DNA of 64,000 nucleotides from Solibacillus sp. FSL H8-0523 (GTDB lineage Bacteria; Bacillota; Bacilli; Bacillales_A; Planococcaceae), in contig NZ_CP150291.1 in assembly GCF_038051985.1 (NCBI RefSeq), positions 1,426,001 to 1,490,000 of the forward strand, given 5' to 3'. The notes under the pieces are model-generated. The model ran no database searches. It was not told the origin of the DNA and saw only the letters and a program-made list of their open reading frames with translations. Position 1 is the stretch's first letter. Each line of letters opens with the position of its first letter. Shown here piece by piece: positions 1-64,000 of this stretch. Both the position numbers and the translations under genes were made by a program.

Positions 1-1
1 T

Positions 2-445
2 GAATCGAGAAACTACGGCTTTGCACGCCATTTTAATCCGTTTATCGTCAACACCGTTGTTGGTTTTATTGGGCCGGAGTATTTATATGATAGTAAGCAG
101 GTGATTCGTGCGGGTTTAGAGGATCATTTTATGGGCAAAATGCACGGCCTGCCAATGGGTGTGGATATTTGTTATACGAATCATATAAAAGCCGACCAAA
201 ATGACAATGAAAATTTAGGGGTGCTACTCGCTGCAGCGGGTGTGAATTTTATTATTGCTGCACCAATGGGCGATGACGTCATGCTGAATTATCAGTCGAT
301 GAGCTATCATGATGTTCCGACACTGCAAGAACTGTTCAATAAAAGACCAGCACCACAATTTGAACGTTGGCTCGAAAAAATGGGTATTACGGAAAATGGC
401 CGCTTCACAAGTCGCGCAGGCGATTTAACGATTTTCGAAAAGTAG
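2..445 (+). CDS. eutB: ethanolamine ammonia-lyase large subunit, C-terminal part
   Basis: Partial gene, cut by the left window edge; about 147 residues of the C-terminal end remain, read in the frame that stops at 443-445. Typical EutB TIM-barrel end sequences are visible: GPEYLYDSKQVIRAGLEDHF, then MGKMHGLPMGVDICYTNHI and NFIIAAPMGDDVMLNYQS. EutB carries the active site of the adenosylcobalamin-dependent enzyme that converts ethanolamine to acetaldehyde and ammonia inside the Eut microcompartment. The eutC start follows after 8 bases, so the two subunits are co-translated neighbours. The B12 requirement of this enzyme links it functionally to the cobalamin uptake cluster at 42.5-52.4 kb (inference). 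Confidence 0.95.
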   Translation, partial: ESRNYGFARHFNPFIVNTVVGFIGPEYLYDSKQVIRAGLEDHFMGKMHGLPMGVDICYTNHIKADQNDNENLGVLLAAAGVNFIIAAPMGDDVMLNYQSMSYHDVPTLQELFNKRPAPQFERWLEKMGITENGRFTSRAGDLTIFEK

Positions 446-453
446 GTGAAAAC

Positions 454-1371
454 GTGGATAAGGCATTAGTGGAAATGATTACAAAATTAGTGACCGAACG
501 CTTACAGCAGGAGCACAGTGATTTGAAGCAACCAAAAGCAGTTGAAATTCCAAGTTCGAATGAGCCATTTATTGAGCTTTTTCAGCAAAGAAAACCGAGT
601 AGTACACAAGTGGTTAGTACGTCTCAAAAAGCGCAAAACGCCAAAGTGTTTGCAGAAACAGTTGATGACAAGTTTGCGCATGCTCGTTCGAAAACACCGG
701 CACGAGTTGGCGTGGGACTCACGGGGCCAAGACCTTTGACCAATACCATGCTAAAGTTCCGCTTTGATCATGCAGCTGCAGTCGATGCGGTTTACGGGGA
801 AGTGGAGCAAGGCTTACTTGAAAAATTGAAGCTGTTTACAATTGACACAAAGGCGCTTGATGACAAGGAAACGTACATTTTACGACCGGATTTAGGACGT
901 AAATTAACGGATGCAGCGAAGGAAACATTGCTACAAAAATGTGAGAAAAACGCGCAAGTACAAATCATCGTTTCCAATGGCCTAAGTGCGAGTGCAATCA
1001 ATGCTAATTTAGAAAATGTGCTTTTATCATTACAGCAAAGCTTAGCAAGTTTAAATTTGAAAATGGGGACACCGTTTTATATCGAACAAGGACGCGTTGG
1101 TTTAATGGATGATATCGGTGAAGTATTACAGCCGGAAGTGGTTGTCTACTTGATTGGCGAGCGCCCAGGCTTAGTATCGGCAGAATCAATGAGTGCGTAT
1201 TTGTGCTATAAGCCGCGTAAAGAGACGATTGAATCAGACCGTACCGTCGTCTCCAATATTCATAAAGGCGGGATTCCACCTGCAGAAGCTGGGGCGTATC
1301 TCGGGAATTTAATTCAGAAAATTTTGAAATACGAAGCAAGTGGTGTAACGCTCGTGCAAAGAGAGGAATAG
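454..1371 (+). CDS. eutC: ethanolamine ammonia-lyase small subunit
   Basis: 305 residues, the normal EutC size. The GTG at 454 is taken as start because AGGTGA lies just upstream at 444-449; the frame is open further upstream into eutB, but that extension is only the overlap. Family-typical stretches are seen: RVGVGLTGPRPLTNTMLKFR, VSNGLSASAINANLENVLL and YLIGERPGLVSAESMSAYL. The N-terminal 75 residues form an amphipathic stretch followed by a linker, where EutC usually carries its shell-targeting helix (family knowledge). It forms the EutBC holoenzyme and contributes to the cobalamin-binding interface. It is followed by eutL after 12 bases. Confidence 0.96.
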   Translation: MDKALVEMITKLVTERLQQEHSDLKQPKAVEIPSSNEPFIELFQQRKPSSTQVVSTSQKAQNAKVFAETVDDKFAHARSKTPARVGVGLTGPRPLTNTMLKFRFDHAAAVDAVYGEVEQGLLEKLKLFTIDTKALDDKETYILRPDLGRKLTDAAKETLLQKCEKNAQVQIIVSNGLSASAINANLENVLLSLQQSLASLNLKMGTPFYIEQGRVGLMDDIGEVLQPEVVVYLIGERPGLVSAESMSAYLCYKPRKETIESDRTVVSNIHKGGIPPAEAGAYLGNLIQKILKYEASGVTLVQREE

Positions 1372-1383
1372 GAGGCGAAACCA

Positions 1384-2031
1384 TTGTCTAATAAATTGAT
1401 GGCCGATATTTTGGCGATGCAAATTATTCCACGCGTCAATACGCAGTTGGCCAAGGAACTGCAATTAGCGGATTGGCAGCAAAGCGTAGGCATTGTGACC
1501 TTGACCATTGATGACGTTGGCTATACCGCAATCGATGAAGCGACAAAAAAGGCCGATGTCGAAGTTGTCTATGCGAAAAGCTTTTATGCTGGCGCCGCGC
1601 ATGCATCGGGTCCATTATCTGGTGAAATGATCGGGATTGTCGCAGGTTCGTCACCTGATGAAATTCGAAGCGCGTTTGATGCGATTGAACAAAAGGTTGC
1701 GTATGATGCCTATTTTGAAGAGCTCGCACCGGGACATGCGATTTATGCACATACCGTTTCAAGCTGTGGTAGCTATTTAGCTCAAACGGCGGATGTTCCT
1801 GTAGGTTCGGCATTAGCGTATGTGATCGCGCCACCACTTGAGGCAATCGTTGGACTGGATGCGGCATTAAAGGCAGCGGATGTGGAGTTAAAAGTATTTT
1901 TCGGTCCACCTTCTGAAACGAACTTCGGTGGGGGTTTGTTAAGTGGGAGTCAATCATCTTGTAAAGCAGCTACTGATGCATTTCGCGCGGCAATCGAACG
2001 CATTATCGAAAATCCGATTGATGCATCATAA
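1384..2031 (+). CDS. eutL: microcompartment shell protein EutL (tandem BMC domain)
   Basis: 215 residues, close to the usual EutL length of about 217. TTG start, supported by GGAGGCGAAACCA directly upstream. EutL is a circularly permuted double BMC-domain protein that forms trimers with a gated central pore in the Eut shell. Typical segments are the N-terminal ADILAMQIIPRVN, the middle YAKSFYAGAAHASGPLSGE and the C-terminal FGPPSETNFGGGLLSGSQ. It sits between eutC and eutE in the same operon. Confidence 0.96.
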   Translation: MSNKLMADILAMQIIPRVNTQLAKELQLADWQQSVGIVTLTIDDVGYTAIDEATKKADVEVVYAKSFYAGAAHASGPLSGEMIGIVAGSSPDEIRSAFDAIEQKVAYDAYFEELAPGHAIYAHTVSSCGSYLAQTADVPVGSALAYVIAPPLEAIVGLDAALKAADVELKVFFGPPSETNFGGGLLSGSQSSCKAATDAFRAAIERIIENPIDAS

Positions 2032-2040
2032 GGGGGTGAA

Positions 2041-3534
2041 ATGGTGATTCATTTGTTTGGCACAGAACAAGAAAATAACAGTAGTCCACAGCAAGAAGTC
2101 GATGCAAAAGTCCAACTCGCATTGGAAGCACAAAAAATTTATGAAACGTATAGTCAGCAGCAAGTAGACCGAATCGTGAAGGCAATCGCGGATGCGACTT
2201 ATGCAAAATCGCTGGAGTTGGCACAATTAGCTGTGCAGGAAACAGGCATGGGTGTTGTAGCACATAAAAAAATGAAAAACGAAGTCGGCTCAAAAGCAGT
2301 ATATGAGGATATTAAAGCATTAAAAACGGTAGGAATTATTAGCGAGAATCGTATGAAAAAAGTGGTGGAAATGGCTGCACCATACGGAGTTGTCGCAGCC
2401 ATTATTCCAACAACTAACCCTACATCAACGGCTATTTTTAAAGTGCTTATTGCGTTAAAAACTCGTAATGCCATTGTTGTAAGTCCCCATCCGTATGCAG
2501 TTGGGTGTACGAAAGCGGCGTTGGAAGTATGTGAGGAAGCCGCGGTAAAAGCCGGTGCACCACCGGGACTGATTCAGTGCTTAACGCAAAAGTCGATGGA
2601 GGCAACACAAAGCCTTATGACGCATCCAAACACGCATGTCATTTTAGCAACGGGTGGCGGTGGGCTCGTGAAAGCAGCCTATAGCTCTGGCAAGCCTGCC
2701 TATGGTGTAGGGCCAGGGAATGTGCCGGTATATGTCGAGAAGTCGGCCAAGCTCGATAAGGCACTAAAGCAAATTGTTGATAGTAAAAGCTTTGATTACG
2801 GAACGATTTGTGCGACCGAGCAAGCACTTATTGTGGACGGGGCAATTTACGATAAAACGCTCGATAAGCTTCAAAAACTAGGTGCGTATCTGTTAAATGA
2901 TGTTGAAAAAGCAAAAATGGAGAAGGTTATCTCACCAGAAGTCGGCAAGGTCAATCCAAAAATTGTGGGGCGTTCTCCACAAACAATTGCGCAAATGGCA
3001 GGCATTACTATACCTACAAACACGAAAATCATCATTGGAATCGAAACGAAGGTCGGAAAAGACGTGCCGTTTTCATTAGAGAAGCTGTCGCCGATACTTG
3101 CGCTTTACAAGGTGCAGTCGAGTGACGAGGCAAAGTCGCTATGCTTACAGTTACTAAACTTAGGTGGTCGTGGGCATACGCTTTCGATTCATACAGAAAA
3201 TGATAAACTCGCAAAAGAATTTGCACTTGATTTACCCGTTTCACGCATCGTCGTCAATACGATGGCAACGATGGGTGCAGTAGGTGGAACGACGAATTTA
3301 CGACCATCGTTTACGCTAGGCTGCGGGACGTTTGGTGGCAATATTACATCTGATAATATTTCGGCCGAGCATTTAATGCTCACAAAGCGATTGAGCTATG
3401 GGGTTAGAGAAGTAAGTGTCCCAAGCGCGCCGGTTGAACAGATTGAGCACTTTGTGAAATCAACTGATACGAGTGCCATTGATGAGGCACTTGTTGCAAA
3501 AATTGTCGAAGAAGTAATAAAAAAATTACAGTAA
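2041..3534 (+). CDS. eutE: acetaldehyde dehydrogenase (CoA-acylating), Eut type
   Basis: 497 residues. AAGGGGGTGA precedes the ATG at 2041. EutE oxidises acetaldehyde with CoA and NAD+ to acetyl-CoA and NADH inside the microcompartment. The nucleotide-binding fold is shown by VAAIIPTTNPTSTAIFK, and the catalytic cysteine lies in the DYGTICATEQALIVD region (about residue 259). The first 20 residues are variable and hydrophilic, where an encapsulation peptide would lie. The NADH it makes must be recycled; no EutG-type alcohol dehydrogenase is visible in the part of the operon seen here, while a malate dehydrogenase closes the operon. Confidence 0.94.
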   Translation: MVIHLFGTEQENNSSPQQEVDAKVQLALEAQKIYETYSQQQVDRIVKAIADATYAKSLELAQLAVQETGMGVVAHKKMKNEVGSKAVYEDIKALKTVGIISENRMKKVVEMAAPYGVVAAIIPTTNPTSTAIFKVLIALKTRNAIVVSPHPYAVGCTKAALEVCEEAAVKAGAPPGLIQCLTQKSMEATQSLMTHPNTHVILATGGGGLVKAAYSSGKPAYGVGPGNVPVYVEKSAKLDKALKQIVDSKSFDYGTICATEQALIVDGAIYDKTLDKLQKLGAYLLNDVEKAKMEKVISPEVGKVNPKIVGRSPQTIAQMAGITIPTNTKIIIGIETKVGKDVPFSLEKLSPILALYKVQSSDEAKSLCLQLLNLGGRGHTLSIHTENDKLAKEFALDLPVSRIVVNTMATMGAVGGTTNLRPSFTLGCGTFGGNITSDNISAEHLMLTKRLSYGVREVSVPSAPVEQIEHFVKSTDTSAIDEALVAKIVEEVIKKLQ

Positions 3535-3550
3535 ATTGGAGGAATGAATA

Positions 3551-3838
3551 ATGAATCGAGAAGGTACAGCATTAGGGATGGTAGAAACAAAAGGGTTAGT
3601 AGGTGCAATTGAAGCGGCAGATGCAATGGTAAAGGCGGCAAGCGTGAATCTAGTAGGAAAAGTGCATGTAGGTGGCGGGATTGTAACGGTGTTAGTGCGT
3701 GGGGATGTAGGTGCTGTGAAGGCGGCAACGGATGCTGGTGCAGCAGCGGCGGAGCGAGTTGGCGATTTATTGTCTGTTCACGTAATTCCACGTCCGCATA
3801 ATGAATTAGAATTAATTTTACCGAAGCTAGAGCAATAA
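3551..3838 (+). CDS. eutM: microcompartment shell protein (BMC domain), EutM type
   Basis: 95 residues, a single BMC domain. It has the family start [20 protein letters not shown], the pore loop region [19 protein letters not shown] and the end [16 protein letters not shown]. It forms the hexameric facets of the Eut shell. TTGGAGGAATGA precedes the ATG. A second BMC paralogue lies at 5613, so the shell is built from at least two different hexamer tiles plus EutL and EutN. Confidence 0.96.
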
Positions 3839-3861
3839 TGACATAAAAGGAGATGAATTGG

Positions 3862-4464
3862 ATGACCTATCAACTCTTTTCAATTCCAATCGCTGTGTCA
3901 GCCCGACATGTTCATCTCACGGAAGAACATATTGCGACGCTTTTTGGGGCAGATGTAACGTTAACGTTTGATTTTAATTTATCACAGCCGGGGCAATTTG
4001 CGGCGACCGAGCGCGTATCTCTCAAAGGACCAAAAGGACAAATTAACGAAGTACGCGTTTTAGGTCCAGCACGCGCGAACTCTCAGGTAGAAATTAGTAA
4101 AACCGATAGCTTTTTACTTGGAGTTGCCCCGCCGATTCGGCAATCAGGTGATATCGAAAATAGTGAGGCCATTACGATTGTTGGGCCATGTGGGGAAGTG
4201 TCGCTTACGCAAGGGTTGATTATCGCGAAGGCACATATTCATATGCATGACGATGAGGCGACCCAGTTTCAAGTAAGTGATGGGGATCTGGTAGATGTGA
4301 TCGTTGAATCGGAGCGTCCGATTACGTTTCATCAAGTCGTCATTCGTGTATCTCCCCATTTTAAACTCGAAATGCATATAGATACCGATGAAGGAAATGC
4401 CAGTAATTTAAGCCGTGGCTACGGGGTGATTCATAAGCTAGAGCGAGGTGAATTGTATGGATGA
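3862..4464 (+). CDS. pduL: PduL-type phosphotransacylase, first copy
   Basis: About 200 residues forming one complete PduL domain: IPIAVSARHVHLTEEHIATL at the N-terminus, HIHMHDDEATQF in the middle and EMHIDTDEGNA at the end, which supply the His and Glu ligands of the two-metal site. It converts acetyl-CoA plus phosphate to acetyl phosphate and releases CoA for EutE. The ATG at 3862 is preferred over 3853 because AAGGAG at 3847-3852 is correctly spaced only for the later codon. It has almost no N-terminal extension and so lacks an obvious encapsulation peptide, unlike the second copy. It overlaps the next gene by 8 bases. Confidence 0.92.
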   Translation: MTYQLFSIPIAVSARHVHLTEEHIATLFGADVTLTFDFNLSQPGQFAATERVSLKGPKGQINEVRVLGPARANSQVEISKTDSFLLGVAPPIRQSGDIENSEAITIVGPCGEVSLTQGLIIAKAHIHMHDDEATQFQVSDGDLVDVIVESERPITFHQVVIRVSPHFKLEMHIDTDEGNASNLSRGYGVIHKLERGELYG

Positions 4465-5317
4465 ACAATTGATTCGTACGATTGTTGAACAGGTGCTTAG
4501 TCAAATGCAACCGACAAAACCTACACAAGCACCGCCTGGTAAAATCCCGATTGCGGTGTCTGCGCGCCATGTGCATTTAAGTGAGGAGCATGTCAAATTG
4601 TTGTTCGGCGAAAACTATACGTTAACGTCGAAAGCCCCACTTTCACAGCCGAATCAATTTGCCTCACAAGAACAGGTGACGCTTGTTGGACCGAAAGCCA
4701 CGCTTCATCAAGTGCGCGTGCTTGGCCCAGCAAGAAGCTTGTCGCAAGTGGAAATTAGCATGACCGATGCGAGGACACTTGGAATTGATGCCCCGCTTCG
4801 CTATTCAGGCGATACGAGTGACTCGGCACCCATTACATTGATTGGACCAAAAGGGAGCCTGTATTTAAAAGAAGGCTGTATCATTGCGGCTGCACATATT
4901 CATATGAATGAACAGGACGCAAAAGCACTGCATGTTGTCGATGGCCAGTTTGTGAATGTTCAAACCTGCAGTGTGAGGCCCCTTGTATTTCAACAGGTTA
5001 AGGTGCGGGTGTCGAGTCGTTTTCAATTAGAAATGCATATTGATACCGATGAAGGCAATGCGGCACATATTCAAGGAAATGGTTATGGAGAGCTTGTGAC
5101 AGCGGGTGTTCATAAAGCACCAGCTGAACTGCCACCACAACAGGTGCAGCAGCTTGTCCCACCTAAGCAAACAGCCGTCATGACAAAAAAGTTAATTACG
5201 GAGCAGGATATAAAAGAACTGCGTCAGCAAGAATTGGTTATCAAAAAACGCACGATGATGACCGCACTCGCACAAGATATGGCACGTAAAAAAGGTATTA
5301 CAATTGTACGGCAATAG
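4457..5317 (+). CDS. PduL-type phosphotransacylase, second copy with both terminal extensions
   Basis: 286 residues from the ATG at 4457, chosen because CGAGGTG sits 6 bases upstream. There is an N-terminal amphipathic helix-like extension (MDEQLIRTIVEQVLSQMQ), typical of cargo targeting peptides, then a complete PduL domain at about residues 30-215 with the same metal-ligand motifs as the first copy. The C-terminal tail contains LITEQDIKELRQQ and ends ARKKGITIVRQ, a tail type seen on other microcompartment-associated proteins. It is probably the encapsulated enzyme of the pair (inference). Confidence 0.9.
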   Translation: MDEQLIRTIVEQVLSQMQPTKPTQAPPGKIPIAVSARHVHLSEEHVKLLFGENYTLTSKAPLSQPNQFASQEQVTLVGPKATLHQVRVLGPARSLSQVEISMTDARTLGIDAPLRYSGDTSDSAPITLIGPKGSLYLKEGCIIAAAHIHMNEQDAKALHVVDGQFVNVQTCSVRPLVFQQVKVRVSSRFQLEMHIDTDEGNAAHIQGNGYGELVTAGVHKAPAELPPQQVQQLVPPKQTAVMTKKLITEQDIKELRQQELVIKKRTMMTALAQDMARKKGITIVRQ

Positions 5318-5338
5318 GGCAAAGTAGGTGATGGATGT

Positions 5339-5620
5339 ATGATAATCGCACGTGTAATAGGCAATGTATGGGCAACGCGTAAGGAAGAAAATTTAAGTGG
5401 ATTAAAGCTACTCATTGTACAACCAATTGATTCAAAAAATCAGCCCATTCGTCAGGAACTCGTTGTTGCAGATCGCATCGGCGCAGGAATTGATGATGAA
5501 GTATTGGTGACGAGTGGTGGTGCCGCACGCTATATTTTATCGGACGTCCCACTACCGATTGATGCGGTAGTCATTGGTATTATCGATTCAACAGAGGTAA
5601 GAGGTGAGAAAAATGGCTAA
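5339..5620 (+). CDS. eutN: microcompartment vertex protein EutN/CcmL family
   Basis: 93 residues, the typical size of the pentameric vertex protein. It begins MIIARVIGNVWATRKEENLS and contains GLKLLIVQPID and GAGIDDEVLVTSGGAAR, all hallmarks of EutN/CcmL/PduN. Its stop overlaps the start of the following BMC gene by 8 bases, which suggests translational coupling. It closes the corners of the Eut shell. Confidence 0.95.
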   Translation: MIIARVIGNVWATRKEENLSGLKLLIVQPIDSKNQPIRQELVVADRIGAGIDDEVLVTSGGAARYILSDVPLPIDAVVIGIIDSTEVRGEKNG

Positions 5621-5951
5621 AGCAATGGGTATGATTGAAACAAAAGGACTGATTGGTTCGATTGAAGCTGCCGATGCAATGGTGAAGGCAGCACATGTTG
5701 AAATTGTAAAACAGGAAATGATTGACGGCGGAATCGTCACGATTTTAGTCGAGGGGGATGTCGGAGCTGTACAGGCAGCTGTTGATGCAGGAAAACAGGC
5801 AGCAAGTCGTGTTGGAGAGTTATTAGCGGCGCATGTCATTCCAAGGCCGGATGAGCAAGTGGCCAAACTTTTTGAAAAGCCAGCACCTCTGAAACCCGTG
5901 TTGAAAAAGACTTCTCCGAGAGCAAGTGTGAAAAAGCAAGGGGAGGAGTGA
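5613..5951 (+). CDS. second BMC-domain shell protein with C-terminal extension
   Basis: 112 residues. The ATG at 5613 follows AGAGGTGA. The first 90 residues are a BMC domain very close to EutM ([51 protein letters not shown]). The last 25 residues are a lysine- and proline-rich tail ([20 protein letters not shown]) absent from the first copy. EutK and some PduK proteins also carry C-terminal additions, but this tail is short and basic and no domain is recognised in it. It lies directly before mdh, 4 bases apart. Confidence 0.92.
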
Positions 5952-5955
5952 TGGC

Positions 5956-6903
5956 ATGTCATTTAAGCGACATAAAATTGCGATTATTGGCGCGGGTAAT
6001 ACGGGCATGACAGCAGCACTCTACCTGGCGCAAAAACAATTAGGTGATGTGGTACTCGTTGATATACCTGAAGTCGTCAATCCGACAAAAGGAAAGGCGC
6101 TCGATTTACTACAGGTAGGGCCAGTAGAACGTTTTAATGTGCGTATTGAAGGCACGGATCAGTACGAGGCAATTCAAGATGCACGTCTTGTAATCGTCAC
6201 GGCGGGTTTACCACGAAAGCCAGGCATGAGTCGTAATGATTTAGTCGAAACGAATGCAAAAATTATGAAGCAGGTCGCCGTCAATATAAAACACTACGCA
6301 CCGGAAAGTATTGTCATCGTGCTAAGTAACCCAGTCGATGCGATGACCTATGTTTGCTTAAAGGAAACCGGCTTTGCACCACACCGTGTCATCGGTCAAT
6401 CGGGTTTACTGGACGGGGCGCGCTTTAATACGTTTGTCGCGCAGGAGCTGGGTGTTGCGGTTGAGGATGTCTCGAGCTTTGTGTTAGGTGGACATGGTGA
6501 CGAAATGGTACCATTCATCCGTTACTCGTACGTTGGCGGAATCCCGCTAGAAAAGGTGATGGCAAAGGATCGCATTGACGCAATCGTTGAGCGCACGCGA
6601 AAAGGTGGCGGTGAAATTGTTGCGTTGCTTGGAAATGGCAGTGCTTTCTATGCACCAGCTGCGGCAACCGTGAAAATGGCAGAGGTCATCATGCGTGATG
6701 AAAAACGCATAATACCGAGTGTTGCCTATCTACAAGGGCAATACGGCTACGACAATTTATGCTTAGGTGTGCCGACCATTTTAGGCGGGAATGGTATTGA
6801 AAGTATTATCGAGCTGGATTTATTGCCTGATGAAAAAGAGGCGCTCCATCTATCCGCCTCGGTCGTAAAAGAGCTCATTACGATTTGTGACCAAATGCAA
6901 TAA
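5956..6903 (+). CDS. mdh: NAD-dependent malate dehydrogenase at the end of the eut operon
   Basis: 315 residues, the size of Bacillus-type LDH-like malate dehydrogenase. The dinucleotide-binding motif [11 protein letters not shown] is at about residues 12-22, and an acidic residue ends the second strand (VVLVDIPE), which fits NAD rather than NADP. The substrate loop [14 protein letters not shown] carries the two arginines that mark malate rather than lactate specificity, and the catalytic histidine lies in [10 protein letters not shown] (about residue 178). It starts only 4 bases after the BMC gene with a GGGAGGAGTG site, so it belongs to the eut transcript. A role in reoxidising NADH made by EutE is inference. 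No targeting extension is visible at either end. Confidence 0.93.
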
Positions 6904-6921
6904 GAGATGCCATATGCGACG

Positions 6922-6941
6922 AATTCATGTTATAATGAATT
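6922..6941 (+). promoter_or_regulatory. probable promoter -10 inside a small palindrome
   Basis: TATAAT at 6931-6936 lies 28 bases upstream of the 6964 start codon. It is embedded in an inverted repeat (AATTCAT at 6922-6928, ATGAATT at 6935-6941). The -35 region is weak. The palindrome could be an operator or a weak hairpin; no terminator separates this gene from the eut operon apart from this element. Confidence 0.4.
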
Positions 6942-6963
6942 TTTCGTGGAGGTGTAGAAGATT

Positions 6964-7173
6964 ATGAGTAAAAAATGGACAATCCAATCCATTCGTGAAT
7001 ACGTAGAAAAAAATACAGATACAAAATTGTTATCAACTGAATTTACAGGCTTTTCACAAAAACTAGATTTCCAATGTGCATGTGGGACAACATTCCAAAA
7101 GCCATGGAAAAAATTCAAAGAAAACAAACAACAAAAATGTGATGTTTGTCAGCCACCGAAAGAGTCTCGCTAA
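6964..7173 (+). CDS. small zinc-ribbon-like protein
   Basis: 69 residues. The C-terminal half has CACGTTF followed, about 26 residues later, by CDVC, a four-cysteine arrangement that could bind one zinc ion. The N-terminal half (SIREYVEKNTDTKLLSTEF) resembles the short alpha/beta leader seen before zinc ribbons of treble-clef or HNH-associated modules. The start has GGAGGTG upstream and its own probable promoter. The function is not known to me; a nucleic-acid-binding role is only a guess. Confidence 0.75.
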   Translation: MSKKWTIQSIREYVEKNTDTKLLSTEFTGFSQKLDFQCACGTTFQKPWKKFKENKQQKCDVCQPPKESR

Positions 7174-7238
7174 GGGATATTTTTTAGTGGATAGAAGAGT
7201 ATAAACTTTTTAGGGAAATCCACATAAGAAAAGACATC

Positions 7239-7270
7239 ATTTCGCGCTATTTGGCGCGAAATGTGTTTTT
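7239..7270 (+). terminator. rho-independent terminator after the zinc-ribbon gene
   Basis: A perfect 9-bp stem (ATTTCGCGC at 7239-7247, GCGCGAAAT at 7254-7262) with a 6-base loop is followed by TGTTTTTC. Confidence 0.8.
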
Positions 7271-7285
7271 CTAAGCTGAACAAAT

Positions 7286-7326
7286 AAAAAGAAACGTAGG
7301 TGCAAATCGCAACCACGTTTCTTTTT
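7286..7326. terminator. bidirectional terminator next to ppnP
   Basis: A perfect 12-bp inverted repeat (AAAAAGAAACGT at 7286-7297, ACGTTTCTTTTT at 7315-7326) carries A-runs on one side and T-runs on the other. It can end ppnP on the minus strand and read-through from the left. Confidence 0.85.
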
Positions 7327-7638
7327 TTATTGTGCAATATACGAGCAAATATAATCCGTTACGGTTTCTACCTCAAGCTTAAACTTCGCGTTCGCCGGTA
7401 CGTAAAATACACCCTCACCATCAATTGTTTGCCAGTCCGAGTCTGGTAATTGATAGCGCAATTTCCCAGCACTAATGACCATTTCCTCTTTTAAATCCGT
7501 CCCAAATTCATAGTTACCTGGCAGCATAATCCCCAGTGTTTTATAGCTTCCATCAGCGAATGTGATTTTGCGGCTTGTAACCTTTCCATCAAAATACACA
7601 TTCGCTTTCTTTGTGATTTCTACGTTTGTAAATGACAT
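7327..7638 (-). CDS. ppnP: pyrimidine/purine nucleoside phosphorylase PpnP
   Basis: 103 residues, a small cupin of the PpnP (former DUF1255/YaiE) family. The family start [20 protein letters not shown] and the patterns [20 protein letters not shown] and [17 protein letters not shown] are visible. PpnP phosphorolyses several purine and pyrimidine nucleosides to base and ribose 1-phosphate. GAGAGGTT lies upstream of the ATG. It is transcribed alone, facing the terminator pair at its 3' end. Confidence 0.9.
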
Positions 7639-7739
7639 GTTATGTAACCTCTCTTTCTAACAACACTATAGCATAATAATTGTTAGAAAAATCAGTTACC
7701 TTTATAGTTCTTTTCGCTAAGTTCGATCGCACAATGAGA

Positions 7740-9029
7740 TTATTCGGTTACGACTTTGCCCTCTGTTTGCTTTAGCTCGGGGTGCGCCATTTCGAGAATT
7801 GACGGGCGCAGTAATAACAGTACGAGAGCCATTAAAATCAAGCCGCTTGCAAAAAGAATGTAGTAGGCAGGTATTAGATCAAATAATACACCGTACCCGA
7901 GTGTACCAATAGGCATCGCGCTCATTGACATCATTTCAATAATCCCAAATACACGTCCACGGTACTCTTCGGTAATTGTCGTTTGGAACATGACCCCAAG
8001 TGGTGTGTTTGTAATAACACCTAGCGTACCGAATAATACCATAATGACAAAATAATAAACGAAATTCCAAATCATTGGTAAAGGAAACAGGACGGGTAAT
8101 CCGATTAACATAACGACTGTAGCAGTGGCAAATGTCGAACGTTTTACAATGACTAATGGGAACTGGATTTGCTTTCGTGAAGCAAAATAAATCGATGTTA
8201 ACAGCATCCCAATCGCACCACCAGCTTCAATAAAGCCGATTTGTGTTGGATCAATTTCAAGTACTGTAACTAAAATATAACTGCCACCAACGCTTACCGA
8301 CATAAAGAATAAATTTAACCATAATGCTAACCAAAGAATCGCTTTTAATGTAGGCTGCGTATTGACGTAACGGAAACCTGCCTTAAAGCTCTCAAACATC
8401 GTTTCTTGTTTTTGAACATCGTTTGTTGGGCTTTCTTTTTTAAACAAATTGAAATTCATCGTGGCTTCTAATGTAAATGTAACAAGTGCCGCAAAAATAA
8501 ATACTGCTAAAAATACTTCCATTGATACAAAGCCAAACAGCATTCCTCCAACAATCGGCCCTCCAATGCCGGCTACTGAGCTAGATAGCTGATTGAAGCT
8601 CATCGCCTTTTGTAAACGCGCCTCATCGACTAAATTGGCAATGGAAGCAGAGAATGCAACACTTGAAAAGCTACTAAAAATACTGTTAAATACCGTTGCT
8701 GTATAAACTGCTGCGAGTGATAAACCAAATTCATGTGTGTAGAGTAGTAATGCAGAAACGGTTAGAATCACACCAGCCTGCCCACCAAGCACTAACTTTT
8801 TTCGTGAAATACGGTCACTTAATATGCCGACAATTGGTGAAATAATAATACGTGGTATAAAGCTTAAAATGACGTTTAATGCAAAGCTTAGTGACGAGCC
8901 TGTTTTCGATAAAATATATAAGCTCATTCCAAAACTATAAACGCCTGCCCCAAGTGAGCCAACCATTTTACTAATTAGAAATGTGTATAAATGATACGTT
9001 GCTTTTTTTAACTTTTGCTGTTCGTTCAT
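7740..9029 (-). CDS. MFS drug-exporter-type transporter
   Basis: About 429 residues with some 12 hydrophobic segments. The first half resembles macrolide-efflux/enterobactin-exporter-type MFS proteins (GVYSFGMSLYILSKTGSSLS, then GILSDRISRKKLVLGGQAG, the motif A loop). The start at 9029 is chosen because AAAGGGG lies 8 bases upstream; a TTG 6 bases earlier is also in frame. It is divergent from an XRE-TPR regulator, and the spacer carries three palindromes, so regulated efflux of a toxic compound is plausible. The substrate cannot be read from the sequence. Confidence 0.88.
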   Translation of the reverse strand: MNEQQKLKKATYHLYTFLISKMVGSLGAGVYSFGMSLYILSKTGSSLSFALNVILSFIPRIIISPIVGILSDRISRKKLVLGGQAGVILTVSALLLYTHEFGLSLAAVYTATVFNSIFSSFSSVAFSASIANLVDEARLQKAMSFNQLSSSVAGIGGPIVGGMLFGFVSMEVFLAVFIFAALVTFTLEATMNFNLFKKESPTNDVQKQETMFESFKAGFRYVNTQPTLKAILWLALWLNLFFMSVSVGGSYILVTVLEIDPTQIGFIEAGGAIGMLLTSIYFASRKQIQFPLVIVKRSTFATATVVMLIGLPVLFPLPMIWNFVYYFVIMVLFGTLGVITNTPLGVMFQTTITEEYRGRVFGIIEMMSMSAMPIGTLGYGVLFDLIPAYYILFASGLILMALVLLLLRPSILEMAHPELKQTEGKVVTE

Positions 9030-9045
9030 GTGCAAATCCCCTTTT

Positions 9046-9170
9046 GTTTAATTTAATTAAACTTATAATAACGGATAAATTTGGCTATTGCAATATAAAT
9101 GTTTAATTTAATTAAAAATATTCTAAAATTTATATCTTTAATGAATCTGATTTGTTTAATGAAATTAAAT
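9046..9170. promoter_or_regulatory. array of three 17-bp palindromic operator-like sites
   Basis: Site 1 (9046-9062) is a perfect odd palindrome, GTTTAATT-T-AATTAAAC. Site 2 (9101-9117) is identical except for its last base. Site 3 (9154-9170) keeps the same outline with a few changes in one arm. Starts are 55 and 53 bases apart, about five helical turns each, which puts the sites on the same DNA face. They fill the spacer between the MFS gene and the XRE-TPR gene. Confidence 0.65.
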
Positions 9171-9224
9171 TATTCCTTTTGTAGTAAGGATTTGTTACAC
9201 TGTTTTTAGTGAGGTGGCAACGTG

Positions 9225-10469
9225 ATGAATTTAGGTGAAAAAATTAAACGACTTCGTAAAGAGCGTAAAATGACGCTTGCCGAAGTGGCGGGTGACAAAT
9301 TATCAAAAGGGATGCTTAGTTTAATTGAAAACGGCAAGGCCCAGCCTTCAATGGAAAGCTTGCAGCATATTGCCAAGCAGCTAGGGATTGATGTGTCGGA
9401 GCTGATGCAAACAGGTGAAGTAAATGAAATTCGTGAATTATATAAGCAGGTTGAGGCATTGCGACTTGCAATTAATAATGAATACGTAAAAGAAAAGTAT
9501 ATGCAGCTTTATCAAAATCTCTTGGATTTGATTGATCCTTATGTGAAGGAAGGCAAATTAAAGGGACAAACATATGAAGAAGTGTCATTATATGAAACGT
9601 ATGTAGTGATGCGCAATCGCTTAAAAATAGACGAATCAACGGATGTATACTATGACATTATTCAGATGTATGAGAAGGTGCATGCCTATTCGAAAATTTT
9701 AAACGTATATAGCCGTTTAGCCATCTATGAATTCGAAAAGCGTGCATATGAAGCTGCGCTTGACGTGTTAATTGAGGCGGAGAAATATGTGGATAAATAT
9801 GATCATTTAATTGGCGTACTTGAAAAACTAGATTTGTATTACAATATTACAGTGATGTACGCGGCGATTAATGAAAATGAAAAGGCTGAAAATTATTTAG
9901 AAATGGCCTTAACGATTGCGAAAGAGAAAAAGGTTATTTATCGATTGAATGACTTCTATCGCTTTTTGTTTGTCAGTTATTGTGAAGAGGACAATGTTGA
10001 AAAGGCGAAGTATTATATAGATAAGATTCATGCAATGACAAGTATATTAGAGGATCCAATTGAATTATATGTGGAGCAGTTATTGACGTTATTTTATATT
10101 AATTCGATTGAAAAAGATTATGAAAAAACAATTGCCACTACATTTGATCAATCATTTTTGCCAGAGGAAGTTTATGCGGATGCCAATCATTTCTTCCATG
10201 GTGAATATGGGTATGCTTACTGGAAATTAGGTCGTTTTGAAGAAGCACTGGAGCAACTAAAACATATTCGTATGCCAGAGCAAAACCATCATCCAATCGA
10301 TTTAGTCCGTCTTTACCGTTCATATGCAATTCGTGCGTTATGTTATTTTGAACTTGGAGATATTGAAAATGCCAAGCGTGATATTTTATACGCGGTAGAT
10401 GGTGTGAAAGATTTAAAAGATTTATATGATAAGAAATTTATTCATGAAGCCTATAAAAAAATTATGTAG
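9225..10469 (+). CDS. XRE-family regulator with TPR-like C-terminal domain
   Basis: About 414 residues. An XRE helix-turn-helix occupies residues 5-60 (KIKRLRKERKMTLAEVAG then LSKGMLSLIENGKAQPSMES). The rest is an all-helical TPR-like array with many Tyr/Ala-Leu pairs (AALDVLIEAEKYVD, KAENYLEMALTIAKE, AYWKLGRFEEALEQL). This is the build of Rgg/PlcR/SinR-TPR type regulators that often respond to peptides or protein partners. The ATG at 9225 has GAGGTGG 7 bases upstream; the GTG at 9222 is less well spaced. It is divergent from the MFS gene and the likely reader of the palindrome array (inference). Confidence 0.9.
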   Translation: MNLGEKIKRLRKERKMTLAEVAGDKLSKGMLSLIENGKAQPSMESLQHIAKQLGIDVSELMQTGEVNEIRELYKQVEALRLAINNEYVKEKYMQLYQNLLDLIDPYVKEGKLKGQTYEEVSLYETYVVMRNRLKIDESTDVYYDIIQMYEKVHAYSKILNVYSRLAIYEFEKRAYEAALDVLIEAEKYVDKYDHLIGVLEKLDLYYNITVMYAAINENEKAENYLEMALTIAKEKKVIYRLNDFYRFLFVSYCEEDNVEKAKYYIDKIHAMTSILEDPIELYVEQLLTLFYINSIEKDYEKTIATTFDQSFLPEEVYADANHFFHGEYGYAYWKLGRFEEALEQLKHIRMPEQNHHPIDLVRLYRSYAIRALCYFELGDIENAKRDILYAVDGVKDLKDLYDKKFIHEAYKKIM

Positions 10470-10476
10470 TTACAAG

Positions 10477-10507
10477 CCATCACTCAATATTGGGGTGATG
10501 GTTTTTT
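10477..10507 (+). terminator. terminator after the XRE-TPR gene
   Basis: CCATCAC (10477-10483) pairs with GTGATGG (10495-10501), extended by two further pairs inside, and is followed by TTTTTT. Confidence 0.85.
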
Positions 10508-10508
10508 C

Positions 10509-10533
10509 ATTTTAACAGGTCGTTTTTTGGTGC
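10509..10533 (+). repeat. 25-bp direct repeat, copy 1
   Basis: The sequence beginning ATTTTAACAGGTCG recurs at 15020-15044 with one mismatch in 25 bases. Both copies lie just past a terminator T-run. The two copies bracket the nuclease gene. Confidence 0.7.
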
Positions 10534-10787
10534 TAAATTGTATGTGTACAAGGTGCTCAAATAAAACGAGCCAACAGAACCGTCCTATATCCAAAAACCT
10601 AGGCATATAGTAATCTACTAACCCCATAAAAAATAGTAGCAAATATGGATTTCTCTTATATTTTAAAAAATTCGCATAATTCTACAATATATTTAATATG
10701 TAGCTGTTAAAATTAATACGTTAACCAAAATTATGGTAGACATACTTTTGGATAGCCAAATTAAAGAAATCTAAAGGAGCTAAACGA
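10534..10787. other. AT-rich spacer upstream of the nuclease gene
   Basis: No gene is seen here. The part from about 10660 on is very AT-rich and should hold the promoter, but no clear -35/-10 pair stands out. TAAAGGAGC at 10773 is the ribosome binding site of the next gene. Confidence 0.5.
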
Positions 10788-13700
10788 ATGAAGAAAAATG
10801 GATTCACCTCTGTCTTTTCTAAGATTGCATTATCATTTTTACTTATCATTTCGATGATTTCACCTCACTTTGCTGTTGTACAGGCAGAAACGACAGGGGC
10901 TATTGGCGTTGACGAGGCACTCGCGCAGTTTGATGCCACCTTAGTAAAACCAAATGTGACAGTAGAGGGATATATAGTAGGGTTTGCCAAAAGTGAAACA
11001 TCGTATGTGGTGGTAGCGGAAAGTGATACAAATGTTGCGATTGCCGCGTCACCGGATGAAACCGATGTTACGAAAATGTTATATATACAGCTCCCGGCTT
11101 CACCTAGTTCGTACAGAGCGGACTTCGGATTAAAAACGAATCCGAGTAATTTAGGTAAAAAAGTGATCATATCGGGATCACTTGAAAAATATTTTGGCAA
11201 TCATGCTGGATTAAAATCGTTGTCTTCGATGGCCTTTGTTGGAAATGAACCAACGGACCCTACCGACCCAACTGGTAACGAGTCGACTATTGCTCAAGCT
11301 CGAGCAGCTGTAGGTACTGACCAAACCGTTCAAATTCAAGGAACGGTGACTACAAAACCTGGTAACTGGGGTGGAAAAGCCTTCTACGTGCAGGATGATT
11401 CGGCAGGGGTTTATGTTTTCTCGAGTTCTGCAGAAGCAGGAAATTTAACCGTTGGGGACATCGTAAAAATCACAGGGAAAACAACTTTATTTAATGGGGA
11501 AGTCCAGTTTAATTCACCAACAATTGAACGCATTGCAACTGGGACCGTACCTGCACCACAAACTGTGAATTTACCGATTGCTGATGACAGTACACAAGGT
11601 GAGTTAATTACGATTGAAAATGTGACGATTAAGGAGTTAAAAGCTTCGGGTACATTTGGCACGTTTGAATTTAAAGCAGTGGATGCAGCAAACAATGAAT
11701 TATTAGTGCGTCATGATAATCGTACGGGCTATCAATTGGCCAATTTTGAAGCAGACGGTTATAACAACAATGATGTTGTAACGATTACAGGAATTGCTGC
11801 TATCTTTAATGGCACGTATCAATTAAAAACGCTTGGCGCGGAAAGTTTTAGCTTAGTAGAAAACGATATTCCGACACAAGTGGCGAATGTGAAAGCTTCT
11901 CCAGTGGCGGGCGAAATTTTTGCAGGCACGAAGGTTACTTTAACAACAGAAACACCAAATGCAACAATTTATTACACGGTGGATGGTTCGGAACCAACTA
12001 CAGCAAGTGCAGTTTACGACGTGGCAACGGGAATTGTTGTAAATGAAGCGCTGACGATTAAAGCATTCGCTACGGCAACAGACTTAGATCAGAGTAATGT
12101 TGCTACATTCGCTTATACCGTGAAAACGGAAGCGACAGTTATTTCAATTGACGAAGCGCGTAACGCAATAATCGGGCAAGATGTCATTGTCTCAGGGATT
12201 GTTACAGCAAAATTAGAAACAGCAACTGCCCATATCCAAGATGAAACGGGTGCAGCGATTGCGATTTACCCGGCTGATAGTCTTTCTGCAACTGTTGGAG
12301 ATCGCGTGACGGTTCAAGGGAAAGTGGCTGAATATAGCGGGTTAAAGCAATTAACAAATATCTCACTTGTAGGTTCACCAGTTCCATCTACAATGCCAGC
12401 GCCACAAGTCATTACAAGTGCAGGAATTGCCGAAGAAAATGAGTCTAGATTTGTAACACTTCAAAATGTAGCCATTACAGGTTCAGGGCAAAACTTTACT
12501 GGAACAGACACGGCGGGTTCATTTGCGATTTACGATAAAACAAGAGATTCAGGCTTAGTTGCCGGAAAAACATATGGTGAAGTTACAGGGATTGTTGGGC
12601 AGTTTACAAATCATCAACTGTTGCCAATCCGCATTATTGAAGATACAACAAAGGTTCAAAACATCCAAGCATCTCACACAGGTGGCGTAACGGCTGGTAC
12701 GAAGGTAACGCTATATACCATTACAGCAGATGCGACAATTTACTACACAGTGGATGGCTCAACACCAACAGTATCAAGTACAAAGTATACAGATGGCATT
12801 ACCGTAAATAATCCAATGACAATTAAAGCAATTGCTGTAAAAGAAGGGTTAACAAACAGTGCGATTGCGACATTTGTCTATGAAATTATTGACACGGAAA
12901 ACGCCACAATTCGTGATATTCAGGGGGCAAGTCACACATCCCCATATATCGATTTAACGGTAAGTGATGTGGAAGGAATCGTAACGTTTGTGTTGGACTC
13001 TTCTAACTTTATTATGCAAGAAAAAGATAGTTCAACATTCGATGGCGTAAAATCAACGGCAATTAAAGTGAATAAATCCGCTCATGGAATCGTGCTAGGG
13101 GATGCCGTAAAAGTAACCGGCAATGTAACAGAAGCTGGAGGCAACACGCGATTAAAAGATACACAAATTTCAGCAACACTGATTACAAAAACAGGAACAG
13201 ACCAAATTCCAGAATTTCTAGTTATGGGCGAGGATTTATTCCCACCGAATAAAATTATCGACAATGATAGTTTTGCAATGTTTGATCCCGATGAGGACGG
13301 TATTGATTTTTGGGAGTCAATCGAGTACATGCGTGTTTCATTCCCAGAAGCACAGGTGATCGGACCAATCTATAACAATGATTCGCCGATTGTGGTACCA
13401 AGCACAACAAACAACCTATTTAACGTAAATGGCGGTCTAAATATCGCGGCCGATGATTACAACCCAGAAAAAATTATGCTTGAAGGGGTAGCGGGGAAGA
13501 ACTATGAGTCTGGTGATCGTTTTAATGAGGCGCTAATCGGATTCGTGGAGAACTTCACGGATGGCTATCGCTTGAATACGAACAAACTATTCCCGGATGT
13601 AACGAAGGCGAATATTCAGCAAGAGGTGACACATCTTGTACCGGTAGCAGACAAGTTAAATGTTGCGGCATACAATATCGAAAACTTCTCGAATAACACA

Positions 13701-14933
13701 GCCAATACATCGGATGAAAAAGTAGCGAAAATTGCAGGAACCTTTGTCTACAACATGAAATCACCGGACATTATTACATTAGTGGAAGTACAAGACAATG
13801 ATGGGGAAACCGATTCAGGTAATGCCGATGCCTCGGAAAGTTATATGCGTTTAATCAATGCGATCAAGGCTGCGGGCGGACCTGCTTATGACTGGATTGA
13901 CGTTATGCCAATTAATAATACGGTAGGCGGTGCACCAGGCGGAAATATTCGTGTCGGATACTTGTATAACCCAACACGCGTGTCGTTAGTGGAAGGAACA
14001 AAAGGAACAGGTGATCAAGCGAATGCATGGACTGCAGATGGAAACCTAACATTAAATCCAGGTTTTGTGGATCCTTCAAAATTTGTTGATACACGTAAAC
14101 CAATTGCGGCAGAATTTGAGTTCCAGCAAGAACGCATCATTGTTATCGGGGCTCACTTAAATTCGAAGGGTGGGGACGATTCGTTATGGGGACCAACCCA
14201 GCCGCCGGTTTTAGGTTCTGTAGCGGAACGTTTGCAACTGGCACAAGCAATGAATGACTTTATCGCTCAGGGGCTTGCAAAAAATCCTGACTTAAATATT
14301 GTCGTTGCAGGTGATATGAATGACTTTGAATTCACACCAGCATTGGCAACGTTAAAAGGTGGCGTTTTAACAAATATGGTTGACCGGGCACAAGAGGAAG
14401 ATCGTTTCACGTACTACTTCCAAGGAAATAACCAAGTGCTAGATCATATTTTAGTTTCAAATAATCTTGCGGATGTGACTGAGATTGATTTGATTCATAT
14501 GAATGCGAACTTTACCGAAGCGCAAGGTCGTGCATCTGACCATGACCCGGTATTAGTGCAAATTGATTTGAAAGCAGGGAAAGAGGAAGCTCAGCCAATC
14601 ATACCTGAAGATGTATATAGCTATAGTAATTACAAAACCGGTAAATTAATTATGAATCGCCCAAGCATTTCACTGACATTAGGTGAAAATACGACTATTA
14701 AAAATGGGATTGCGGTATTTAGTGAATACGCTGAATTCCACGGTGTCGGATTTGCCGATAAAACCGTAATTATTAGTCCGAAAAAAGGTAATGCGGTCAT
14801 TGATTTTAAAGGCACGCAAATGGGCGAAATTATTATTGAAGGTAAACATGTGAAAGAAATACGCAATTTACCTGTTGGCGTGAAAATCACTTACGTCAAG
14901 GGCGCGGTTAAGTCTGAAATAGAGTTTAAGTAA
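10788..14933 (+). CDS. large secreted nuclease with endonuclease/exonuclease/phosphatase domain
   Basis: 1381 residues. A signal peptide covers about residues 1-34 (hydrophobic core FLLIISMISPHFAVV, likely cleavage after VQAE). Next come OB-fold-like modules of the YhcR/DUF6359 kind at about 40-150, 165-360 and 450-625, e.g. DEARNAIIGQDVIVSGIVTA. Two beta-hairpin repeats with the pattern ATIYYTVDGS lie near 390 and 650. The catalytic EEP domain spans about 955-1265, with NVAAYNIENF, HLNSKGGDD, VVAGDMNDFEF and the terminal SDHDP metal/catalytic motif. The C-terminal 100 residues are beta-rich with no LPXTG or SLH anchor. It probably degrades extracellular DNA or RNA for nucleotides or phosphate. 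It stands alone between terminators and direct repeats. Confidence 0.9.
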   Translation: MKKNGFTSVFSKIALSFLLIISMISPHFAVVQAETTGAIGVDEALAQFDATLVKPNVTVEGYIVGFAKSETSYVVVAESDTNVAIAASPDETDVTKMLYIQLPASPSSYRADFGLKTNPSNLGKKVIISGSLEKYFGNHAGLKSLSSMAFVGNEPTDPTDPTGNESTIAQARAAVGTDQTVQIQGTVTTKPGNWGGKAFYVQDDSAGVYVFSSSAEAGNLTVGDIVKITGKTTLFNGEVQFNSPTIERIATGTVPAPQTVNLPIADDSTQGELITIENVTIKELKASGTFGTFEFKAVDAANNELLVRHDNRTGYQLANFEADGYNNNDVVTITGIAAIFNGTYQLKTLGAESFSLVENDIPTQVANVKASPVAGEIFAGTKVTLTTETPNATIYYTVDGSEPTTASAVYDVATGIVVNEALTIKAFATATDLDQSNVATFAYTVKTEATVISIDEARNAIIGQDVIVSGIVTAKLETATAHIQDETGAAIAIYPADSLSATVGDRVTVQGKVAEYSGLKQLTNISLVGSPVPSTMPAPQVITSAGIAEENESRFVTLQNVAITGSGQNFTGTDTAGSFAIYDKTRDSGLVAGKTYGEVTGIVGQFTNHQLLPIRIIEDTTKVQNIQASHTGGVTAGTKVTLYTITADATIYYTVDGSTPTVSSTKYTDGITVNNPMTIKAIAVKEGLTNSAIATFVYEIIDTENATIRDIQGASHTSPYIDLTVSDVEGIVTFVLDSSNFIMQEKDSSTFDGVKSTAIKVNKSAHGIVLGDAVKVTGNVTEAGGNTRLKDTQISATLITKTGTDQIPEFLVMGEDLFPPNKIIDNDSFAMFDPDEDGIDFWESIEYMRVSFPEAQVIGPIYNNDSPIVVPSTTNNLFNVNGGLNIAADDYNPEKIMLEGVAGKNYESGDRFNEALIGFVENFTDGYRLNTNKLFPDVTKANIQQEVTHLVPVADKLNVAAYNIENFSNNTANTSDEKVAKIAGTFVYNMKSPDIITLVEVQDNDGETDSGNADASESYMRLINAIKAAGGPAYDWIDVMPINNTVGGAPGGNIRVGYLYNPTRVSLVEGTKGTGDQANAWTADGNLTLNPGFVDPSKFVDTRKPIAAEFEFQQERIIVIGAHLNSKGGDDSLWGPTQPPVLGSVAERLQLAQAMNDFIAQGLAKNPDLNIVVAGDMNDFEFTPALATLKGGVLTNMVDRAQEEDRFTYYFQGNNQVLDHILVSNNLADVTEIDLIHMNANFTEAQGRASDHDPVLVQIDLKAGKEEAQPIIPEDVYSYSNYKTGKLIMNRPSISLTLGENTTIKNGIAVFSEYAEFHGVGFADKTVIISPKKGNAVIDFKGTQMGEIIIEGKHVKEIRNLPVGVKITYVKGAVKSEIEFK

Positions 14934-14946
14934 GACGGTGAAGAGA

Positions 14947-14983
14947 ACCATCATGTGAGAACAACTCATGTGATGGTTTTTTC
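14947..14983 (+). terminator. terminator after the nuclease gene
   Basis: A 13-bp stem (14947-14959 with 14965-14977, two G-U pairs) with loop AACAA is followed by a run of T. Confidence 0.88.
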
Positions 14984-15019
14984 TACGTCTAGGCTAAAGG
15001 ACGCTTTCGCACGTTTTTT

Positions 15020-15044
15020 ATTTTAACAGGTCGTTTTTCGGTGC
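15020..15044 (+). repeat. 25-bp direct repeat, copy 2
   Basis: Matches copy 1 at 10509-10533 in 24 of 25 bases. It lies only about 34 bases left of the IS200/IS605 left-end hairpin. Confidence 0.7.
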
Positions 15045-15077
15045 CAACATGCATTTTATCATTCTTCCGCCAGAAAA

Positions 15078-15127
15078 CCCCCACTTCAATGAATGCGCAG
15101 GGGAATCGCCCAATGAGTAAGTGGGGG
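15078..15127. repeat. left-end hairpin of the IS element
   Basis: A 9-bp perfect outer stem with an internal irregular part. The stem sequence mirrors that of the right-end hairpin (both begin with CCCCCAC), as expected for TnpA-recognised ends. Confidence 0.75.
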
Positions 15128-15224
15128 ATGAATGGCGGTTGGGATTAGCCAAAATGCTTGTCTGAATGCGAACGTATGTGCTATAATTAAGATATCTTAC
15201 TATTCTGTATAAAGGAGGTGTCTC

Positions 15225-16409
15225 ATGAAGCATAAAGCCTTTAAATTTCGTATTTTCCCAACGAAAGTGCAGGAAATTCTCATTAATAAAACGTTTGGCT
15301 GTGCGCGCTTTGTTTTCAATCAGCTGTTGGCCGAACAAAAACAACAGGACCACTACTGGCACGTCACCGAAGAACTTTTCCAAGCCGGCCAATTGCCTCA
15401 AAACACGTGGCAAGGAACGTTCTTTAAAAAGTACGACAATATCAAAAAACTACCTCATTTAAAGCAAGCCTATCCGTTCTTAAAAGAAGTCGACAGCATC
15501 GCCCTTCAAGCCGCTGTGGAGCACATGAGTGATGGCTATACACGCTATTACAAAAAACAAAACAAAGCCCCACGCTTTAAATCAAAACGCCATCCCGTCC
15601 AATCGTATACAACGAAATATGTGAATGATAATATTGTTATCCAAGGTCGGCACATTAAATTACCCAAGCTTGGGCTGGTCAAATTCGCGAAAAGTCGCGA
15701 GGTCAACGGGCGTATCTTACAGGTCACGATTCGACGAAATCCAAGTGGCAAGTATTTCATCGCCATTTTAGCGGAAGTACAGATGCACACGCTGCCTAAA
15801 ACCGGTTCAACGGTTGGGATTGACTTAGGCATCAAGCAGTTTGCGGTGCTGTCAGATGGCACGGTGTACGACAATCCCCGTTTTTTCCGGACACTCGAAG
15901 CGAAGCTAGCGAAAGAACAAAAAAAGTTAGCGGATCGTCGGCGTCTCGCTGTCGAACGCAATTGCCCTTTACACGAGGCGAAAAATTACCAAAAGCAAAA
16001 ACAAAAAGTGGCGCGCATCCACGAAAAAATCACGAATGCGCGCATGGATTACTTGCACAACATCACGACTCATCTCATCAAAAACCACGATGTCATTGGG
16101 TTGGAGGATTTGCGCGTAGCCAATCTGTTAAAAAATCACCACCTAGCCAAAGCGATTGCCGAAGTCAGTTGGGCAACGTTTCGAACACTACTCGAATACA
16201 AAGCGAATTGGTACGGCAAACAAGTCATTGTCGTGGGGAAAACCTTTGCGAGTAGCCAGCTGTGTTCCAACTGTGGCTATCAGCACAAAGAAGTGAAACA
16301 ACTGGCATTACGTGCGTGGACATGTCCAAATTGTCACGCACAGCACGACCGCGACTTGAACGCAAGTATCAATATTCAAAAGGAAGCAGCACGTCTAAGT
16401 GCTTCCTAA
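15225..16409 (+). CDS. tnpB: TnpB RNA-guided nuclease (OrfB)
   Basis: 394 residues, a full-length TnpB. It begins with [20 protein letters not shown]. The RuvC-like catalytic residues appear in [15 protein letters not shown] (Asp near residue 200), [10 protein letters not shown] (Glu near 293) and [11 protein letters not shown] (Asp near 377). A four-cysteine zinc finger (CSNCGY, then CPNCHAQ) lies between the last two. All catalytic positions look intact. AAGGAGGTG precedes the ATG. TnpB proteins use an RNA from the element's right end to cut the donor site and preserve the element (family knowledge). Confidence 0.95.
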
Positions 16410-16513
16410 ACCGTTGGGACAACGGGGTTAGCCTACTAAAGTAACTGGCGGATACGCTGGTGGTCGTAGGAATCCCCCACCTCTAAGCGCATGCGTAGGT
16501 GGGGGTAGTTCAA
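16410..16513 (+). ncRNA. probable omega RNA scaffold at the right end of the IS
   Basis: TnpB guide RNAs overlap the 3' end of tnpB and run through the right end into flanking DNA. Here the region after the stop is conserved-looking and structured and ends in the CCCCCACCT/AGGTGGGGG hairpin. If the right end is at 16513, the guide would start with TTATCAAATAAATGG. The 5' end is not determined and probably lies inside tnpB. Confidence 0.6.
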
Positions 16514-16550
16514 TTATCAAATAAATGGCTTATATCAAGTTAAGGTCCTT

Positions 16551-16748
16551 TTGCATTACGGAACAACAGTCGCAACGGTCATACTTATATCAATTTGGCT
16601 TGATATTATTCCCCTTACGTGGTCACAACTTATAGAGTATGGTGTCACTGTATCGATTATTTTTGTAGTCGTTTGGTTTATTAACTACATGAATTTAAAA
16701 AAAGAAGCGGATGAATTAAACGCTTTACTTAAGCAACGTGGTGATTAA
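16551..16748 (+). CDS. small membrane protein, possibly cut by the IS insertion
   Basis: 65 residues from a TTG at 16551, with AAGG 5 bases upstream. The frame is open back to 16509, that is, to the very edge of the IS right end, so the original N-terminus may lie on the other side of the element or be lost. Two hydrophobic segments (VATVILISIWLDIIPLTW, VSIIFVVVWFINYM) are followed by a charged tail (KKEADELNALLKQRG). No family is recognised. Confidence 0.5.
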   Translation: MHYGTTVATVILISIWLDIIPLTWSQLIEYGVTVSIIFVVVWFINYMNLKKEADELNALLKQRGD

Positions 16749-16807
16749 CAGTTAAATTATGGTATAATTTAAAGAGACTGAAATTTTCAAATGTTTGGAG
16801 GGATTTA

Positions 16808-17347
16808 ATGTTTAAAAAATATTCACCGCGCTTAGTGTTTGCGCTTGTGGCAATTACGTTTATTGTCATTTCACCGATATTTGCCATTTTTATGCCGATG
16901 ACGGTTCCTGATTTATTTTTAACGGATCGCGGTTGGTTTTATATTTATTCATTTACCGGAAATGTGAAAGTAATTTTAATTGGCTTTGCGATTCTTGCGG
17001 CGGGTTTTGCGTTGCTGTCTTGGAAGCAGCATGTGGTAACGTATATTGGTTGTGTCGTACTTGTAGTGATTGGCGCGGCTACTGTCTATAGTTCAATTGA
17101 AAATTATACGGCCATTAACGAAACAGAAGTGCATAAAAATCAACTTATTGGTTCACAAACCCTACAGTGGTCTGAAATCGAAGTAGTTGAATTAGCGTTT
17201 GTGCCTGATTCGGTAGGGGAGTATATTTTCAAGGGCAAAAATGGCGAGGAAATAATTGTGGAAGAAGATAAAGTAACGGCAACGAGTTATATTTATCTGA
17301 TGGCACAAAAGCTAGAAGTGCCGTATAACGAGTACGAGAAGAAATAA
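16808..17347 (+). CDS. membrane protein with PH-like cytoplasmic tail, function unknown
   Basis: 179 residues. Three hydrophobic segments lie at about 8-30, 55-72 and 78-96. The C-terminal part (LQWSEIEVVELAF, EYIFKGKNGEEIIVEEDKV) has the strand pattern of bacterial PH-like domains found in stress-related membrane proteins. TTTGGAGGG is the ribosome binding site, and TATAAT at about 16762-16767 (-10) lies upstream. It is monocistronic. The function is unknown to me. Confidence 0.75.
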   Translation: MFKKYSPRLVFALVAITFIVISPIFAIFMPMTVPDLFLTDRGWFYIYSFTGNVKVILIGFAILAAGFALLSWKQHVVTYIGCVVLVVIGAATVYSSIENYTAINETEVHKNQLIGSQTLQWSEIEVVELAFVPDSVGEYIFKGKNGEEIIVEEDKVTATSYIYLMAQKLEVPYNEYEKK

Positions 17348-17475
17348 TATGTATGCGTGTGGAAAAATAATTCCATACGTATTTTTTAATTTATTAAATT
17401 CTGAAAATTGTAATATTTAACTGAATTTCCTATACTTAAAGTGTAGTCCATTTTACGAGAAGGGTAGGAGAGTTC

Positions 17476-18534
17476 ATGTTAGACAATGATTTTTACTCGC
17501 GCGAAAATATCGGACCTTATGAGTTTTTTGATGTTGGAGAATTTCAATTAGAAGAAGGTGGCGTTATTCCGTATTTGCAGCTTGCGTATGTAACGCATGG
17601 TGAATTAAATGCGGACAAATCGAATGCTATTTTGATTCCAACATGGTTTTCAGGGACAAGCCGTGATTGGGACAATTACATTGGACCAGGACGTGCACTA
17701 GATCCAGAAAAGTATTTTATTGTCGTTATTAATCAAATTGGTAATGGGGTTTCGACGTCTCCGCATAACAGCCCTGAACCAATTGCAATGGCGAATTTTC
17801 CACATGTGAGAATTGGTGATGATGTACGTGCGCAACATCAACTCATTACTGAAATGTTTGGCATTAAAGAGCTTGCGCTAGTTGTGGGCGGTTCAATGGG
17901 GGCACAGCAAACATATGAATGGGCTGTTCGTTATCCAGATATGGTGAAACGAGCTGCACCGATTGCAGGGACAGCAAAAAATACAGTACATGACTTCATT
18001 TTTACACAAACATTACTAGACGCCATTACATCAGACCCAGGTTGGAATGGGGGGAATTATTCTTCGCATACAGAAGTGGCAGATGGATTAAAACGCCATG
18101 CAGATATTTGGGCTGTGATGGGACTTAGTACAGAATTTTATCAACAAGAAAAGTGGAAGATGTTCGGGGTAGAAACAGCGGAACAATTTACTAATGGATT
18201 TTTACAGCCATTATTCCAATCGCTTGATCCAAATTCATTATTAACGATGGGATGGAAATGGCAACGGGGTGATGTGAGCCGTCATACTAATGGTGATTTG
18301 GCTGCCGCACTTGGGCGTATTACAGCCAAAGTAATTGTCATGCCAATTGATGAGGATATGTTCTTCCCAGTACGTGATTGTGCAGCAGAGCAAGCGTTAA
18401 TTCCAAATAGCGAATTGAAAATTATATCAAGCATTTGTGGACATTTCGGGTTGTTTGGCGCAGATGGAGCAGAGTACTTCAATCAAATAGATCAGCATTT
18501 AAGTGAACTACTTGCTTCAGAAGTAACGGTATAA
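17476..18534 (+). CDS. MetX-like alpha/beta-fold acyltransferase or hydrolase
   Basis: 352 residues of the homoserine O-acetyltransferase (MetX) branch of alpha/beta hydrolases. The nucleophile elbow is VVGGSMGAQQTYEWA (Ser near residue 140), the acid lies in MPIDEDMFFP and the base in SICGHFGLFG, giving a complete Ser-Asp-His triad. The early motif PTWFSGTSRDW differs from true MetX, so the substrate may not be homoserine; many such proteins are annotated only as alpha/beta-fold hydrolases. It is monocistronic, ended by a strong terminator. Confidence 0.85.
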   Translation: MLDNDFYSRENIGPYEFFDVGEFQLEEGGVIPYLQLAYVTHGELNADKSNAILIPTWFSGTSRDWDNYIGPGRALDPEKYFIVVINQIGNGVSTSPHNSPEPIAMANFPHVRIGDDVRAQHQLITEMFGIKELALVVGGSMGAQQTYEWAVRYPDMVKRAAPIAGTAKNTVHDFIFTQTLLDAITSDPGWNGGNYSSHTEVADGLKRHADIWAVMGLSTEFYQQEKWKMFGVETAEQFTNGFLQPLFQSLDPNSLLTMGWKWQRGDVSRHTNGDLAAALGRITAKVIVMPIDEDMFFPVRDCAAEQALIPNSELKIISSICGHFGLFGADGAEYFNQIDQHLSELLASEVTV

Positions 18535-18537
18535 TAA

Positions 18538-18575
18538 AAAGGCTAAAGGAAACGTACTAAATTCCTTTAGCCTTT
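18538..18575. terminator. bidirectional terminator
   Basis: A perfect 14-bp stem (AAAGGCTAAAGGAA at 18538-18551, TTCCTTTAGCCTTT at 18562-18575) lies between two converging genes. Confidence 0.9.
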
Positions 18576-18579
18576 CGCT

Positions 18580-19857
18580 TTAATCAAACGCCTCTTTCAA
18601 AGCACGTCCATCGGTTTCTCCAAGGGGTAAATCAAGCAAATAGGCGATCGTCGGGCCAATATCAACGACGCTCACTTCACCTAACGCAACACCCTGTTTA
18701 ACAGTTGGCCCAGCCATTATGAGATTACTTGTATAACCAGGCTTACTAGGAAGATAGCCGTGCGTTGCATAGACGTCACCTTGTGCATGTAAATCCACAA
18801 TGACCTCGCTTTTATAATCGTCGTCAAAACAAAAGCCAACACGTGCTTCAAGCATGACGTCAAAGCGCGGATCAACATGCAATGCCTCAAGAGCATGTTT
18901 GTCAAAAATCGCTTCAATCCCGTAGCGCTCCTCGCGTGCGGCATCGTGTAAAATCTGTATCGCTAATTCAAACGCTTCTGTATCACCAGGTCGGACATGT
19001 AAATACGCTGAACCACCTGCAGCCTGCACATAAGCACGCCAATGCGGCATACCATCGAGTTCAAATATTAACCCCTGATCGGCAAATAAACGATTCAAAT
19101 ACACCTTATAGCGCACATCTAATTGACTATGATCTCCAACGACGATGAAAGTTGTATCCTTATATGTGCCAGCCTCTTTTGTTGCGTGAATGATGTCGCC
19201 AATCCGACGATCCATCCGTGCAAGTACCTCATCAATATGCGCACCACGTGTACCTTTTAAATGTTTGCTGTCATCTAAATCAATTAAATGCAGTAGTAAC
19301 AGTTCTGGCTTTTTGTTTTTAATCGTATCGACTGCACAAAGGGTTGTGAAATCATCTAAATACGGTTGCTCGATACCTTGCCGCACCTTGCCATATCTCA
19401 GCTCGAGTGCCAGTGTATAGAGCTTACTGCCGCTTTTTAAAATTTTCAGTGCCTGGTTTTCACCACGCACCGCACGAATTTCAGGGATGTTATACGTAAT
19501 CGGTGCTTTGCCTGATACCGGCCACAAAAGCGCGGCGGTTTTTAATCCTTTTTTTCGAGCTGCCTCGAAAATGGTCGGGCTTTTGATATCGCGTAAAAAC
19601 CAGTGCCAGTCCTGATCGTTTTCAGGGACAAATGGTTGGAATGGGTTGTTGTGAAAAACGTGGTGCTTATCCGGATAGTTGCCGGTTACGTACGATGAAT
19701 GAATCACATACGTTAAGGTCGGATACACACTTTTCACCTGTGTTGTAGTCGTACCGCGCGTAATTAAGCTATTTAAATGGGGCAGCTTGCTTGCGGCTGC
19801 CCAGTTGTCCTGTGAAAAGGCATCGTAGGATATTACGATACAGTGTTTTTTTCCCAT
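18580..19857 (-). CDS. alkaline-phosphatase-superfamily phosphodiesterase/nucleotide pyrophosphatase
   Basis: 425 residues of the type I phosphodiesterase/nucleotide pyrophosphatase family. The N-terminal metal site is in IVISYDAFSQDNW. The catalytic threonine lies in SVYPTLTYVIHSSYVTGNYP, followed by DKHHVFHNNPF. Further metal ligands are in LLHLIDLDDSKH, VVGDHSQLDV and the late YATHGYLPS. No signal peptide is seen, so it acts in the cytoplasm. It starts 4 bases after the stop of the UMF1 transporter gene with CGAGGTAA as binding site, so the two form an operon, possibly import plus hydrolysis of a phosphodiester compound (inference). Confidence 0.88.
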   Translation of the reverse strand: MGKKHCIVISYDAFSQDNWAAASKLPHLNSLITRGTTTTQVKSVYPTLTYVIHSSYVTGNYPDKHHVFHNNPFQPFVPENDQDWHWFLRDIKSPTIFEAARKKGLKTAALLWPVSGKAPITYNIPEIRAVRGENQALKILKSGSKLYTLALELRYGKVRQGIEQPYLDDFTTLCAVDTIKNKKPELLLLHLIDLDDSKHLKGTRGAHIDEVLARMDRRIGDIIHATKEAGTYKDTTFIVVGDHSQLDVRYKVYLNRLFADQGLIFELDGMPHWRAYVQAAGGSAYLHVRPGDTEAFELAIQILHDAAREERYGIEAIFDKHALEALHVDPRFDVMLEARVGFCFDDDYKSEVIVDLHAQGDVYATHGYLPSKPGYTSNLIMAGPTVKQGVALGEVSVVDIGPTIAYLLDLPLGETDGRALKEAFD

Positions 19858-19861
19858 AACA

Positions 19862-21109
19862 TTACCTCGCTGTCTGTTGGCGCGTCGTAGCGTCCTTTGG
19901 TAGCATTAAAAAGACGATTAACCCTAAAATGAATAATGGAATAATCGATAAAATACTGTATTTCGCAACGCCTGTTAATGTTGTTGTCAGCGCCATTAAA
20001 AATGGTCCGATAATGGCTGCAAACTTCCCAAATATATTATAAAAGCCAAAAAATTCATTGGAACGTTCTTTCGGAATAATTTTTCCGTAATACGAACGAC
20101 TCAGCGCTTGAATTCCGCCTTGTGCTGAACCAATCATCACACCAAGCACGAAAATATGCCACATTTCTGAAATGAAAAACGCGGCAATACACGCGATGAT
20201 ATACGTACTTATGCCGACTATAATCATCGTGCGAGTTGAATATTTTTTCGCGAGTGAGCCGTACAGAAGCGCACACGGGAACGCGACAATTTGAATGACG
20301 AGTAAAATTCCTAGAAGCATAAACATATCAAGTGAATCCGCACCGAGCACACTTGTCGCATACGGCACGACCATTTTAATAATCGTATCAACACCGTCAA
20401 TGTATAAGAAGTAAGCAATTAAAAATAGGAAGACGATTTTATAATCTTTAATTTGCATAAATGTACTGCCGAGACGTTTAAAGCTATTGCCAATTGGATT
20501 AGGCTCCGGCTCGATATAATGACGCTGCTTTACATCCTTAATCATCGGAATTGTCAGTAACCCCCACCAAAGCGCTGTAATGAAAAAGCCGATTTGATAG
20601 CCGATTGCTTTGTCCATACCCATTACGAAAATGACGACTAAGCTGATAGCGAATGGAATACAGCTGGCAATATAGCCAAATGCAAAGCCAGAAGTTGATA
20701 CTTTATCCATCTTTTCATCGGTTGTAACGTCCACTAAAAACGAGTCATAGAAAATATTTGCCCCAGCGAAACCAACACACGATAAAATGTACATGACAAT
20801 GAGGAGCTGCCACTGTCCGCTTTCTGGTGCGATAAACGCGAATGAAAGCGTAGATATAATGCCGACTAGCGCGAAAAACGTAAAGAACCGCTTTTTCTTG
20901 TCCTTGTAGTCTGCAAAGGCGCCAAGCATCGGACTAAGCACGGCAACTAAGATGCTGGCAAGTGAATTAAAATAGCCCAAGTCCATGTTGTTGACCCCGT
21001 TAAACATGCCGAAGACAATTGGAAACAGCGCGGTTGTAATCGCCATTGAATAGGCAGAGTTCCCACAATCGTAAAGGATCCATGATTTTTCCTCTTTTGT
21101 AAGCTTCAA
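19862..21109 (-). CDS. UMF1-family MFS transporter
   Basis: 415 residues from a TTG at 21109, chosen because GGGAGG lies 8 bases upstream; the open frame extends 16 codons further without a ribosome site. The family start EEKSWILYDCGNSAYSMAI is typical of UMF1/ATG22-like transporters. About 12 membrane segments and the motif GAFADYKDKKKRFF after helix 2 are seen. ATG22-like proteins export amino acids from yeast vacuoles; bacterial substrates are not established. It is co-transcribed with the downstream phosphodiesterase. Confidence 0.87.
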   Translation of the reverse strand: MKLTKEEKSWILYDCGNSAYSMAITTALFPIVFGMFNGVNNMDLGYFNSLASILVAVLSPMLGAFADYKDKKKRFFTFFALVGIISTLSFAFIAPESGQWQLLIVMYILSCVGFAGANIFYDSFLVDVTTDEKMDKVSTSGFAFGYIASCIPFAISLVVIFVMGMDKAIGYQIGFFITALWWGLLTIPMIKDVKQRHYIEPEPNPIGNSFKRLGSTFMQIKDYKIVFLFLIAYFLYIDGVDTIIKMVVPYATSVLGADSLDMFMLLGILLVIQIVAFPCALLYGSLAKKYSTRTMIIVGISTYIIACIAAFFISEMWHIFVLGVMIGSAQGGIQALSRSYYGKIIPKERSNEFFGFYNIFGKFAAIIGPFLMALTTTLTGVAKYSILSIIPLFILGLIVFLMLPKDATTRQQTAR

Positions 21110-21439
21110 ACGTATCAACCTCCCATCATAATAATAGTTGCCGCATGCGCGACGCAAAAAATAATGAGTTCTTTGAAATAGTATACCATTTCGATGGAAA
21201 GTTATTGGAATTATAGTGGTTTATTTACAGAAAATAAATATAGGAGAAACAGACGTGACTTACTTGAAAGAAGGGGTAAGATGCAGCGTTTATTATTGGA
21301 AGTGAATGGATTATCTTGAGCGGTCACTTGATCAGATAGTAGCTTTTTGTAATTGCTATCCCCTAAAATATCTAGCGACCATATACAAAAGTGAAATTTT
21401 TTACTATTCTTAACTTATTAAGGGTATGGGGTGAGTAAA
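21110..21439. other. spacer between divergent genes
   Basis: No gene is supported. A GTG at about 21255 with GGAG upstream opens only a 16-codon frame (VTYLKEGVRCSV start). The left end should hold the promoter of the UMF1 operon and the right end that of the quinone reductase. Confidence 0.4.
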
Positions 21440-22414
21440 TTGAAAGCGATCGAAATGAAAAACTTTGGACCATCAGAAAATTTACAGCTAGCAGATGTGA
21501 CGTTACGACCGATTGAACCGACCGAAGTGAAAGTAAGAGTATATGCAGCAGGTGTCAATCCGAGTGATGTCTATACGTCAACAGGTACATATGCCATCAA
21601 ACCAGCTTTACCATATACGCCGGGATTAGACGGTGCAGGCGTAGTAGAGGAAATTGGTGCGCTTGTGAAGGATGTACAAGTGGGCGACCGTGTATTTGTC
21701 GCAAGCCTTCCGGGTAAAACGACAGGAACGTTTGCACAGATGGTCATTTGTGATGCGCATTTTGTGATGCAGCTGCCAGAGCATATTAGCTTTGAACAAG
21801 GCGCGGCACTTGGTATCCCGGCATTAACGGCGTTTCGTGCCGTTGTGCAAAAGGGACATGTCGAGGCGTATCATACCGTGCTCATACACGGGGCAAGTGG
21901 CGCGGTTGGCTTACAGGCCGTGCAAATTGCGAAATCGATTGGTGCGCTTGTCATTGGAACAGCTAGTCGTGAGGAAGGGAAAGCTCTAGTGAAAGCGGCT
22001 GGTGCGGATTATGTCGTGGATCATTTAACCCCTGACAATGTGGAAGCGGTACTTGAATTAACGAATGGCAATAGACCTGACATCATCATTGAATTTTTAG
22101 CGAATGAAAATTTAGCAACGGATTTACAGCTCATTGCAGAGTTTGGCAAAATTATTATAGTTGGTAACCGCGGGGAAGTGACGATTAATCCGCGTGTCAT
22201 TATGCAAAAGGAATGTGACGTGACGGGTATGGTGCTGTTTAATTTAACAGATGATATGCACCATGTGTTGATGACGAGCGTGACGATGCTACTGAATGCA
22301 AATAAACTAACACCAATTGTTGGCCACAGATACGCACTAGCTGATGTAGGGCAAGCATTTGATGCAGTCATGGCTGGCGAGCATAATGGGAAAGTAATAC
22401 TAACAATCGAATAA
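21440..22414 (+). CDS. NADPH:quinone reductase-type medium-chain dehydrogenase
   Basis: About 324 residues. The TTG at 21440 is preferred because GGGGTGAG sits 5 bases upstream and gives the family start MKAIEMKNFG. Medium-chain dehydrogenase/reductase fold: AGVNPSDVYTSTGTY, GLDGAGVVEEIGA and the nucleotide-binding HGASGAVGLQAVQIAKSIGA (residues about 150-170). The structural and catalytic zinc ligands of alcohol dehydrogenases are missing, which places it with zinc-free quinone oxidoreductases. It is monocistronic. Confidence 0.88.
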   Translation: MKAIEMKNFGPSENLQLADVTLRPIEPTEVKVRVYAAGVNPSDVYTSTGTYAIKPALPYTPGLDGAGVVEEIGALVKDVQVGDRVFVASLPGKTTGTFAQMVICDAHFVMQLPEHISFEQGAALGIPALTAFRAVVQKGHVEAYHTVLIHGASGAVGLQAVQIAKSIGALVIGTASREEGKALVKAAGADYVVDHLTPDNVEAVLELTNGNRPDIIIEFLANENLATDLQLIAEFGKIIIVGNRGEVTINPRVIMQKECDVTGMVLFNLTDDMHHVLMTSVTMLLNANKLTPIVGHRYALADVGQAFDAVMAGEHNGKVILTIE

Positions 22415-22423
22415 AAAGTAGAG

Positions 22424-22462
22424 CCGTCCATTTGAATTGTAATCAAATAGGCGGTTTTTTTT
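22424..22462 (+). terminator. terminator after the quinone reductase gene
   Basis: A 12-bp stem with one mismatch (22424-22435 with 22443-22454) is followed by eight T. Confidence 0.88.
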
Positions 22463-22509
22463 GTTTAACACCATAACATAGGTTGCTTTTTCTAATAGAA
22501 TTTTACTTG

Positions 22510-22600
22510 ATTGATTTGCGGGCTACGGCATGAAAGCATTAGAGCCACGCCCCCAGAAAAGCCTGCCCCGGAACGCAGTACAACGGACTTGGGGCTAAAA
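22510..22600. other. GC-rich intergenic segment
   Basis: About 90 bases, much richer in GC than the surroundings (GGGCTACGGCATG, CCACGCCCCCAG, GCCTGCCCCGGAACG). The composition and position resemble degenerate intergenic repeats common in Bacillaceae and Planococcaceae, but a second copy was not found in this window. Confidence 0.3.
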
Positions 22601-22683
22601 CCATCTCGAATCGTAAAGGAGCAGAACGAATTCAATTAGAAAAGTTTATTTTTTATCTTGTCATCCCCAACTGTCCAACTAAG

Positions 22684-24252
22684 GTGAAGAACAAAATAAT
22701 TAACAATAACGGTAGCTTAGGAGTAATTTCCATTCGATTTCCTAGTAATATGACATTGCATCCGAAAGACTGGTATGATGGAAGAGTATTTGTTAAAAAG
22801 GGAGCGAATGGATTGGGATTAAAAGAAGAACTAAAACGCGAAATGCGTAACGCAACAAATGATGTAGCAAAGGAAGTTGAAAAACACATTGTGCTTGATT
22901 TTGACGGGCACAAAATTGAATTTATAAATAAAATGCTCGAAGAAACGATACTTGTTGACGGCGAAGTCATTGCACAAAATGTTCGTCAGTCAATTTGGTC
23001 ACATATTATTCCGTATTCAAAATTAAAAGGAACGTTTACAGGGCGAGATGGCAAGGCACATAAAGTGTATGTTAAGGTTGGTGGCTTTATTAAGTTTCAT
23101 GTTGTCATTAAGGTGGATGGCAAGAAGCTACTGGCCGAAACTCAAACGCTCCAGCTGAATCCAGTACCGTGGAACAATAAAGAAGCGATTGTGCCGTATT
23201 TAGAGAAGCAATTTGCGGAGCACGGGAAAATTATAAATAAAGAGCTACCGGATGATGGATTATTATTCGACGAAAACCATCCACGTTTAGCACCAGGTTT
23301 TGGCGATCAACTAACGGATGAGCTCGTACTTGCCTCGTACCCGAAAAAACTCGTAAAGCTATTTACTGAGCAAATGAAAAATCCAACAGAGGCAACGCGA
23401 AAAGCAACATATGAAAAAATTCTAGAAGAAAAAGTGATTAGCTATTTCCAAGAATTTTTAGGTCATTTTACGGAAGTTGAAAAGGATGACAAGCAGGTAC
23501 AGCAAGAAGCGCTATGGCTACTTGACCATGCCGCGCACCGTGAAGTCGTGAAGTTTGCGTTGATGGTACTGGCGACTACGGATTGCGAGCCATTCAAAGA
23601 GCGCTTAAAGCTGATTGCCCTACATGAAGAATTCACGGGCGTGGCATTATTTGCTCTCTTTAATGCGACAGAGCGTGCAAATGCCACGATTTGGGACATC
23701 GCAAAACAGGTGACTGATTGGGGTAAGCTGGAGGCACTGAACTTTTTAGAGCCGGACCGTGAAGAAATCCGTCTTTGGTTTTTAACAGATGGCATTGACG
23801 AAACCGTACCAGGGAGCCAAGCCGCACTGCAATGCGCGGATAAAGGCAAGCTGGATATTGAACTACATGAAGATACCATTTCTGCTGAAGTATTCGAAGG
23901 CACGGGCAAGCTTATTTTAGCGTTGTTATATGAAGGTCAGTACCGTCAAATGGACGAATATGAGTATGCGGGCCAAGTGTTAATGCGCTTTACAAAGCAC
24001 GCAAAAAGACATGGCTTAACGATGCTGCATTTTTATACGCTCACGCAAATTGCAGCTTATGTAAATGAACCGGAAGATATTTGGGAAGGGCGCTTTGATT
24101 ACAACTGGAAGCCGCATGAAAAGCTAGCGGTAGAAACGGTGATTGAGGAAATTAGCCGTGATCCAAAGTGGTTAGAAGAAGCACAAGCCTATTTACAAGA
24201 CAACCCGGATAATGTAAGTGCGCTGGCAATCGTGAATTATTATAAAAAGTAA
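22684..24252 (+). CDS. large uncharacterised protein
   Basis: 522 residues from GTG at 22684; no family recognised. The N-terminal third (residues 1-160) is beta-rich with repeated short strands (GRVFVKKGANGLG, HKVYVKVGGFIKFHVVIKVDGKK). The rest is helical and repeat-like (EALWLLDHAAHREVVKFALM, EFTGVALFALFNATERAN), suggesting a HEAT-like solenoid. No signal peptide or membrane segment is seen. The GTG has no well-spaced ribosome site; a perfect AAAGGAG at 22615-22621 lies 8 bases before an in-frame ATT at 22630, so the true start may be that codon. Confidence 0.7.
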   Translation: MKNKIINNNGSLGVISIRFPSNMTLHPKDWYDGRVFVKKGANGLGLKEELKREMRNATNDVAKEVEKHIVLDFDGHKIEFINKMLEETILVDGEVIAQNVRQSIWSHIIPYSKLKGTFTGRDGKAHKVYVKVGGFIKFHVVIKVDGKKLLAETQTLQLNPVPWNNKEAIVPYLEKQFAEHGKIINKELPDDGLLFDENHPRLAPGFGDQLTDELVLASYPKKLVKLFTEQMKNPTEATRKATYEKILEEKVISYFQEFLGHFTEVEKDDKQVQQEALWLLDHAAHREVVKFALMVLATTDCEPFKERLKLIALHEEFTGVALFALFNATERANATIWDIAKQVTDWGKLEALNFLEPDREEIRLWFLTDGIDETVPGSQAALQCADKGKLDIELHEDTISAEVFEGTGKLILALLYEGQYRQMDEYEYAGQVLMRFTKHAKRHGLTMLHFYTLTQIAAYVNEPEDIWEGRFDYNWKPHEKLAVETVIEEISRDPKWLEEAQAYLQDNPDNVSALAIVNYYKK

Positions 24253-24271
24253 ATGTTCGAATTTTTTTGAA

Positions 24272-24541
24272 ACAAAAAGCGTTGATGAGGAAGAGTAAAT
24301 AGTTGAGCGTTTCATAGAGAGCTTTTGATAGTGGAAATAAAGCAAACAACGATTACTGAACAAGGCCTTTGAGCTAAAGTACCGAAAACTAGTAGGCTAC
24401 TTACGAGAGATGTACTCGTTACAACAGCAGCAGTATGAACCTGTAATGACCGAGGCAAATCGTGTGAGCGATTTGTAAATTTAGGTGGTAACACGAATTT
24501 TTCGTCCTAATCGCATTTTGCGGTTAGGGCGTTTTTTGTTT
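24272..24541 (+). ncRNA. T-box riboswitch leader (probable threonine specifier), orphan
   Basis: Stem I features are GATGAGGAAGAGTAAATAG at 24284 and AGAGAGC at about 24315, then GAACAAGGCCTTTGAGC, where T-boxes place GAAC after the specifier; the codon just before it is ACT (24355-24357), i.e. threonine. The T-box sequence AGGTGGTAACACGA is at 24483-24496. The terminator is a 13-bp stem (24503-24515 with 24519-24531, loop TTT) followed by TTTTTT. No aminoacyl-tRNA synthetase or amino-acid gene follows; the next gene is a diguanylate cyclase 350 bases on. The specifier reading is inference. Confidence 0.85.
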
Positions 24542-24888
24542 TTTTGTATGTTTTGAGGGTACGTTGGGAAAACGGATGCATACAGCGGGGCGCTTTTGAA
24601 AGGGAGAATTTCACCAATTTGTAGGGAAAAAGATGTGAGGGTATGTCTTTTAAAATCTTCTAATTTCTGAAAGGAGACGATACATGCAAGTAACAAGATA
24701 AGTGAGGATGGGTGAGCACTGGTGATTGAATCACTAACAAGCATAAGAAAATAATATTGTAAATAAGAAACCATATGATAACATTACGAGTGTACATACT
24801 AAAAAATGGATTTTTTAATTTACGTAATTACATAATCACCCATATCGTTTAGTATTTACAGATAGACTCTATCGGAGGAATTCACATT
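24542..24888. other. spacer after the T-box with a five-codon minigene
   Basis: No real gene is seen. AAGGAG at 24670-24675 is correctly spaced before an ATG at 24684, but the frame ends after five codons (MQVTR, stop 24699-24701). It may be the broken start of the gene once controlled by the T-box. The promoter of the next gene lies in the AT-rich right part. Confidence 0.45.
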
Positions 24889-26457
24889 ATGAGCTATAAC
24901 TTTATACTTTCATCCATTTTATTTCTTTTTATTTTTTGCTTCATGATATTGCTATATTATGCTTGGCAAAATAGAGAAAGCCCTATTTCTATTAGTTATG
25001 GCTTAGGTGTGATAGCTGCTTTCTTTTATACATTTGGATATGCTTTTCAACTTTTAAGTACGACAATTGATCAGATGATGTTTTGGATACATATTCAATA
25101 TATAGGTATTCCTTTTGCACCGATTATTTGGGTAATCATGATATTACAATTCACAGGTAATGAAAGATTTTTGACGAAAAAAACGATAGCTTTATTATCA
25201 ATCGGTCCACTCTATACGTTAAGTGCCCATTTTACAAATGAATGGCATCATTTATTTTATAAGAGCGCTGCTTTAGATTTTTCTCAAGGATTTCCACTTA
25301 TTATTTTAGATAGAGGTCCATTATTTTATATACATATTGGCTATGTATATAGCTACCATTTAGTTGGTATAGCAATATTAGTCTACTTTTATTTTAAGTC
25401 AAATAAAGAAAGAAAAAAGCAAGCAGCCCTTATGTTGATCGGCTCTTTGTTTGTATTTGGTTTTCCATTCATCCATTCAATGGGTGCTATAAAAGTACCA
25501 ATCGATATATCTCCTTTTGGACTTGTATTTTCTTCTTTATTTTACTTATGGGGAATTTACCAATTTAATCTGCTGAAATTATCCCCTCTAGCTATGAAAA
25601 AAGTTTTTGAATCCATAAATGATGCTGTAATTATTTTTGATATAGATAATAATTTAAAAATCTATAATAAATCTGCTAATAGATTGTTTGAACAATTACC
25701 TAATAAAAAGTTGATTGGTAACTCGGCAGCAAAAGTACTATCTCATTTCCCCCCTCTAGTACAATTTATTGAGCGTAAATCAGAAATAGATAGCTTAACA
25801 ACACAATCAATGCAACTGAGAGAAAAGTATTATAATGTTCATTTTTCATTTGTAAATGGAAATAATAATAAGCCAATTGGCAAAATGTTTATATTGCATG
25901 ACATTACAGAATCTATAAAATACGAGGAAAGTTTACGTGAGCAATCCAAACAATATGAATATTTAGCCCATCACGACATACTAACAGGACTATATAATCG
26001 TACTTATTTTGAAGAAGAAGTAAAACGAAAGTTGGCACAGTCCAGAAAAAAAGATGCTGCATTAATGCTATGTGATTTAAACTTTTTTAAAGAAATCAAT
26101 GATGTATACGGCCATCTAACAGGAGATAATGTGTTAGTTTTCACAGCAAAGTGCTGGCGTGAAAATTTACCAAATCCCCATATATTAGCACGTTTAGGTG
26201 GCGATGAATTTATTATGTTTTTTGAGCAAATTGAATCAAAGGAAAAGTTTATAAAGCAAATAAATGAGGTACGTTATGTATTCCAGGAGAACTTGTATAA
26301 GCAAGACGACATCGAAATTGAAGTTGTGCCAAGTATTGGAGTTGCTTTTATTGAAGAAGATGGTATGGATTATGAGTTTCTTTATCATACTTGCGATACG
26401 CGTATGTATGAGGATAAAAAGAATATAAAAGAACAGTATTTAATGAAAAAAGTGTAG
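24889..26457 (+). CDS. membrane diguanylate cyclase with 7TM sensor, PAS and GGDEF domains
   Basis: 522 residues. Seven hydrophobic segments in residues 1-225 form a histidine-kinase-type 7TM sensor region (YGLGVIAAFFYTFGYAF, IQYIGIPFAPIIWVIMILQF). A PAS domain follows at about 235-340 (AVIIFDIDNNLKIYNKSANR), then a GGDEF domain at about 355-520 with HDILTGLYNRTYF and the active loop RLGGDEF at about 435-441. The loop is intact, so it should make cyclic di-GMP. No RxxD inhibitory site precedes the loop. CGGAGGAATTCACATT precedes the ATG. Codon use is more AT-rich than that of its neighbours. Confidence 0.92.
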   Translation: MSYNFILSSILFLFIFCFMILLYYAWQNRESPISISYGLGVIAAFFYTFGYAFQLLSTTIDQMMFWIHIQYIGIPFAPIIWVIMILQFTGNERFLTKKTIALLSIGPLYTLSAHFTNEWHHLFYKSAALDFSQGFPLIILDRGPLFYIHIGYVYSYHLVGIAILVYFYFKSNKERKKQAALMLIGSLFVFGFPFIHSMGAIKVPIDISPFGLVFSSLFYLWGIYQFNLLKLSPLAMKKVFESINDAVIIFDIDNNLKIYNKSANRLFEQLPNKKLIGNSAAKVLSHFPPLVQFIERKSEIDSLTTQSMQLREKYYNVHFSFVNGNNNKPIGKMFILHDITESIKYEESLREQSKQYEYLAHHDILTGLYNRTYFEEEVKRKLAQSRKKDAALMLCDLNFFKEINDVYGHLTGDNVLVFTAKCWRENLPNPHILARLGGDEFIMFFEQIESKEKFIKQINEVRYVFQENLYKQDDIEIEVVPSIGVAFIEEDGMDYEFLYHTCDTRMYEDKKNIKEQYLMKKV

Positions 26458-26568
26458 AGAACCCCATTAAAAAAATCAACATATAGAGCTGGTCGTAAAA
26501 GAAGTAGAGACATCCTTAGATTTGTATATATGTATAATATAGAAACCGCACATAGATATATTACGGTG

Positions 26569-26597
26569 AACCGTACCATAAGAAAGTACGGTTTTTG
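26569..26597 (+). terminator. hairpin terminator after the diguanylate cyclase
   Basis: AACCGTAC (26569-26576) pairs with GTACGGTT (26586-26593), followed by TTTG. Confidence 0.65.
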
Positions 26598-26603
26598 AAT
26601 TGG

Positions 26604-26645
26604 CCACTTAGGATGCTGTTATGACAGTGTCCTGGGTGGTTTTAT
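26604..26645 (+). terminator. second hairpin terminator upstream of rlmN-like gene
   Basis: CCACTTAGGA (26604-26613) pairs fully with TCCTGGGTGG (26630-26639, two G-U pairs); an inner CTGT/ACAG stem follows, then TTTTATC. It lies 130 bases before the next start, so it either ends the upstream gene or attenuates rlmN. Confidence 0.7.
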
Positions 26646-26775
26646 CTTTAAAATTGAGTTAAGATGTTAAGAGTAAATTTATATATAATCGTTTTATTAT
26701 AATAACTTCGTTCTCACAGAGTAGAATAAACATTATAATGAAATGATTTTTAAGATCAAGGAAAGAGGCATATTT

Positions 26776-27840
26776 ATGAATAAACCATCCATTTATGGAT
26801 TAACATTAGAACAATTGAAGGAGTGGCTTTTAGCACATGGCCACAAACCGTCTAGAGCAATGCAAGTGTGGGATTTACTTTATAGAAAACGGGTAACGGA
26901 TTTTTCTAACATGAAAGATGTGCATCCGGAGTGTGTTCAATTATTGGCAGATAACTTTGTAATTCAAACATTAACCCAACATATTAAGCAAGAAGCAGCA
27001 GATGGAACGGTTAAATTTTTGTTTAAATTACAGGATGGCAGCTTGATTGAAACGGTTATGATGCGACATAAATACGGGTTATCTGTTTGTGTTACGACGC
27101 AAGTAGGCTGTAATATTGGGTGTAGTTTCTGTGCGAGTGGATTATTAGCAAAAAGTCGCGACTTATCAGCTGGAGAAATCGTCGAACAGATTATGAATGT
27201 TCAACTTCATCTCGATCAACTAGAAAAAGATGAACTAGTAAGCCATATTGTCGTAATGGGCATTGGTGAGCCATTTGATAACTTCGATAATTTATTAGAT
27301 TTCTTAAATGTAGTGATGGATCATAAAGGACTTGCGATTGCAGGTAGAAGAATTACTGTTTCGACAAGTGGCATCGTTAATAAAATTTATGAATTTACAG
27401 ATGCAGCGATTCCAGTAAACTTAGCGATTTCATTACATGCACCGAATAATGATCTACGAACGCGTATTATGAAAATCAATCGTGCAATGCCAATTGAAAA
27501 GTTAATGGCATCACTAGAATATTATTTAAGTAAACAAAATCGTCGCATTACGATCGAATATATTTTATTAAAAGATGTCAATGATCATAAAAAAGAAGCA
27601 GAAGAGCTTGCGCAGCTTTTCACGGATATTAAAGACAAATTATATGTCAATTTGATTCCCTACAACCCAGTAGATGAGCATAGCCAATACCAACGAAGCG
27701 AGCAAGCATCTGTGTTAGCTTTCTATGATGTATTGAAAAAGAACGGCGTCAATTGTAAAATCCGACAAGAGCACGGGACCGATATCGATGCAGCTTGCGG
27801 ACAGTTACGAAGCAAACAACTTAAAAAAGACGCACTGTAG
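26776..27840 (+). CDS. RlmN-family radical SAM 23S rRNA methyltransferase
   Basis: About 354 residues from ATG at 26776. The radical-SAM cluster motif is [13 protein letters not shown] (CxxxCxxC), and the SAM-binding [12 protein letters not shown] lies near residue 165. The C-terminal [10 protein letters not shown] carries the second catalytic cysteine needed for dual-specificity C2 methylation of A2503 in 23S rRNA, with tRNA as possible second substrate. The sequence branch looks like the extra RlmN paralogue of Bacilli rather than the copy in the prkC region, because the usual neighbours are missing. A Cfr-like C8 activity cannot be excluded by eye. Confidence 0.87.
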
Positions 27841-27942
27841 TAATAATAAATTGAACCATCTATCAAGGAGCATTTTGACTGGTATGAGGGTAAAATTGTA
27901 TTTAGCTACATTACGGAGAACCGGTAAGTGCGGTATTTAATA

Positions 27943-27986
27943 AACCATCAAGTCCAGTAGTTTTACTGGACTTGATGGTTATTTTT
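27943..27986 (+). terminator. strong terminator after the rlmN-like gene
   Basis: A perfect 17-bp stem (27943-27959 with 27964-27980), loop GTTT, is followed by ATTTTTG. Confidence 0.92.
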
Positions 27987-28049
27987 GTTGCACCAGTAAC
28001 GCGAGATGCCGATTTTATGGCGCGAGTTTATTTATAGTCATAATAGTGA

Positions 28050-28277
28050 ATTGCTCGGGGCTTTTGCGAACTTGTTCATCGGACGTTGAAGTTTATTGAA
28101 AAGTCGTTTGACAGTAAAATCCCCCAAACAGCAATAGATGGAGGAATGCATGCACAAATCGTCGAATTATATAAAGAAGTTGGTCATAAAATTGAGGAGG
28201 GTTCGAGTAAAGCGGCACTCGATGCAATTTTTGAATTTGTACGCACGGCCAATCGAGCTAGAAAAATTAGCGGCTAA
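28050..28277 (+). pseudogene. fragment of a methionyl-tRNA synthetase gene
   Basis: About 75 codons are open from 28050. The sequence reads CELVHRTLKFIEKSFDSKIP, then ALDAIFEFVRTANR, which is the pattern of the anticodon-binding helical domain of MetRS (LGNLVxRTLxF, then the AxxxIFxxxRxANxYxDxxxPW helix). It breaks right after TANR, where the intact enzyme would continue to the conserved Tyr/Phe-Asp...Pro-Trp, and ends at a stop after ARKISG. The catalytic domain is absent upstream. A 63-codon gene from the TTG at 28086 is formally possible but has no convincing ribosome site. Confidence 0.65.
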
Positions 28278-28295
28278 TGAAATGTAGGGGGATTT

Positions 28296-28862
28296 ATGAC
28301 AATCATTTATTTTGTTCGCCACGCACATTCTGTTTATACACCAGATGAATACAAACGTCCGATTTCACAATCAGGGCGACAAGAAGCGTTAAAATTAGTT
28401 TCGATTTTTGAAAATATTGATATACAGGCGATGTATGCAAGTAGCTACCTTCGTGCAGTGCAAACGATTGAGCCAATTGCAAGACTGAAAAAATTAAAAA
28501 TCACGCAAATCGAAGCATTAAATGAACGTCTACTAAGTAATCCACCTGTTGAAAATTTTGAGGAAGCGATGTTGACAGTTTGGCAAAATCCCATGTTTTC
28601 ATATCCTGGTGGGGAATCAAATATTATGGCACAAATGCGTGCAGTTCCTGTATTAAAAGAGCTACTGCAAAAACATGAGCATGAAACGATAGTCATCGGT
28701 ACTCATGGCAATATTTTAACGTTGATGTTACAGGCATTTGATGAAAGTTATGGGTTAGCCTTTTGGAAGGACTTAACAATGCCGGATATTGTGAAGGTTG
28801 ATTTTTTGCATGATCAACTTGTATCGTTAGAAAAAGTGTCGAGTGATCCTTTGTTATTATAA
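28296..28862 (+). CDS. histidine phosphatase family protein
   Basis: 188 residues. The phosphoglycerate-mutase/acid-phosphatase fold is shown by the N-terminal YFVRHAHSVYTP (catalytic His about residue 9, Arg before it), the second-arginine region YASSYLRAVQTIEPIA and the late catalytic IGTHGNILTL. TAGGGGGATTT precedes the ATG. The substrate is unknown; such single-domain phosphatases act on small phosphorylated metabolites. The next gene starts 12 bases after its stop. Confidence 0.9.
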   Translation: MTIIYFVRHAHSVYTPDEYKRPISQSGRQEALKLVSIFENIDIQAMYASSYLRAVQTIEPIARLKKLKITQIEALNERLLSNPPVENFEEAMLTVWQNPMFSYPGGESNIMAQMRAVPVLKELLQKHEHETIVIGTHGNILTLMLQAFDESYGLAFWKDLTMPDIVKVDFLHDQLVSLEKVSSDPLLL

Positions 28863-28874
28863 AGGGGGATGAGG

Positions 28875-29297
28875 ATGTTTAAACAACAGGAAATAGAAAA
28901 CATACAGCGGCATAAAAAGAAAGTTCTCTTATTGTATACACTAGGTATGTTATTTTTTAGTGGCATTCATTTTACGTTTGTCATTCCGGGATTAAAGGGT
29001 TTTGATTTCATATCGCTTGTGATGACATGCGTTGTTTACTTTACAATGGGAGGGTTCTTGTCAGCGCTATACACTAATAAAGCGAGGCTTGTATTTTTTG
29101 CGACACTCGTATTAAGTACGGCTGGAATGGGCTGGCGCATTTGGTTAGAGTGGGGCGAATTTAGTTTAGTGGAGCATATGCAAGTAGCGGTTTTAATTGG
29201 GTATCCCATTGTGACAACTTTGTTTATCGTTCTGAGCTATTGGTCCTGTGAAAAGATGAAGCAGCGTTCAAAGACAAGTGATCAACAAATTCATTGA
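28875..29297 (+). CDS. four-helix membrane protein, function unknown
   Basis: 140 residues from the ATG at 28875; GGGGG at 28864-28868 is spaced correctly for this codon rather than for the ATG at 28869. Four hydrophobic segments: LLLYTLGMLFFSGIHFTFV, FISLVMTCVVYFTMGGFL, LVFFATLVLSTAGMGW and VAVLIGYPIVTTLFIVLSY. Charged ends are at both termini. No family recognised. It probably sits in an operon with the upstream phosphatase. Confidence 0.72.
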   Translation: MFKQQEIENIQRHKKKVLLLYTLGMLFFSGIHFTFVIPGLKGFDFISLVMTCVVYFTMGGFLSALYTNKARLVFFATLVLSTAGMGWRIWLEWGEFSLVEHMQVAVLIGYPIVTTLFIVLSYWSCEKMKQRSKTSDQQIH

Positions 29298-29395
29298 ATT
29301 TTCCCTTAGCACATGAAACGTAAATAATCGATTGAAATCATATCACATTGAACAACATGCCCGCTACCGTACAATCATAAAAAGGGGCTGATCTC

Positions 29396-30541
29396 ATGAG
29401 AAAAAAACGGAAGCTTATCCCTGTAGAAATGTGGCAGCTTGAGAAAGTGGAAAGCTGGCTGACCGAACAAGGGCAAAATGGCTTGCAGTTGGAAAAATTC
29501 AATGGTTTATTTGCAACGTTTTTGCAAAGCGAACCACAGCAAGTCGAATATCGGATGATTGTCATGCCGAAAAAGGATACGCAGCCAACGAATACAGAGG
29601 AACTTGCGCTTGAAGGCTGGGAGTTTGTGGCAAGCCGTGAGTTTTATCATATATTTCGCTCGCAAAAAGCGGATGCTACCAGTGAAATTGAGCCGGATTT
29701 AACGAAGCAAGCACAGGCTTTAACAGGGATACTGAAACAAGCGCGCAATCAATTTTTCATTAATCTCGGCATGGTTGTTTTGGGCATTATCGTCAGTGCC
29801 CTATTGATGTTTAAGGCAGTGAATCCAATTGAACATTTCGTTGAGGGGCAGTCCATGGGGATTTTTGTGATGATTTTTTCATCAAGCTGCTTAACGGTAA
29901 ATTATTTACGGGATTATTTAGGCATTACACGAATGAAAAGGCAGCTCTCGCAAGGCATCGCGCTGGATTACCGCGCGTATTGGCAGGTTGCCAGTTTGAA
30001 AAAACTGATGTGGCATGTCGGTTACGTTGCTGTTATTTTTATCGGTTTTGCTGTATTAGTTAAGCAAGTGTATGCTTACAACTTTTTGGACCTACCGCTT
30101 GATACGACTGATATACCTGTGCTGCGTTTACATATGATTGAGCCGCAAGAAAGGCTGGCTGAACTTGCCCAGAGTGAAGAAGAGGATTGGTATAATTGGC
30201 TCATTACGAACAGGACACTCGTTGCGCCGGTGCAATACGAAACACGAGAACAAGTGTCAATTCTTCAGGAAAATGAAGCCGCTTATACGCCAACGCTTAC
30301 ATTTAAAGTGACCGAGTGCATTGTACCGAGTTTAGCAAGCGCACTGTATGACGAATTAGCAGGCTCTTATTATGTAGAGGGCGAGGCGCGCTCAGTAGCA
30401 GCATTTGATCAAGTATTTGTTGAGCAATTGCACGACGATCACGTACGCCTGTTAACATTACAGGGTAAACAGGTGCAGTATGTTGATTACGAGGGTGAAG
30501 CCGATCTTGAAACGATTTTACAAGCATTAGAAAATTTATAA
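29396..30541 (+). CDS. DUF2812-type membrane protein
   Basis: 381 residues. The N-terminal 100 residues have the DUF2812 pattern (EKVESWLTEQGQNGLQLEKF, VEYRMIVMPKK, LEGWEFVASREFYHIFRS). Membrane segments follow at about residues 120-140, 155-170 and 205-225, and then a C-terminal soluble domain. DUF2812 proteins often accompany PadR-type regulators; no such regulator is adjacent here. AAAAGGGG lies upstream of the ATG. Confidence 0.8.
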   Translation: MRKKRKLIPVEMWQLEKVESWLTEQGQNGLQLEKFNGLFATFLQSEPQQVEYRMIVMPKKDTQPTNTEELALEGWEFVASREFYHIFRSQKADATSEIEPDLTKQAQALTGILKQARNQFFINLGMVVLGIIVSALLMFKAVNPIEHFVEGQSMGIFVMIFSSSCLTVNYLRDYLGITRMKRQLSQGIALDYRAYWQVASLKKLMWHVGYVAVIFIGFAVLVKQVYAYNFLDLPLDTTDIPVLRLHMIEPQERLAELAQSEEEDWYNWLITNRTLVAPVQYETREQVSILQENEAAYTPTLTFKVTECIVPSLASALYDELAGSYYVEGEARSVAAFDQVFVEQLHDDHVRLLTLQGKQVQYVDYEGEADLETILQALENL

Positions 30542-30547
30542 CATGGG

Positions 30548-30587
30548 GGTACGTTAACAGTCATAGGGCTGATAACGTACCTTTTCT
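30548..30587 (+). terminator. probable terminator after the DUF2812 gene
   Basis: A perfect 9-bp stem GGTACGTTA (30548-30556) with TAACGTACC (30573-30581) is followed by TTTTCT; the loop is long. Confidence 0.6.
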
Positions 30588-30802
30588 AGTGAGTGATTAG
30601 TCGCTAGCAAATTAAGTAAAGAGGTTTAATAAAATGCAAAAGTGAAGCGTTTTCTATTTTTATCCCTAAATGAAAGTCTTGTAATGTTTGAAAAAATAAA
30701 TATTGGGAATATTTACTAATATTGTTTAATGAGTTATATTAATAGGTAATAGTATAGAATGAATACATTTATTCTTAATTTAACTTAAAAGGGGTTTTCT
30801 CC

Positions 30803-32092
30803 ATGTTCTTTCATAAAAAAAATGAAGACTTTAAAATCGATAATTATTCAGTAAATGTATATTATTCGCCACCAAAACGATATGAAAAGCAACTAGCGAT
30901 ACTCGAGTTAACTGTCGAAGATTTGAAATATTTAACATTATTTAGAAGCGATGTGGACCAGCAAATTGATGTCATTACTGAAACATTTTATAAGGGCATT
31001 ATGCAGGAGCAATCGCTCATTGATATGATTAGTCAAAACAGCTCTGTTAACCGCTTAAAGGAAACCCTAAAGGTGCATATTACCGAAATGTTTTCGGGAC
31101 AGCTAGACGAAAATTATTTTGAAAAGCGTAAAAAAATTGCAAAAGTGCACGTCAAAATCGGTTTAAAAACAAAATGGTATATTGCTGCATTTCAACAGCT
31201 ACTGCTGCATTTAATTCGTATGGTTAATAGCGAGCTCGTATATCGTGAGCAGCGCCATAAAACAATTGAGGCGATTACGAAGATTTTTAATTTGGAGCAG
31301 CAGGTGGTCTTGGAAGAATATGAGGCATTTATGGATGCGTTGAAGGCTGAAATTGAAGAAGGAAAGATGAAGGTAGGAAGCACTGTGATTCAGTCTTCAA
31401 CGGATTTAGCATCGATATCAGAGCGAACAAATGCGTCGTATCATGAATTAATGTTGCAATCGGATGAAGTAAAAACGTACACAATTAAGGCGATGGATAT
31501 TTCATTTAATGCGACGGACGAAGCGCAAATTGGCAAGGAAAAGATTTCGTTCCAGCTGAATAATATGAATACTATCCATCAGTCCGTAGAATTAATAACT
31601 GATGAAATTTGCAAGCTAGAGGAATTAACACAGCAAATGGAAAGTATCATGGGCATTGTCACAAATATCGCAAACAAAACGAACATGCTTGCACTCAATG
31701 CATCCATTGAAGCGAGTCGTGCCGGTGCTGCGGGCAATGGCTTTAGCGTTGTCGCCAATGAGGTTCGAAAACTCGCGGAGCAAACTAAAGACTCTACGAT
31801 TACGGTGGAAGGCTTGCTAGTCAATACCAGGCAGCGTATGCAATATTTAATCGAGGCGTCAGGGGAAATTAAAGAAGCGGTTGAGCTGGGGACAACACGT
31901 ATGAAGGAAACAACGCAGCAATTTGATGTCGTTGTGAATGCACTGCTTGAATGTAAGGATCAAAATGATTTGGTGAAGGAAAAAATGGATTGCATGACCG
32001 ACGTCATTGCGCTACTTGGTAAATCATTTGAAGAGGTGACACACGCCGCGGATAGCTTAGTGTCGATTTCACATCATTTGAAACCGAGTTAA
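30803..32092 (+). CDS. hemAT: HemAT-type globin-coupled aerotaxis transducer
   Basis: 429 residues, soluble (no membrane segments). The N-terminal globin-sensor domain covers about residues 20-190, with the proximal histidine in IAKVHVKIGLKTKWYIAAF. The C-terminal methyl-accepting signalling domain includes the highly conserved tip IANKTNMLALNASIEASRAG and VVANEVRKLAEQTKDS. HemAT senses oxygen through haem and signals to CheA/CheW. A CheW protein is encoded at 57014 in the same window. Monocistronic, with an AAAAGGGG ribosome site. Confidence 0.95.
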   Translation: MFFHKKNEDFKIDNYSVNVYYSPPKRYEKQLAILELTVEDLKYLTLFRSDVDQQIDVITETFYKGIMQEQSLIDMISQNSSVNRLKETLKVHITEMFSGQLDENYFEKRKKIAKVHVKIGLKTKWYIAAFQQLLLHLIRMVNSELVYREQRHKTIEAITKIFNLEQQVVLEEYEAFMDALKAEIEEGKMKVGSTVIQSSTDLASISERTNASYHELMLQSDEVKTYTIKAMDISFNATDEAQIGKEKISFQLNNMNTIHQSVELITDEICKLEELTQQMESIMGIVTNIANKTNMLALNASIEASRAGAAGNGFSVVANEVRKLAEQTKDSTITVEGLLVNTRQRMQYLIEASGEIKEAVELGTTRMKETTQQFDVVVNALLECKDQNDLVKEKMDCMTDVIALLGKSFEEVTHAADSLVSISHHLKPS

Positions 32093-32486
32093 TTTAGTAA
32101 CCAAGGATGTAAATAAAACTCCGTGAAAAAGGATAATTTATCAAGACATCTCGCATACAGAAAAGCGCCATCTGTTCCATTACTGAATAAGATCATCCAT
32201 AGTTACCTGGTCCCAATTTCAGAGGGCGGCAACACTATTCGGCATTGCTTGCGAAAGTTCAAGTACGTGAGCATATAAACGTTCAGGATATTGTGGTTCT
32301 GGATGCTCGTAAGCGCGGGGGCGGGTAAAACCGCCTCTTTTTATGCCAAAAAAAATGCACTCCGTAAATGAACAGAATGCAAGGGGCAAGAAAAATAGGC
32401 GTGTGTGCAATATGTGAACCCATCATGAGATGTTCATTAATTCACTCACTGAATTGGGCGAGCATTTAAAGACTAGGAAACAGTTC
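32093..32486. other. spacer without a supported gene
   Basis: The region contains GGCGG...CCGCC (32320-32335) followed by TCTTTTT, a possible terminator. A minus-strand frame of 63 codons (32219-32410, ending PERLYAHVLELSQAMPNSVA) has no ribosome site and no recognised family; it may be debris from the rearranged locus to its right. Confidence 0.35.
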
Positions 32487-32657
32487 TTAAAATTTGTTTG
32501 GCAATGTAATTATAATTTCAAATTGAAAGTCTTCATGAGCAATTTGTAGCGTGCCATTTAACTTTTTCGTTAACAACGCAACAATGGATAAACCAAGACC
32601 TACGCTGTCTTTGCGGGATTGATCGCCTGTTTGAAAGCGCTCAAGTAGTCGCTCTGG
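32487..32657 (-). pseudogene. C-terminal fragment of a sensor histidine kinase
   Basis: About 56 codons ending at 32487. The sequence ERFQTGDQSRKDSVGLGLSI is the ATP-lid and G2 box of a HATPase domain, followed by LTKKLNGTLQIAHEDFQF and the end ITLPNKF. Everything upstream (sensor, dimerisation helix, H box, N box) is missing. Together with the truncated response regulator on the same strand at 32783-33370, it shows that a regulator-kinase operon was here. Confidence 0.8.
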
Positions 32658-32668
32658 AGGTGAGCAGC

Positions 32669-32771
32669 ATGATTAATTTAATTCAATCGGACTTTTACCG
32701 CGCGCTTCATTCGAATACCATTAAGATTTTATTTGCCGTAACATCGATTTTTGCCACAGTGCTGATTGTAT
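32669..32771 (+). pseudogene. N-terminal fragment of an ABC-transporter permease
   Basis: GGAGGTGAGCAGC precedes the ATG at 32669. The first 34 codons (MINLIQSDFYRALHSNTIK, then ILFAVTSIFATVLIV) match the N-terminus of ABC-2-type permeases of bacitracin/lantibiotic-resistance type transporters: a short amphipathic start and the first membrane helix. The reading then runs into inverted response-regulator DNA. It lies wedged between the kinase and regulator fragments, on the opposite strand. Confidence 0.65.
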
Positions 32772-32782
32772 GCACACACCTC

Positions 32783-33370
32783 TGTATGTGCTTTTACGAT
32801 GTCATCTTCAGCAAAAAAGGGCGTTTCCCAAACCGTTTCATAAAGTGTTGCTTTCGTAAAAAGCTGCATTGGCTGTTGGATGAGGCACAGCAACAACCCG
32901 TATTCGGTTGCGGTTAAGCTGAGTGGCTCACTATTTACTGTCACAGTTTTCGTGACGGCATCGAGGCGGATTTGCTCATACGCAAAAGTCGGGTTGGTCG
33001 TCATTTTTTTATAGCGTCGCAATAACGTTTCCACGCGGGCTGCAAGTTCACCAAGATCAAATGGCTTCGTTAAGTAATCGTCAGCACCAAGCTTGAGAAA
33101 ATCAATTTTCGTACGCACTTCGTCTTTTGCGGACAACATTAGGATTGGGATGTCCTCTGTTTTAGCGCGCATTTCCTTTAAAATTTGGTCGCCTGTTATG
33201 TACGGCAGCATAATGTCTAGAATAACAAGATCTATTGGAAGCTCCTTGAACGCTTTTAAGCCGTCCATGCCGTTTAAGTAAGCATGCACGGTGTAGCCTT
33301 GCTGCTTGAAGAAGTGGCAGAGCATGTCGTTTACGTCCTCGATGTCTTCAATGATAAGTAGATGTGGCAT
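32783..33370 (-). pseudogene. OmpR-type response regulator, C-terminally truncated
   Basis: Starts at MPHLLIIEDIEDVNDML (33370; a GTG at 33379 is also possible). The receiver domain is complete: acidic pair ED, phospho-acceptor in IDLVILDIMLPYITG, switch Ser in LMLSAKDE and Lys in DDYLTKPFDLGELAAR. The winged-helix domain runs through LTATEYGLLLCLIQQP and YETVWETPFFAEDDIVKAHT, then breaks exactly where the recognition helix should begin; the frame continues only through permease-derived DNA read backwards. DNA binding should be lost. Confidence 0.8.
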
Positions 33371-33545
33371 TCGGATCACGTCATCACGTCCTTTTTTGTG
33401 ATGAGCATAGCAAAGTTGAAAGATACGTGCAAGGTCATAAAGGGCGTTTACAATATTCATTTTTGATTTTACTAAATAATTCAGTGCAAAAATCATAATA
33501 AGGATTAAAATATCCTGTGAAATCTATTTGTGTTCAGGGGGTATA

Positions 33546-33677
33546 TTGTCTACTGCAATACACAAGAATTATCTAGAAGGATTACAGTTAGATTTGTCGA
33601 ATCTTATCTCTATAAAAGAAGGTTATAATTCAATTAACGCAGCAAGTTATTACATTAAGAAAACTAAATATTTATGA
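33546..33677 (+). CDS. possible 43-residue peptide
   Basis: TTG start at 33546 after CAGGGGG, stop at 33675-33677, 13 bases before the next gene. The predicted peptide is charged and helical (IHKNYLEGLQLDLSNLISIK) with a basic end (YIKKTKY). It could be a real small gene in an operon with 33691 or the tail of a lost larger gene. No family recognised. Confidence 0.35.
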   Translation: MSTAIHKNYLEGLQLDLSNLISIKEGYNSINAASYYIKKTKYL

Positions 33678-33690
33678 ATGGGGTGTGAAA

Positions 33691-34008
33691 ATGAGTAACG
33701 ACACAAATAAATCTAATGTTGGGTATACGATTTTTAAATCAACGGGAGTGCATCATAAATATCCCCTTATCGATTTAGTAAAAAAACAAGTAACGTGTGT
33801 TGTTGTCTACAAAGAGAACACATATATGACAGTAATTGTAGATGTGAAAAATGATAGTGTAAGCGTTCAAGGTAACGTCGATGAATTAGGGGACTTAGAG
33901 ATGAAGAAAGACGATTATATAGATAAGTTCAAGGAGATTGCAAAGTTTTTTATTGATAATAATATTTCTGATTTAGATAACTATAGAAGGGATCAAACTT
34001 CAAACTAG
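33691..34008 (+). CDS. small uncharacterised protein
   Basis: 105 residues from the ATG at 33691, with GGGGTG at 33680-33685. Beta strands in the middle (VTCVVVYKENTYMTVIVDV, DSVSVQGNVDE) are followed by a C-terminal helix (DKFKEIAKFFIDNN). No signal peptide. Lower GC than neighbours, like the other small genes here. Size and setting resemble orphan immunity-type genes, but there is no direct evidence. Confidence 0.6.
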   Translation: MSNDTNKSNVGYTIFKSTGVHHKYPLIDLVKKQVTCVVVYKENTYMTVIVDVKNDSVSVQGNVDELGDLEMKKDDYIDKFKEIAKFFIDNNISDLDNYRRDQTSN

Positions 34009-34107
34009 TGAATTTTTTAGTGAAAAGTGTTTCAAGTTCAACACCGCTTTGGGAATGTTATCAAATTAAGAAATACTTAATGAAATTACAGTAAGGAGAT
34101 TACATAG

Positions 34108-34641
34108 ATGATTTTAAAAAATGGCATAACAGGCTTTACTGGAGCCGATTTATCCCTAGAACGTGATTGGGTAACACTTCGGGCTGAATTTAAAAAAAAT
34201 TGTGCTTTGTATGTTCAGCAGTTAAATGGCAAATTTCTAACGTGGTATGAGCCAGATTTTGACTCTCATTATGGCCATGCACATGTGGAAATTGAGGGGA
34301 TAGAGTTTTATATTTTTTATAACACGATGTATGACTATATTGCCTTTTCAACGAATCGTGCTATCGGGGATTTAAAATTTATTGATCATCCTTTGATGAA
34401 AGCTCAATTTGAAAATCGCTATCAAGTACTAGCTGCTTCTGATTTAGACGAGCCTTTAGTACGTCAGGCGAAAGATAGCGGGCAGATTATATTACCTGAA
34501 GAGGCGTTTAAAAATGATGAATGTAGAGCAATTGATTACATCCTTTTGAATGAAAATGAACTGAATGAAAATGAAATTGGTTTTATGAATCATTTTTGGT
34601 CACGTACAGTAGGAGATTTAGTGTTTAATTATTGGGATTAA
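34108..34641 (+). CDS. uncharacterised protein, immunity-protein-like
   Basis: 177 residues. Aromatic-rich soluble alpha/beta protein (FLTWYEPDFDSHYGHAHVEI, EFYIFYNTMYDYIAFSTN, ending RTVGDLVFNYWD). An acidic stretch with repeated NENEL lies near residues 150-158. AAGGAG lies upstream of the ATG. It resembles stand-alone immunity proteins of polymorphic toxin systems in composition only; no toxin gene is visible in the window. Confidence 0.62.
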   Translation: MILKNGITGFTGADLSLERDWVTLRAEFKKNCALYVQQLNGKFLTWYEPDFDSHYGHAHVEIEGIEFYIFYNTMYDYIAFSTNRAIGDLKFIDHPLMKAQFENRYQVLAASDLDEPLVRQAKDSGQIILPEEAFKNDECRAIDYILLNENELNENEIGFMNHFWSRTVGDLVFNYWD

Positions 34642-34699
34642 TAACGTATACATAAATGAACTTAATAACGTCCCCAATGACACTTTGGGAAGGCTATAA

Positions 34700-34768
34700 T
34701 TCAACTATCAGTGCAGGTTAGTTGAAGCGTGTTGTTTAACGTGTGTTCAACTATCGTGCCAGATTGTT
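34700..34768 (+). repeat. imperfect tandem intergenic repeat
   Basis: TTCAACTATCAGTGCAGG at 34700 recurs as TTCAACTATCGTGCCAG at 34746. A weaker relative (TTCAATTAACGCAGCAAG) occurs at about 33639, also just before a small orphan gene. Confidence 0.45.
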
Positions 34769-34813
34769 AGAGGATAAAAAATTATAGTTACACGAATGGG
34801 AGAAACATTAGGA

Positions 34814-34996
34814 ATGAAAAATAAAGGACTAATAAATAGTTTAATACCACTAGGGCTGATTTTTGGTTCTGCTGTTGGTGTAATTCTTGGCATATTTTTT
34901 GAACCAATTTCTCAAGGATTTTCAATTGCTATGGGAGCTGGAATTGGGTTATTACTTGGATCTATCGCATCTGGATTTTATAGTCATAAAGGGTAG
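34814..34996 (+). CDS. small glycine-rich two-helix membrane protein
   Basis: 60 residues from the ATG at 34814, with GGGAG at 34798-34802; an in-frame ATG at 34796 lacks a good site. Two glycine-rich hydrophobic helices: IPLGLIFGSAVGVILGIFF and FSIAMGAGIGLLLGSIASG. No family assigned. The cobW fragment begins at its stop codon. Confidence 0.55.
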   Translation: MKNKGLINSLIPLGLIFGSAVGVILGIFFEPISQGFSIAMGAGIGLLLGSIASGFYSHKG

Positions 34997-35216
34997 ATCT
35001 ACACAGCAAGAAGCATTTGAACAGGACCCAAGCTTAAAGGCGCGCTGGCACCCAGAGTTTGGTGATAAGCAAAGTGAAATTGTGTGGATTGGCATTGATT
35101 TGGAGAAAGATGAAATCATCGAGAGCCTTGATGCGTGCTTATTAACGGATGAGGAAATGCATTTGGACTGGACAACATTCGTTGATCCATTGCCGAAGTT
35201 TGTTGTGAAGCAATAA
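34995..35216 (+). pseudogene. C-terminal fragment of a CobW/YciC-type metallochaperone GTPase
   Basis: 74 codons read in frame to the stop at 35214. ARWHPEFGDKQSEIVWIGID and IIESLDACLLTDEEM match the CobW C-terminal domain end (GDRxQELVxIGxxxD, LDxCLLTxEE). The GTPase domain with its Walker motifs and CxCC metal site is absent; the sequence upstream belongs to an unrelated small gene. There is no start codon or ribosome site of its own. Confidence 0.8.
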
Positions 35217-35218
35217 TA

Positions 35219-35255
35219 AAAGCGTGTTCTGAGTTTGAAGCTCGGAACACGCTTT
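35219..35255. terminator. bidirectional terminator
   Basis: A 15-bp stem with one G-U pair (35219-35233 with 35241-35255) lies between the cobW fragment and the convergent ABC operon. Confidence 0.88.
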
Positions 35256-35257
35256 AT

Positions 35258-36055
35258 CTATTTTTTATGATGACGCCCAATTGGTAAAATAAGCGGCGTA
35301 TGCGACACGGGGTCAGTAATAACGGCGCATTCTAACTGGAACGTTTCTTTAATGAGTTCACTCGTCACAATGTCCTGCGGTGTACCTTCTGCGATTAGCT
35401 GACCTTCTTTCATCGTAAACAAGTAGTCTGCATAACGGGCAGAAAGGTTAATATCATGTAGGACCATGACAATCGTTGTGCCGTATTTTTTATTCAGATC
35501 GGTTAGTAAATCTAAAATTTCAACCTGATACGTAATGTCTAAATACGTCGTCGGCTCATCTAAAAATAAAATGTCCGTTTGTTGCGCAAGCGCCATCGCA
35601 ATCCATACACGCTGACGTTGGCCACCAGATAATTCATCGATATTACGGTCCGCAAACTCGGTAATATTCATCATCTCTAATGCTTCAGCAACCGCTTCAT
35701 AGTCCTTTTTCGACCAGCTTCCAAACAAGGTTTGATGTGGGAAACGGCCACGCCCAACTAAATCCGCAACCGTAATGCCTTCAGGAACGACAGGGGATTG
35801 AGGTAAGAGCCCAAGCGTTTTGGCCAGCTGCTTTGGTGGCATTTGATGAATCGATTTGCCGTCTAATACAACCTCACCACTAGCAGGCTTAATGAGGCGG
35901 GCCATCGTTTTTAGGAGCGTCGATTTGCCACAACCATTTGCGCCGATAATAATGCTAATTTTATTTTGCGGAATCGATATATTCACGTCGTTTAAAATGA
36001 GTTTTTGCTCATAACCGGCATGTAAATTATTTGTTTGTAACGTATGCTGCGTCAT
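35258..36055 (-). CDS. siderophore ABC transporter, ATPase subunit (FecE/FhuC type)
   Basis: 265 residues. Walker A GANGCGKSTLLKTM, ABC signature LSGGQRQRVWIAMALAQ, Walker B DILFLDEPTTYLDI and H-loop MVLHDINLSARYADY are all intact. It energises the two FecCD permeases encoded just upstream; TAA of the permease and its ATG are adjacent. Last gene of a four-gene Fur-controlled operon (binding protein, permease, permease, ATPase), the same order and type as Bacillus YfiY-YfiZ-YfhA with a YusV-like ATPase. Confidence 0.95.
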   Translation of the reverse strand: MTQHTLQTNNLHAGYEQKLILNDVNISIPQNKISIIIGANGCGKSTLLKTMARLIKPASGEVVLDGKSIHQMPPKQLAKTLGLLPQSPVVPEGITVADLVGRGRFPHQTLFGSWSKKDYEAVAEALEMMNITEFADRNIDELSGGQRQRVWIAMALAQQTDILFLDEPTTYLDITYQVEILDLLTDLNKKYGTTIVMVLHDINLSARYADYLFTMKEGQLIAEGTPQDIVTSELIKETFQLECAVITDPVSHTPLILPIGRHHKK

Positions 36056-37087
36056 TTAAATGTCTCCTTTACGATTGATGCGAATAAGTAAGTAAATCAA
36101 GTACGGTGCACCGATAATGCCGGTAACCACACCTACTGGATATCTTGCCGTAAAGGCAAATTGTCCAATTAAATCAGCGGCCAATACTAAGATGACACCG
36201 ATTAACCCAGCTGGAATAAGCGCAGAAAAGTTACTGCCAACAAGGCGTTTTGCAATCGGACCAGCTAAGAAGGCGACGAATGCAATCGGGCCAGTTACTG
36301 CCGTTGCAAGTGCAATGAGTAACACCGCGCAAATAATTAACACAAGGCGCGTTTTATTTGTATCGACACCAAGTGAAGAAGACATTTCTTCACCAAGCTC
36401 CAACATCTCTAAGCGCTTTGAGAACATCATGAGCAGTGGGGTAAAGATTACGACGGCAATTATCAACGGATACATTGTTTCCATCTTTACCCCGTTCAAA
36501 CTACCACTTAACCAACGAAGCGCTGTTGGGAGGTCGTGCGTTTTTCCGATTAGCATTAAATACGAAATAACTGCATTGAGCATCGCTTGAATTCCAATGC
36601 CGATTAAAATTAAACGACCAATGGAAAAGCTTGCCCCTTTTGCTAAAAAGTAAATACATAACGTTGTAACTAAACCACCAACAACCGAGGCGATCGAAAC
36701 AACGGTATTACTCGCATGGAGGACGATAATACAAAATACCGCCGCCGCGCTCGAACCAGCTGTAACCCCAATCACATTTGGGTTGGCAAGCGGGTTACGT
36801 AACATTGTTTGGAATACATAGCCACCAACACCAAATGCAAAGCCAGTTAATAGCCCTGCAAGCATGCGTGGCAGACGAATCGTACCTACTGCAAAGGTCG
36901 CTCCCTTTACGTCGTTACCAAGTAAAACCGATAGCACATCTTTTACCGGGTAAATTGTATTGCCGAGCATGAGCATCGCTACACAAAGCGCGATCGTCAT
37001 TACGATTAAAATCGAAGTCGTCAGTACAAAGCGTCGTTTGCGTACTTGTCTTGCTTTCATAATAGAAGTCATTGTTTCACTGTTCAT
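36056..37087 (-). CDS. siderophore ABC transporter, FecCD permease 2
   Basis: 343 residues of the FecCD/BtuC permease family with about 9-10 membrane helices. The helix segment RLPRMLAGLLTGFAFGVGGY and the ATPase-coupling region GPIAFVAFLAGPIAKRLVGS are typical. It overlaps the upstream permease gene by 4 bases (ATGA), so both permeases are made together and form the heterodimeric channel. Confidence 0.94.
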   Translation of the reverse strand: MNSETMTSIMKARQVRKRRFVLTTSILIVMTIALCVAMLMLGNTIYPVKDVLSVLLGNDVKGATFAVGTIRLPRMLAGLLTGFAFGVGGYVFQTMLRNPLANPNVIGVTAGSSAAAVFCIIVLHASNTVVSIASVVGGLVTTLCIYFLAKGASFSIGRLILIGIGIQAMLNAVISYLMLIGKTHDLPTALRWLSGSLNGVKMETMYPLIIAVVIFTPLLMMFSKRLEMLELGEEMSSSLGVDTNKTRLVLIICAVLLIALATAVTGPIAFVAFLAGPIAKRLVGSNFSALIPAGLIGVILVLAADLIGQFAFTARYPVGVVTGIIGAPYLIYLLIRINRKGDI

Positions 37088-38121
37088 AGGCTACGCACTT
37101 TCGCTTTCATTGTTATGTAAATTAAAATCGGCGCACCGACAAAGGCTGTTAAAATCCCCACCTGTAGCTCGCTCGGACTTCCTAGTAGGCGACCACATAC
37201 ATCAGAAATCAGCAGCACAATGCCTCCCGTTAGTGCGGATAATGGAATTATGGCGCGGACATCAGGACCTACAGTTAGTCGTACAAGATGCGTGGCTAAA
37301 AGGCCGATAAAGCCAATTGGACCAGCAAGCGCCGTCGCAGCACCACAAAGTAGTACACCCCCAAGTGAAGCAAAGAGACGAACCGTACCTGTACGCACAC
37401 CAAGACCCGTTGCAACTTCATCACCTAAAGCTAGGGCATTTAGCGCAGGAGCAGTAAATAGGGCAACAAGTAAACCAATGGTTAAAAATGGAATAAATAA
37501 CGAAATCGAGTCCCAATTTCCTGAGCCCACACTTCCGACCTGCCAAAATCGAAACTGATCCATCACATTTGTGCGCGGAATCATCACGGCGGTTACAAGG
37601 GAAGAAAGAATGGCACTTGTGGCGGCACCCGCAAGAACAAGCTTTAAGGGTGTAGCACCACTAGCTCCCATTGAGCCAATGCCAAATACAAAAATAGCAG
37701 TGAGGATGGCACCTGCTATTGCTAAAAAGATATATTCATTTGCCGAGCTAATATTGAAAAAAGCAATCCCACAAACAACAAATAGCGAAGCCCCGGTATT
37801 AACCCCTAAAATACTCGGATCGGCTATCGGATTGCGGGTAACCGATTGCATAAGCGCACCGGATACACCAAGTGCCGCACCTACTAGAAAGCAAAAAATC
37901 GTTCGTACAATTCGTTGTCGCACAACATTGGCCTCGTGTGACTGCACATCAGGATGGAATAAACCATCCTGTAGTCCAGCCAAGCCAATTGTACGAGAAC
38001 CGAATACGAGCGATGCTATGATGCTTAGCGCAAGTAATAGGATAAGAACAAGGACTACTTTCATCAAGTTTTTTGGCAGTAGCTGTTGCTTATGTTCGGA
38101 AACTTGTAATTTGTTCATCAT
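37084..38121 (-). CDS. siderophore ABC transporter, FecCD permease 1
   Basis: 345 residues, FecCD family, 9-10 helices. The coupling helix region is GPIGFIGLLATHLVRLTVGP; VTRNPIADPSILGVNTGAS is the typical second conserved block. Its start overlaps the stop of the binding-protein gene (TAATG). The substrate class (ferric hydroxamate or carboxylate siderophore) cannot be read from the permease. Confidence 0.94.
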   Translation of the reverse strand: MMNKLQVSEHKQQLLPKNLMKVVLVLILLLALSIIASLVFGSRTIGLAGLQDGLFHPDVQSHEANVVRQRIVRTIFCFLVGAALGVSGALMQSVTRNPIADPSILGVNTGASLFVVCGIAFFNISSANEYIFLAIAGAILTAIFVFGIGSMGASGATPLKLVLAGAATSAILSSLVTAVMIPRTNVMDQFRFWQVGSVGSGNWDSISLFIPFLTIGLLVALFTAPALNALALGDEVATGLGVRTGTVRLFASLGGVLLCGAATALAGPIGFIGLLATHLVRLTVGPDVRAIIPLSALTGGIVLLISDVCGRLLGSPSELQVGILTAFVGAPILIYITMKAKVRSL

Positions 38122-39167
38122 TACTGAATGTTTTTAGCAACATCCGAAACTAATGTTAAGTACTCATCGATTGTGTACTTAATTGACAGTGGGTTAGGGT
38201 TCCCAGCTGCTGCAAGTGGTGTGTTGTCTTCAATAATCACAACATTGCCTTTTTCGATAGCAGGCACTTTGCCTAAAATCGGATCAGCTTGTAATGCAGC
38301 AAGCGTATCTTTGTTGCCATAAGCGATAAAGATTTCAACGTCTGCTAATGCATCCGCATGCTCTGCAGATAACTCAATGTAGAAGCTGCCATCTGTGTTT
38401 AATGCTTTTAAGCTTTCTGGATAGACCATGCCTAAGTCTGTTAAGAACTCACCGCGTGGGTCACCAGGTGTATAGACATAAAATTTCGAAAGGTCTGTTA
38501 CAGTGAACATACCGAATGCGGCTTTTTTACCTTTGATTGCTGCATATTCATCTGCTTTGTCGGCAATTAGTTGTTCAGTATCCGCGATTAATTGTGCGCC
38601 TTCAGCTTCCATGCCCATACCAGCTGCGTTTAATGTTACTTGATCACGCCATGAAGTTACCCACGGAACATCCTTGTACGCGATAACTGGTGCGATTTGA
38701 CTTAATGTGTCGTACTCTTCTTGTGTAATGCCTGAGTAAGCCGCTAAAATGACATCTGGTGTTGAATCCGCGATTGCTTCAAAGTCTAAACCGTCTGTAT
38801 CTTGATAGATGTTCGGGTTTTCTTCACCTAATTGTTTTAACGCTTCAGCTGTCCAAGGAAGCATGCCGCTATCATCTTGCATGCCGTAATTGGCTGCAGA
38901 AAAACCTACAGGTACAGTACCTAGAGCAATTGCTACGTCATGGTTTGCCCAGGCAATTGTTGCCACGCGTTCTGGTTTTTCAGTGATCACTGTTTCACCG
39001 AAAGCGTGCTTGATTGTAATTGGATATTGTTGATCAGATGATTCAGTTGATACTGTGTCATCTTTTTTTGTGTTGTCTGTTGCTTTGTCATCAGATGAAT
39101 CTGAGCAAGCTGCTAATGCGATTGCCATAAAGCAAGCGACTACTAGCATGAATAATGATTTTTTCAT
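38121..39167 (-). CDS. iron-siderophore-binding lipoprotein
   Basis: 348 residues. A lipoprotein signal peptide ends in the lipobox LAAC, with Cys21 the lipidated residue. A Ser/Asp/Lys-rich linker follows, then the class III periplasmic-binding fold: ITIKHAFGETVITEKPERVA at the start of the domain, TPDVILAAYSGITQEEYDTL and PLAAAGNPNPLSIKYTIDEY at the end. It captures the ferric siderophore outside the membrane for the FecCD permeases. A Fur box lies 30-50 bases upstream of its start. Confidence 0.94.
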   Translation of the reverse strand: MKKSLFMLVVACFMAIALAACSDSSDDKATDNTKKDDTVSTESSDQQYPITIKHAFGETVITEKPERVATIAWANHDVAIALGTVPVGFSAANYGMQDDSGMLPWTAEALKQLGEENPNIYQDTDGLDFEAIADSTPDVILAAYSGITQEEYDTLSQIAPVIAYKDVPWVTSWRDQVTLNAAGMGMEAEGAQLIADTEQLIADKADEYAAIKGKKAAFGMFTVTDLSKFYVYTPGDPRGEFLTDLGMVYPESLKALNTDGSFYIELSAEHADALADVEIFIAYGNKDTLAALQADPILGKVPAIEKGNVVIIEDNTPLAAAGNPNPLSIKYTIDEYLTLVSDVAKNIQ

Positions 39168-39195
39168 ATTGTTTTACCTCGCATAGTTTTATTAA

Positions 39196-39218
39196 GTGAT
39201 AAAGATTCTCATTATCAC
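39196..39218. promoter_or_regulatory. Fur box of the siderophore transporter operon
   Basis: GTGATAAAGATTCTCATTATCAC is close to the Fur consensus GATAATGATAATCATTATC and is nearly palindromic. It lies upstream of the minus-strand operon. Confidence 0.85.
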
Positions 39219-39327
39219 CGCTAAACAAATAATACTCCTATTTTTTCCAAAGTCAATACTATTTTTATGTGTCAACGTAAAAATATGCAGGTGATTATTG
39301 ACAACTTCTAGCAATAACGCTATCTTA

Positions 39328-39349
39328 ATGATAAAGATTATCACTATCA
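39328..39349. promoter_or_regulatory. Fur box of the ferredoxin-NADP reductase gene
   Basis: ATGATAAAGATTATCACTATCA matches the Fur consensus well. It lies about 70-90 bases before the plus-strand reductase gene. Together with the first box it makes a divergent iron-regulated control region. Confidence 0.85.
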
Positions 39350-39418
39350 ACTAATGGTGGAGTTACATTGATAAAGTAATTTGTACGTAAAAAAATCGAC
39401 TGTAATGGAGTGTTATTA

Positions 39419-40447
39419 ATGAATTTATATGATGTAACGATTGTCGGCGGGGGTCCTGCCGGTTTATATAGTGCATTTTATGCGGGGATGCGTGATATGA
39501 AAACAAAAATACTTGAATTCCATCCGTATTTAGGTGGCAAGGTGAATATTTTCTTAGAGAAGATGCTCTGGGATGTTGGCGGCCAGCCACCAATTGTTGC
39601 TGAAAAATTTATCGGTCAATTAATCGAGCAGGCGATGACATTTGAGCCAACCGTTTGTTTGAATTCAAAAGTGCAGCACATTGAAAAGCAAGACGGTGTA
39701 TTTGTGATCACGACTGACAACGGCGACAAGCATTACTCGAAATCGGTCATTATCGCTATTGGTGGCGGTATTTTTGAACCAATCAAGCTTGAAATTGAGG
39801 GCGCGGAAAAGTATGAAATGACGAATTTACATTACACGATTAATGGGATTGATCGATTTAAAGGCAAGGACGTACTCATTTCAGGTGGTGGGAATGGTGC
39901 GATTGACTGGGCAGTAGAGCTACTTCCAATTGCGAACAAGGTGACGGTTATTTATCGCAGTGAGGAATTAAAGGCCCATGAAGCGCAGGTGAAAAAGCTA
40001 AAAGAGTATAACGTTGATATTATGCTAAACACAGAAATTCAGTCGCTTATTTCAAACGATAGCAAAACAGCCATTGAACATGTAATTATTCGGGAAGGTG
40101 CGGTTGCAAAGAAGTTAGAGGTCGATGAGATTATTATTTGCCACGGCTACAACCGTGAAGTGTCACTGGATTTTGCAGAGGGGATTGTACCAAAGCGCAA
40201 TGAGCATAAGCAGTTTGAAAGTGAAGGACAATGTAAAACGACAACACCCGGTGTATATGCGGTAGGAGATATTGTTGCTTATGCAGATAAGGTGTATTTA
40301 CTTGTTGGGACGTTTAACGATGCTGTACTTGCGGTAAACAGTGCGAAAAAATATATTGAGCCGGATGCGAATAGTTATGCGATGGTATCGTCTCATAATG
40401 AGAAATTTACAGAACGTAATCAGCAACTAGTAATAGAAGGTAACTAA
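39419..40447 (+). CDS. ferredoxin/flavodoxin-NADP reductase, thioredoxin-reductase-like
   Basis: About 342 residues from the ATG at 39419 (TGGAG 8 bases upstream). FAD-binding GGGPAGLYSAFYAGMRD near the N-terminus, NADPH-binding ISGGGNGAIDWAVELL near residue 160, and C-terminal FAD contact GVYAVGDIVAYADKVYLLVG. The redox-active CxxC of thioredoxin reductases is missing, as in the YumC/YcgT FNR group. Being Fur-controlled and next to a siderophore importer, it is most like YcgT and may supply electrons for releasing iron from siderophores (inference). Confidence 0.92.
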   Translation: MNLYDVTIVGGGPAGLYSAFYAGMRDMKTKILEFHPYLGGKVNIFLEKMLWDVGGQPPIVAEKFIGQLIEQAMTFEPTVCLNSKVQHIEKQDGVFVITTDNGDKHYSKSVIIAIGGGIFEPIKLEIEGAEKYEMTNLHYTINGIDRFKGKDVLISGGGNGAIDWAVELLPIANKVTVIYRSEELKAHEAQVKKLKEYNVDIMLNTEIQSLISNDSKTAIEHVIIREGAVAKKLEVDEIIICHGYNREVSLDFAEGIVPKRNEHKQFESEGQCKTTTPGVYAVGDIVAYADKVYLLVGTFNDAVLAVNSAKKYIEPDANSYAMVSSHNEKFTERNQQLVIEGN

Positions 40448-40453
40448 AAAAAT

Positions 40454-40493
40454 AAGCTCCGCGCGGCATTTACTTGTGCTGCTCGGAGCTTTT
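40454..40493 (+). terminator. terminator after the reductase gene
   Basis: AAGCTCCG (40454-40461) pairs with CGGAGCTT (40484-40491), followed by TTTGTT. Confidence 0.8.
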
Positions 40494-40622
40494 GTTATTG
40501 TCTAGGCATTCGCGCCAGCTCCTCGGACATTTCGATCGATCCTGCAGAAGTGGTGAAGCGTTTACTTTTGCGTCGGGCTCTCCAATGTTTTTCGGGGCTT
40601 AAATGGCGCAAATACGCTTTTG

Positions 40623-41417
40623 TTATTCAATGATAGAAGTAATAATATAGCCACTTTCATTCTCCCCAGATACGTTGAAGTTCGTGGTATTTGGGATGTT
40701 TACCTTAGTACGACTATCCGTATATTGTACAAAATAAGTTGTACCATTAACTTTTGTTGTATAAGATGGGTCTTTTTTTAGAAAAGTAATATATTCCTCA
40801 AGTACAAGGTCCTTTTCGTGCATGATCACACTGTGTGGTAGCCCAACATAGCGGAAATGCCACGGCTCATAGTTGATGTCGGTAACCTCAACTTTGTTTT
40901 TCGGGTAGCGCAATATAAAGCCAAAATGGTGTGCGTTTTGCTCGAGCCATTTGCCCTCATCTACGTTTTCCATTTTTCCAGCCGTTGACCCGATATCGAG
41001 TGAAAGCCCGGTTTGGTGCTCGCTATAACCAGAAGGCAGGGCGTAGGCAGCGCCGTTTTCCTCGTATAACTGTTGCTGTAATTTTCCGCTGCGATATGCG
41101 CTGTTGATGATAAAATGCTCCATCCCATCATTTGCGGCTGCTTCAAATAGTGCTTTTAGTGGCTGGATAGCTTGCTTTTCTAATAAAAACTTTGAATCGA
41201 CGATCACGTTAGCGCCAATGTCAGTTGGAATTTGCGCTAAATTCGTCGGATCTTGCTGTAGCTTAATATCGCGGTTAACTAAGATTAAGTCCCCGTTTGA
41301 AATCGTATGCTGCTCGAGCGAAATTTGCTGTGGTAAGTCAGGTGCTGCAGTTTCCTTATTGAATAAAAATTGATAGCCAATGATGGCTAGAATGATTGCT
41401 AGGATAAGTTTTTTCAT
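40623..41417 (-). CDS. VanY-type D-alanyl-D-alanine carboxypeptidase
   Basis: 264 residues from the ATG at 41417, preceded by AAAGGAGC; the longer frame upstream is not needed. An N-terminal membrane anchor or uncleaved signal (LILAIILAIIGYQFLF) is followed by the M15B peptidase domain with SAYRSGKLQQQLY, the zinc motif GYSEHQTGLSLDIGS and the late EPWHFRYVGLPHS. It trims the terminal D-Ala of peptidoglycan stem peptides outside the membrane. No vancomycin-resistance genes are nearby, so a cell-wall maintenance role is likely. Confidence 0.92.
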   Translation of the reverse strand: MKKLILAIILAIIGYQFLFNKETAAPDLPQQISLEQHTISNGDLILVNRDIKLQQDPTNLAQIPTDIGANVIVDSKFLLEKQAIQPLKALFEAAANDGMEHFIINSAYRSGKLQQQLYEENGAAYALPSGYSEHQTGLSLDIGSTAGKMENVDEGKWLEQNAHHFGFILRYPKNKVEVTDINYEPWHFRYVGLPHSVIMHEKDLVLEEYITFLKKDPSYTTKVNGTTYFVQYTDSRTKVNIPNTTNFNVSGENESGYIITSIIE

Positions 41418-41586
41418 ATGTATGCTCCTTTGATTTAAGTTTAATAGGTAAACCTTAAGTTTCACTGAGTATAAATCTTAAGAATTTCTGAAGATGAAAT
41501 GAGACGTACGTGCAAAATCACTAACCCTCCACTTATACACCAGCCAGATTTCATTTGTTACACTACTATTTTTAGGAGGTAACGAC

Positions 41587-42387
41587 ATGAACGAACAAAG
41601 CTATTTAACCCATACAATTACCAGTTTACGCGCGGTATATGAGCGTTTAACCGCTAATATTACCGAAAAAGACGCAAACTATAAGGATTTACAAGAATAT
41701 ATGATCGATTACAAGGCCGAGCTCGATAAATTTGAAGTTTACGATTACCAGCAAACGCTTAGCATGATTGATAAACAGGGCTTTCGTCAAGTGATGGAGC
41801 GCGAACAGGTGAAAAAGTTAATCGATTCACCGTACTTTGGAAATTTTGATTTTCAGTACGTAGGTGATGGCGAAGCAGAGCGCTTTTACGTTGGGCGTTT
41901 TGGGTTCCGTGAGCCAGACGGGACGACACTGATCTATGATTGGCGCGCACCGGTTTGTAATATGTATTACGAATTTGAGTTGGGCGAGGCTTATTATGAG
42001 GCGATGGACAAGCGTTTTGACGGAGAAATAACGGGCAAGCGCCAGATTAAAATTGAAAGCGGACAATTGCAGTACGCACTGGAAAGCTCACTGACGATTC
42101 AAGATGAAGTATTGCAGCAAACCTTAAACAAGCAGTCCACGGAAAAAATGAAAACCATTGTTACATCGATTCAGCGCGAGCAAAACCAAATTGTGCGTCA
42201 TGAAGCAGCGCATACATTGGTTATTCAAGGGGTTGCTGGATCTGGTAAAACCGCGGTGGCGCTGCACAGAATCGCTTACTTTTTATACAAATTCCGCGAT
42301 ACGTTGCGTCCTGAACGTATTTTTATTTTGTCTCCGAATAAGGTGTTTGGTGACTATATTTCAAGACAAGATAAAAAGAGCCCATAA
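41587..42387 (+). pseudogene. helD: helD-like RNA polymerase recycling helicase, truncated
   Basis: 266 residues remain of a protein that is normally about 700-780. The N-terminal coiled-coil arm and SF1 domain 1A start match HelD (RFGFREPDGTTLIYDWRAPV, Walker A GVAGSGKTAVALHRIAYFLY near residue 214, then FILSPNKVFGDYIS). The frame then leaves the family within a few residues (RQDKKSP) and stops. Helicase motifs II to VI are absent, so it cannot act as a motor. GGAGG lies upstream of the ATG, so a stub may still be made. The lost part was removed left of the B12 riboswitch. Confidence 0.85.
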
Positions 42388-42565
42388 CGACCTCGTGTAA
42401 TGTTAGTTAACTACACCAAGTATCAGAGAAAAAAACAGCGGTAATATTAATTGAAAATACAAATAAATGCTAGTAAAACAATAATTCGTCTAGAATTTTA
42501 ATATTTTCCTAGTACAGAAATATTTTTATGTTACACTGTTACGTAAATGAATATGAATTGCAGGA

Positions 42566-42735
42566 TTAAGGTGCTCGAAATTGAGCTTAATAGGGAATTC
42601 GGTGCAATACCGAAGCTGTTTCCGCAACTGTAAGTGTGAAAGAATGTGCAAATGATGCCACTGTCGAACGAGGAAAAATGCCTCAATTAGATGGGAAGGC
42701 TTGCACAGGATACACGAGCCAGGAGACCTACCTTT
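42566..42735 (+). ncRNA. cobalamin (AdoCbl) riboswitch aptamer
   Basis: Conserved B12-element sequences appear in order: AAGGTGCTC at the P1/P2 side, GGGAATTCGGTGCAATACCG, GCTGTTTCCGCAACTGTAAG, then CCACTG, GATGGGAAGGC and the B12 box GAGCCAGGAGACCTACCTTT at 42716-42735. It controls the downstream cluster of surface B12-binding-type proteins and the ECF transporter, normally switching it off when cobalamin is abundant (family knowledge). Confidence 0.95.
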
Positions 42736-42823
42736 GTCTGATCGTATTAACTCTCTTCGGAATAAGGAGAATGTACGGCAAATAGATGAACAGGTATGTG
42801 TATATCTTTTTTTCTGTTTTCCG

Positions 42824-42854
42824 CCATTTCTCAACTTCGAGAAATGGTTTTTTT
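42824..42854 (+). terminator. riboswitch-controlled terminator
   Basis: CCATTTCTC (42824-42832) pairs perfectly with GAGAAATGG (42839-42847), followed by seven T. It lies about 55 bases before the first gene of the cluster and is the likely expression platform. Confidence 0.9.
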
Positions 42855-42908
42855 GTTGTATGGGTTAATCGCAACTTATTCATAAAAATTTTTTAGGGGG
42901 ATTTTCAA

Positions 42909-45900
42909 GTGGGATTTTGGAAAAAGTGGTTGAATATCGCTTTAACCGCAGTGCTAATGCTGACGTTGCTAACACCAGCAACAGCGACGATAGCAAATGC
43001 AGAAGAACTCAATACAACTGCTGAGCAAACAGAGAATTTACTGGCAGTACAAGTTGAAATTGACGGACTTGATAAAAAAATAGTCGAATCAACAACAACG
43101 AACATAGCAGAGGGTACTAAGGCAATCGATGCAGTGAAGCAAGTACTAGACAACGCTAAAATTGCTTATGAAGTACTTGATGGCGACTATGGTCCATACA
43201 TTAAATCCATTGAGGGCTTAGCTGCAGGTAAGTTTAATGGCTGGGATGGCTGGATGTATACGGTGAATGGACAAGCACCATCTGTAGGCTTAGGCGCTTA
43301 TCCATTAGCAGCAAATGATGTGCTAAAGGTGTATTACAGCAAATATCCTGTATTATCGGCTGTAACAACTGAGAGCAACGGACAGCAAGCAGTAACACTA
43401 AATTTAGTTGGTGATCATTTTTCAGCTAGAGAGCTGGTTACCGCTTTAGAAAACTGGGAAGTACCAGCAGAAGTAACCTTACAAAGTGTTATCAGATACA
43501 GCAATGAAAAAGTGACACTTAAAATTCAAGCAAACCCAGGTACGTACACAATTAAAGCGCTAGCGCCTACATTAACAAGTGCGCAACAAGCAGAAGTAAC
43601 AATTGAAGTGAAAGATGCCGTAGCAGAAACTGTTCGATTAATCGAGGCATTACCTACAATTGAAGAACTGAGTGAAACAAACAAGCTGGCTTTAAAAGCA
43701 GCACGTGCAGCATTTGATGCACTAACAGCAGAGCAACAAGCACTTGTTACAAATAGTAATGAGCTAATTGAAAAAGAAAATACTTTTAAAACACTGAATG
43801 CTGTAACGGTAACAGTAAATGTTCGTGTTGAGGGTATTAAAGATACAACATTAAACGTAAAAAACTTTGTGGCTCATGGTGACGGAGAAGTTACGGCAGC
43901 AGGTGCGACCTTACAAGTATTAGAAGCAAATAAGATTCCAACAGATTACAGCACTTCTACAGGCTATTTCAAATCGATTAACAATGATGGCGAACGAGCG
44001 CTTGGTGATGGTAGTGGCTGGATGTACAAAGTAAATGGCGTCTATCCGGATGTCTATGGAAATGGTTATGTATTAAAAGACGGTGATGAAATTGTTTGGG
44101 AATTCATCAACTCATTTTCTGTAAGAGAAAATTATGATTATAATGGCGTCACATATATGTATTCTGGTGCAGACACAGTGGACGTCATTACGTTTAATCC
44201 GATTATCGAAATGTCACAAACGGTACAAGCTGGGCAAGATGTGACGATTAAAGTGACAGGTAACTATAATACAATCGATTACATGTTCGAAAAAAAATCG
44301 GGTCCTCATGCAGTTGCCTTAGAGGATGTATCGATTGAGTACAACGGCAAAGTGTACAAAACGGTCAAGCATGAAGAGACGATTGATGATGAAACAGTCG
44401 TTTACGGAAAAGCAGTTATTCCAGCTGAAGACGTCGTTCCAGGTACATTTGAACTTCGCTTTACAAAAGATTTACCAGGTACGATTAAAGATGCAAGTGG
44501 AAAAGACAAAGTATTAGAATCCTTCCCACGTATCTTACGCACATACAAAACTTTAGAGGTTTTAGAAGTAAGTCAGGACAATCGTAAATTAGCACAAGAT
44601 GCATTAGCATTAGGAAATCAATATTTAACAACAAACAACGAATTAGTATCAAAACGTGTGAACGAATCAAGTAGCGGCTTTTGGATGTTAGCAGCATTAA
44701 AAGCAGCAGGTGTGAATGTAACGAATTATCCATGGACAACGGCACCAACAGCTGAAGGAACGTTTTGGAAAACGAATTTAGAAGAGCCATTAAAAACAGC
44801 TGACCAAAAATTAGGCTCTATTATTGCAGCAACTGCATTAGGTTTAGACCCAACTAACTTAAAGGGCCGTAACCAAGTTGCCGATTTACTAGCAGGTCAA
44901 AACGAAGCAACGCATTTAATGGCAACAATTTATAGTGAACCATTAGCATTGATTGCACTTGATTTAGTAAAAGCGGACTATGATCGCCAACAGCATATAA
45001 AAGCGATTTTAAATTTACAAAATAGCACGACAGGCTTTTGGTCTGGTGGTATTGACATCACAGGCTGGGCACTATTCGCCTTAGCACCATATAAAGACCA
45101 GCCTGAAGTAAAAGCAGCTATCGACAAAGCAGTTGCCGCTTTACACAAAAACTATCAAGAAAAAGGCTTTACGAATAATGCCAACACAATGGCCGCAATG
45201 ATTTCAGGACTTGCATCAGCTGGCGAAGATGTATTTTCTGAAAAATGGACTTATGTAAAAGATGGGAAACACATTAATATCGTCGGACATTTAGTAGAAA
45301 ATTATATTTTTGAAGATGGTGGCGTACGATTCTTATCTAGCCAAAATAAATCTAGCTTAATGGCAGTTGAACAAGTGTATGTTGCTTTATTCGATGCATT
45401 GAACAATAAATCAACATTCTCAACATTAAATGAAGGTACACAAGCACCAACGCCAACAGAGCCAGGAGAAAATACAGGCGGGGGCACAACTTCACCTGAG
45501 CAGCCAGCACCAACACCGACTACAGATAAAGTAACGATGTCAATTGCTATTTCATCATCAGAAGTAGTACTGCCAAGTGAACAATTTGACATCAATGCCG
45601 ATGAAACCGCGTTTGATTTATTAAAACGTGTGACACAAGCAAAAAACATTGCACTAAATGCCCGAGAAACATCGATGGGTATGTATGTAGTGGGCATTGC
45701 AGGTATCAATGAATTTGACCGCGGTAAATTAAGTGGTTGGATGTATAGTGTAAACGGCGCGTATCCTTCTGTTTCAGCTAATCAATATGTGTTGGAAAAG
45801 GATGATGTCGTAAATTGGGTTTACACAACGGATTTAGGGGAAGACGTTGGTTCACCATCAGTTGGTGGTGGTGTAGCAACAGAAACGCCGAAAGAGCCTG

Positions 45901-46847
45901 AAAAAGTGGAAGAAAAGCCAACTGAAGCAACCTTAAATGAAGTGACAGCAGAGCAATTAAAAGATAAAGAACAAATTGTTGTAAAAGACAAATCAGGTAT
46001 TGAAGTGAGTGTTCCAACAGCTGGCTTACAACTAAAAGACGATGAAAAGTTAGTTGTAGCTGTACAAAATACTACTGAAAAGATTGAAGTAAACTTGAAT
46101 ATTGTTGCAGAAGATGGAACAACAACTGCAGTAAATACAGGTAAAAATTATGTAAAAGTAACACTAACACTAGAAACAAAAGATTCGAATCTTGTCGTTC
46201 TACAATTAGTAGATGGTCAATATCGTGCAGTACCACATACAGTTGTTGATGGTGTTGTAACGATTTTAACAAAAACAAGTGGAACATTCATCGTTAGCAA
46301 TGAGCAAGTATCATTTAGCGATATCGACAATTTATTTAGTAAAGAAGAAATCGAATTCTTAGCAAACCGTCATGTTGTTTTAGGAGCGGACGGGGCATTT
46401 ATGCCAAATAGCGCGCTTACACGTGGACAATTTGCGATGATGATTGCACGTGCGTTAGGCTTACAAACATCTGAAAACAATCCATTTACTGATACGGTTG
46501 GTAAGGAATATGAGAAAGATGTGCAAGCTTTATTTGAAGCAGGCATTACAACCGGTACATCTGACACAACATTCGATCCGACAGCAAAAATTACTCGTGA
46601 GCAGTCAGCGGCATTTATGGCACGTGTGTTTGAGTACATGGGTATGAAAGCAAATACCTCTTCAACTGTAAGTTACTCAGACGATGAAGCGATTAGTAGC
46701 GTTTATGCAGCAGCTATTGCATTACTTGCGGAGTACGATATTATGACAGGAAAATCAGATGGAACATTCGATCCAAAAGGTCACTTGTCACGTGCAGAGA
46801 TGGCGAAAATCTTTAAACGTACACTAAATAAAGCTGGGTTAATGTAA
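42909..46847 (+). CDS. SLH-anchored multidomain protein with three DUF4430 domains and an alpha/alpha-toroid (transcobalamin/intrinsic-factor-like)
   Basis: 1312 residues; GTG start with GGGGG upstream. Signal peptide about 1-31. DUF4430 (transcobalamin C-terminal-like) domains lie at about 45-145 (GWDGWMYTVNGQAPSVGLGA), 298-400 (GSGWMYKVNGVYPDVYGNGY) and 885-990 (LSGWMYSVNGAYPSVSANQY). An alpha/alpha-toroid (prenyltransferase/terpene-cyclase-like) domain at about 560-850 shows GFWSGGIDITGWALFALAPY. A Pro/Thr/Gly linker, a small beta domain and three SLH repeats follow from 1138 (GAFMPNSALTRGQFAMMIAR, DTTFDPTAKITREQSAAFMA, GTFDPKGHLSRAEMAKIFKR), binding it to the cell wall. The combination of toroid and DUF4430 is that of animal intrinsic factor. 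The cobalamin-binding role is inferred from the riboswitch and the ECF transporter. Confidence 0.9.
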   Translation: MGFWKKWLNIALTAVLMLTLLTPATATIANAEELNTTAEQTENLLAVQVEIDGLDKKIVESTTTNIAEGTKAIDAVKQVLDNAKIAYEVLDGDYGPYIKSIEGLAAGKFNGWDGWMYTVNGQAPSVGLGAYPLAANDVLKVYYSKYPVLSAVTTESNGQQAVTLNLVGDHFSARELVTALENWEVPAEVTLQSVIRYSNEKVTLKIQANPGTYTIKALAPTLTSAQQAEVTIEVKDAVAETVRLIEALPTIEELSETNKLALKAARAAFDALTAEQQALVTNSNELIEKENTFKTLNAVTVTVNVRVEGIKDTTLNVKNFVAHGDGEVTAAGATLQVLEANKIPTDYSTSTGYFKSINNDGERALGDGSGWMYKVNGVYPDVYGNGYVLKDGDEIVWEFINSFSVRENYDYNGVTYMYSGADTVDVITFNPIIEMSQTVQAGQDVTIKVTGNYNTIDYMFEKKSGPHAVALEDVSIEYNGKVYKTVKHEETIDDETVVYGKAVIPAEDVVPGTFELRFTKDLPGTIKDASGKDKVLESFPRILRTYKTLEVLEVSQDNRKLAQDALALGNQYLTTNNELVSKRVNESSSGFWMLAALKAAGVNVTNYPWTTAPTAEGTFWKTNLEEPLKTADQKLGSIIAATALGLDPTNLKGRNQVADLLAGQNEATHLMATIYSEPLALIALDLVKADYDRQQHIKAILNLQNSTTGFWSGGIDITGWALFALAPYKDQPEVKAAIDKAVAALHKNYQEKGFTNNANTMAAMISGLASAGEDVFSEKWTYVKDGKHINIVGHLVENYIFEDGGVRFLSSQNKSSLMAVEQVYVALFDALNNKSTFSTLNEGTQAPTPTEPGENTGGGTTSPEQPAPTPTTDKVTMSIAISSSEVVLPSEQFDINADETAFDLLKRVTQAKNIALNARETSMGMYVVGIAGINEFDRGKLSGWMYSVNGAYPSVSANQYVLEKDDVVNWVYTTDLGEDVGSPSVGGGVATETPKEPEKVEEKPTEATLNEVTAEQLKDKEQIVVKDKSGIEVSVPTAGLQLKDDEKLVVAVQNTTEKIEVNLNIVAEDGTTTAVNTGKNYVKVTLTLETKDSNLVVLQLVDGQYRAVPHTVVDGVVTILTKTSGTFIVSNEQVSFSDIDNLFSKEEIEFLANRHVVLGADGAFMPNSALTRGQFAMMIARALGLQTSENNPFTDTVGKEYEKDVQALFEAGITTGTSDTTFDPTAKITREQSAAFMARVFEYMGMKANTSSTVSYSDDEAISSVYAAAIALLAEYDIMTGKSDGTFDPKGHLSRAEMAKIFKRTLNKAGLM

Positions 46848-46852
46848 GGATG

Positions 46853-46883
46853 AAAATCCACCATAATTTATGGTGGATTTTTG
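46853..46883 (+). terminator. internal terminator between the first and second B12-cluster genes
   Basis: A perfect 12-bp stem (AAAATCCACCAT at 46853-46864, ATGGTGGATTTT at 46870-46881), loop AATTT, is followed by T. Partial termination here would make the large surface protein more abundant than the rest. Confidence 0.8.
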
Positions 46884-46908
46884 CCATATTCTTTGGAGGG
46901 AAACAACG

Positions 46909-48345
46909 ATGAAAAATATCATAAAAATAGTCGGTTCATTTGTACTTGCTATTGTATTAATTTTACCTTTATCGATACAAGCATATGCAGAAACAACCGC
47001 ACAAGAGGCTTACAACACATCAAGTCACTATATGCTAGAGCGCGTACCGAACCCAACATATGGTGATGAATGGGTGATAATTGCTTTGGCAAGAGGCGAG
47101 GCCAATGTACCTGCCACGTATTTCGATACGTACTATCAAAACTTGCAGCAGCAAATACAGGAAAAGCAAGGAAATTTACACAAATATAAATATACAGAAT
47201 ACGCGCGTGTCATTTTGGCATTATCTGCAATCGGCAAGGATGCCACAAATGTCGGCGGATATAATTTAGTCGAAAAGCTACAAAATTTTGATCAAGTCGT
47301 TTGGCAAGGAATGAATGGTCCGATTTTTGCATTAATTGCATTGGATTCATGGGGGTATGAGGCAACCGTACGTGATAAGTACATCCAAGCAATTGTAGAA
47401 AGTCAGCTAGAAAACGGAGGATTTGCATTGTCTGGCGATGCTGCAGATTTAGATATTACCGCGATGGCCATTCAAGCATTAGCTCCGTATAAAGAGCGAG
47501 AACATGTGGCTTTAACGATTCAACATGCACAAAGCTTCATGAAACAGCAATCAAAAATTGGCTACAACAGTTCAGAAACAGTAGCACAAATCGTCACTGC
47601 GCTATCGAGTATCGGCATTAACTCTCAGAACGACAAACAGATCGAGCGCTTACTTGATTTTTATAACGAAGCTGATGGTGGATTTAAGCATGTACATGAA
47701 GAAACCGCTTCAAACGGAATGGCAACCGAGCAAGCGAGTTATGCATTAGCTGCTTATCATCGATTTTTAAATGGTCAATCCTCACTTTATGACATGCAGG
47801 ACACACGCAGTAGCTTTCGAGATACCGCAACAAGTTGGGCAAAGGACTATATCGAACAATCGTATCGTTTAGGGCTCATTAATGGCTTTGAAGATGGCAC
47901 ATTCCGCCCAAATAATCATTTAACGCGTTCCCAGTCAGCCGTCATTTTAGTGCGCGCGATGAAATTTAATTCTCACCAAGCAGCGCCATATCTAGATTTA
48001 GGAAACATGCCGCTTACCATGAAAAATGAAATCGCCGCAGCGTATGAAGCAGGCATTATTAAATACAATAATGGGGTTTTTAATCCAAATGATAAAGTGA
48101 CACGCATTCAGCTAGCGCTGATGTTACTACGTACGTATAACCAACAACAGGCACCATTTAGCCCGGAAAAGTACGTCTTTTATAAAGATACAGTCAATTT
48201 AGGTGAAGAGCAGCAAGTAGCATTAACATTTTTGGCACAACATGAAATCGCGCAAGGATCAAATGGCAACTTCAACCCGAATCAACCAACGACACGTGCA
48301 GAAGCTACAAAAATGCTCATTAATTTTTTAAAAGTAATGGAGTGA
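46909..48345 (+). CDS. SLH-anchored alpha/alpha-toroid protein (transcobalamin alpha-domain-like)
   Basis: 478 residues from the ATG at 46909, with TTTGGAGGG upstream. Signal peptide about 1-26 (VLAIVLILPLSIQAYA). Prenyltransferase-like alpha/alpha-toroid at about 30-295: GMNGPIFALIALDSWGYEAT, SQLENGGFALSGDAADLDIT, then AMAIQALAPYKE. Three SLH repeats cover 305-478 (GLINGFEDGTFRPNNHLTRS, GVFNPNDKVTRIQLALMLLR, SNGNFNPNQPTTRAEATKML). It has no DUF4430 domain; that domain is supplied by the next gene, so the pair looks like a split version of the first protein. 63 bases after the first gene, 5 bases before the lipoprotein gene. Confidence 0.88.
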   Translation: MKNIIKIVGSFVLAIVLILPLSIQAYAETTAQEAYNTSSHYMLERVPNPTYGDEWVIIALARGEANVPATYFDTYYQNLQQQIQEKQGNLHKYKYTEYARVILALSAIGKDATNVGGYNLVEKLQNFDQVVWQGMNGPIFALIALDSWGYEATVRDKYIQAIVESQLENGGFALSGDAADLDITAMAIQALAPYKEREHVALTIQHAQSFMKQQSKIGYNSSETVAQIVTALSSIGINSQNDKQIERLLDFYNEADGGFKHVHEETASNGMATEQASYALAAYHRFLNGQSSLYDMQDTRSSFRDTATSWAKDYIEQSYRLGLINGFEDGTFRPNNHLTRSQSAVILVRAMKFNSHQAAPYLDLGNMPLTMKNEIAAAYEAGIIKYNNGVFNPNDKVTRIQLALMLLRTYNQQQAPFSPEKYVFYKDTVNLGEEQQVALTFLAQHEIAQGSNGNFNPNQPTTRAEATKMLINFLKVME

Positions 48346-48349
48346 GCAA

Positions 48350-49216
48350 ATGATGAAAAAAACAACAGCCATGCTCATACTGCTTTTGACACTGATTTTA
48401 TCCGCTTGTAATTTTCAAACGGTTGAACAATATGAGCAAATGGAAGAAGAGCAGCGAAGTATAGAAAATGAACAGCTTGAAAAACAGCTAGTGACAGTTG
48501 AAGAACCGGAAATTGTTGAACAAAAAAAAGTAGAAAAGCAAACCCAAGAAATTAACGAACAATTAGCTCCAGTTGAAGAGAAAGAAAAAGAAAAAGTAGA
48601 AAATACGGAAATTCCGCAACAGCCTGAACAAAAGCAAGAGCAAGAGCAAGAGCAAAAACAACCAGCGCAACAAACGGAATCAAAGCCAGCAGAAACGAAG
48701 CCCGTTGAAAAACAACAATCTACAACAGCTGTTGCTCCAAATAAAAAGCCTGATTCTACACAAGTCGAACAAAAGCAACCCGTTGTGGAACAGCCAAAAA
48801 GCTACGTTACGATTTCCATTCATGCGAATACGCTATTAAAAAATTTGGACAAGCTCGACCCTGCTTTACAAAGTGAACAATACGTTCCAGCAAATGGGAC
48901 GATTTTATCTTCAAAAAAATATGAATTATTGTCAGACAAAGACACGGTTTGGACTGTGTTACAACGTGCAGTGAAGGAGCATAAAATCCATCTCGAGTAT
49001 GAAGGGGCAAATGAAAATGTCTACAATAATGTTTACATCGAGGGCATCAATCATATTTACGAATTTAGTGCAGGCCCGTTAAGCGGCTGGATGTACAGAG
49101 TGAATGGTGTCTACCCAAGCTACGGCTGCAGTCAGTATGTGCTAAAAGACGGGGATCAAATTGAGTGGCATTACACCGTTGACCTTGGACGTGATTTAGG
49201 AGCTGATGGTAGATGA
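48350..49216 (+). CDS. DUF4430 lipoprotein (transcobalamin beta-domain-like)
   Basis: 288 residues. Lipoprotein signal with lipobox LSAC (Cys20). Then a long Glu/Gln/Lys/Pro-rich, low-complexity spacer (about 25-150) that could span the cell wall, and a single DUF4430 domain at about 155-288 with LSGWMYRVNGVYPSYGCSQY and the end IEWHYTVDLGRDLG. Anchored in the outer face of the membrane, it is well placed to hand a ligand to the ECF transporter whose T gene overlaps its stop by 4 bases. The second of the two adjacent ATG codons (48353) is equally possible. Confidence 0.88.
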   Translation: MMKKTTAMLILLLTLILSACNFQTVEQYEQMEEEQRSIENEQLEKQLVTVEEPEIVEQKKVEKQTQEINEQLAPVEEKEKEKVENTEIPQQPEQKQEQEQEQKQPAQQTESKPAETKPVEKQQSTTAVAPNKKPDSTQVEQKQPVVEQPKSYVTISIHANTLLKNLDKLDPALQSEQYVPANGTILSSKKYELLSDKDTVWTVLQRAVKEHKIHLEYEGANENVYNNVYIEGINHIYEFSAGPLSGWMYRVNGVYPSYGCSQYVLKDGDQIEWHYTVDLGRDLGADGR

Positions 49217-50097
49217 TCAATAGTTTCGAAACGTATCATCCCATCGTCCTTTTTACATTTTTCGTTGCCGCAATCGGGATGGGTATGTTTTTAATGCATC
49301 CGGTATTTTTAGCCATTACAATTTTCTCGGCGATGAGTTTGAATTTTGCGCTTCGCCGAGGACGATTTTTAAAAGATTGGAAACTTTATGTGCCTTTATT
49401 TTTGATTATGGCTATCATCAATCCACTCATTAGTCATAACGGAAAAATAGTACTGTTTTATATGAATGGCAATGCAATTACAGTCGAAGCCATTTGTTAT
49501 GGGCTAGCGATGGCAACGATGTTAACAGCTGTTATGCTTTGGTTTAGTAGTTATAACGAAGTCATAACGTCGGATAAGTTTTTATATTTGTTCGGAAAAA
49601 TTTCTCCCGTTTTAGCACTTACATTATCCATTACTATGCGTTTAGTGCCACATTTTACTGAGCAGCTGAGTCGAATTGCGAAGGCTCAAAAAACGATGGG
49701 CATGGATTATTCAACCGGGAGTATTGTTCAGCGCTCGAAAAGTGTAATGCGCATCATTTCGATTTTAATAACGTGGGCACTCGAAAATGCGATAGAAACG
49801 GCGGATTCAATGAAAGCTAGAGGCTATGGTGTTGGGAAGCGTTCCACATTTTCATTGTTCGTATTTGAACGCCGCGATAGCTGGGTACTCGCGATTATTT
49901 GTGTATTACTTAGCGTAACGCTAGTCGGTAGTGTATTAGGGTACGCTACCTTTTATTATTATCCAACGTTTTCAGTCATCAGTGGGGAGTGGCAATCGTT
50001 CGTCATGTATGGCATGTATTTTATGCTCCTGATGCTACCACTTGCAATTGAATTGAAGGAGGCATTAAAATGGCAATCATTAAAATCGAAAATGTAA
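49213..50097 (+). CDS. ECF transporter T component
   Basis: 294 residues. EcfT/CbiQ-family membrane protein with five or six helices and the cytoplasmic coupling motif SMKARGYGVGKR near residue 205, in which the Ala-Arg-Gly contacts the ATPases. Starts by ATGA overlap with the lipoprotein gene and overlaps the ATPase gene by 28 bases. A dedicated T component suggests a group I ECF system serving one substrate, here probably cobalamin. Confidence 0.93.
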   Translation: MINSFETYHPIVLFTFFVAAIGMGMFLMHPVFLAITIFSAMSLNFALRRGRFLKDWKLYVPLFLIMAIINPLISHNGKIVLFYMNGNAITVEAICYGLAMATMLTAVMLWFSSYNEVITSDKFLYLFGKISPVLALTLSITMRLVPHFTEQLSRIAKAQKTMGMDYSTGSIVQRSKSVMRIISILITWALENAIETADSMKARGYGVGKRSTFSLFVFERRDSWVLAIICVLLSVTLVGSVLGYATFYYYPTFSVISGEWQSFVMYGMYFMLLMLPLAIELKEALKWQSLKSKM

Positions 50098-51707
50098 GTT
50101 TTACCTATCCACATGAATCAAAATCCGTTTTAAAAAACATTCAGCTTGATATCGAGCAAGGTGAATTCATTACTTTAATTGGGCAATCGGGTTGTGGGAA
50201 AAGTACATTATTAAAGCATTTAAAAAAAGAGCTACAGCCTCATGGTGAAAAGCAAGGGGCTATTTATTATAATGGGACAAATTTAAGGGAATTAGATGAC
50301 TATACAGCCGCAACCGACATAGGCTTCGTCATGCAAAACCCAGAAAATCAAATTGTGACGGATAAAGTATGGCATGAATTGGCTTTTGGTTTAGAAAATA
50401 TAGGCGTTGATCAAGTTACAATTCGTCGTAGAGTAGCAGAAATGGCAAACTTTTTTGGCATTCATAAATGGTTTCGAGAAAAAACAACGGTGCTATCTGG
50501 TGGTCAAAAACAGCTGTTAAATTTAGCCTCCATTTTAGTGATGCAGCCCAAAGTATTATTACTAGATGAACCCACTTCCCAGCTTGATCCCATTGCTGCG
50601 ATGGAGTTTATTCATACACTTCATCGCTTGAATGAAGAGCTGGGCATAACAATTATTTGTATCGAGCACCGCTTAGAAGAAGTGTTGCCCATTTCAGACC
50701 GTGTCGTTGTCATGGACCGAGGTGAAATTTTATATGATGGTGAACCAAAGCAAGTTTTAAATGGCTTACATAAACAACATCCGATGATTCAAGCGCTTCC
50801 GACAGCAACGAAGATTTTTGCTGCACTTCATAGTGATGGGGTCGTCCCTATTACGATTCGAGAAGGCCAAAAATGGTTAGCGAAACAGTCCATACAAGAG
50901 GCACCTCATCTACAGCAACCTGTCCAATCTGAGCAATCAATTGTCCTGCAGGCGAAGGAGATAACATTCCGCTATGACAAAAATGATGCCGATATATTAC
51001 GCAATTTTAATATTAACGTTCGCACAAATGATTTTTTCACCATTATCGGAGGAAATGGCTCAGGAAAGTCAACAGCATTAAACGTGCTGGCAGGTCTCGA
51101 AAAACCGTATCGTGGGGAAGTTTTTATCAATGGGAAGAAACTAAAAAGCTATCGTAATGATGAGTTGTACCGAAATATACTGGCCTATTTACCGCAAGAT
51201 CCGAAAATTTTATTTACAGAAAAAACGGCTCAAAAAGAATTAGAAGTCGTGCAAGGTAAGCAGGAAAAACTCACGGAACTTGTGCAACTATTTCACTTAG
51301 AAGATAAGCTACAGCGTCATCCGTATGATTTAAGTGGGGGAGAACAGCAAAAACTTGCATTGGCAAAAATTTTACTGCTAGAGCCGCAAATCTTACTGCT
51401 TGATGAACCAACAAAAGGCATTGATGCCCATGCGAAAGAAGAGCTTGCACAAAATTTAAAAATGCTTCAAAAGGGTGGATTGACAATCGTCATGGTAACA
51501 CATGATATTGAATTTTCAGCGCAGCATAGTACACGTTGTGCATTATTCTTCGATGGGAATCTTGTGTCAGAAGACGAACCGAATGCTTTTTATAGTGGCA
51601 ATAGCTTTTATACGACAGCAGCGCATCGAATTTCACGTAATGTGATGAAGCATGCCATTACGTGTGAGGATGTGGTGAAACAATGCAAAAAAGCACAATT
51701 CGTTTAA
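50070..51707 (+). CDS. ECF transporter fused A-A' ATPase
   Basis: 545 residues holding two complete ABC ATPase domains. First: Walker A GQSGCGKSTLLKHL (about 36), Q-loop VMQNPENQIVTDKV, signature LSGGQKQLLNLA (about 140), Walker B VLLLDEPTSQLDP. Second: Walker A GGNGSGKSTALNVL (about 326), signature LSGGEQQKLALA (about 420), Walker B ILLLDEPTKGID. All catalytic motifs are intact. AAGGAGG precedes the ATG inside the T gene. The 50-residue segment after the second domain ends in a Cys-containing tail (KHAITCEDVVKQC). Confidence 0.94.
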   Translation: MAIIKIENVSFTYPHESKSVLKNIQLDIEQGEFITLIGQSGCGKSTLLKHLKKELQPHGEKQGAIYYNGTNLRELDDYTAATDIGFVMQNPENQIVTDKVWHELAFGLENIGVDQVTIRRRVAEMANFFGIHKWFREKTTVLSGGQKQLLNLASILVMQPKVLLLDEPTSQLDPIAAMEFIHTLHRLNEELGITIICIEHRLEEVLPISDRVVVMDRGEILYDGEPKQVLNGLHKQHPMIQALPTATKIFAALHSDGVVPITIREGQKWLAKQSIQEAPHLQQPVQSEQSIVLQAKEITFRYDKNDADILRNFNINVRTNDFFTIIGGNGSGKSTALNVLAGLEKPYRGEVFINGKKLKSYRNDELYRNILAYLPQDPKILFTEKTAQKELEVVQGKQEKLTELVQLFHLEDKLQRHPYDLSGGEQQKLALAKILLLEPQILLLDEPTKGIDAHAKEELAQNLKMLQKGGLTIVMVTHDIEFSAQHSTRCALFFDGNLVSEDEPNAFYSGNSFYTTAAHRISRNVMKHAITCEDVVKQCKKAQFV

Positions 51708-52381
51708 TCACGTCCATTCTTGTATTTTTTGTTCTCATACCGGTTACTTTATATTTAGGGATTACGGTTTTTGAAGATCGAAAATATTATATGATTTCTT
51801 TGTGCATCATCGCGCTTGCATGTATCCCATTTTTTGTTTCCTTTGAACGACGTAAGCCGCAGCCGCGTGAAATGTTAACGATTGCCGTCATGGCAGCCAT
51901 TTCTGTTGCGGGACGTTGTTTATTTGTTGCGACACCAGGATTTAAGCCAGTGTCAGCAATTACGGCAATTACAGGCTTTACACTTGGCGCAGAAGCAGGT
52001 TTCCTAACGGGTGCATTATCTGCGTTGGTTTCCAATATGTTTTTCGGACAGGGACCGTGGACACCGTTTCAAATGTTCACCTGGGGCATGATTGGTTTTA
52101 TTGCTGGATTGCTTGGTAAAACGGGGTGGATGCATAAAAAAATTCCGCTCATCTTATTCGGAATCTTTGCAGGCATCTTCTTTTCGTTCGGTATGGATAT
52201 ATGGGGAGCGATTTCGACATACGGTGTTTTTGAATGGGAAGCTTACATATTAGCGATGACATCTGCTGTACCATTTACGATTATATATTGCGTTTCGAAT
52301 GTCATTTTTTTATTAGTCCTAGCAAAACCGATTACTGAAAAATTACAGCGAATTAAAACGAAATATGGACTGATGCAGTAA
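51683..52381 (+). CDS. ECF transporter substrate-binding S component, probable cobalamin (CbrT-like)
   Basis: 232 residues with about seven hydrophobic segments. The central part (GRCLFVATPGFKPVSAITAI, then FGQGPWTPFQMFTWGMIGF) has the S-component pattern, including the Gly/Pro-rich loops that close over the ligand. Overlaps the ATPase gene by 25 bases. Cobalamin specificity is inferred from the riboswitch and from the CbrT precedent of ECF-type B12 import in lactobacilli; the ligand cannot be read from sequence alone. Last gene of the cluster, followed by a strong terminator. Confidence 0.88.
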   Translation: MQKSTIRLITSILVFFVLIPVTLYLGITVFEDRKYYMISLCIIALACIPFFVSFERRKPQPREMLTIAVMAAISVAGRCLFVATPGFKPVSAITAITGFTLGAEAGFLTGALSALVSNMFFGQGPWTPFQMFTWGMIGFIAGLLGKTGWMHKKIPLILFGIFAGIFFSFGMDIWGAISTYGVFEWEAYILAMTSAVPFTIIYCVSNVIFLLVLAKPITEKLQRIKTKYGLMQ

Positions 52382-52421
52382 CAGTCGTTGGCAAATTTTC
52401 TTTAAAGATGCTGGAATAAGC

Positions 52422-52464
52422 AAAAACACAAATCGCAACTAGACGGCGCGATTTGTGTTTTTTT
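52422..52464 (+). terminator. terminator of the B12 cluster
   Basis: A 15-bp perfect stem (52422-52436 with 52448-52462) followed by T ends the six-gene unit. Confidence 0.9.
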
Positions 52465-52528
52465 ATGAATTCAAAATAATGTTCATTTGCTAAAACCTTC
52501 ACTATAGTAAAATGAAGGAAGAACGAAG

Positions 52529-53182
52529 CTATTTAAAAAATTTGCCAAATAGTCCCTTTGCTTGGGTATTCGAAGAGTCTTCCTTTGGGGCAGGTGGTGG
52601 TGCGTCTAGCTGCGAAACATTTAGCTTATTTAATACGCTCATAATAGCACTGTTTTGTTGTTCTACACGGTCGAGCTGACGCATTTGCGCGGCGTTTGGC
52701 TCGTTTGCCTGGTCTAAAATATGCTGCATCATACCGCTCAGCTGTTGTTTTAACGTATGGTTTTGGTCAATTAAGAGCTCATTTTGCGTACGCTGCTCTT
52801 CGATTAATGTCAGGAGCTGCATATTTTGCTGCTCAATACCGTAAACGTGCGTCGCAAGGAGCTGCATTGAATTTGATAAATCCTCGAATTGTGATATTTG
52901 AGGTGTTGCCGGAACGATGGCATACTGCGCCATTTCCGACGGTTTAAATGTTGGATCGGTTACGGTTTGTGCCGCTTCTTTAAGCTTTAAGCCCTGCTGT
53001 TTATAAAGCGTTAAAAAGGCACGTAATAGATCAAGATCTTGCTCTGTAAATTGTCGGTGCATGCGGCTGTTGCGGCGAACCTCGTAGCCATGTTCTTCTA
53101 AAAGGGTAATATAATTTTGTAGTGATGCTTTACTAATGCCGAGTTGTTCGGCAAATGCACTCGTCGCATAAATTGCGGCCAT
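52529..53182 (-). CDS. MerR-like DNA-binding coiled-coil protein
   Basis: 217 residues. An N-terminal winged helix of the MerR/RacA type covers residues 1-65 (YATSAFAEQLGISKASLQNY, HRQFTEQDLDLLRAF). A long coiled coil follows at about 95-190 (IEQQNMQLLTLIEEQRTQNE), then a basic end GLFGKFFK that may touch the membrane. This build resembles DUF3967-type and RacA-like chromosome- or plasmid-associated proteins. AAGGAG lies upstream of the ATG. Divergent from the AAA ATPase gene. Confidence 0.8.
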   Translation of the reverse strand: MAAIYATSAFAEQLGISKASLQNYITLLEEHGYEVRRNSRMHRQFTEQDLDLLRAFLTLYKQQGLKLKEAAQTVTDPTFKPSEMAQYAIVPATPQISQFEDLSNSMQLLATHVYGIEQQNMQLLTLIEEQRTQNELLIDQNHTLKQQLSGMMQHILDQANEPNAAQMRQLDRVEQQNSAIMSVLNKLNVSQLDAPPPAPKEDSSNTQAKGLFGKFFK

Positions 53183-53312
53183 GATTCAAACTCCTTAGAT
53201 GTCAAAAAATTAGTATGTAGTAACTTCAATTATACGTCTAAAGTAACGTAGGTGTGAAGCGTTATTTCATGTATTTTTAAATAAGTAGGTATTATTGAAA
53301 GGAGTCCACAAT

Positions 53313-54047
53313 ATGTTTTTAAAATCAGCCCGCATTAAAAAAGAAATGATTCATGATTTTCGTGCGTATCCGTTTTCGATTCCATTTGTTCGTTATTTAG
53401 ATGAGCTTGATTTAGATACACCGATCACATTTTTTGTTGGTGAGAATGGCACGGGCAAATCGACGCTACTAGAAGCCATTGCGGATCAAATAGGCTTTAA
53501 TCCAGCAGGGGGTAGCACGCAAAACTACAAAGCGTATGACGTCCATAAATCCGAGGCAGCACTCGGTGACTATGTGAAGCTTGCCTGGTGGCCGAAAGTT
53601 ACGAATGGATTTTTCCTGCGTGCGGAAACGTTTTATCAATTTGCGTCACATGTTGATGAAACCGATCTGAGTGGCTATAGAGCATACGGCGGAAAGTCGC
53701 TGCATCATCAATCGCACGGTGAATCGTTTTTCTCATTGTTTCAACACCGCTTTAACGGCAATGCGATTTATTTACTCGACGAGCCTGAAGCAGCCCTTTC
53801 CCCGACAAGACAGCTGGCGTTTTTGACGTTGTTACATGATTTACTAAGTGAGGGCAATGTACAATTTATCATCGCCACACACTCGCCGATTTTACTTGGC
53901 TACCCGGATGCAAGAATTTATCAGTTTGATGAAACGGGCGTTGAAGAAATCAAATACGAAGAAACCGAGCATGTACAGGTAACCTCGTATTTTTTACAGC
54001 ATCGTGAGAAAATGCTGGCAGATTTATTTGCGGAGGAAGAGGAGTAA
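53313..54047 (+). CDS. AAA-family ATPase (SMC-like, AAA_21 type)
   Basis: 244 residues from the ATG at 53313 (AAAGGAG upstream). Walker A FVGENGTGKSTLLEAI at about 43, signature-like LHHQSHGESFFSLFQ, Walker B IYLLDEPEAALSPTRQ at about 150 and the switch histidine in FIIATHSPILLGYPDA. It is a small stand-alone ABC/SMC-type ATPase of the kind found both as housekeeping proteins and as defence components. No nuclease partner is adjacent; the next gene is an AIM24 protein. Confidence 0.88.
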   Translation: MFLKSARIKKEMIHDFRAYPFSIPFVRYLDELDLDTPITFFVGENGTGKSTLLEAIADQIGFNPAGGSTQNYKAYDVHKSEAALGDYVKLAWWPKVTNGFFLRAETFYQFASHVDETDLSGYRAYGGKSLHHQSHGESFFSLFQHRFNGNAIYLLDEPEAALSPTRQLAFLTLLHDLLSEGNVQFIIATHSPILLGYPDARIYQFDETGVEEIKYEETEHVQVTSYFLQHREKMLADLFAEEEE

Positions 54048-54100
54048 GGTGAATCTTTCGAGAAGTTTATACGTAACTATGTAAAGGGAGCGTGATTGAC

Positions 54101-54793
54101 TTGAGCAAATATTCAATTTCACAATTTATTCAAAAGACAAAACAGGACGAACAGGAAAATGACTTTTTTGAGTTGGAAACTGAGCGTGTATTAGAGGTCA
54201 ATTTAAACGGTGAAGTATGGGCGAAAATGGGTTCGATGATTGCGTATACAGGTTCGATTAAATTCGAGCGTGAGCGTGTGCTAGAGCACGGTATTGGCAA
54301 AATGTTTAAAAAGGCATTAACGGGTGAGGGTACATCACTCATGCGCGCAAAGGGCAAGGGGCGTTTGTATTTAGCGGACCAAGGAAAGAAGATTACGATC
54401 TTTGAGCTTGGTGGGGATAGCCTGTGCGTGAATGGCAATGACCTACTTGCATTTGAAAAAAACATTAAATGGGATATTAAATTAATGCGCAAAATGGCGG
54501 GGATTATGTCAGGCGGTCTGTTTAATGTGAAGCTACAGGGGAGTGGTATGGTGGCAATTACAACGCATTTTGAGCCACTGACATTAATTGTGAAGCCAGG
54601 CGAGACGGTTTATACTGACCCTAATGCCACAGTTGCTTGGAGCGGTAATTTAACGCCTGAATTTAAAACCGATATTACGATGCGTACACTCATTGGGCGC
54701 GGCAGTAATGAATCGATTCAAATGGCGTTTTCAGGGGAAGGTTTTGTCATTATTCAGCCGTTTGAGGAAGTGTATTTGTCTTCAGAACAATAA
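54101..54793 (+). CDS. AIM24 family protein
   Basis: About 230 residues from a TTG at 54101, chosen because GGGAG is 10 bases upstream; the GTG at 54092 is too close to it. AIM24 pattern: beta-rich repeats with NGEVWAKMGSMIAYTGSIKF, GKGRLYLADQGKKITIFEL, GLFNVKLQGSGMVAITTH and the late GEGFVIIQPFEE. The family forms trimeric beta-barrel-like shells related to TRAP/AcrB-trimer folds; its function in bacteria is unclear. Confidence 0.85.
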   Translation: MSKYSISQFIQKTKQDEQENDFFELETERVLEVNLNGEVWAKMGSMIAYTGSIKFERERVLEHGIGKMFKKALTGEGTSLMRAKGKGRLYLADQGKKITIFELGGDSLCVNGNDLLAFEKNIKWDIKLMRKMAGIMSGGLFNVKLQGSGMVAITTHFEPLTLIVKPGETVYTDPNATVAWSGNLTPEFKTDITMRTLIGRGSNESIQMAFSGEGFVIIQPFEEVYLSSEQ

Positions 54794-54847
54794 GCTTAGA
54801 CAGTTCCCATTTTTCGGTATAAACTAGAAGAATGAGGAGGCGTTGGA

Positions 54848-55828
54848 ATGCAATGGCAACAATTACAACAAGCGACAGAAAACTATAAACTACAATTACT
54901 TGAAGCCGAAAAGCTACATAAAAAACAAATAACCGTCGAGCGTTTAATACAGCATGCGGAGCGTGAAATTGAGCGCTTCGAATTGGACATGCAGCAGGTG
55001 CGTAAAGACTTAAATAAACTAGAACAGTCATCGTTCATCAACTTATTCCGTAACTGGTCAGGCAAGCGTGACGAATTAATTGAGCAAAATTTAGACCAAG
55101 TAGCCGTAACGGAGCTCAAGCTAATTGAAGCACAGCTTACATTAGAAGATTTACAAGATGATCAGATTGATATTGTGCATAAATTAAATGCCATTAACGA
55201 GCCTTATATTGAACAGCAGCTACAAAAGCTAAATGATGAAAAGCAACTATGGTTAGCCAAGAATGCGCCGCAGCTTGCAGAAAAATTAACCGAGCTTGCC
55301 GAGCAAGAAACGCTGTGTAAGCAGCTCGTTAAAGAAATCCAAGAAGCCATCGAGGCCGGGAATGCTGCACTAAGTGCATTAACTGATGCTGGCTATGCCT
55401 TACATGAAGCACAATCGTATTCAACATGGGATACGTTTTTAGGCGGTGGCTTCGTTGCAACTGCGATGAAGCACGAAAAGCTTGAAACGACAAATAGCTA
55501 TATTCACACAGCACAAATAGCATTGCAGCGCTTTACGAATGAGCTGTTAGATGTGAAAGACCTACGTCAGGATACGATTGAAATCGATACAGACGGCTTT
55601 GTGAAGTTTACCGATTTCTTCTTCGATAATATTTTCACAGATTGGTCAATCCATTCAAAAATTACAACGGCGATGAACCAAATCTCGCGCGTGCAAGATG
55701 ATGTATCGAACACATTACGTGAATTACAGCAAAAATTAACCGTTACGCTAAAAACCGAAGCCGAATTGCTAGCAAAGCGCGCAGCCATTCTTAATTCCGA
55801 CGAAACAGCATTGTTTTTTGAAAAATAG
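54848..55828 (+). CDS. coiled-coil protein, function unknown
   Basis: 326 residues, almost entirely helical. Two long coiled coils lie at about 5-70 and 85-175 (KLIEAQLTLEDLQDDQIDIV), then a middle segment STWDTFLGGGFVATAMKHEK followed by further helices (DFFFDNIFTDWSIHSKITTA). The hydrophobic patch GGGFVATA is a possible membrane contact. No enzyme motif is seen. Its own ribosome site GAGGAGG is present. May be co-transcribed with the AIM24 gene 54 bases upstream. Confidence 0.75.
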   Translation: MQWQQLQQATENYKLQLLEAEKLHKKQITVERLIQHAEREIERFELDMQQVRKDLNKLEQSSFINLFRNWSGKRDELIEQNLDQVAVTELKLIEAQLTLEDLQDDQIDIVHKLNAINEPYIEQQLQKLNDEKQLWLAKNAPQLAEKLTELAEQETLCKQLVKEIQEAIEAGNAALSALTDAGYALHEAQSYSTWDTFLGGGFVATAMKHEKLETTNSYIHTAQIALQRFTNELLDVKDLRQDTIEIDTDGFVKFTDFFFDNIFTDWSIHSKITTAMNQISRVQDDVSNTLRELQQKLTVTLKTEAELLAKRAAILNSDETALFFEK

Positions 55829-55892
55829 AGGGGTAAAATAGAGCGTATATTTATATGAGTTCTAGTAGAACCAAATCAAAGGAGTCTTTTAA

Positions 55893-57002
55893 ATGAGCCG
55901 CTTAGTAGAAGAATTTTTAGAATTAGTACAAATTGATTCTGAAACAAAACATGAAGAAGTCATTGCACCGATTTTAGTGCAAAAATTAGAGGATATGGGT
56001 TTTGACGTATTCCAAGATGATGCACATACACGTAATGGTCACGGCGCAGGGAACATCATCGCAACATTAAAAGGTGACGAAACAATCGAGCCAATTTACT
56101 TCACTGTGCACATGGATACAGTCGTACCAGGTATCGGAATCAAACCAGAAATTCGTGAAGATGGCTATATTTATTCAGACGGCACAACGATTTTAGGTGC
56201 GGATGATAAAGCAGGGATGGCGGCAATTTTCGAAATGGCACGCCGTATTAAAGAAAAAAATATTAACCACGGGACAATCCAGTTCATCATTACAGCTGGT
56301 GAAGAAAGTGGCCTAGTCGGTGCGAAGGAATTAAATCCTGAACACATTATCGCAAAATACGGTTTTGCGGTAGATAGTGATGGTAAAGTAGGCGGTATCG
56401 TCGTAGCAGCACCATTCCAAGCAAAAGTAAACGTCAAAGTATTCGGTAAAACTGCTCATGCTGGGGTTGCGCCTGAAAAAGGTATTTCAGCAATTACAGT
56501 GGCAGCGAAAGCCGTAGCACAGTTAAAGCTTGGCCGTTTAGATGAAGAAACAACAGCTAATATCGGTCGTTTTGAAGGTGGGAAAGCAACAAATATCGTA
56601 TGCGATGAAGTAACAATTTTCGCAGAAGCGCGTTCAATCGACGAAGCAAAATTAAATGCACAAACAGCGCATATGAAAGAAACATTCGAGCGTGTGGCAA
56701 AAGAACACGGTGCACGTGCAGAAGTGGATGTAGCCTTATCGTACCCAGGCTTCCGTGTAACTGAAGACGATCAAGTCGTTCGAATCGCACAAGCAGCAGC
56801 ACAAGCAGTTGGCCGTACACCACAGCTAGGTATTTCAGGCGGGGGTAGTGATGCAAACGTCATCGCAGGCTTTGGTATTCCAACAGTTAACCTATCAGTT
56901 GGTTACGAGGAAATCCATACAACAAACGAAAGAATCCCAGTAGAAGAGCTTGAAAAATTAGCAGATTTATTAGAGCAAATTATCGTAGAAACAACTAAAT
57001 AA
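55893..57002 (+). CDS. M20-family peptidase, tripeptidase T-like
   Basis: 369 residues of the PepT/YqjE-like M20 metallopeptidases. Metal site 1 FTVHMDTVVPG (His, Asp), bridging Asp in GADDKAGMAAIF, catalytic and metal Glu pair in ITAGEESGLVGA, and the dimerisation domain NVKVFGKTAHAGVAPEKG. The last ligand His lies in GYEEIHTTNERIP. It removes amino acids from short peptides in the cytoplasm. AAAGGAG before the ATG. CheW follows after 11 bases. Confidence 0.93.
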   Translation: MSRLVEEFLELVQIDSETKHEEVIAPILVQKLEDMGFDVFQDDAHTRNGHGAGNIIATLKGDETIEPIYFTVHMDTVVPGIGIKPEIREDGYIYSDGTTILGADDKAGMAAIFEMARRIKEKNINHGTIQFIITAGEESGLVGAKELNPEHIIAKYGFAVDSDGKVGGIVVAAPFQAKVNVKVFGKTAHAGVAPEKGISAITVAAKAVAQLKLGRLDEETTANIGRFEGGKATNIVCDEVTIFAEARSIDEAKLNAQTAHMKETFERVAKEHGARAEVDVALSYPGFRVTEDDQVVRIAQAAAQAVGRTPQLGISGGGSDANVIAGFGIPTVNLSVGYEEIHTTNERIPVEELEKLADLLEQIIVETTK

Positions 57003-57013
57003 GAGGTGAAATT

Positions 57014-57496
57014 ATGGGCTTTGAAAAAGCAGTTGTCTTTTTATGTGGGACAGAGGAATACGCAGTACCGGTAGAACAGGTCGTATCAATCGAAAAATTA
57101 GAGCGTGTAACACCAATTCCACATTTACCTAACTACTTATTAGGCTTTACTCGCATTCGTGGCGAGTTAACACCAGTGATTGATTTTGGTCAAGTTTTAT
57201 ATAATCGTCCAACGCATACGGAGACGTCAAAAGTTATTGTATTATCAACAGACATCGTCAACTACGGATTACTTGTAGCCGATGCGCGCGAAATCCTGGA
57301 TTTTGAAGAGGGCGTGTTAAAGCAAATGGGTCTTGTGAATTACGAGAAAACGAAGTACTTCACAGCCGTTGCCAATTTAGAGGACCGCATGATTTCATGT
57401 GTGGATCCGCATATTTTAGTCAATTCATTAGATGGCATCCGTGAGATTATTAATTACTTACACAAGATGCTGGAAAACGAAGAAGCGAAGGCTTAA
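57014..57496 (+). CDS. CheW-family chemotaxis coupling protein
   Basis: 160 residues, one CheW domain: CGTEEYAVPVEQVVSIEKLE, the receptor/CheA-binding PNYLLGFTRIRGELTPVIDF and IVNYGLLVADAREILDF. It couples methyl-accepting receptors to CheA or acts as an accessory CheW/CheV-like adaptor. It lies in an operon with a peptidase, away from the main chemotaxis genes; HemAT at 30803 is a possible partner in the same window. Confidence 0.9.
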   Translation: MGFEKAVVFLCGTEEYAVPVEQVVSIEKLERVTPIPHLPNYLLGFTRIRGELTPVIDFGQVLYNRPTHTETSKVIVLSTDIVNYGLLVADAREILDFEEGVLKQMGLVNYEKTKYFTAVANLEDRMISCVDPHILVNSLDGIREIINYLHKMLENEEAKA

Positions 57497-57502
57497 ATGA
57501 AG

Positions 57503-57540
57503 AGAGCGCACAAGATTAATTTCTTGTACGCTCTTTTTTT
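57503..57540. terminator. bidirectional terminator
   Basis: AGAGCG-C-ACAAGA (57503-57515) pairs with TCTTGT-A-CGCTCT (57522-57534), followed by T, between converging cheW and dedA-type genes. Confidence 0.87.
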
Positions 57541-57548
57541 ACCGTATT

Positions 57549-58187
57549 TTAGTTGGCCTTTTTTATTTGCCTCAGGTAGGCAAGGGCAGAGAGTAGCATA
57601 ACGAGCGCGGTAATGATTGTAAGTGTTAATACAAGATTTTCCTCTACCCATGGCACGTTACCTAAGATGAAGCCAGACCCAAGCCAAACGGTTGTCCATA
57701 GCACAGCACCGATGAAATTATAGCGTAGAAAGCGGCTATATGAAAAATTAGTATAGCCAGAAATGAATGGTGTCATCGTTCGCATAATCGGCACGAAGCG
57801 TGAGAATGTAATGGCAACGTTATCATATTGCTGTAAAAAGTGCTGCGCTTTTTGTACTTGCTCCTCAGAAACAACGCGCATTATAAGGTTGCGCTTTGGT
57901 GGGATTTTACGTACCGAGCGCCCGATGAGATAATTGTTACTGTCGGCTAACGTTGTCGCAACAATAAAGAGCACAAATAAGACGACTAAATCAATTTTAC
58001 CAAGTGCAGCCAGTGTACCGCTTGTAAAGACGGTGCTATCTCCTGGTAAAAATGTTAAAATAACAAAGGCGGTCTTAGTAAAAACTACGGCAAATAATAG
58101 CAAGTATATATAAAGTCCGAGCTCTTCTATGTAATAGAAAATCACTTGATCGATTCCACGTAGAAACTGAATGATGTCGAGTAGCAT
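57549..58187 (-). CDS. DedA-family membrane protein
   Basis: 212 residues. DedA/SNARE-associated domain: FLPGDSTVFTSGTLAALG, the VATTLADSNNYLIGRSVRK segment and FSRFVPIMRTMTPFISGYTN, which carries the conserved arginines of the re-entrant loop. About five membrane helices. DedA proteins move phospholipid or its carriers between leaflets and support membrane energetics and envelope integrity. Monocistronic; AAAGGAA precedes the ATG. Confidence 0.92.
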   Translation of the reverse strand: MLLDIIQFLRGIDQVIFYYIEELGLYIYLLLFAVVFTKTAFVILTFLPGDSTVFTSGTLAALGKIDLVVLFVLFIVATTLADSNNYLIGRSVRKIPPKRNLIMRVVSEEQVQKAQHFLQQYDNVAITFSRFVPIMRTMTPFISGYTNFSYSRFLRYNFIGAVLWTTVWLGSGFILGNVPWVEENLVLTLTIITALVMLLSALAYLRQIKKAN

Positions 58188-58285
58188 AGGCGATTCCTTT
58201 CTTCTTACGATTACGTCTTAGTATAGCGGAACCGTCATCATAATGTTGGTTTTAGGTCTTAGAACAGTTAATGGAGGTGATGCAG

Positions 58286-58789
58286 ATGTTAAATGAAACA
58301 GCGAAACCAAAATTACGTATTCCAAAAACAAAATCCGAATGGGTATTTGATGTCATTGGTTATTTGGCACTCGCCACAATGCTTGCTGTGATTGTGTTTA
58401 ACTGGAGTGTCTTACCAGAGCAAGTCCCTGCGCACTTTGGAGCAAATGGCGAAGTAGACCGCTGGGGTTCGAAATGGGAGCTACTTATTATTCCCGGTAT
58501 TGCAATTGGCATGCATTTTTTCATGCTAGTCATTGGAAATTTTCCAAAAATGCATAACTACCCAGAGCGCTTTAATGAACAGAACGCGGCGGCGTTTTAC
58601 ACGAATAGCCGGCAAACGCTGAATTATATGCGTAATATTATTAATGTATTATTTAGCTATTGCGTGTATGTGGTGATTGCCATTGCACTCGGTCACGAAA
58701 GCTCACTCGGCTGGCCATTTTTCACGATTTTAGCACTGCTATTTGTTGTGTTAGGTTACAAAATTTATAAAACGTTTAAGATTAAATGA
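58286..58789 (+). CDS. DUF1648-type membrane protein
   Basis: 167 residues from the ATG at 58286; GGAGGTGA at 58273-58280 decides this start. The DUF1648 pattern LPEQVPAHFGANGEVDRWGS follows the first membrane helix. Further helices: LLIIPGIAIGMHFFMLVIG, NIINVLFSYCVYVVIAIAL and FFTILALLFVVLGYKIY. Related SdpI-like proteins act in immunity or signalling, but this is a short stand-alone version. 14 bases before the next gene. Confidence 0.83.
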   Translation: MLNETAKPKLRIPKTKSEWVFDVIGYLALATMLAVIVFNWSVLPEQVPAHFGANGEVDRWGSKWELLIIPGIAIGMHFFMLVIGNFPKMHNYPERFNEQNAAAFYTNSRQTLNYMRNIINVLFSYCVYVVIAIALGHESSLGWPFFTILALLFVVLGYKIYKTFKIK

Positions 58790-58803
58790 TGAGGTGTTTG
58801 TAG

Positions 58804-59283
58804 ATGAAAGCTTATTTAGCAAATGGATTATTTTCAATTGGGGACCGTTATGTCAATGAACTACTGGCACGCGAATTACGTGCGACGATTCCTGAAATCG
58901 AACTATACGTCCCACAGGAAAACGATGCGATTAACGATAAAAATGCCTATGCAAATAGTTTAGCGATTGCAGCGGCAGACTTAGCTAGCTTAAAAGAAAG
59001 TGACGTCCTGATTGCAGTGATCGACGGAGTGGAAATTGACTCGGGCGTGGCCGCTGAAATCGGCTCGTTTTCAATGCTAAACCGTCCGATCGTGGCGCTA
59101 TTTAGCGATGTGCGTCAGCAAGGCCGAACAAACGCGAAGAAAATTGATGCGCTTGTCGCAGATGGTACGGAAAATCAGTTTATTTACCGCAATTTATTTG
59201 TCGTTGGGTTAATTAAGCAAAATGGTGTGATTGCTTCGACGGTTGAGGAAGTTGTGGAAGCAGTATTAAAGATAAGTAAATAG
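58804..59283 (+). CDS. nucleoside 2-deoxyribosyltransferase family protein
   Basis: 159 residues. Family start MKAYLANGLFSIGDRY. The catalytic-loop region VIAVIDGVEIDSGVAAEIGS holds the conserved Asp and the nucleophilic Glu (near the SGVAAEIG turn). Such enzymes transfer or hydrolyse the deoxyribose of nucleosides in salvage. Some retron systems use a related effector, but this gene lies 3 kb from the retron in a separate operon with the DUF1648 protein. Confidence 0.88.
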   Translation: MKAYLANGLFSIGDRYVNELLARELRATIPEIELYVPQENDAINDKNAYANSLAIAAADLASLKESDVLIAVIDGVEIDSGVAAEIGSFSMLNRPIVALFSDVRQQGRTNAKKIDALVADGTENQFIYRNLFVVGLIKQNGVIASTVEEVVEAVLKISK

Positions 59284-59290
59284 TAAGGTG

Positions 59291-59322
59291 AGCTGCGTTT
59301 CTTAGGGGATGCAGCTTTTTTT
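59291..59322 (+). terminator. terminator after the deoxyribosyltransferase gene
   Basis: AGCTGC (59291-59296) pairs with GCAGCT (59311-59316) with further inner pairs, followed by a T-run. Confidence 0.8.
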
Positions 59323-59446
59323 GTGCGGTACGTGGGGGAATTGGACCAAATATTCGTCAAGTTAAAGGGCAGAAGTAAATAATTTTTAAATAAACTTACA
59401 TATTTTTCACACTCGTTCGTCTAATAGGGTAAGAGAGGTGGCACAC

Positions 59447-59944
59447 ATGGATTTTGACAAGCTGTATAGCGAGCAGTTTCAGCCGACATATGTATTTATT
59501 CGATACATGGTCGGGCATGCGGAACTAGCAGAGGATTTAACGCAGGAAACATTTTACCGCATTTATAAAGCGAAAAATTTAGAGCGTGTTACAAATAGCA
59601 CGGTATACGTAAGGCAAGTGGCACGCAATCTTGTGTATGATTATTATCGCAAAAAAGCACTGATCAAGTGGCTACCGTTTACCGCATCACATGAACAGCA
59701 TGAGGTGACGTATGTACCAGAGGATTGGTTGCTACAGCAAGAACAAAGAAAAGTACTATTTGAAGCACTGCAGCAGCTAAAGCCGTTGCAACGGGAAATC
59801 ATCATTTACCGTAAAATTGAGGAACGTTCCATTGAAGAAACATGTACGATTTTAGGGCTAACTGCGTTGAAAGTGGTCAACACACAGCGCAGTGCCATGA
59901 AAAAGCTGGAGCAACTATTAGGGGGTGTGTATGATGAAGCTTGA
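59447..59944 (+). CDS. ECF-type RNA polymerase sigma factor
   Basis: 165 residues from the ATG at 59447 (AGAGGTGG upstream). Region 2: YSEQFQPTYVFIRYMVGHAE, then LAEDLTQETFYRIYKA, with RQVARNLVYDYYRKKA closing it. Region 4 helix-turn-helix: QREIIIYRKIEERSIEETCT followed by ILGLTALKVVNTQRSAMKKL. No C-terminal extension. It overlaps the next gene by 11 bases, which encodes the likely membrane partner. Confidence 0.92.
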   Translation: MDFDKLYSEQFQPTYVFIRYMVGHAELAEDLTQETFYRIYKAKNLERVTNSTVYVRQVARNLVYDYYRKKALIKWLPFTASHEQHEVTYVPEDWLLQQEQRKVLFEALQQLKPLQREIIIYRKIEERSIEETCTILGLTALKVVNTQRSAMKKLEQLLGGVYDEA

Positions 59945-60815
59945 TAATCAGTTCAAACAGCTACAAAACCATCCAGAAAATGAACGCTTACAACAAGAAA
60001 TTCGGGCAAAATTAGATGGAAAGAACGTGAAGAAACCGTGGAATCTGTTAGGAAGCCCTTTAGGTGAATGGAGCTTCGTCCTGGTATTTGTTGTCCTTGC
60101 GAGCTTTTTACTTGTTACTTCGTTAAATGACACGAATCAGGCGACATCAGATTCGATCAAGGCGATTTATTCTTATAAAAGTAGCGGATCAAGTGACGAT
60201 TTCCGTGCAAAGCCGTCGACCAATTATATCGGCATGGAAAATGTGACGACAGACAGCTTATTATTTTTATTTGAAAACATTGATGAGCTACCGAGCGTTG
60301 ATCCACAAACGAAGCAATATACGGATTATCAACTGATTGTTGTCTATGAAAACGGGGAGCAGCGCCGGTTTGAGTTAGATGACTATTACTTATATGATGT
60401 AGATCAAGACCTGTTTTACCCAGGCTTCAACCAATTGCCACAGGCCGTCTATTATGATTTACGTAATGTGCATTTTGTTAAACTACCAATTATTTTGTTG
60501 CCGGTGTTGATTTTAGTCGTTACCGGTGCTGTGTCTTTATTTTATAGTCGAAGAAAAATTGAATTACCGCGCCATAATCAATCGTTGTATGTGGCAACGG
60601 CTATTTATGTGCTCGTAATGATTGCGGTATTTTACTATGCGCTTAATATCGGCTTATTGTATCGACCGTTTATTTTCGTTTTGATTTTACTGCTCGGCTA
60701 TATCATGTGGTGGCCAATTAAGCGCGGAACGACTAATCCGACGATACTTCGTGTTGAAAAACTAAAAATTATTGTAATCGTGCTGAGTGTAATCGCGTTT
60801 CTTTTTTGGGGATAG
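59934..60815 (+). CDS. membrane protein, probable anti-sigma or regulatory partner
   Basis: 293-294 residues; ATG 59934 fits GGGGGTG at 59921-59927 better than 59931. N-terminal cytoplasmic stretch (1-45) of charged helices, one membrane helix (WSFVLVFVVLASFLLVTSL), an extracellular domain of about 120 residues with strands (YQLIVVYENGEQRRFELDDY), then four more membrane helices. Gene order right after an ECF sigma factor and the topology fit an anti-sigma or signal protein, but no zinc-binding HxxxCxxC anti-sigma motif is present. Confidence 0.72.
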   Translation: MKLDNQFKQLQNHPENERLQQEIRAKLDGKNVKKPWNLLGSPLGEWSFVLVFVVLASFLLVTSLNDTNQATSDSIKAIYSYKSSGSSDDFRAKPSTNYIGMENVTTDSLLFLFENIDELPSVDPQTKQYTDYQLIVVYENGEQRRFELDDYYLYDVDQDLFYPGFNQLPQAVYYDLRNVHFVKLPIILLPVLILVVTGAVSLFYSRRKIELPRHNQSLYVATAIYVLVMIAVFYYALNIGLLYRPFIFVLILLLGYIMWWPIKRGTTNPTILRVEKLKIIVIVLSVIAFLFWG

Positions 60816-60868
60816 GTGAAAGTAAGTTAAACAGTAACTGTCGATAAGTACTAAGAACATAACAAGAG

Positions 60869-60902
60869 TAGCACCTAGTAGAATGGACTAGGTGCTATTG
60901 TT
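60869..60902 (+). terminator. terminator after the sigma-factor operon
   Basis: A perfect 11-bp stem TAGCACCTAGT (60869-60879) with ACTAGGTGCTA (60887-60897) is followed by TTGTTT. Confidence 0.8.
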
Positions 60903-61049
60903 TGATAAATAATCAATGGGAGCTTCATTTCCAAATAATTTCATTTATGGTGTATAATTTTACAAAGTTGAAATAGAAATTTACTTGCTTAACTGAATGA
61001 ATAAAATTATGGATGCGTGCAGGGAACGTAATAGAAAGAGGCTAAAGAG

Positions 61050-62195
61050 ATGTCAATTGGACGAAATGATGCTTGTACATGTGGGTCAGGGAAAAAATTT
61101 AAGAAGTGTTGTTTGGGAAAGGTTACGAATGAATGGGGGACGGCTGGTGAAAATCCAGCGATTGAAGTTTTGCCTAAACCACTAAAGCAGCAGCAATTCT
61201 TTATCGATCGAGGTGTGCGTGAATTTGTATTGGCATCAATCGAATGGGGCCAACGCGTTTTAAAATCTGAGCCTGTCGATCAAGAACAGCTTGGGCAGAT
61301 TTTTCAGGATTTAAGATTGTTTGCTACAACATCAAATCAACGAGAGGCTTATATGGATATTTTAAAGTCGACATTTAAAGCGCGAAATGAGTCGTTACGT
61401 GCATCGCAAGCTATGGAGCTAAAAAAACTTACTGTAAGTCAACCTGTGTTGCTACAAAATGAACAGGCATTATTAAATGACATAGCAACTAGCTGTCTTT
61501 TGGATTTAAAACCAGAATTTGCTGAACCAGATTACGGGATGATTTCTATTCAGCTCGAGTTCGCCTTTATTGTAATAAAAGATGTACTACTTGAACAGCA
61601 GCAATTTGTTGATCACGTTCAATTAATTGTTGATGAAGAGAATGGACAAGAATTTTTAACAAATTGGTCGATTCAATATCAGCAACTAGAGCAAGGAGAT
61701 TTACCACAGCCGGTAATGGTTGAAATTTCTCATTTAAATGAGGGCTATAACACGTTGCAAAAGGTGAAAAATGACTATCCTCTTCTTGAAGAAAAGACGA
61801 AGAAGAACCTTGCAAGTGCACTCTATTATACGGAGCATTTAGATAATAAAATTCAACAATATTTGTTTTATGATGAGATTATTTTAGCGTTAATTACATC
61901 GATGGAAAAAGAATTTAGAACAATCATTGAATCACATAACCCTAAAAATGTGAATAAGCTACAATTTGTTGAGTTAATAAATGAATTTTATGATCATTAT
62001 GAAGCAAGCTTTACGGAACTTTCAAAAGATGAAGCACATGAATTACGCAAAATTCGTAATCAATTGGCGCATGGGGAACGTTCGGCAAAACATGAAGATT
62101 TTATAGCGATTAAAGCACAACTAATTGATCAACAGTTCTTCATGGCAATCCAACATATCAAGCAGGAATTACGCGTAGTAACAAATGAAAATTAA
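61050..62195 (+). CDS. SEC-C zinc-motif protein with HEPN-like C-terminal motif
   Basis: 381 residues. N-terminal SEC-C zinc motif GRNDACTCGSGKKFKKCC. The middle is helical with no recognised domain (residues 40-290). The C-terminal 80 residues contain ELRKIRNQLAHGERSAKHED: RNQLAH fits the R-N/H-x(3-4)-H motif of HEPN ribonucleases, set in two long helices. TATAAT at about 60953-60958 is a likely -10 element. Its stop is 123 bases before the retron RNA, same strand, so it may be a retron-associated effector; alternatively an unrelated chromosomal gene. Confidence 0.75.
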   Translation: MSIGRNDACTCGSGKKFKKCCLGKVTNEWGTAGENPAIEVLPKPLKQQQFFIDRGVREFVLASIEWGQRVLKSEPVDQEQLGQIFQDLRLFATTSNQREAYMDILKSTFKARNESLRASQAMELKKLTVSQPVLLQNEQALLNDIATSCLLDLKPEFAEPDYGMISIQLEFAFIVIKDVLLEQQQFVDHVQLIVDEENGQEFLTNWSIQYQQLEQGDLPQPVMVEISHLNEGYNTLQKVKNDYPLLEEKTKKNLASALYYTEHLDNKIQQYLFYDEIILALITSMEKEFRTIIESHNPKNVNKLQFVELINEFYDHYEASFTELSKDEAHELRKIRNQLAHGERSAKHEDFIAIKAQLIDQQFFMAIQHIKQELRVVTNEN

Positions 62196-62318
62196 AAGGA
62201 TGGGCATTTAGAATACATATACCCAAGCCAATAATTTTGTAGTATAATATTCTCAACGTTAAGTTATTCTTTAACAATATAGAGACTACTTAGAAGATTT
62301 TCTAGGTATTTCATTTAC

Positions 62319-62475
62319 GTAAAGTAGCCGTTTCCTTAATAGGTAAGTGTTACGCTACCATTTTTCCAGGTTGCAATTAAGCTTTCGCCTTCGTTGCACG
62401 AAGAAAAACAGGGGCCATGCCGACATAGTCGGAGCTTTATGGCAGATTTGCATTCGCAAAACAGGGCTACTTTAC
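62319..62475 (+). ncRNA. retron msr-msd RNA
   Basis: a1 GTAAAGTAGCC (62319-62329) and a2 GGCTACTTTAC (62465-62475) form a perfect 11-bp inverted repeat enclosing a highly structured RNA. An AGC with the probable branching guanosine (62327) lies at the inner end of a1, as in known retrons. Hairpins inside: CTTCG/CGAAG (62389-62403); a long msd hairpin GCCAT/ATGGC (62414-62443) with inner CCGAC/GTCGG; and TTTGC/GCAAA (62447-62460). TATAAT at 62243-62248 is a candidate promoter -10. It directly precedes a retron-type reverse transcriptase gene. Confidence 0.85.
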
Positions 62476-62482
62476 AAACGAT

Positions 62483-62514
62483 GCTGCGTAAATTCTTACG
62501 CAGCTTTTCTTTTT
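62483..62514 (+). terminator. terminator between retron RNA and RT gene
   Basis: A perfect 9-bp stem GCTGCGTAA (62483-62491) with TTACGCAGC (62496-62504), loop ATTC, is followed by TTTCTTTTT. Read-through would give the RT mRNA while most transcripts end as ncRNA. Confidence 0.85.
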
Positions 62515-62542
62515 GCAAAAATTGAAGATAGGTGAGCAGACC

Positions 62543-63562
62543 ATGACAAAATTAAAACCGATTATGCATGAAAAGCAAATTGCCGAGTTATTAGATGTAC
62601 CGTTTCGTGAATTTTATGAAACGCTTCAAGACGAAGAACGTTATCATGCATTCGCGATTGGTAAAAAGCGTGCCGGAAAACGAATTATTTATGCACCAAA
62701 TGACCAATTGAAGCACATTCAGCAGCAATTCCTACATGTATTAGATCAATACCCTGTACATCGCCAAGCGCATGGCTTCAGTAAGGGCAAGGACTTTATT
62801 ACGAACGCGTCGTTGCATGTTGGAAAGAACTTTATTTTTACATTTGATGTTGAAAACTTTTTCCCATCGATTAAGCAAAGAACGGTCAAAAGTTATTTTC
62901 GATCAACATTGAATTTAACGAATCATACATCAAATGTGTTAACAGATCTTGTATGCCATCCAGACGGTTTTTTACCACAGGGTGCACCAACATCACCTGT
63001 TATGACGAATCTCATTTTGTATCGTTTTGATCAGCACATGGAGGCGTTAGCGAAAAAGTACAAGTGTACGTATAGTCGCTATGCGGACGATATTACGTTT
63101 TCAACAAATGAAAATGTGTTTCCAAGCGCCATTGCGAAGCAGGATGTGGACGAGAATTGGCAAGTGAATGACAACATTGTCAAGGAATTAAAGGCTTACG
63201 GTTTGAAAATTCATCCACAAAAAGTGCATATGCAAATGCCTTCTAGTAAAAAGTTTGTTACTGGGGTTGTTGTCAATGAAAAATTGAATGTCAATCGCAG
63301 TTATATTAAACAGGTGCGCGCGGCTATTTATAATTTACAAACGAAAAAGCATTATAAGCAGGAAGTGTGTAAGGTGATTGGTCAGCAGGAGCGTCATTGG
63401 CATTTTGTTGAACGAACGCAGGTGCTACAGGCGATTCGCGTGTTACGTGGACAAATTGAGCATATTGGTAATGTGCGCGGAAAGCAGGATACGTATTATA
63501 CACAGCTTTTAAAAGCGCACCGGGCATTAATTGGTATATATCGTTATCGTAGAATTTTATAG
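62543..63562 (+). CDS. retron reverse transcriptase
   Basis: 339 residues from the ATG at 62543 (AGGTGAGCAGACC upstream). RT motifs: HGFSKGKDFITNASLHVGK contains the retron-specific NAxxH; TFDVENFFPSI carries the first catalytic Asp; GFLPQGAPTSPVMTNLIL follows; SRYADDITFS is the YADD active site. KFVTGVVVNEKLNV contains the retron VTG motif involved in recognising the cognate msr. All motifs are intact. No fused effector domain is present, so any effector must be a separate protein. Confidence 0.95.
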   Translation: MTKLKPIMHEKQIAELLDVPFREFYETLQDEERYHAFAIGKKRAGKRIIYAPNDQLKHIQQQFLHVLDQYPVHRQAHGFSKGKDFITNASLHVGKNFIFTFDVENFFPSIKQRTVKSYFRSTLNLTNHTSNVLTDLVCHPDGFLPQGAPTSPVMTNLILYRFDQHMEALAKKYKCTYSRYADDITFSTNENVFPSAIAKQDVDENWQVNDNIVKELKAYGLKIHPQKVHMQMPSSKKFVTGVVVNEKLNVNRSYIKQVRAAIYNLQTKKHYKQEVCKVIGQQERHWHFVERTQVLQAIRVLRGQIEHIGNVRGKQDTYYTQLLKAHRALIGIYRYRRIL

Positions 63563-63585
63563 GTAGTTGTTTAGGAGGCGTCTAG

Positions 63586-63771
63586 ATGACAGATAAACAA
63601 TGCCCAATTTGCGGCGAGAACAATGCATGTAACGTAGCAGATGCAAAAAACTGCTGGTGCATGACTGTCAAAATCCCACAGGCATTATTAGACGAAGTAC
63701 CAAAAGACCAGCAAAGTTGTATTTGCACAGACTGTGTACAAAACTATATGAAAAAAATGAAGACACTTTAG
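63586..63771 (+). CDS. cysteine-rich CWC-family peptide
   Basis: 61 residues with CPICGENNACN at the start, NCWCMTVKIPQALLDEVP in the middle and CICTDCVQNY at the end: the cysteine-rich CWC family. Seven to nine cysteines probably bind zinc. TAGGAGGCG precedes the ATG. It follows the retron RT by 23 bases but is a widespread chromosomal gene, so it is probably a host gene at the retron insertion site rather than part of it. Confidence 0.85.
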   Translation: MTDKQCPICGENNACNVADAKNCWCMTVKIPQALLDEVPKDQQSCICTDCVQNYMKKMKTL

Positions 63772-63787
63772 GCGTCTTCATTTTTTT
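63751..63787. terminator. bidirectional terminator overlapping the CWC gene end
   Basis: AAAAAAATGAAGAC (63751-63764) pairs perfectly with GTCTTCATTTTTTT (63774-63787); it spans the stops of both converging genes. Confidence 0.88.
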
Positions 63788-64000
63788 GTAGTTTTTGCGG
63801 CATAAGGCTGCTCGTGAAAATCAGTAAGCTAATTAGAAGGATAACACCGATTCCAATAATACTTACCGTTTGGTTGTTGCCTGTAAAAACAGAATAATAC
63901 ATCAGTCCAAAAATGAGAAAAACCATCAAGGTAAGGATTAAAAAGTATAGTTTATATAAAGCTTTTAGTAATAAGTACTTTTGTCCATCGTCATAGTATT
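63768..64000 (-). CDS. membrane protein, C-terminal part
   Basis: Partial gene cut by the right window edge; the frame is open from 64000 down to a TAA at 63768-63770. About 76 residues with two hydrophobic helices (YFLILTLMVFLIFGLMYY, SIIGIGVILLISLLIF) after a charged start (DDGQKYLLLKALYKL), ending SSLMPQKLQKNEDA. Family not assigned; the layout is like small DUF3169-type membrane proteins. The stop overlaps the last codons of the CWC gene on the other strand. Confidence 0.75.
   Translation of the reverse strand, partial: YYDDGQKYLLLKALYKLYFLILTLMVFLIFGLMYYSVFTGNNQTVSIIGIGVILLISLLIFTSSLMPQKLQKNEDA

Follow-up and report, generated by a model that had tools for sequence, protein, structure and literature searches.

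Between positions 42552 and 52381 of the window (the 64,000 nt stretch of Solibacillus sp. FSL H8-0523 DNA that was analysed), a cobalamin riboswitch is followed by six genes on the same strand. The features are as follows.

42552..42749, + strand: cobalamin riboswitch aptamer RF00174 (100.9 bits, E = 4.5e-24, full length)
42823..42848, + strand: terminator-like hairpin and T run, likely the expression platform (10 pairs, 4 of them GC, with a T-rich tail)
42909..46847, + strand: P1, 1312 aa (PF14478, 153 bits; SLH, 90.8 bits)
43113..43346, + strand: DUF4430 domain 1 of P1 (profile 1e-22, PF14478)
43887..44117, + strand: DUF4430 domain 2 of P1 (profile 9e-21, PF14478)
44676..45443, + strand: alpha/alpha-toroid of P1 (iterated profile 2e-72, residues 590-845)
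45600..45839, + strand: DUF4430 domain 3 of P1, following the toroid (PF14478, 6.7e-18; residues 898-977)
46365..46814, + strand: three SLH domains of P1 (PF00395; S-layer protein Sap, 6bt4, 4.2e-11)
46851..46883, + strand: 15 bp hairpin at the P1-P2 intercistronic junction (folding energy of the stretch -22.8 kcal/mol, z -3.47)
46909..48345, + strand: P2, a toroid and three SLH domains, without DUF4430 (SLH, 98.2 bits)
48350..49216, + strand: P3, a 288 aa lipoprotein with one DUF4430 domain (PF14478, 63.5 bits)
48938..49189, + strand: DUF4430 domain of P3 (profile 3e-32)
49213..50097, + strand: EcfT, CbiQ family (PF02361, 39.5 bits)
50070..51707, + strand: fused EcfA-EcfA' double ATPase with two ABC domains (TIGR04520, 375.8 bits; TIGR04521, 349 bits; both above cut-offs)
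51683..52381, + strand: CbrT-type S component (6fnp_A, 2e-10; family profile 1.8e-24)

The riboswitch match spans model positions 1-189, against a gathering score of 31.5 for RF00174. The terminator-like hairpin lies upstream of the first start codon, and a hairpin with a T run is found at the equivalent position in the leaders of two congeners (L026 and L027; aligned leaders, by eye). A preliminary description of the locus, in which a terminator-bearing cobalamin riboswitch is followed by two SLH proteins, one DUF4430 lipoprotein and a complete ECF T/A-A'/S set, was borne out by the RNA and domain matches; EcfT (PF02361), two EcfA domains (TIGR04520, TIGR04521) and a membrane S component (PF07155/PF12822) are all present. 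The last four genes do overlap or nearly so, as it had stated, with P2 and P3 4 bp apart and overlaps at the P3-EcfT, EcfT-EcfA and EcfA-S junctions. The longest P2 reading frame (46870-48345) encodes 491 aa; a GGAGG ribosome-binding site recognised by eye suggests that the true start is the ATG at 46909. A foreign base composition was considered and rejected, as the GC content of the operon (0.37-0.42) resembles that of the flanks.

P1 consists of a signal peptide (identified by eye), two DUF4430 domains, a toroid, a third DUF4430 domain and three SLH domains. The toroid of P2 (residues 66-314, 2e-83 by iterated profile) is homologous to that of P1. Anchoring by SLH domains needs a CsaB-like pyruvyl transferase, and the genome encodes one, consistent with both proteins being held at the wall. 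Pfam yielded no toroid for P1, and for P2 the toroid stayed below threshold (17.9 bits, cut-off 26.5); searched alone, the P1 toroid had no hit among Pfam families up to E = 1. The toroid family profile matches squalene-hopene cyclases at 4e-28; compared with animal carrier chains, it reaches neither transcobalamin nor intrinsic factor up to E = 10. Neither P1 nor P2 is matched by PF01122 up to E = 0.1, and one of 38 toroids touches that family (E = 0.01). Judged by sequence, the window toroid is a member of the alpha/alpha-toroid superfamily nearest to the squalene cyclases, and these PF01122 and carrier searches do not support membership of the animal carrier family by way of the toroid.

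The DUF4430 domains give a different picture from the toroids. An E-value of 1.3e-4 links a DUF4430 profile (A2) to human transcobalamin-1; the values for transcobalamin-2 and intrinsic factor are 0.06 and 0.12. A profile built from lipoproteins only (A5) matched none of the animal carriers up to E = 1, nor did a combined profile (A4) up to E = 10. By the A2 match, DUF4430 is kin to the beta domain of transcobalamin. All four domains of the operon exceed the cut-off for the transcobalamin-like SLBB family (PF14478), with the signal peptide and lipobox recognised by eye only. The earlier notion of animal-transcobalamin-like domains is thus upheld for DUF4430, and for the order of P1, where a toroid is followed by DUF4430 in one chain as in intrinsic factor and transcobalamin, but less so for the toroid itself. 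The window protein also differs from the animal carriers in being multi-domain and wall-bound, and both halves occur on separate proteins as well.

Against solved S components, the profile of the S component scores best with CbrT (6FNP, 1.8e-24), followed by RibU (3.7e-4), 4hzu (0.023) and FolT (0.033), in agreement with the expectation of a B12-type rather than another vitamin-type S component. The window S is about 30% identical to the proven CbrT, and in a tree without an outgroup the two fall on opposite sides of a split with 97/93 support. ECF-CbrT of Lactobacillus delbrueckii imports cobalamin and cobinamide at the expense of ATP, and cbrS adjoins cbrT (PMC5997447, Santos et al. 2018). 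It shares with the window the S family, EcfT and two EcfA, but uses a shared (group II) module, and its S lacks the extra N-terminal hydrophobic hairpin (residues about 12-54, by hydropathy) of the window S.

The association of these genes was surveyed across genomes. Among 398 genomes of the class, 137 carry a CbrT homologue, 141 carry DUF4430 and 137 carry both; the four with DUF4430 alone have weak matches. The two genes lie within 10 kb of each other on one strand in 107 of 110 placed genomes, and an RF00174 match lies within 10 kb upstream of DUF4430 on the same strand in 35 of 45 DUF4430 genomes (0.24 expected). The riboswitch association is beyond chance, and the DUF4430-CbrT pairing, as read from gene content and position, is conserved. 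In 16 of 80 further loci DUF4430 was not found; in 12 of these 16 the contig begins less than 1 kb from the first transporter gene, which is not so in L123, L154, L157 and L164. DUF4430 and S show weak co-divergence beyond that with the ATPase (across 68 loci the partial r is 0.17, a value reached in 10 of 2000 permutations).

Two candidate exceptions on plasmids were rejected. On an Enterococcus faecalis plasmid where CbrT seemed to lack DUF4430, the latter lies about 4.3 kb away, with nrdJ, an adenosyltransferase and an IS element between them. On an E. faecium plasmid where DUF4430 seemed to lack CbrT, the neighbour of nrdJ annotated as 'hypothetical protein' proved to be a CbrT homologue (1.8e-44).

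Synteny with nrdJ and a cobalamin adenosyltransferase is seen in Lactobacillus and Lactiplantibacillus. The order in L. intestinalis, nrdJ-DUF4430-cbrT-adenosyltransferase, matches nrdJ-cbrS-cbrT-pduO of L. delbrueckii, and CbrS of the latter is therefore probably a DUF4430 lipoprotein, by analogy of gene order. The 398 class genomes and 29 genomes of one family (f4) gave no L. delbrueckii-like match; the best identity was 49%.

The genome itself lacks the corrin-ring enzyme CbiC, so that corrinoid import is probably obligatory, and four of its proteins carry a B12-binding domain over the cut-off. EutBC at the left end of the window had been put forward as the customer for the imported B12. 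EutC is indeed complete there, but only the tail of EutB falls within the window; a second EutBC pair is encoded immediately beyond its edge (its EutC identified by search, its EutB by eye). A dedicated link found no support: within 16 genomes of the genus, EutC occurs in two and DUF4430 in four, and the two coincide only in this one. The comparison of the operon with BtuB/BtuF holds in part, as BtuF- and BtuC-like proteins are encoded elsewhere in the genome, downstream of other B12 riboswitches. BtuFCD is likewise a B12 importer, but uses a Peripla_BP_2 binding protein and a FecCD permease, neither of which is listed by Pfam among the six operon proteins. BtuG of Bacteroides, like P3, is a surface lipoprotein, and captures B12 for a transporter; it differs in working at a Gram-negative outer membrane with BtuB as partner, and is described as exclusive to Bacteroidetes (PMC6143338).

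Capture of B12 at the surface by such proteins is an idea already in print. Burroughs et al. (2007) predicted B12-scavenging operons in which secreted Gram-positive proteins with DUF4430/SLBB and alpha/alpha-toroid domains, often with a second SLBB protein, accompany CbiO-like ATPase and CbiQ-like genes (PMC1796856). Compared with the description in the available portions of that paper, the window adds the riboswitch, a CbrT-type S component, the lipoprotein tether, SLH anchoring and the pairing with CbrT. The tight pairing of a small surface DUF4430 protein with the S component of an importer appears to be new. Among the open-licence matches listed, as far as their text was available, none linked DUF4430 with CbrT and none reported B12 binding by a bacterial DUF4430 protein, which does not establish absence from print.

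Taken as a whole, the locus is likely a riboswitch-controlled corrinoid scavenging operon, with capture at the wall, relay by a lipoprotein and import by a CbrT-type ECF transporter. Intracellular adenosylcobalamin would switch the operon off, and transcription would pass the terminator when B12 is scarce; an off switch is the usual habit of this riboswitch class (PMC11477304) and is presumed here by analogy. The two SLH-held proteins would capture B12 through their toroid and DUF4430 (beta-grasp) domains, the lipoprotein, on a long flexible membrane tether, would take it over and present it to the S component, and EcfT with the fused EcfA-A' would drive import. Corrinoid binding by the surface domains, the order of the relay and contact between P3 and S are all predictions from domain content.

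The lipoprotein could instead be a cap or stabiliser, its DUF4430 domain sitting on the outer face of S without shuttling, either closing over bound B12 or keeping an unstable apo S folded. Transcobalamin holds B12 between its beta domain and its toroid (PMC1796856), so S could stand in for the toroid, and apo-CbrT is unstable in detergent (PMC5997447). A minimal form with only a DUF4430 lipoprotein and S, found in 14 of 40 selected regions, has a short tether, which would suit a cap. P3 itself has a lipobox (by eye), a Glu/Gln-rich tether and a C-terminal DUF4430 domain. Measured from longest-ORF starts and uncorrected for kinship, the median DUF4430 start in the lipoprotein is residue 194 in loci with SLH proteins (n = 18), 88 in toroid loci without SLH (n = 40) and 69 in minimal loci (n = 14). 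The tether is thus longer where SLH proteins occur, and in most SLH-type systems approximately 140-220 residues follow the lipobox, a length better fitted to reach than to a fixed cap. ECF-CbrT transports in vitro with no DUF4430 protein present (PMC5997447), which makes the lipoprotein dispensable for transport as such. A role as cap or stabiliser instead of carrier is unlikely.

Somewhat less likely again is that the preferred cargo of the scavenging operon is a precursor or another cobamide, such as cobinamide, rather than cobalamin. Both ECF-CbrT and BtuF accept cobalamin and cobinamide (PMC5997447), and the genome encodes CobU, with CobS- and CobC-like neighbours (by eye) downstream of another B12 riboswitch. 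However, CbrT binds cobalamin about fourfold tighter than cobinamide (PMC5997447), and the Lactobacillus relatives adjoin nrdJ and the adenosyltransferase.

That the surface proteins bind a wall polymer or host protein and merely share the operon is improbable. The kinship of the toroids to squalene cyclases, the hits of 20 of 38 of them to the A-macroglobulin TED family, and a reviewer's caution in PMC1796856 about possibly diverse ligands would fit such a role, but linkage to the B12 riboswitch and CbrT is very frequent in the surveys, and all four DUF4430 domains of the genome, each over the PF14478 cut-off, are in this operon. Transport of another vitamin or of cobalt by S, prompted by its Pfam label ECF-ribofla_trS (PF07155, 43.6 bits) and by the match of EcfT to the cobalt transport protein CbiQ, is very improbable: the proven CbrT also scores against PF07155 (23.3 bits, below the 26.7 cut-off), riboflavin was rejected because the E-value for CbrT is 20 orders of magnitude better than that for RibU, the riboswitch upstream is of the B12 class, and no CbiM or CbiN match is listed by Pfam for the operon proteins.

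Beyond this locus, a wider proposal is offered tentatively, at somewhat less than even chances: that CbrT-type ECF transporters have a near-obligate DUF4430 lipoprotein partner (CbrS), that the minimal machine is lipoprotein plus S with B12 held between DUF4430 and S as in the animal carriers, and that the window carries an expanded form in which the transcobalamin halves are spread over wall and membrane proteins that would pass B12 across the thick wall. Gram-positive B12 auxotrophs need to capture a scarce, large cofactor outside that wall. ECF transporters have been described as binding their substrate with a membrane S component, a task that elsewhere falls to a soluble or lipid-anchored binding protein; if CbrS is a DUF4430 protein, this would be an ECF transporter with an extracytoplasmic partner. 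Should the pairing be a functional one, a studied vitamin transporter has so far been described with one part of its working unit left out. For the 2007 proposal that such bacteria were the source of the animal toroid-SLBB carrier (PMC1796856), it would also provide a bacterial system where the ancestral job could be measured.

The operon follows the layout and coordinates claimed in the preliminary description, with a riboswitch, a terminator-like hairpin and six same-strand genes ending at nt 52381:

42552-42749, + strand: cobalamin riboswitch (100.9 bits)
42823-42848, + strand: terminator-like hairpin downstream of the riboswitch (hairpin search)
first gene, + strand: P1, wall protein with three DUF4430, one toroid and three SLH domains
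46851-46883, + strand: strong hairpin between P1 and P2 (z -3.47)
second gene, + strand: P2, wall protein with a toroid and three SLH domains
third gene, + strand: P3, lipoprotein bearing DUF4430
genes 4-6, ending at 52381, + strand: EcfT, fused double ATPase and S component (domain matches)

The start codon of P2 is probably at nt 46909, and the genes that follow it all adjoin or overlap one another. Shortly upstream of the riboswitch, a 266-aa HelD-like ORF comes to an end (41587-42387; its match spans only 82-277 of the 779 positions in the HelD model). It is apparently a truncated HelD gene, and possibly marks an insertion boundary. Elsewhere in the window is an IS605 OrfB/TnpB-like gene with a Cas12f1-like TNB domain (15225-16409). 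A eut cluster with two EutBC (ethanolamine ammonia-lyase) pairs (G000:C1:1420807-1427353), in which EutC was found by search and EutB was read by eye, overlaps nt 1-1371 of the window.

The only S component in the PDB matched by that of the window (E up to 1) was CbrT of Lactobacillus delbrueckii (6fnp_A, 2e-10), and a profile of 17 relatives gave CbrT (1.8e-24) ahead of RibU (3.7e-4), 4hzu (0.023) and FolT (0.033). ATP-dependent import of cobalamin and cobinamide has been demonstrated for ECF-CbrT (PMC5997447). A tree of 120 S components, built without an outgroup, contained a 97/93 split. One side held 16 of the 18 sequences from minimal systems (DUF4430 protein and S component only), including the proven CbrT; the 104 on the other side included that of the window, all 90 from dedicated modules with their own EcfT and ATPase, and two long-branched minimal sequences (L093 and L097) grouped apart from the other minimal ones. 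As the window protein and CbrT lie on opposite sides, transfer of function between them spans about 30% identity. The S components of dedicated systems bear an additional N-terminal hydrophobic hairpin; in 84 of the 89 loci with EcfT the core begins no earlier than residue 34, against no later than residue 10 in 14/14 minimal loci. Among the best 80 of at least 592 confirmed loci, the closest S components to that of the window were from Lysinibacillus macroides (85%) and 'Bacillus ndiopicus' (82%).

In a single sample of 398 genomes of the class Bacilli, DUF4430 was found in 141 (above the Pfam cut-off in 138) and a CbrT homologue in 137, all of which also carried DUF4430; CbrT never occurred without it. 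Four genomes had DUF4430 without CbrT (E 3e-4 to 6e-4). Counted by genus, CbrT was present in 48/146 and DUF4430 in 50/146. The Fisher value for co-occurrence (2e-103) overstates the evidence because the genomes are related. Both gene positions were available for 110 of the 137 genomes, among the DUF4430 matches listed, and in 107 the genes were on the same strand and less than 10 kb apart (less than 500 bp in 42). The exceptions were G106 (577 kb), G081 (12.5 kb) and G154 (separate contigs). Riboswitches were surveyed in 45 DUF4430 genomes (the source, three congeners and 41 hand-picked, one per genus where a position was listed). DUF4430 lay within 10 kb downstream of a same-strand B12 riboswitch in 35 of them, including G259, which scores slightly below the gathering score, against 0.24 expected; eight had no riboswitch match, and G043 and G081 had none that close. 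The 80 further loci, the best 80 of at least 592 confirmed and all from titled records, included a toroid in 54 and DUF4430 in 64 (63 by ORFs, L182 by six-frame reading). Among the 16 remaining, the contig starts less than 1 kb from the first transporter gene in 12, and L123, L154, L157 and L164 lack DUF4430 despite sufficient contig. Across the class surveyed, DUF4430 and CbrT thus pair very strongly; beyond it the pairing has exceptions.

Forty regions around hand-chosen DUF4430 genes were compared. An S component was present in 38, after six-frame reading of four that seemingly lacked one. Fourteen carried the DUF4430 protein and S component alone, without toroid or EcfT; the others mostly came with an EcfT and ATPase of their own, and many had toroid and SLH proteins as well. 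The median start of DUF4430 in the lipoprotein was residue 194 where SLH proteins were present versus 88 and 69 elsewhere (uncorrected for kinship), the longest tether being expected at SLH loci if it must extend into the wall. One locus of a congener (L028 and L029, genome G013) is greatly enlarged, with two EcfT/EcfA sets, a CobD-like gene, a MoxR ATPase, a transglutaminase-domain protein, extra toroid and DUF4430 proteins, and two B12 riboswitches, each leading a toroid protein, with near-identical N-termini. In Desulfosporosinus, a tandem pair of B12 riboswitches (L159 1082-1794) precedes a toroid-DUF4430 operon. A Lactobacillus kefiranofaciens plasmid (NZ_CP140263.1; L194 2282-4521) carries a CbrT-type S component, then a 'hypothetical protein' with a toroid, and the ethanolamine gene eutP.

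The minimal arrangement bears on CbrS. The order in L. delbrueckii is nrdJ-cbrS-cbrT-pduO (PMC5997447, eLife), the nature of CbrS not being stated in the portion of that text available. Lactobacillus intestinalis has nrdJ, DUF4430, S component (59% to the proven CbrT) and adenosyltransferase; L. plantarum has nrdJ, adenosyltransferase, DUF4430 and S; E. raffinosus has DUF4430, then S; and plasmids of E. faecalis and E. faecium carry S (on the opposite strand), nrdJ, adenosyltransferase and DUF4430 inside 6 kb. Judged by synteny, CbrS is probably the DUF4430 protein.

The domains had been described as animal-transcobalamin-like, which by sequence holds for the beta domain and not for the toroid. 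A profile of 46 DUF4430 domains matched the Ruminococcus protein 3u7z (7e-6) and human transcobalamin-1 (1.3e-4); its matches to transcobalamin-2 (0.06) and intrinsic factor (0.12) were weaker. The narrower lipoprotein profile matched no transcobalamin or intrinsic factor (E up to 1), nor did the combined toroid-DUF4430 profile match the animal carriers (E up to 10). A profile of 38 toroids found squalene-hopene cyclases nearest (4e-28) and left the animal carriers unmatched (E up to 10). Taken singly against Pfam (E up to 1), 30/38 toroids matched Prenyltrans and one the animal carrier family PF01122 (0.01); the P1 toroid by itself matched nothing. The toroid is therefore a superfamily member only. 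Across the homologues of the lipoprotein, the consensus shows cysteines within three motifs, FSCG, GCS and YTCDLG; the window protein keeps the middle one alone.

A search of the source genome found no CbiC, four proteins with a B12-binding domain above cut-off, and six B12 riboswitches besides that of the operon. Downstream of one are BtuF- and BtuC-like proteins and an adenosyltransferase, so that B12 probably has two or more ways into the cell, the operon being one. Such riboswitches also precede MetE, the large chain of a ribonucleotide reductase, a second BtuF-like protein accompanied by CobU, and pyruvate carboxylase. The last is an unexpected target (L023 10205-10384, 10553-13999; G000:C1 about 2530704-2534498), perhaps an anaplerotic backup upon failure of a B12-dependent route. 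Right after it lies another full-length B12 riboswitch (L023 14164-14341; G000:C1:2534663-2534840), followed by a 59-aa + strand ORF and an opposite-strand gene, with no clear target.

Most likely, the wall-held P1 and P2 would capture B12 and pass it to the tethered lipoprotein P3, which would deliver it to the ECF-CbrT-type transporter for import, AdoCbl closing the riboswitch. The sequence establishes no more than the set of parts, the B12 switch and the family relationships; from these we infer capture, the order of handover and the lipoprotein-S contact. The main rival casts P3 as capping or stabilising the S component instead of shuttling the vitamin. Burroughs et al. 2007 (PMC1796856), in the text available, defined the DUF4430 domain and its toroid fusions, reported operons with CbiO and CbiQ genes in hosts usually without key B12 synthesis enzymes, and proposed both B12 scavenging and transfer to animals, so the main idea of surface capture is not new. 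Apparently new here are the pairing with CbrT, the minimal module and the CbrS assignment, together with the tether and hairpin trends and the well-organised SLH example in the window. In the part of the literature searched, no earlier joining was found of the work on CbrT transport and on the DUF4430 domain, two lines that the probable CbrS assignment would connect.
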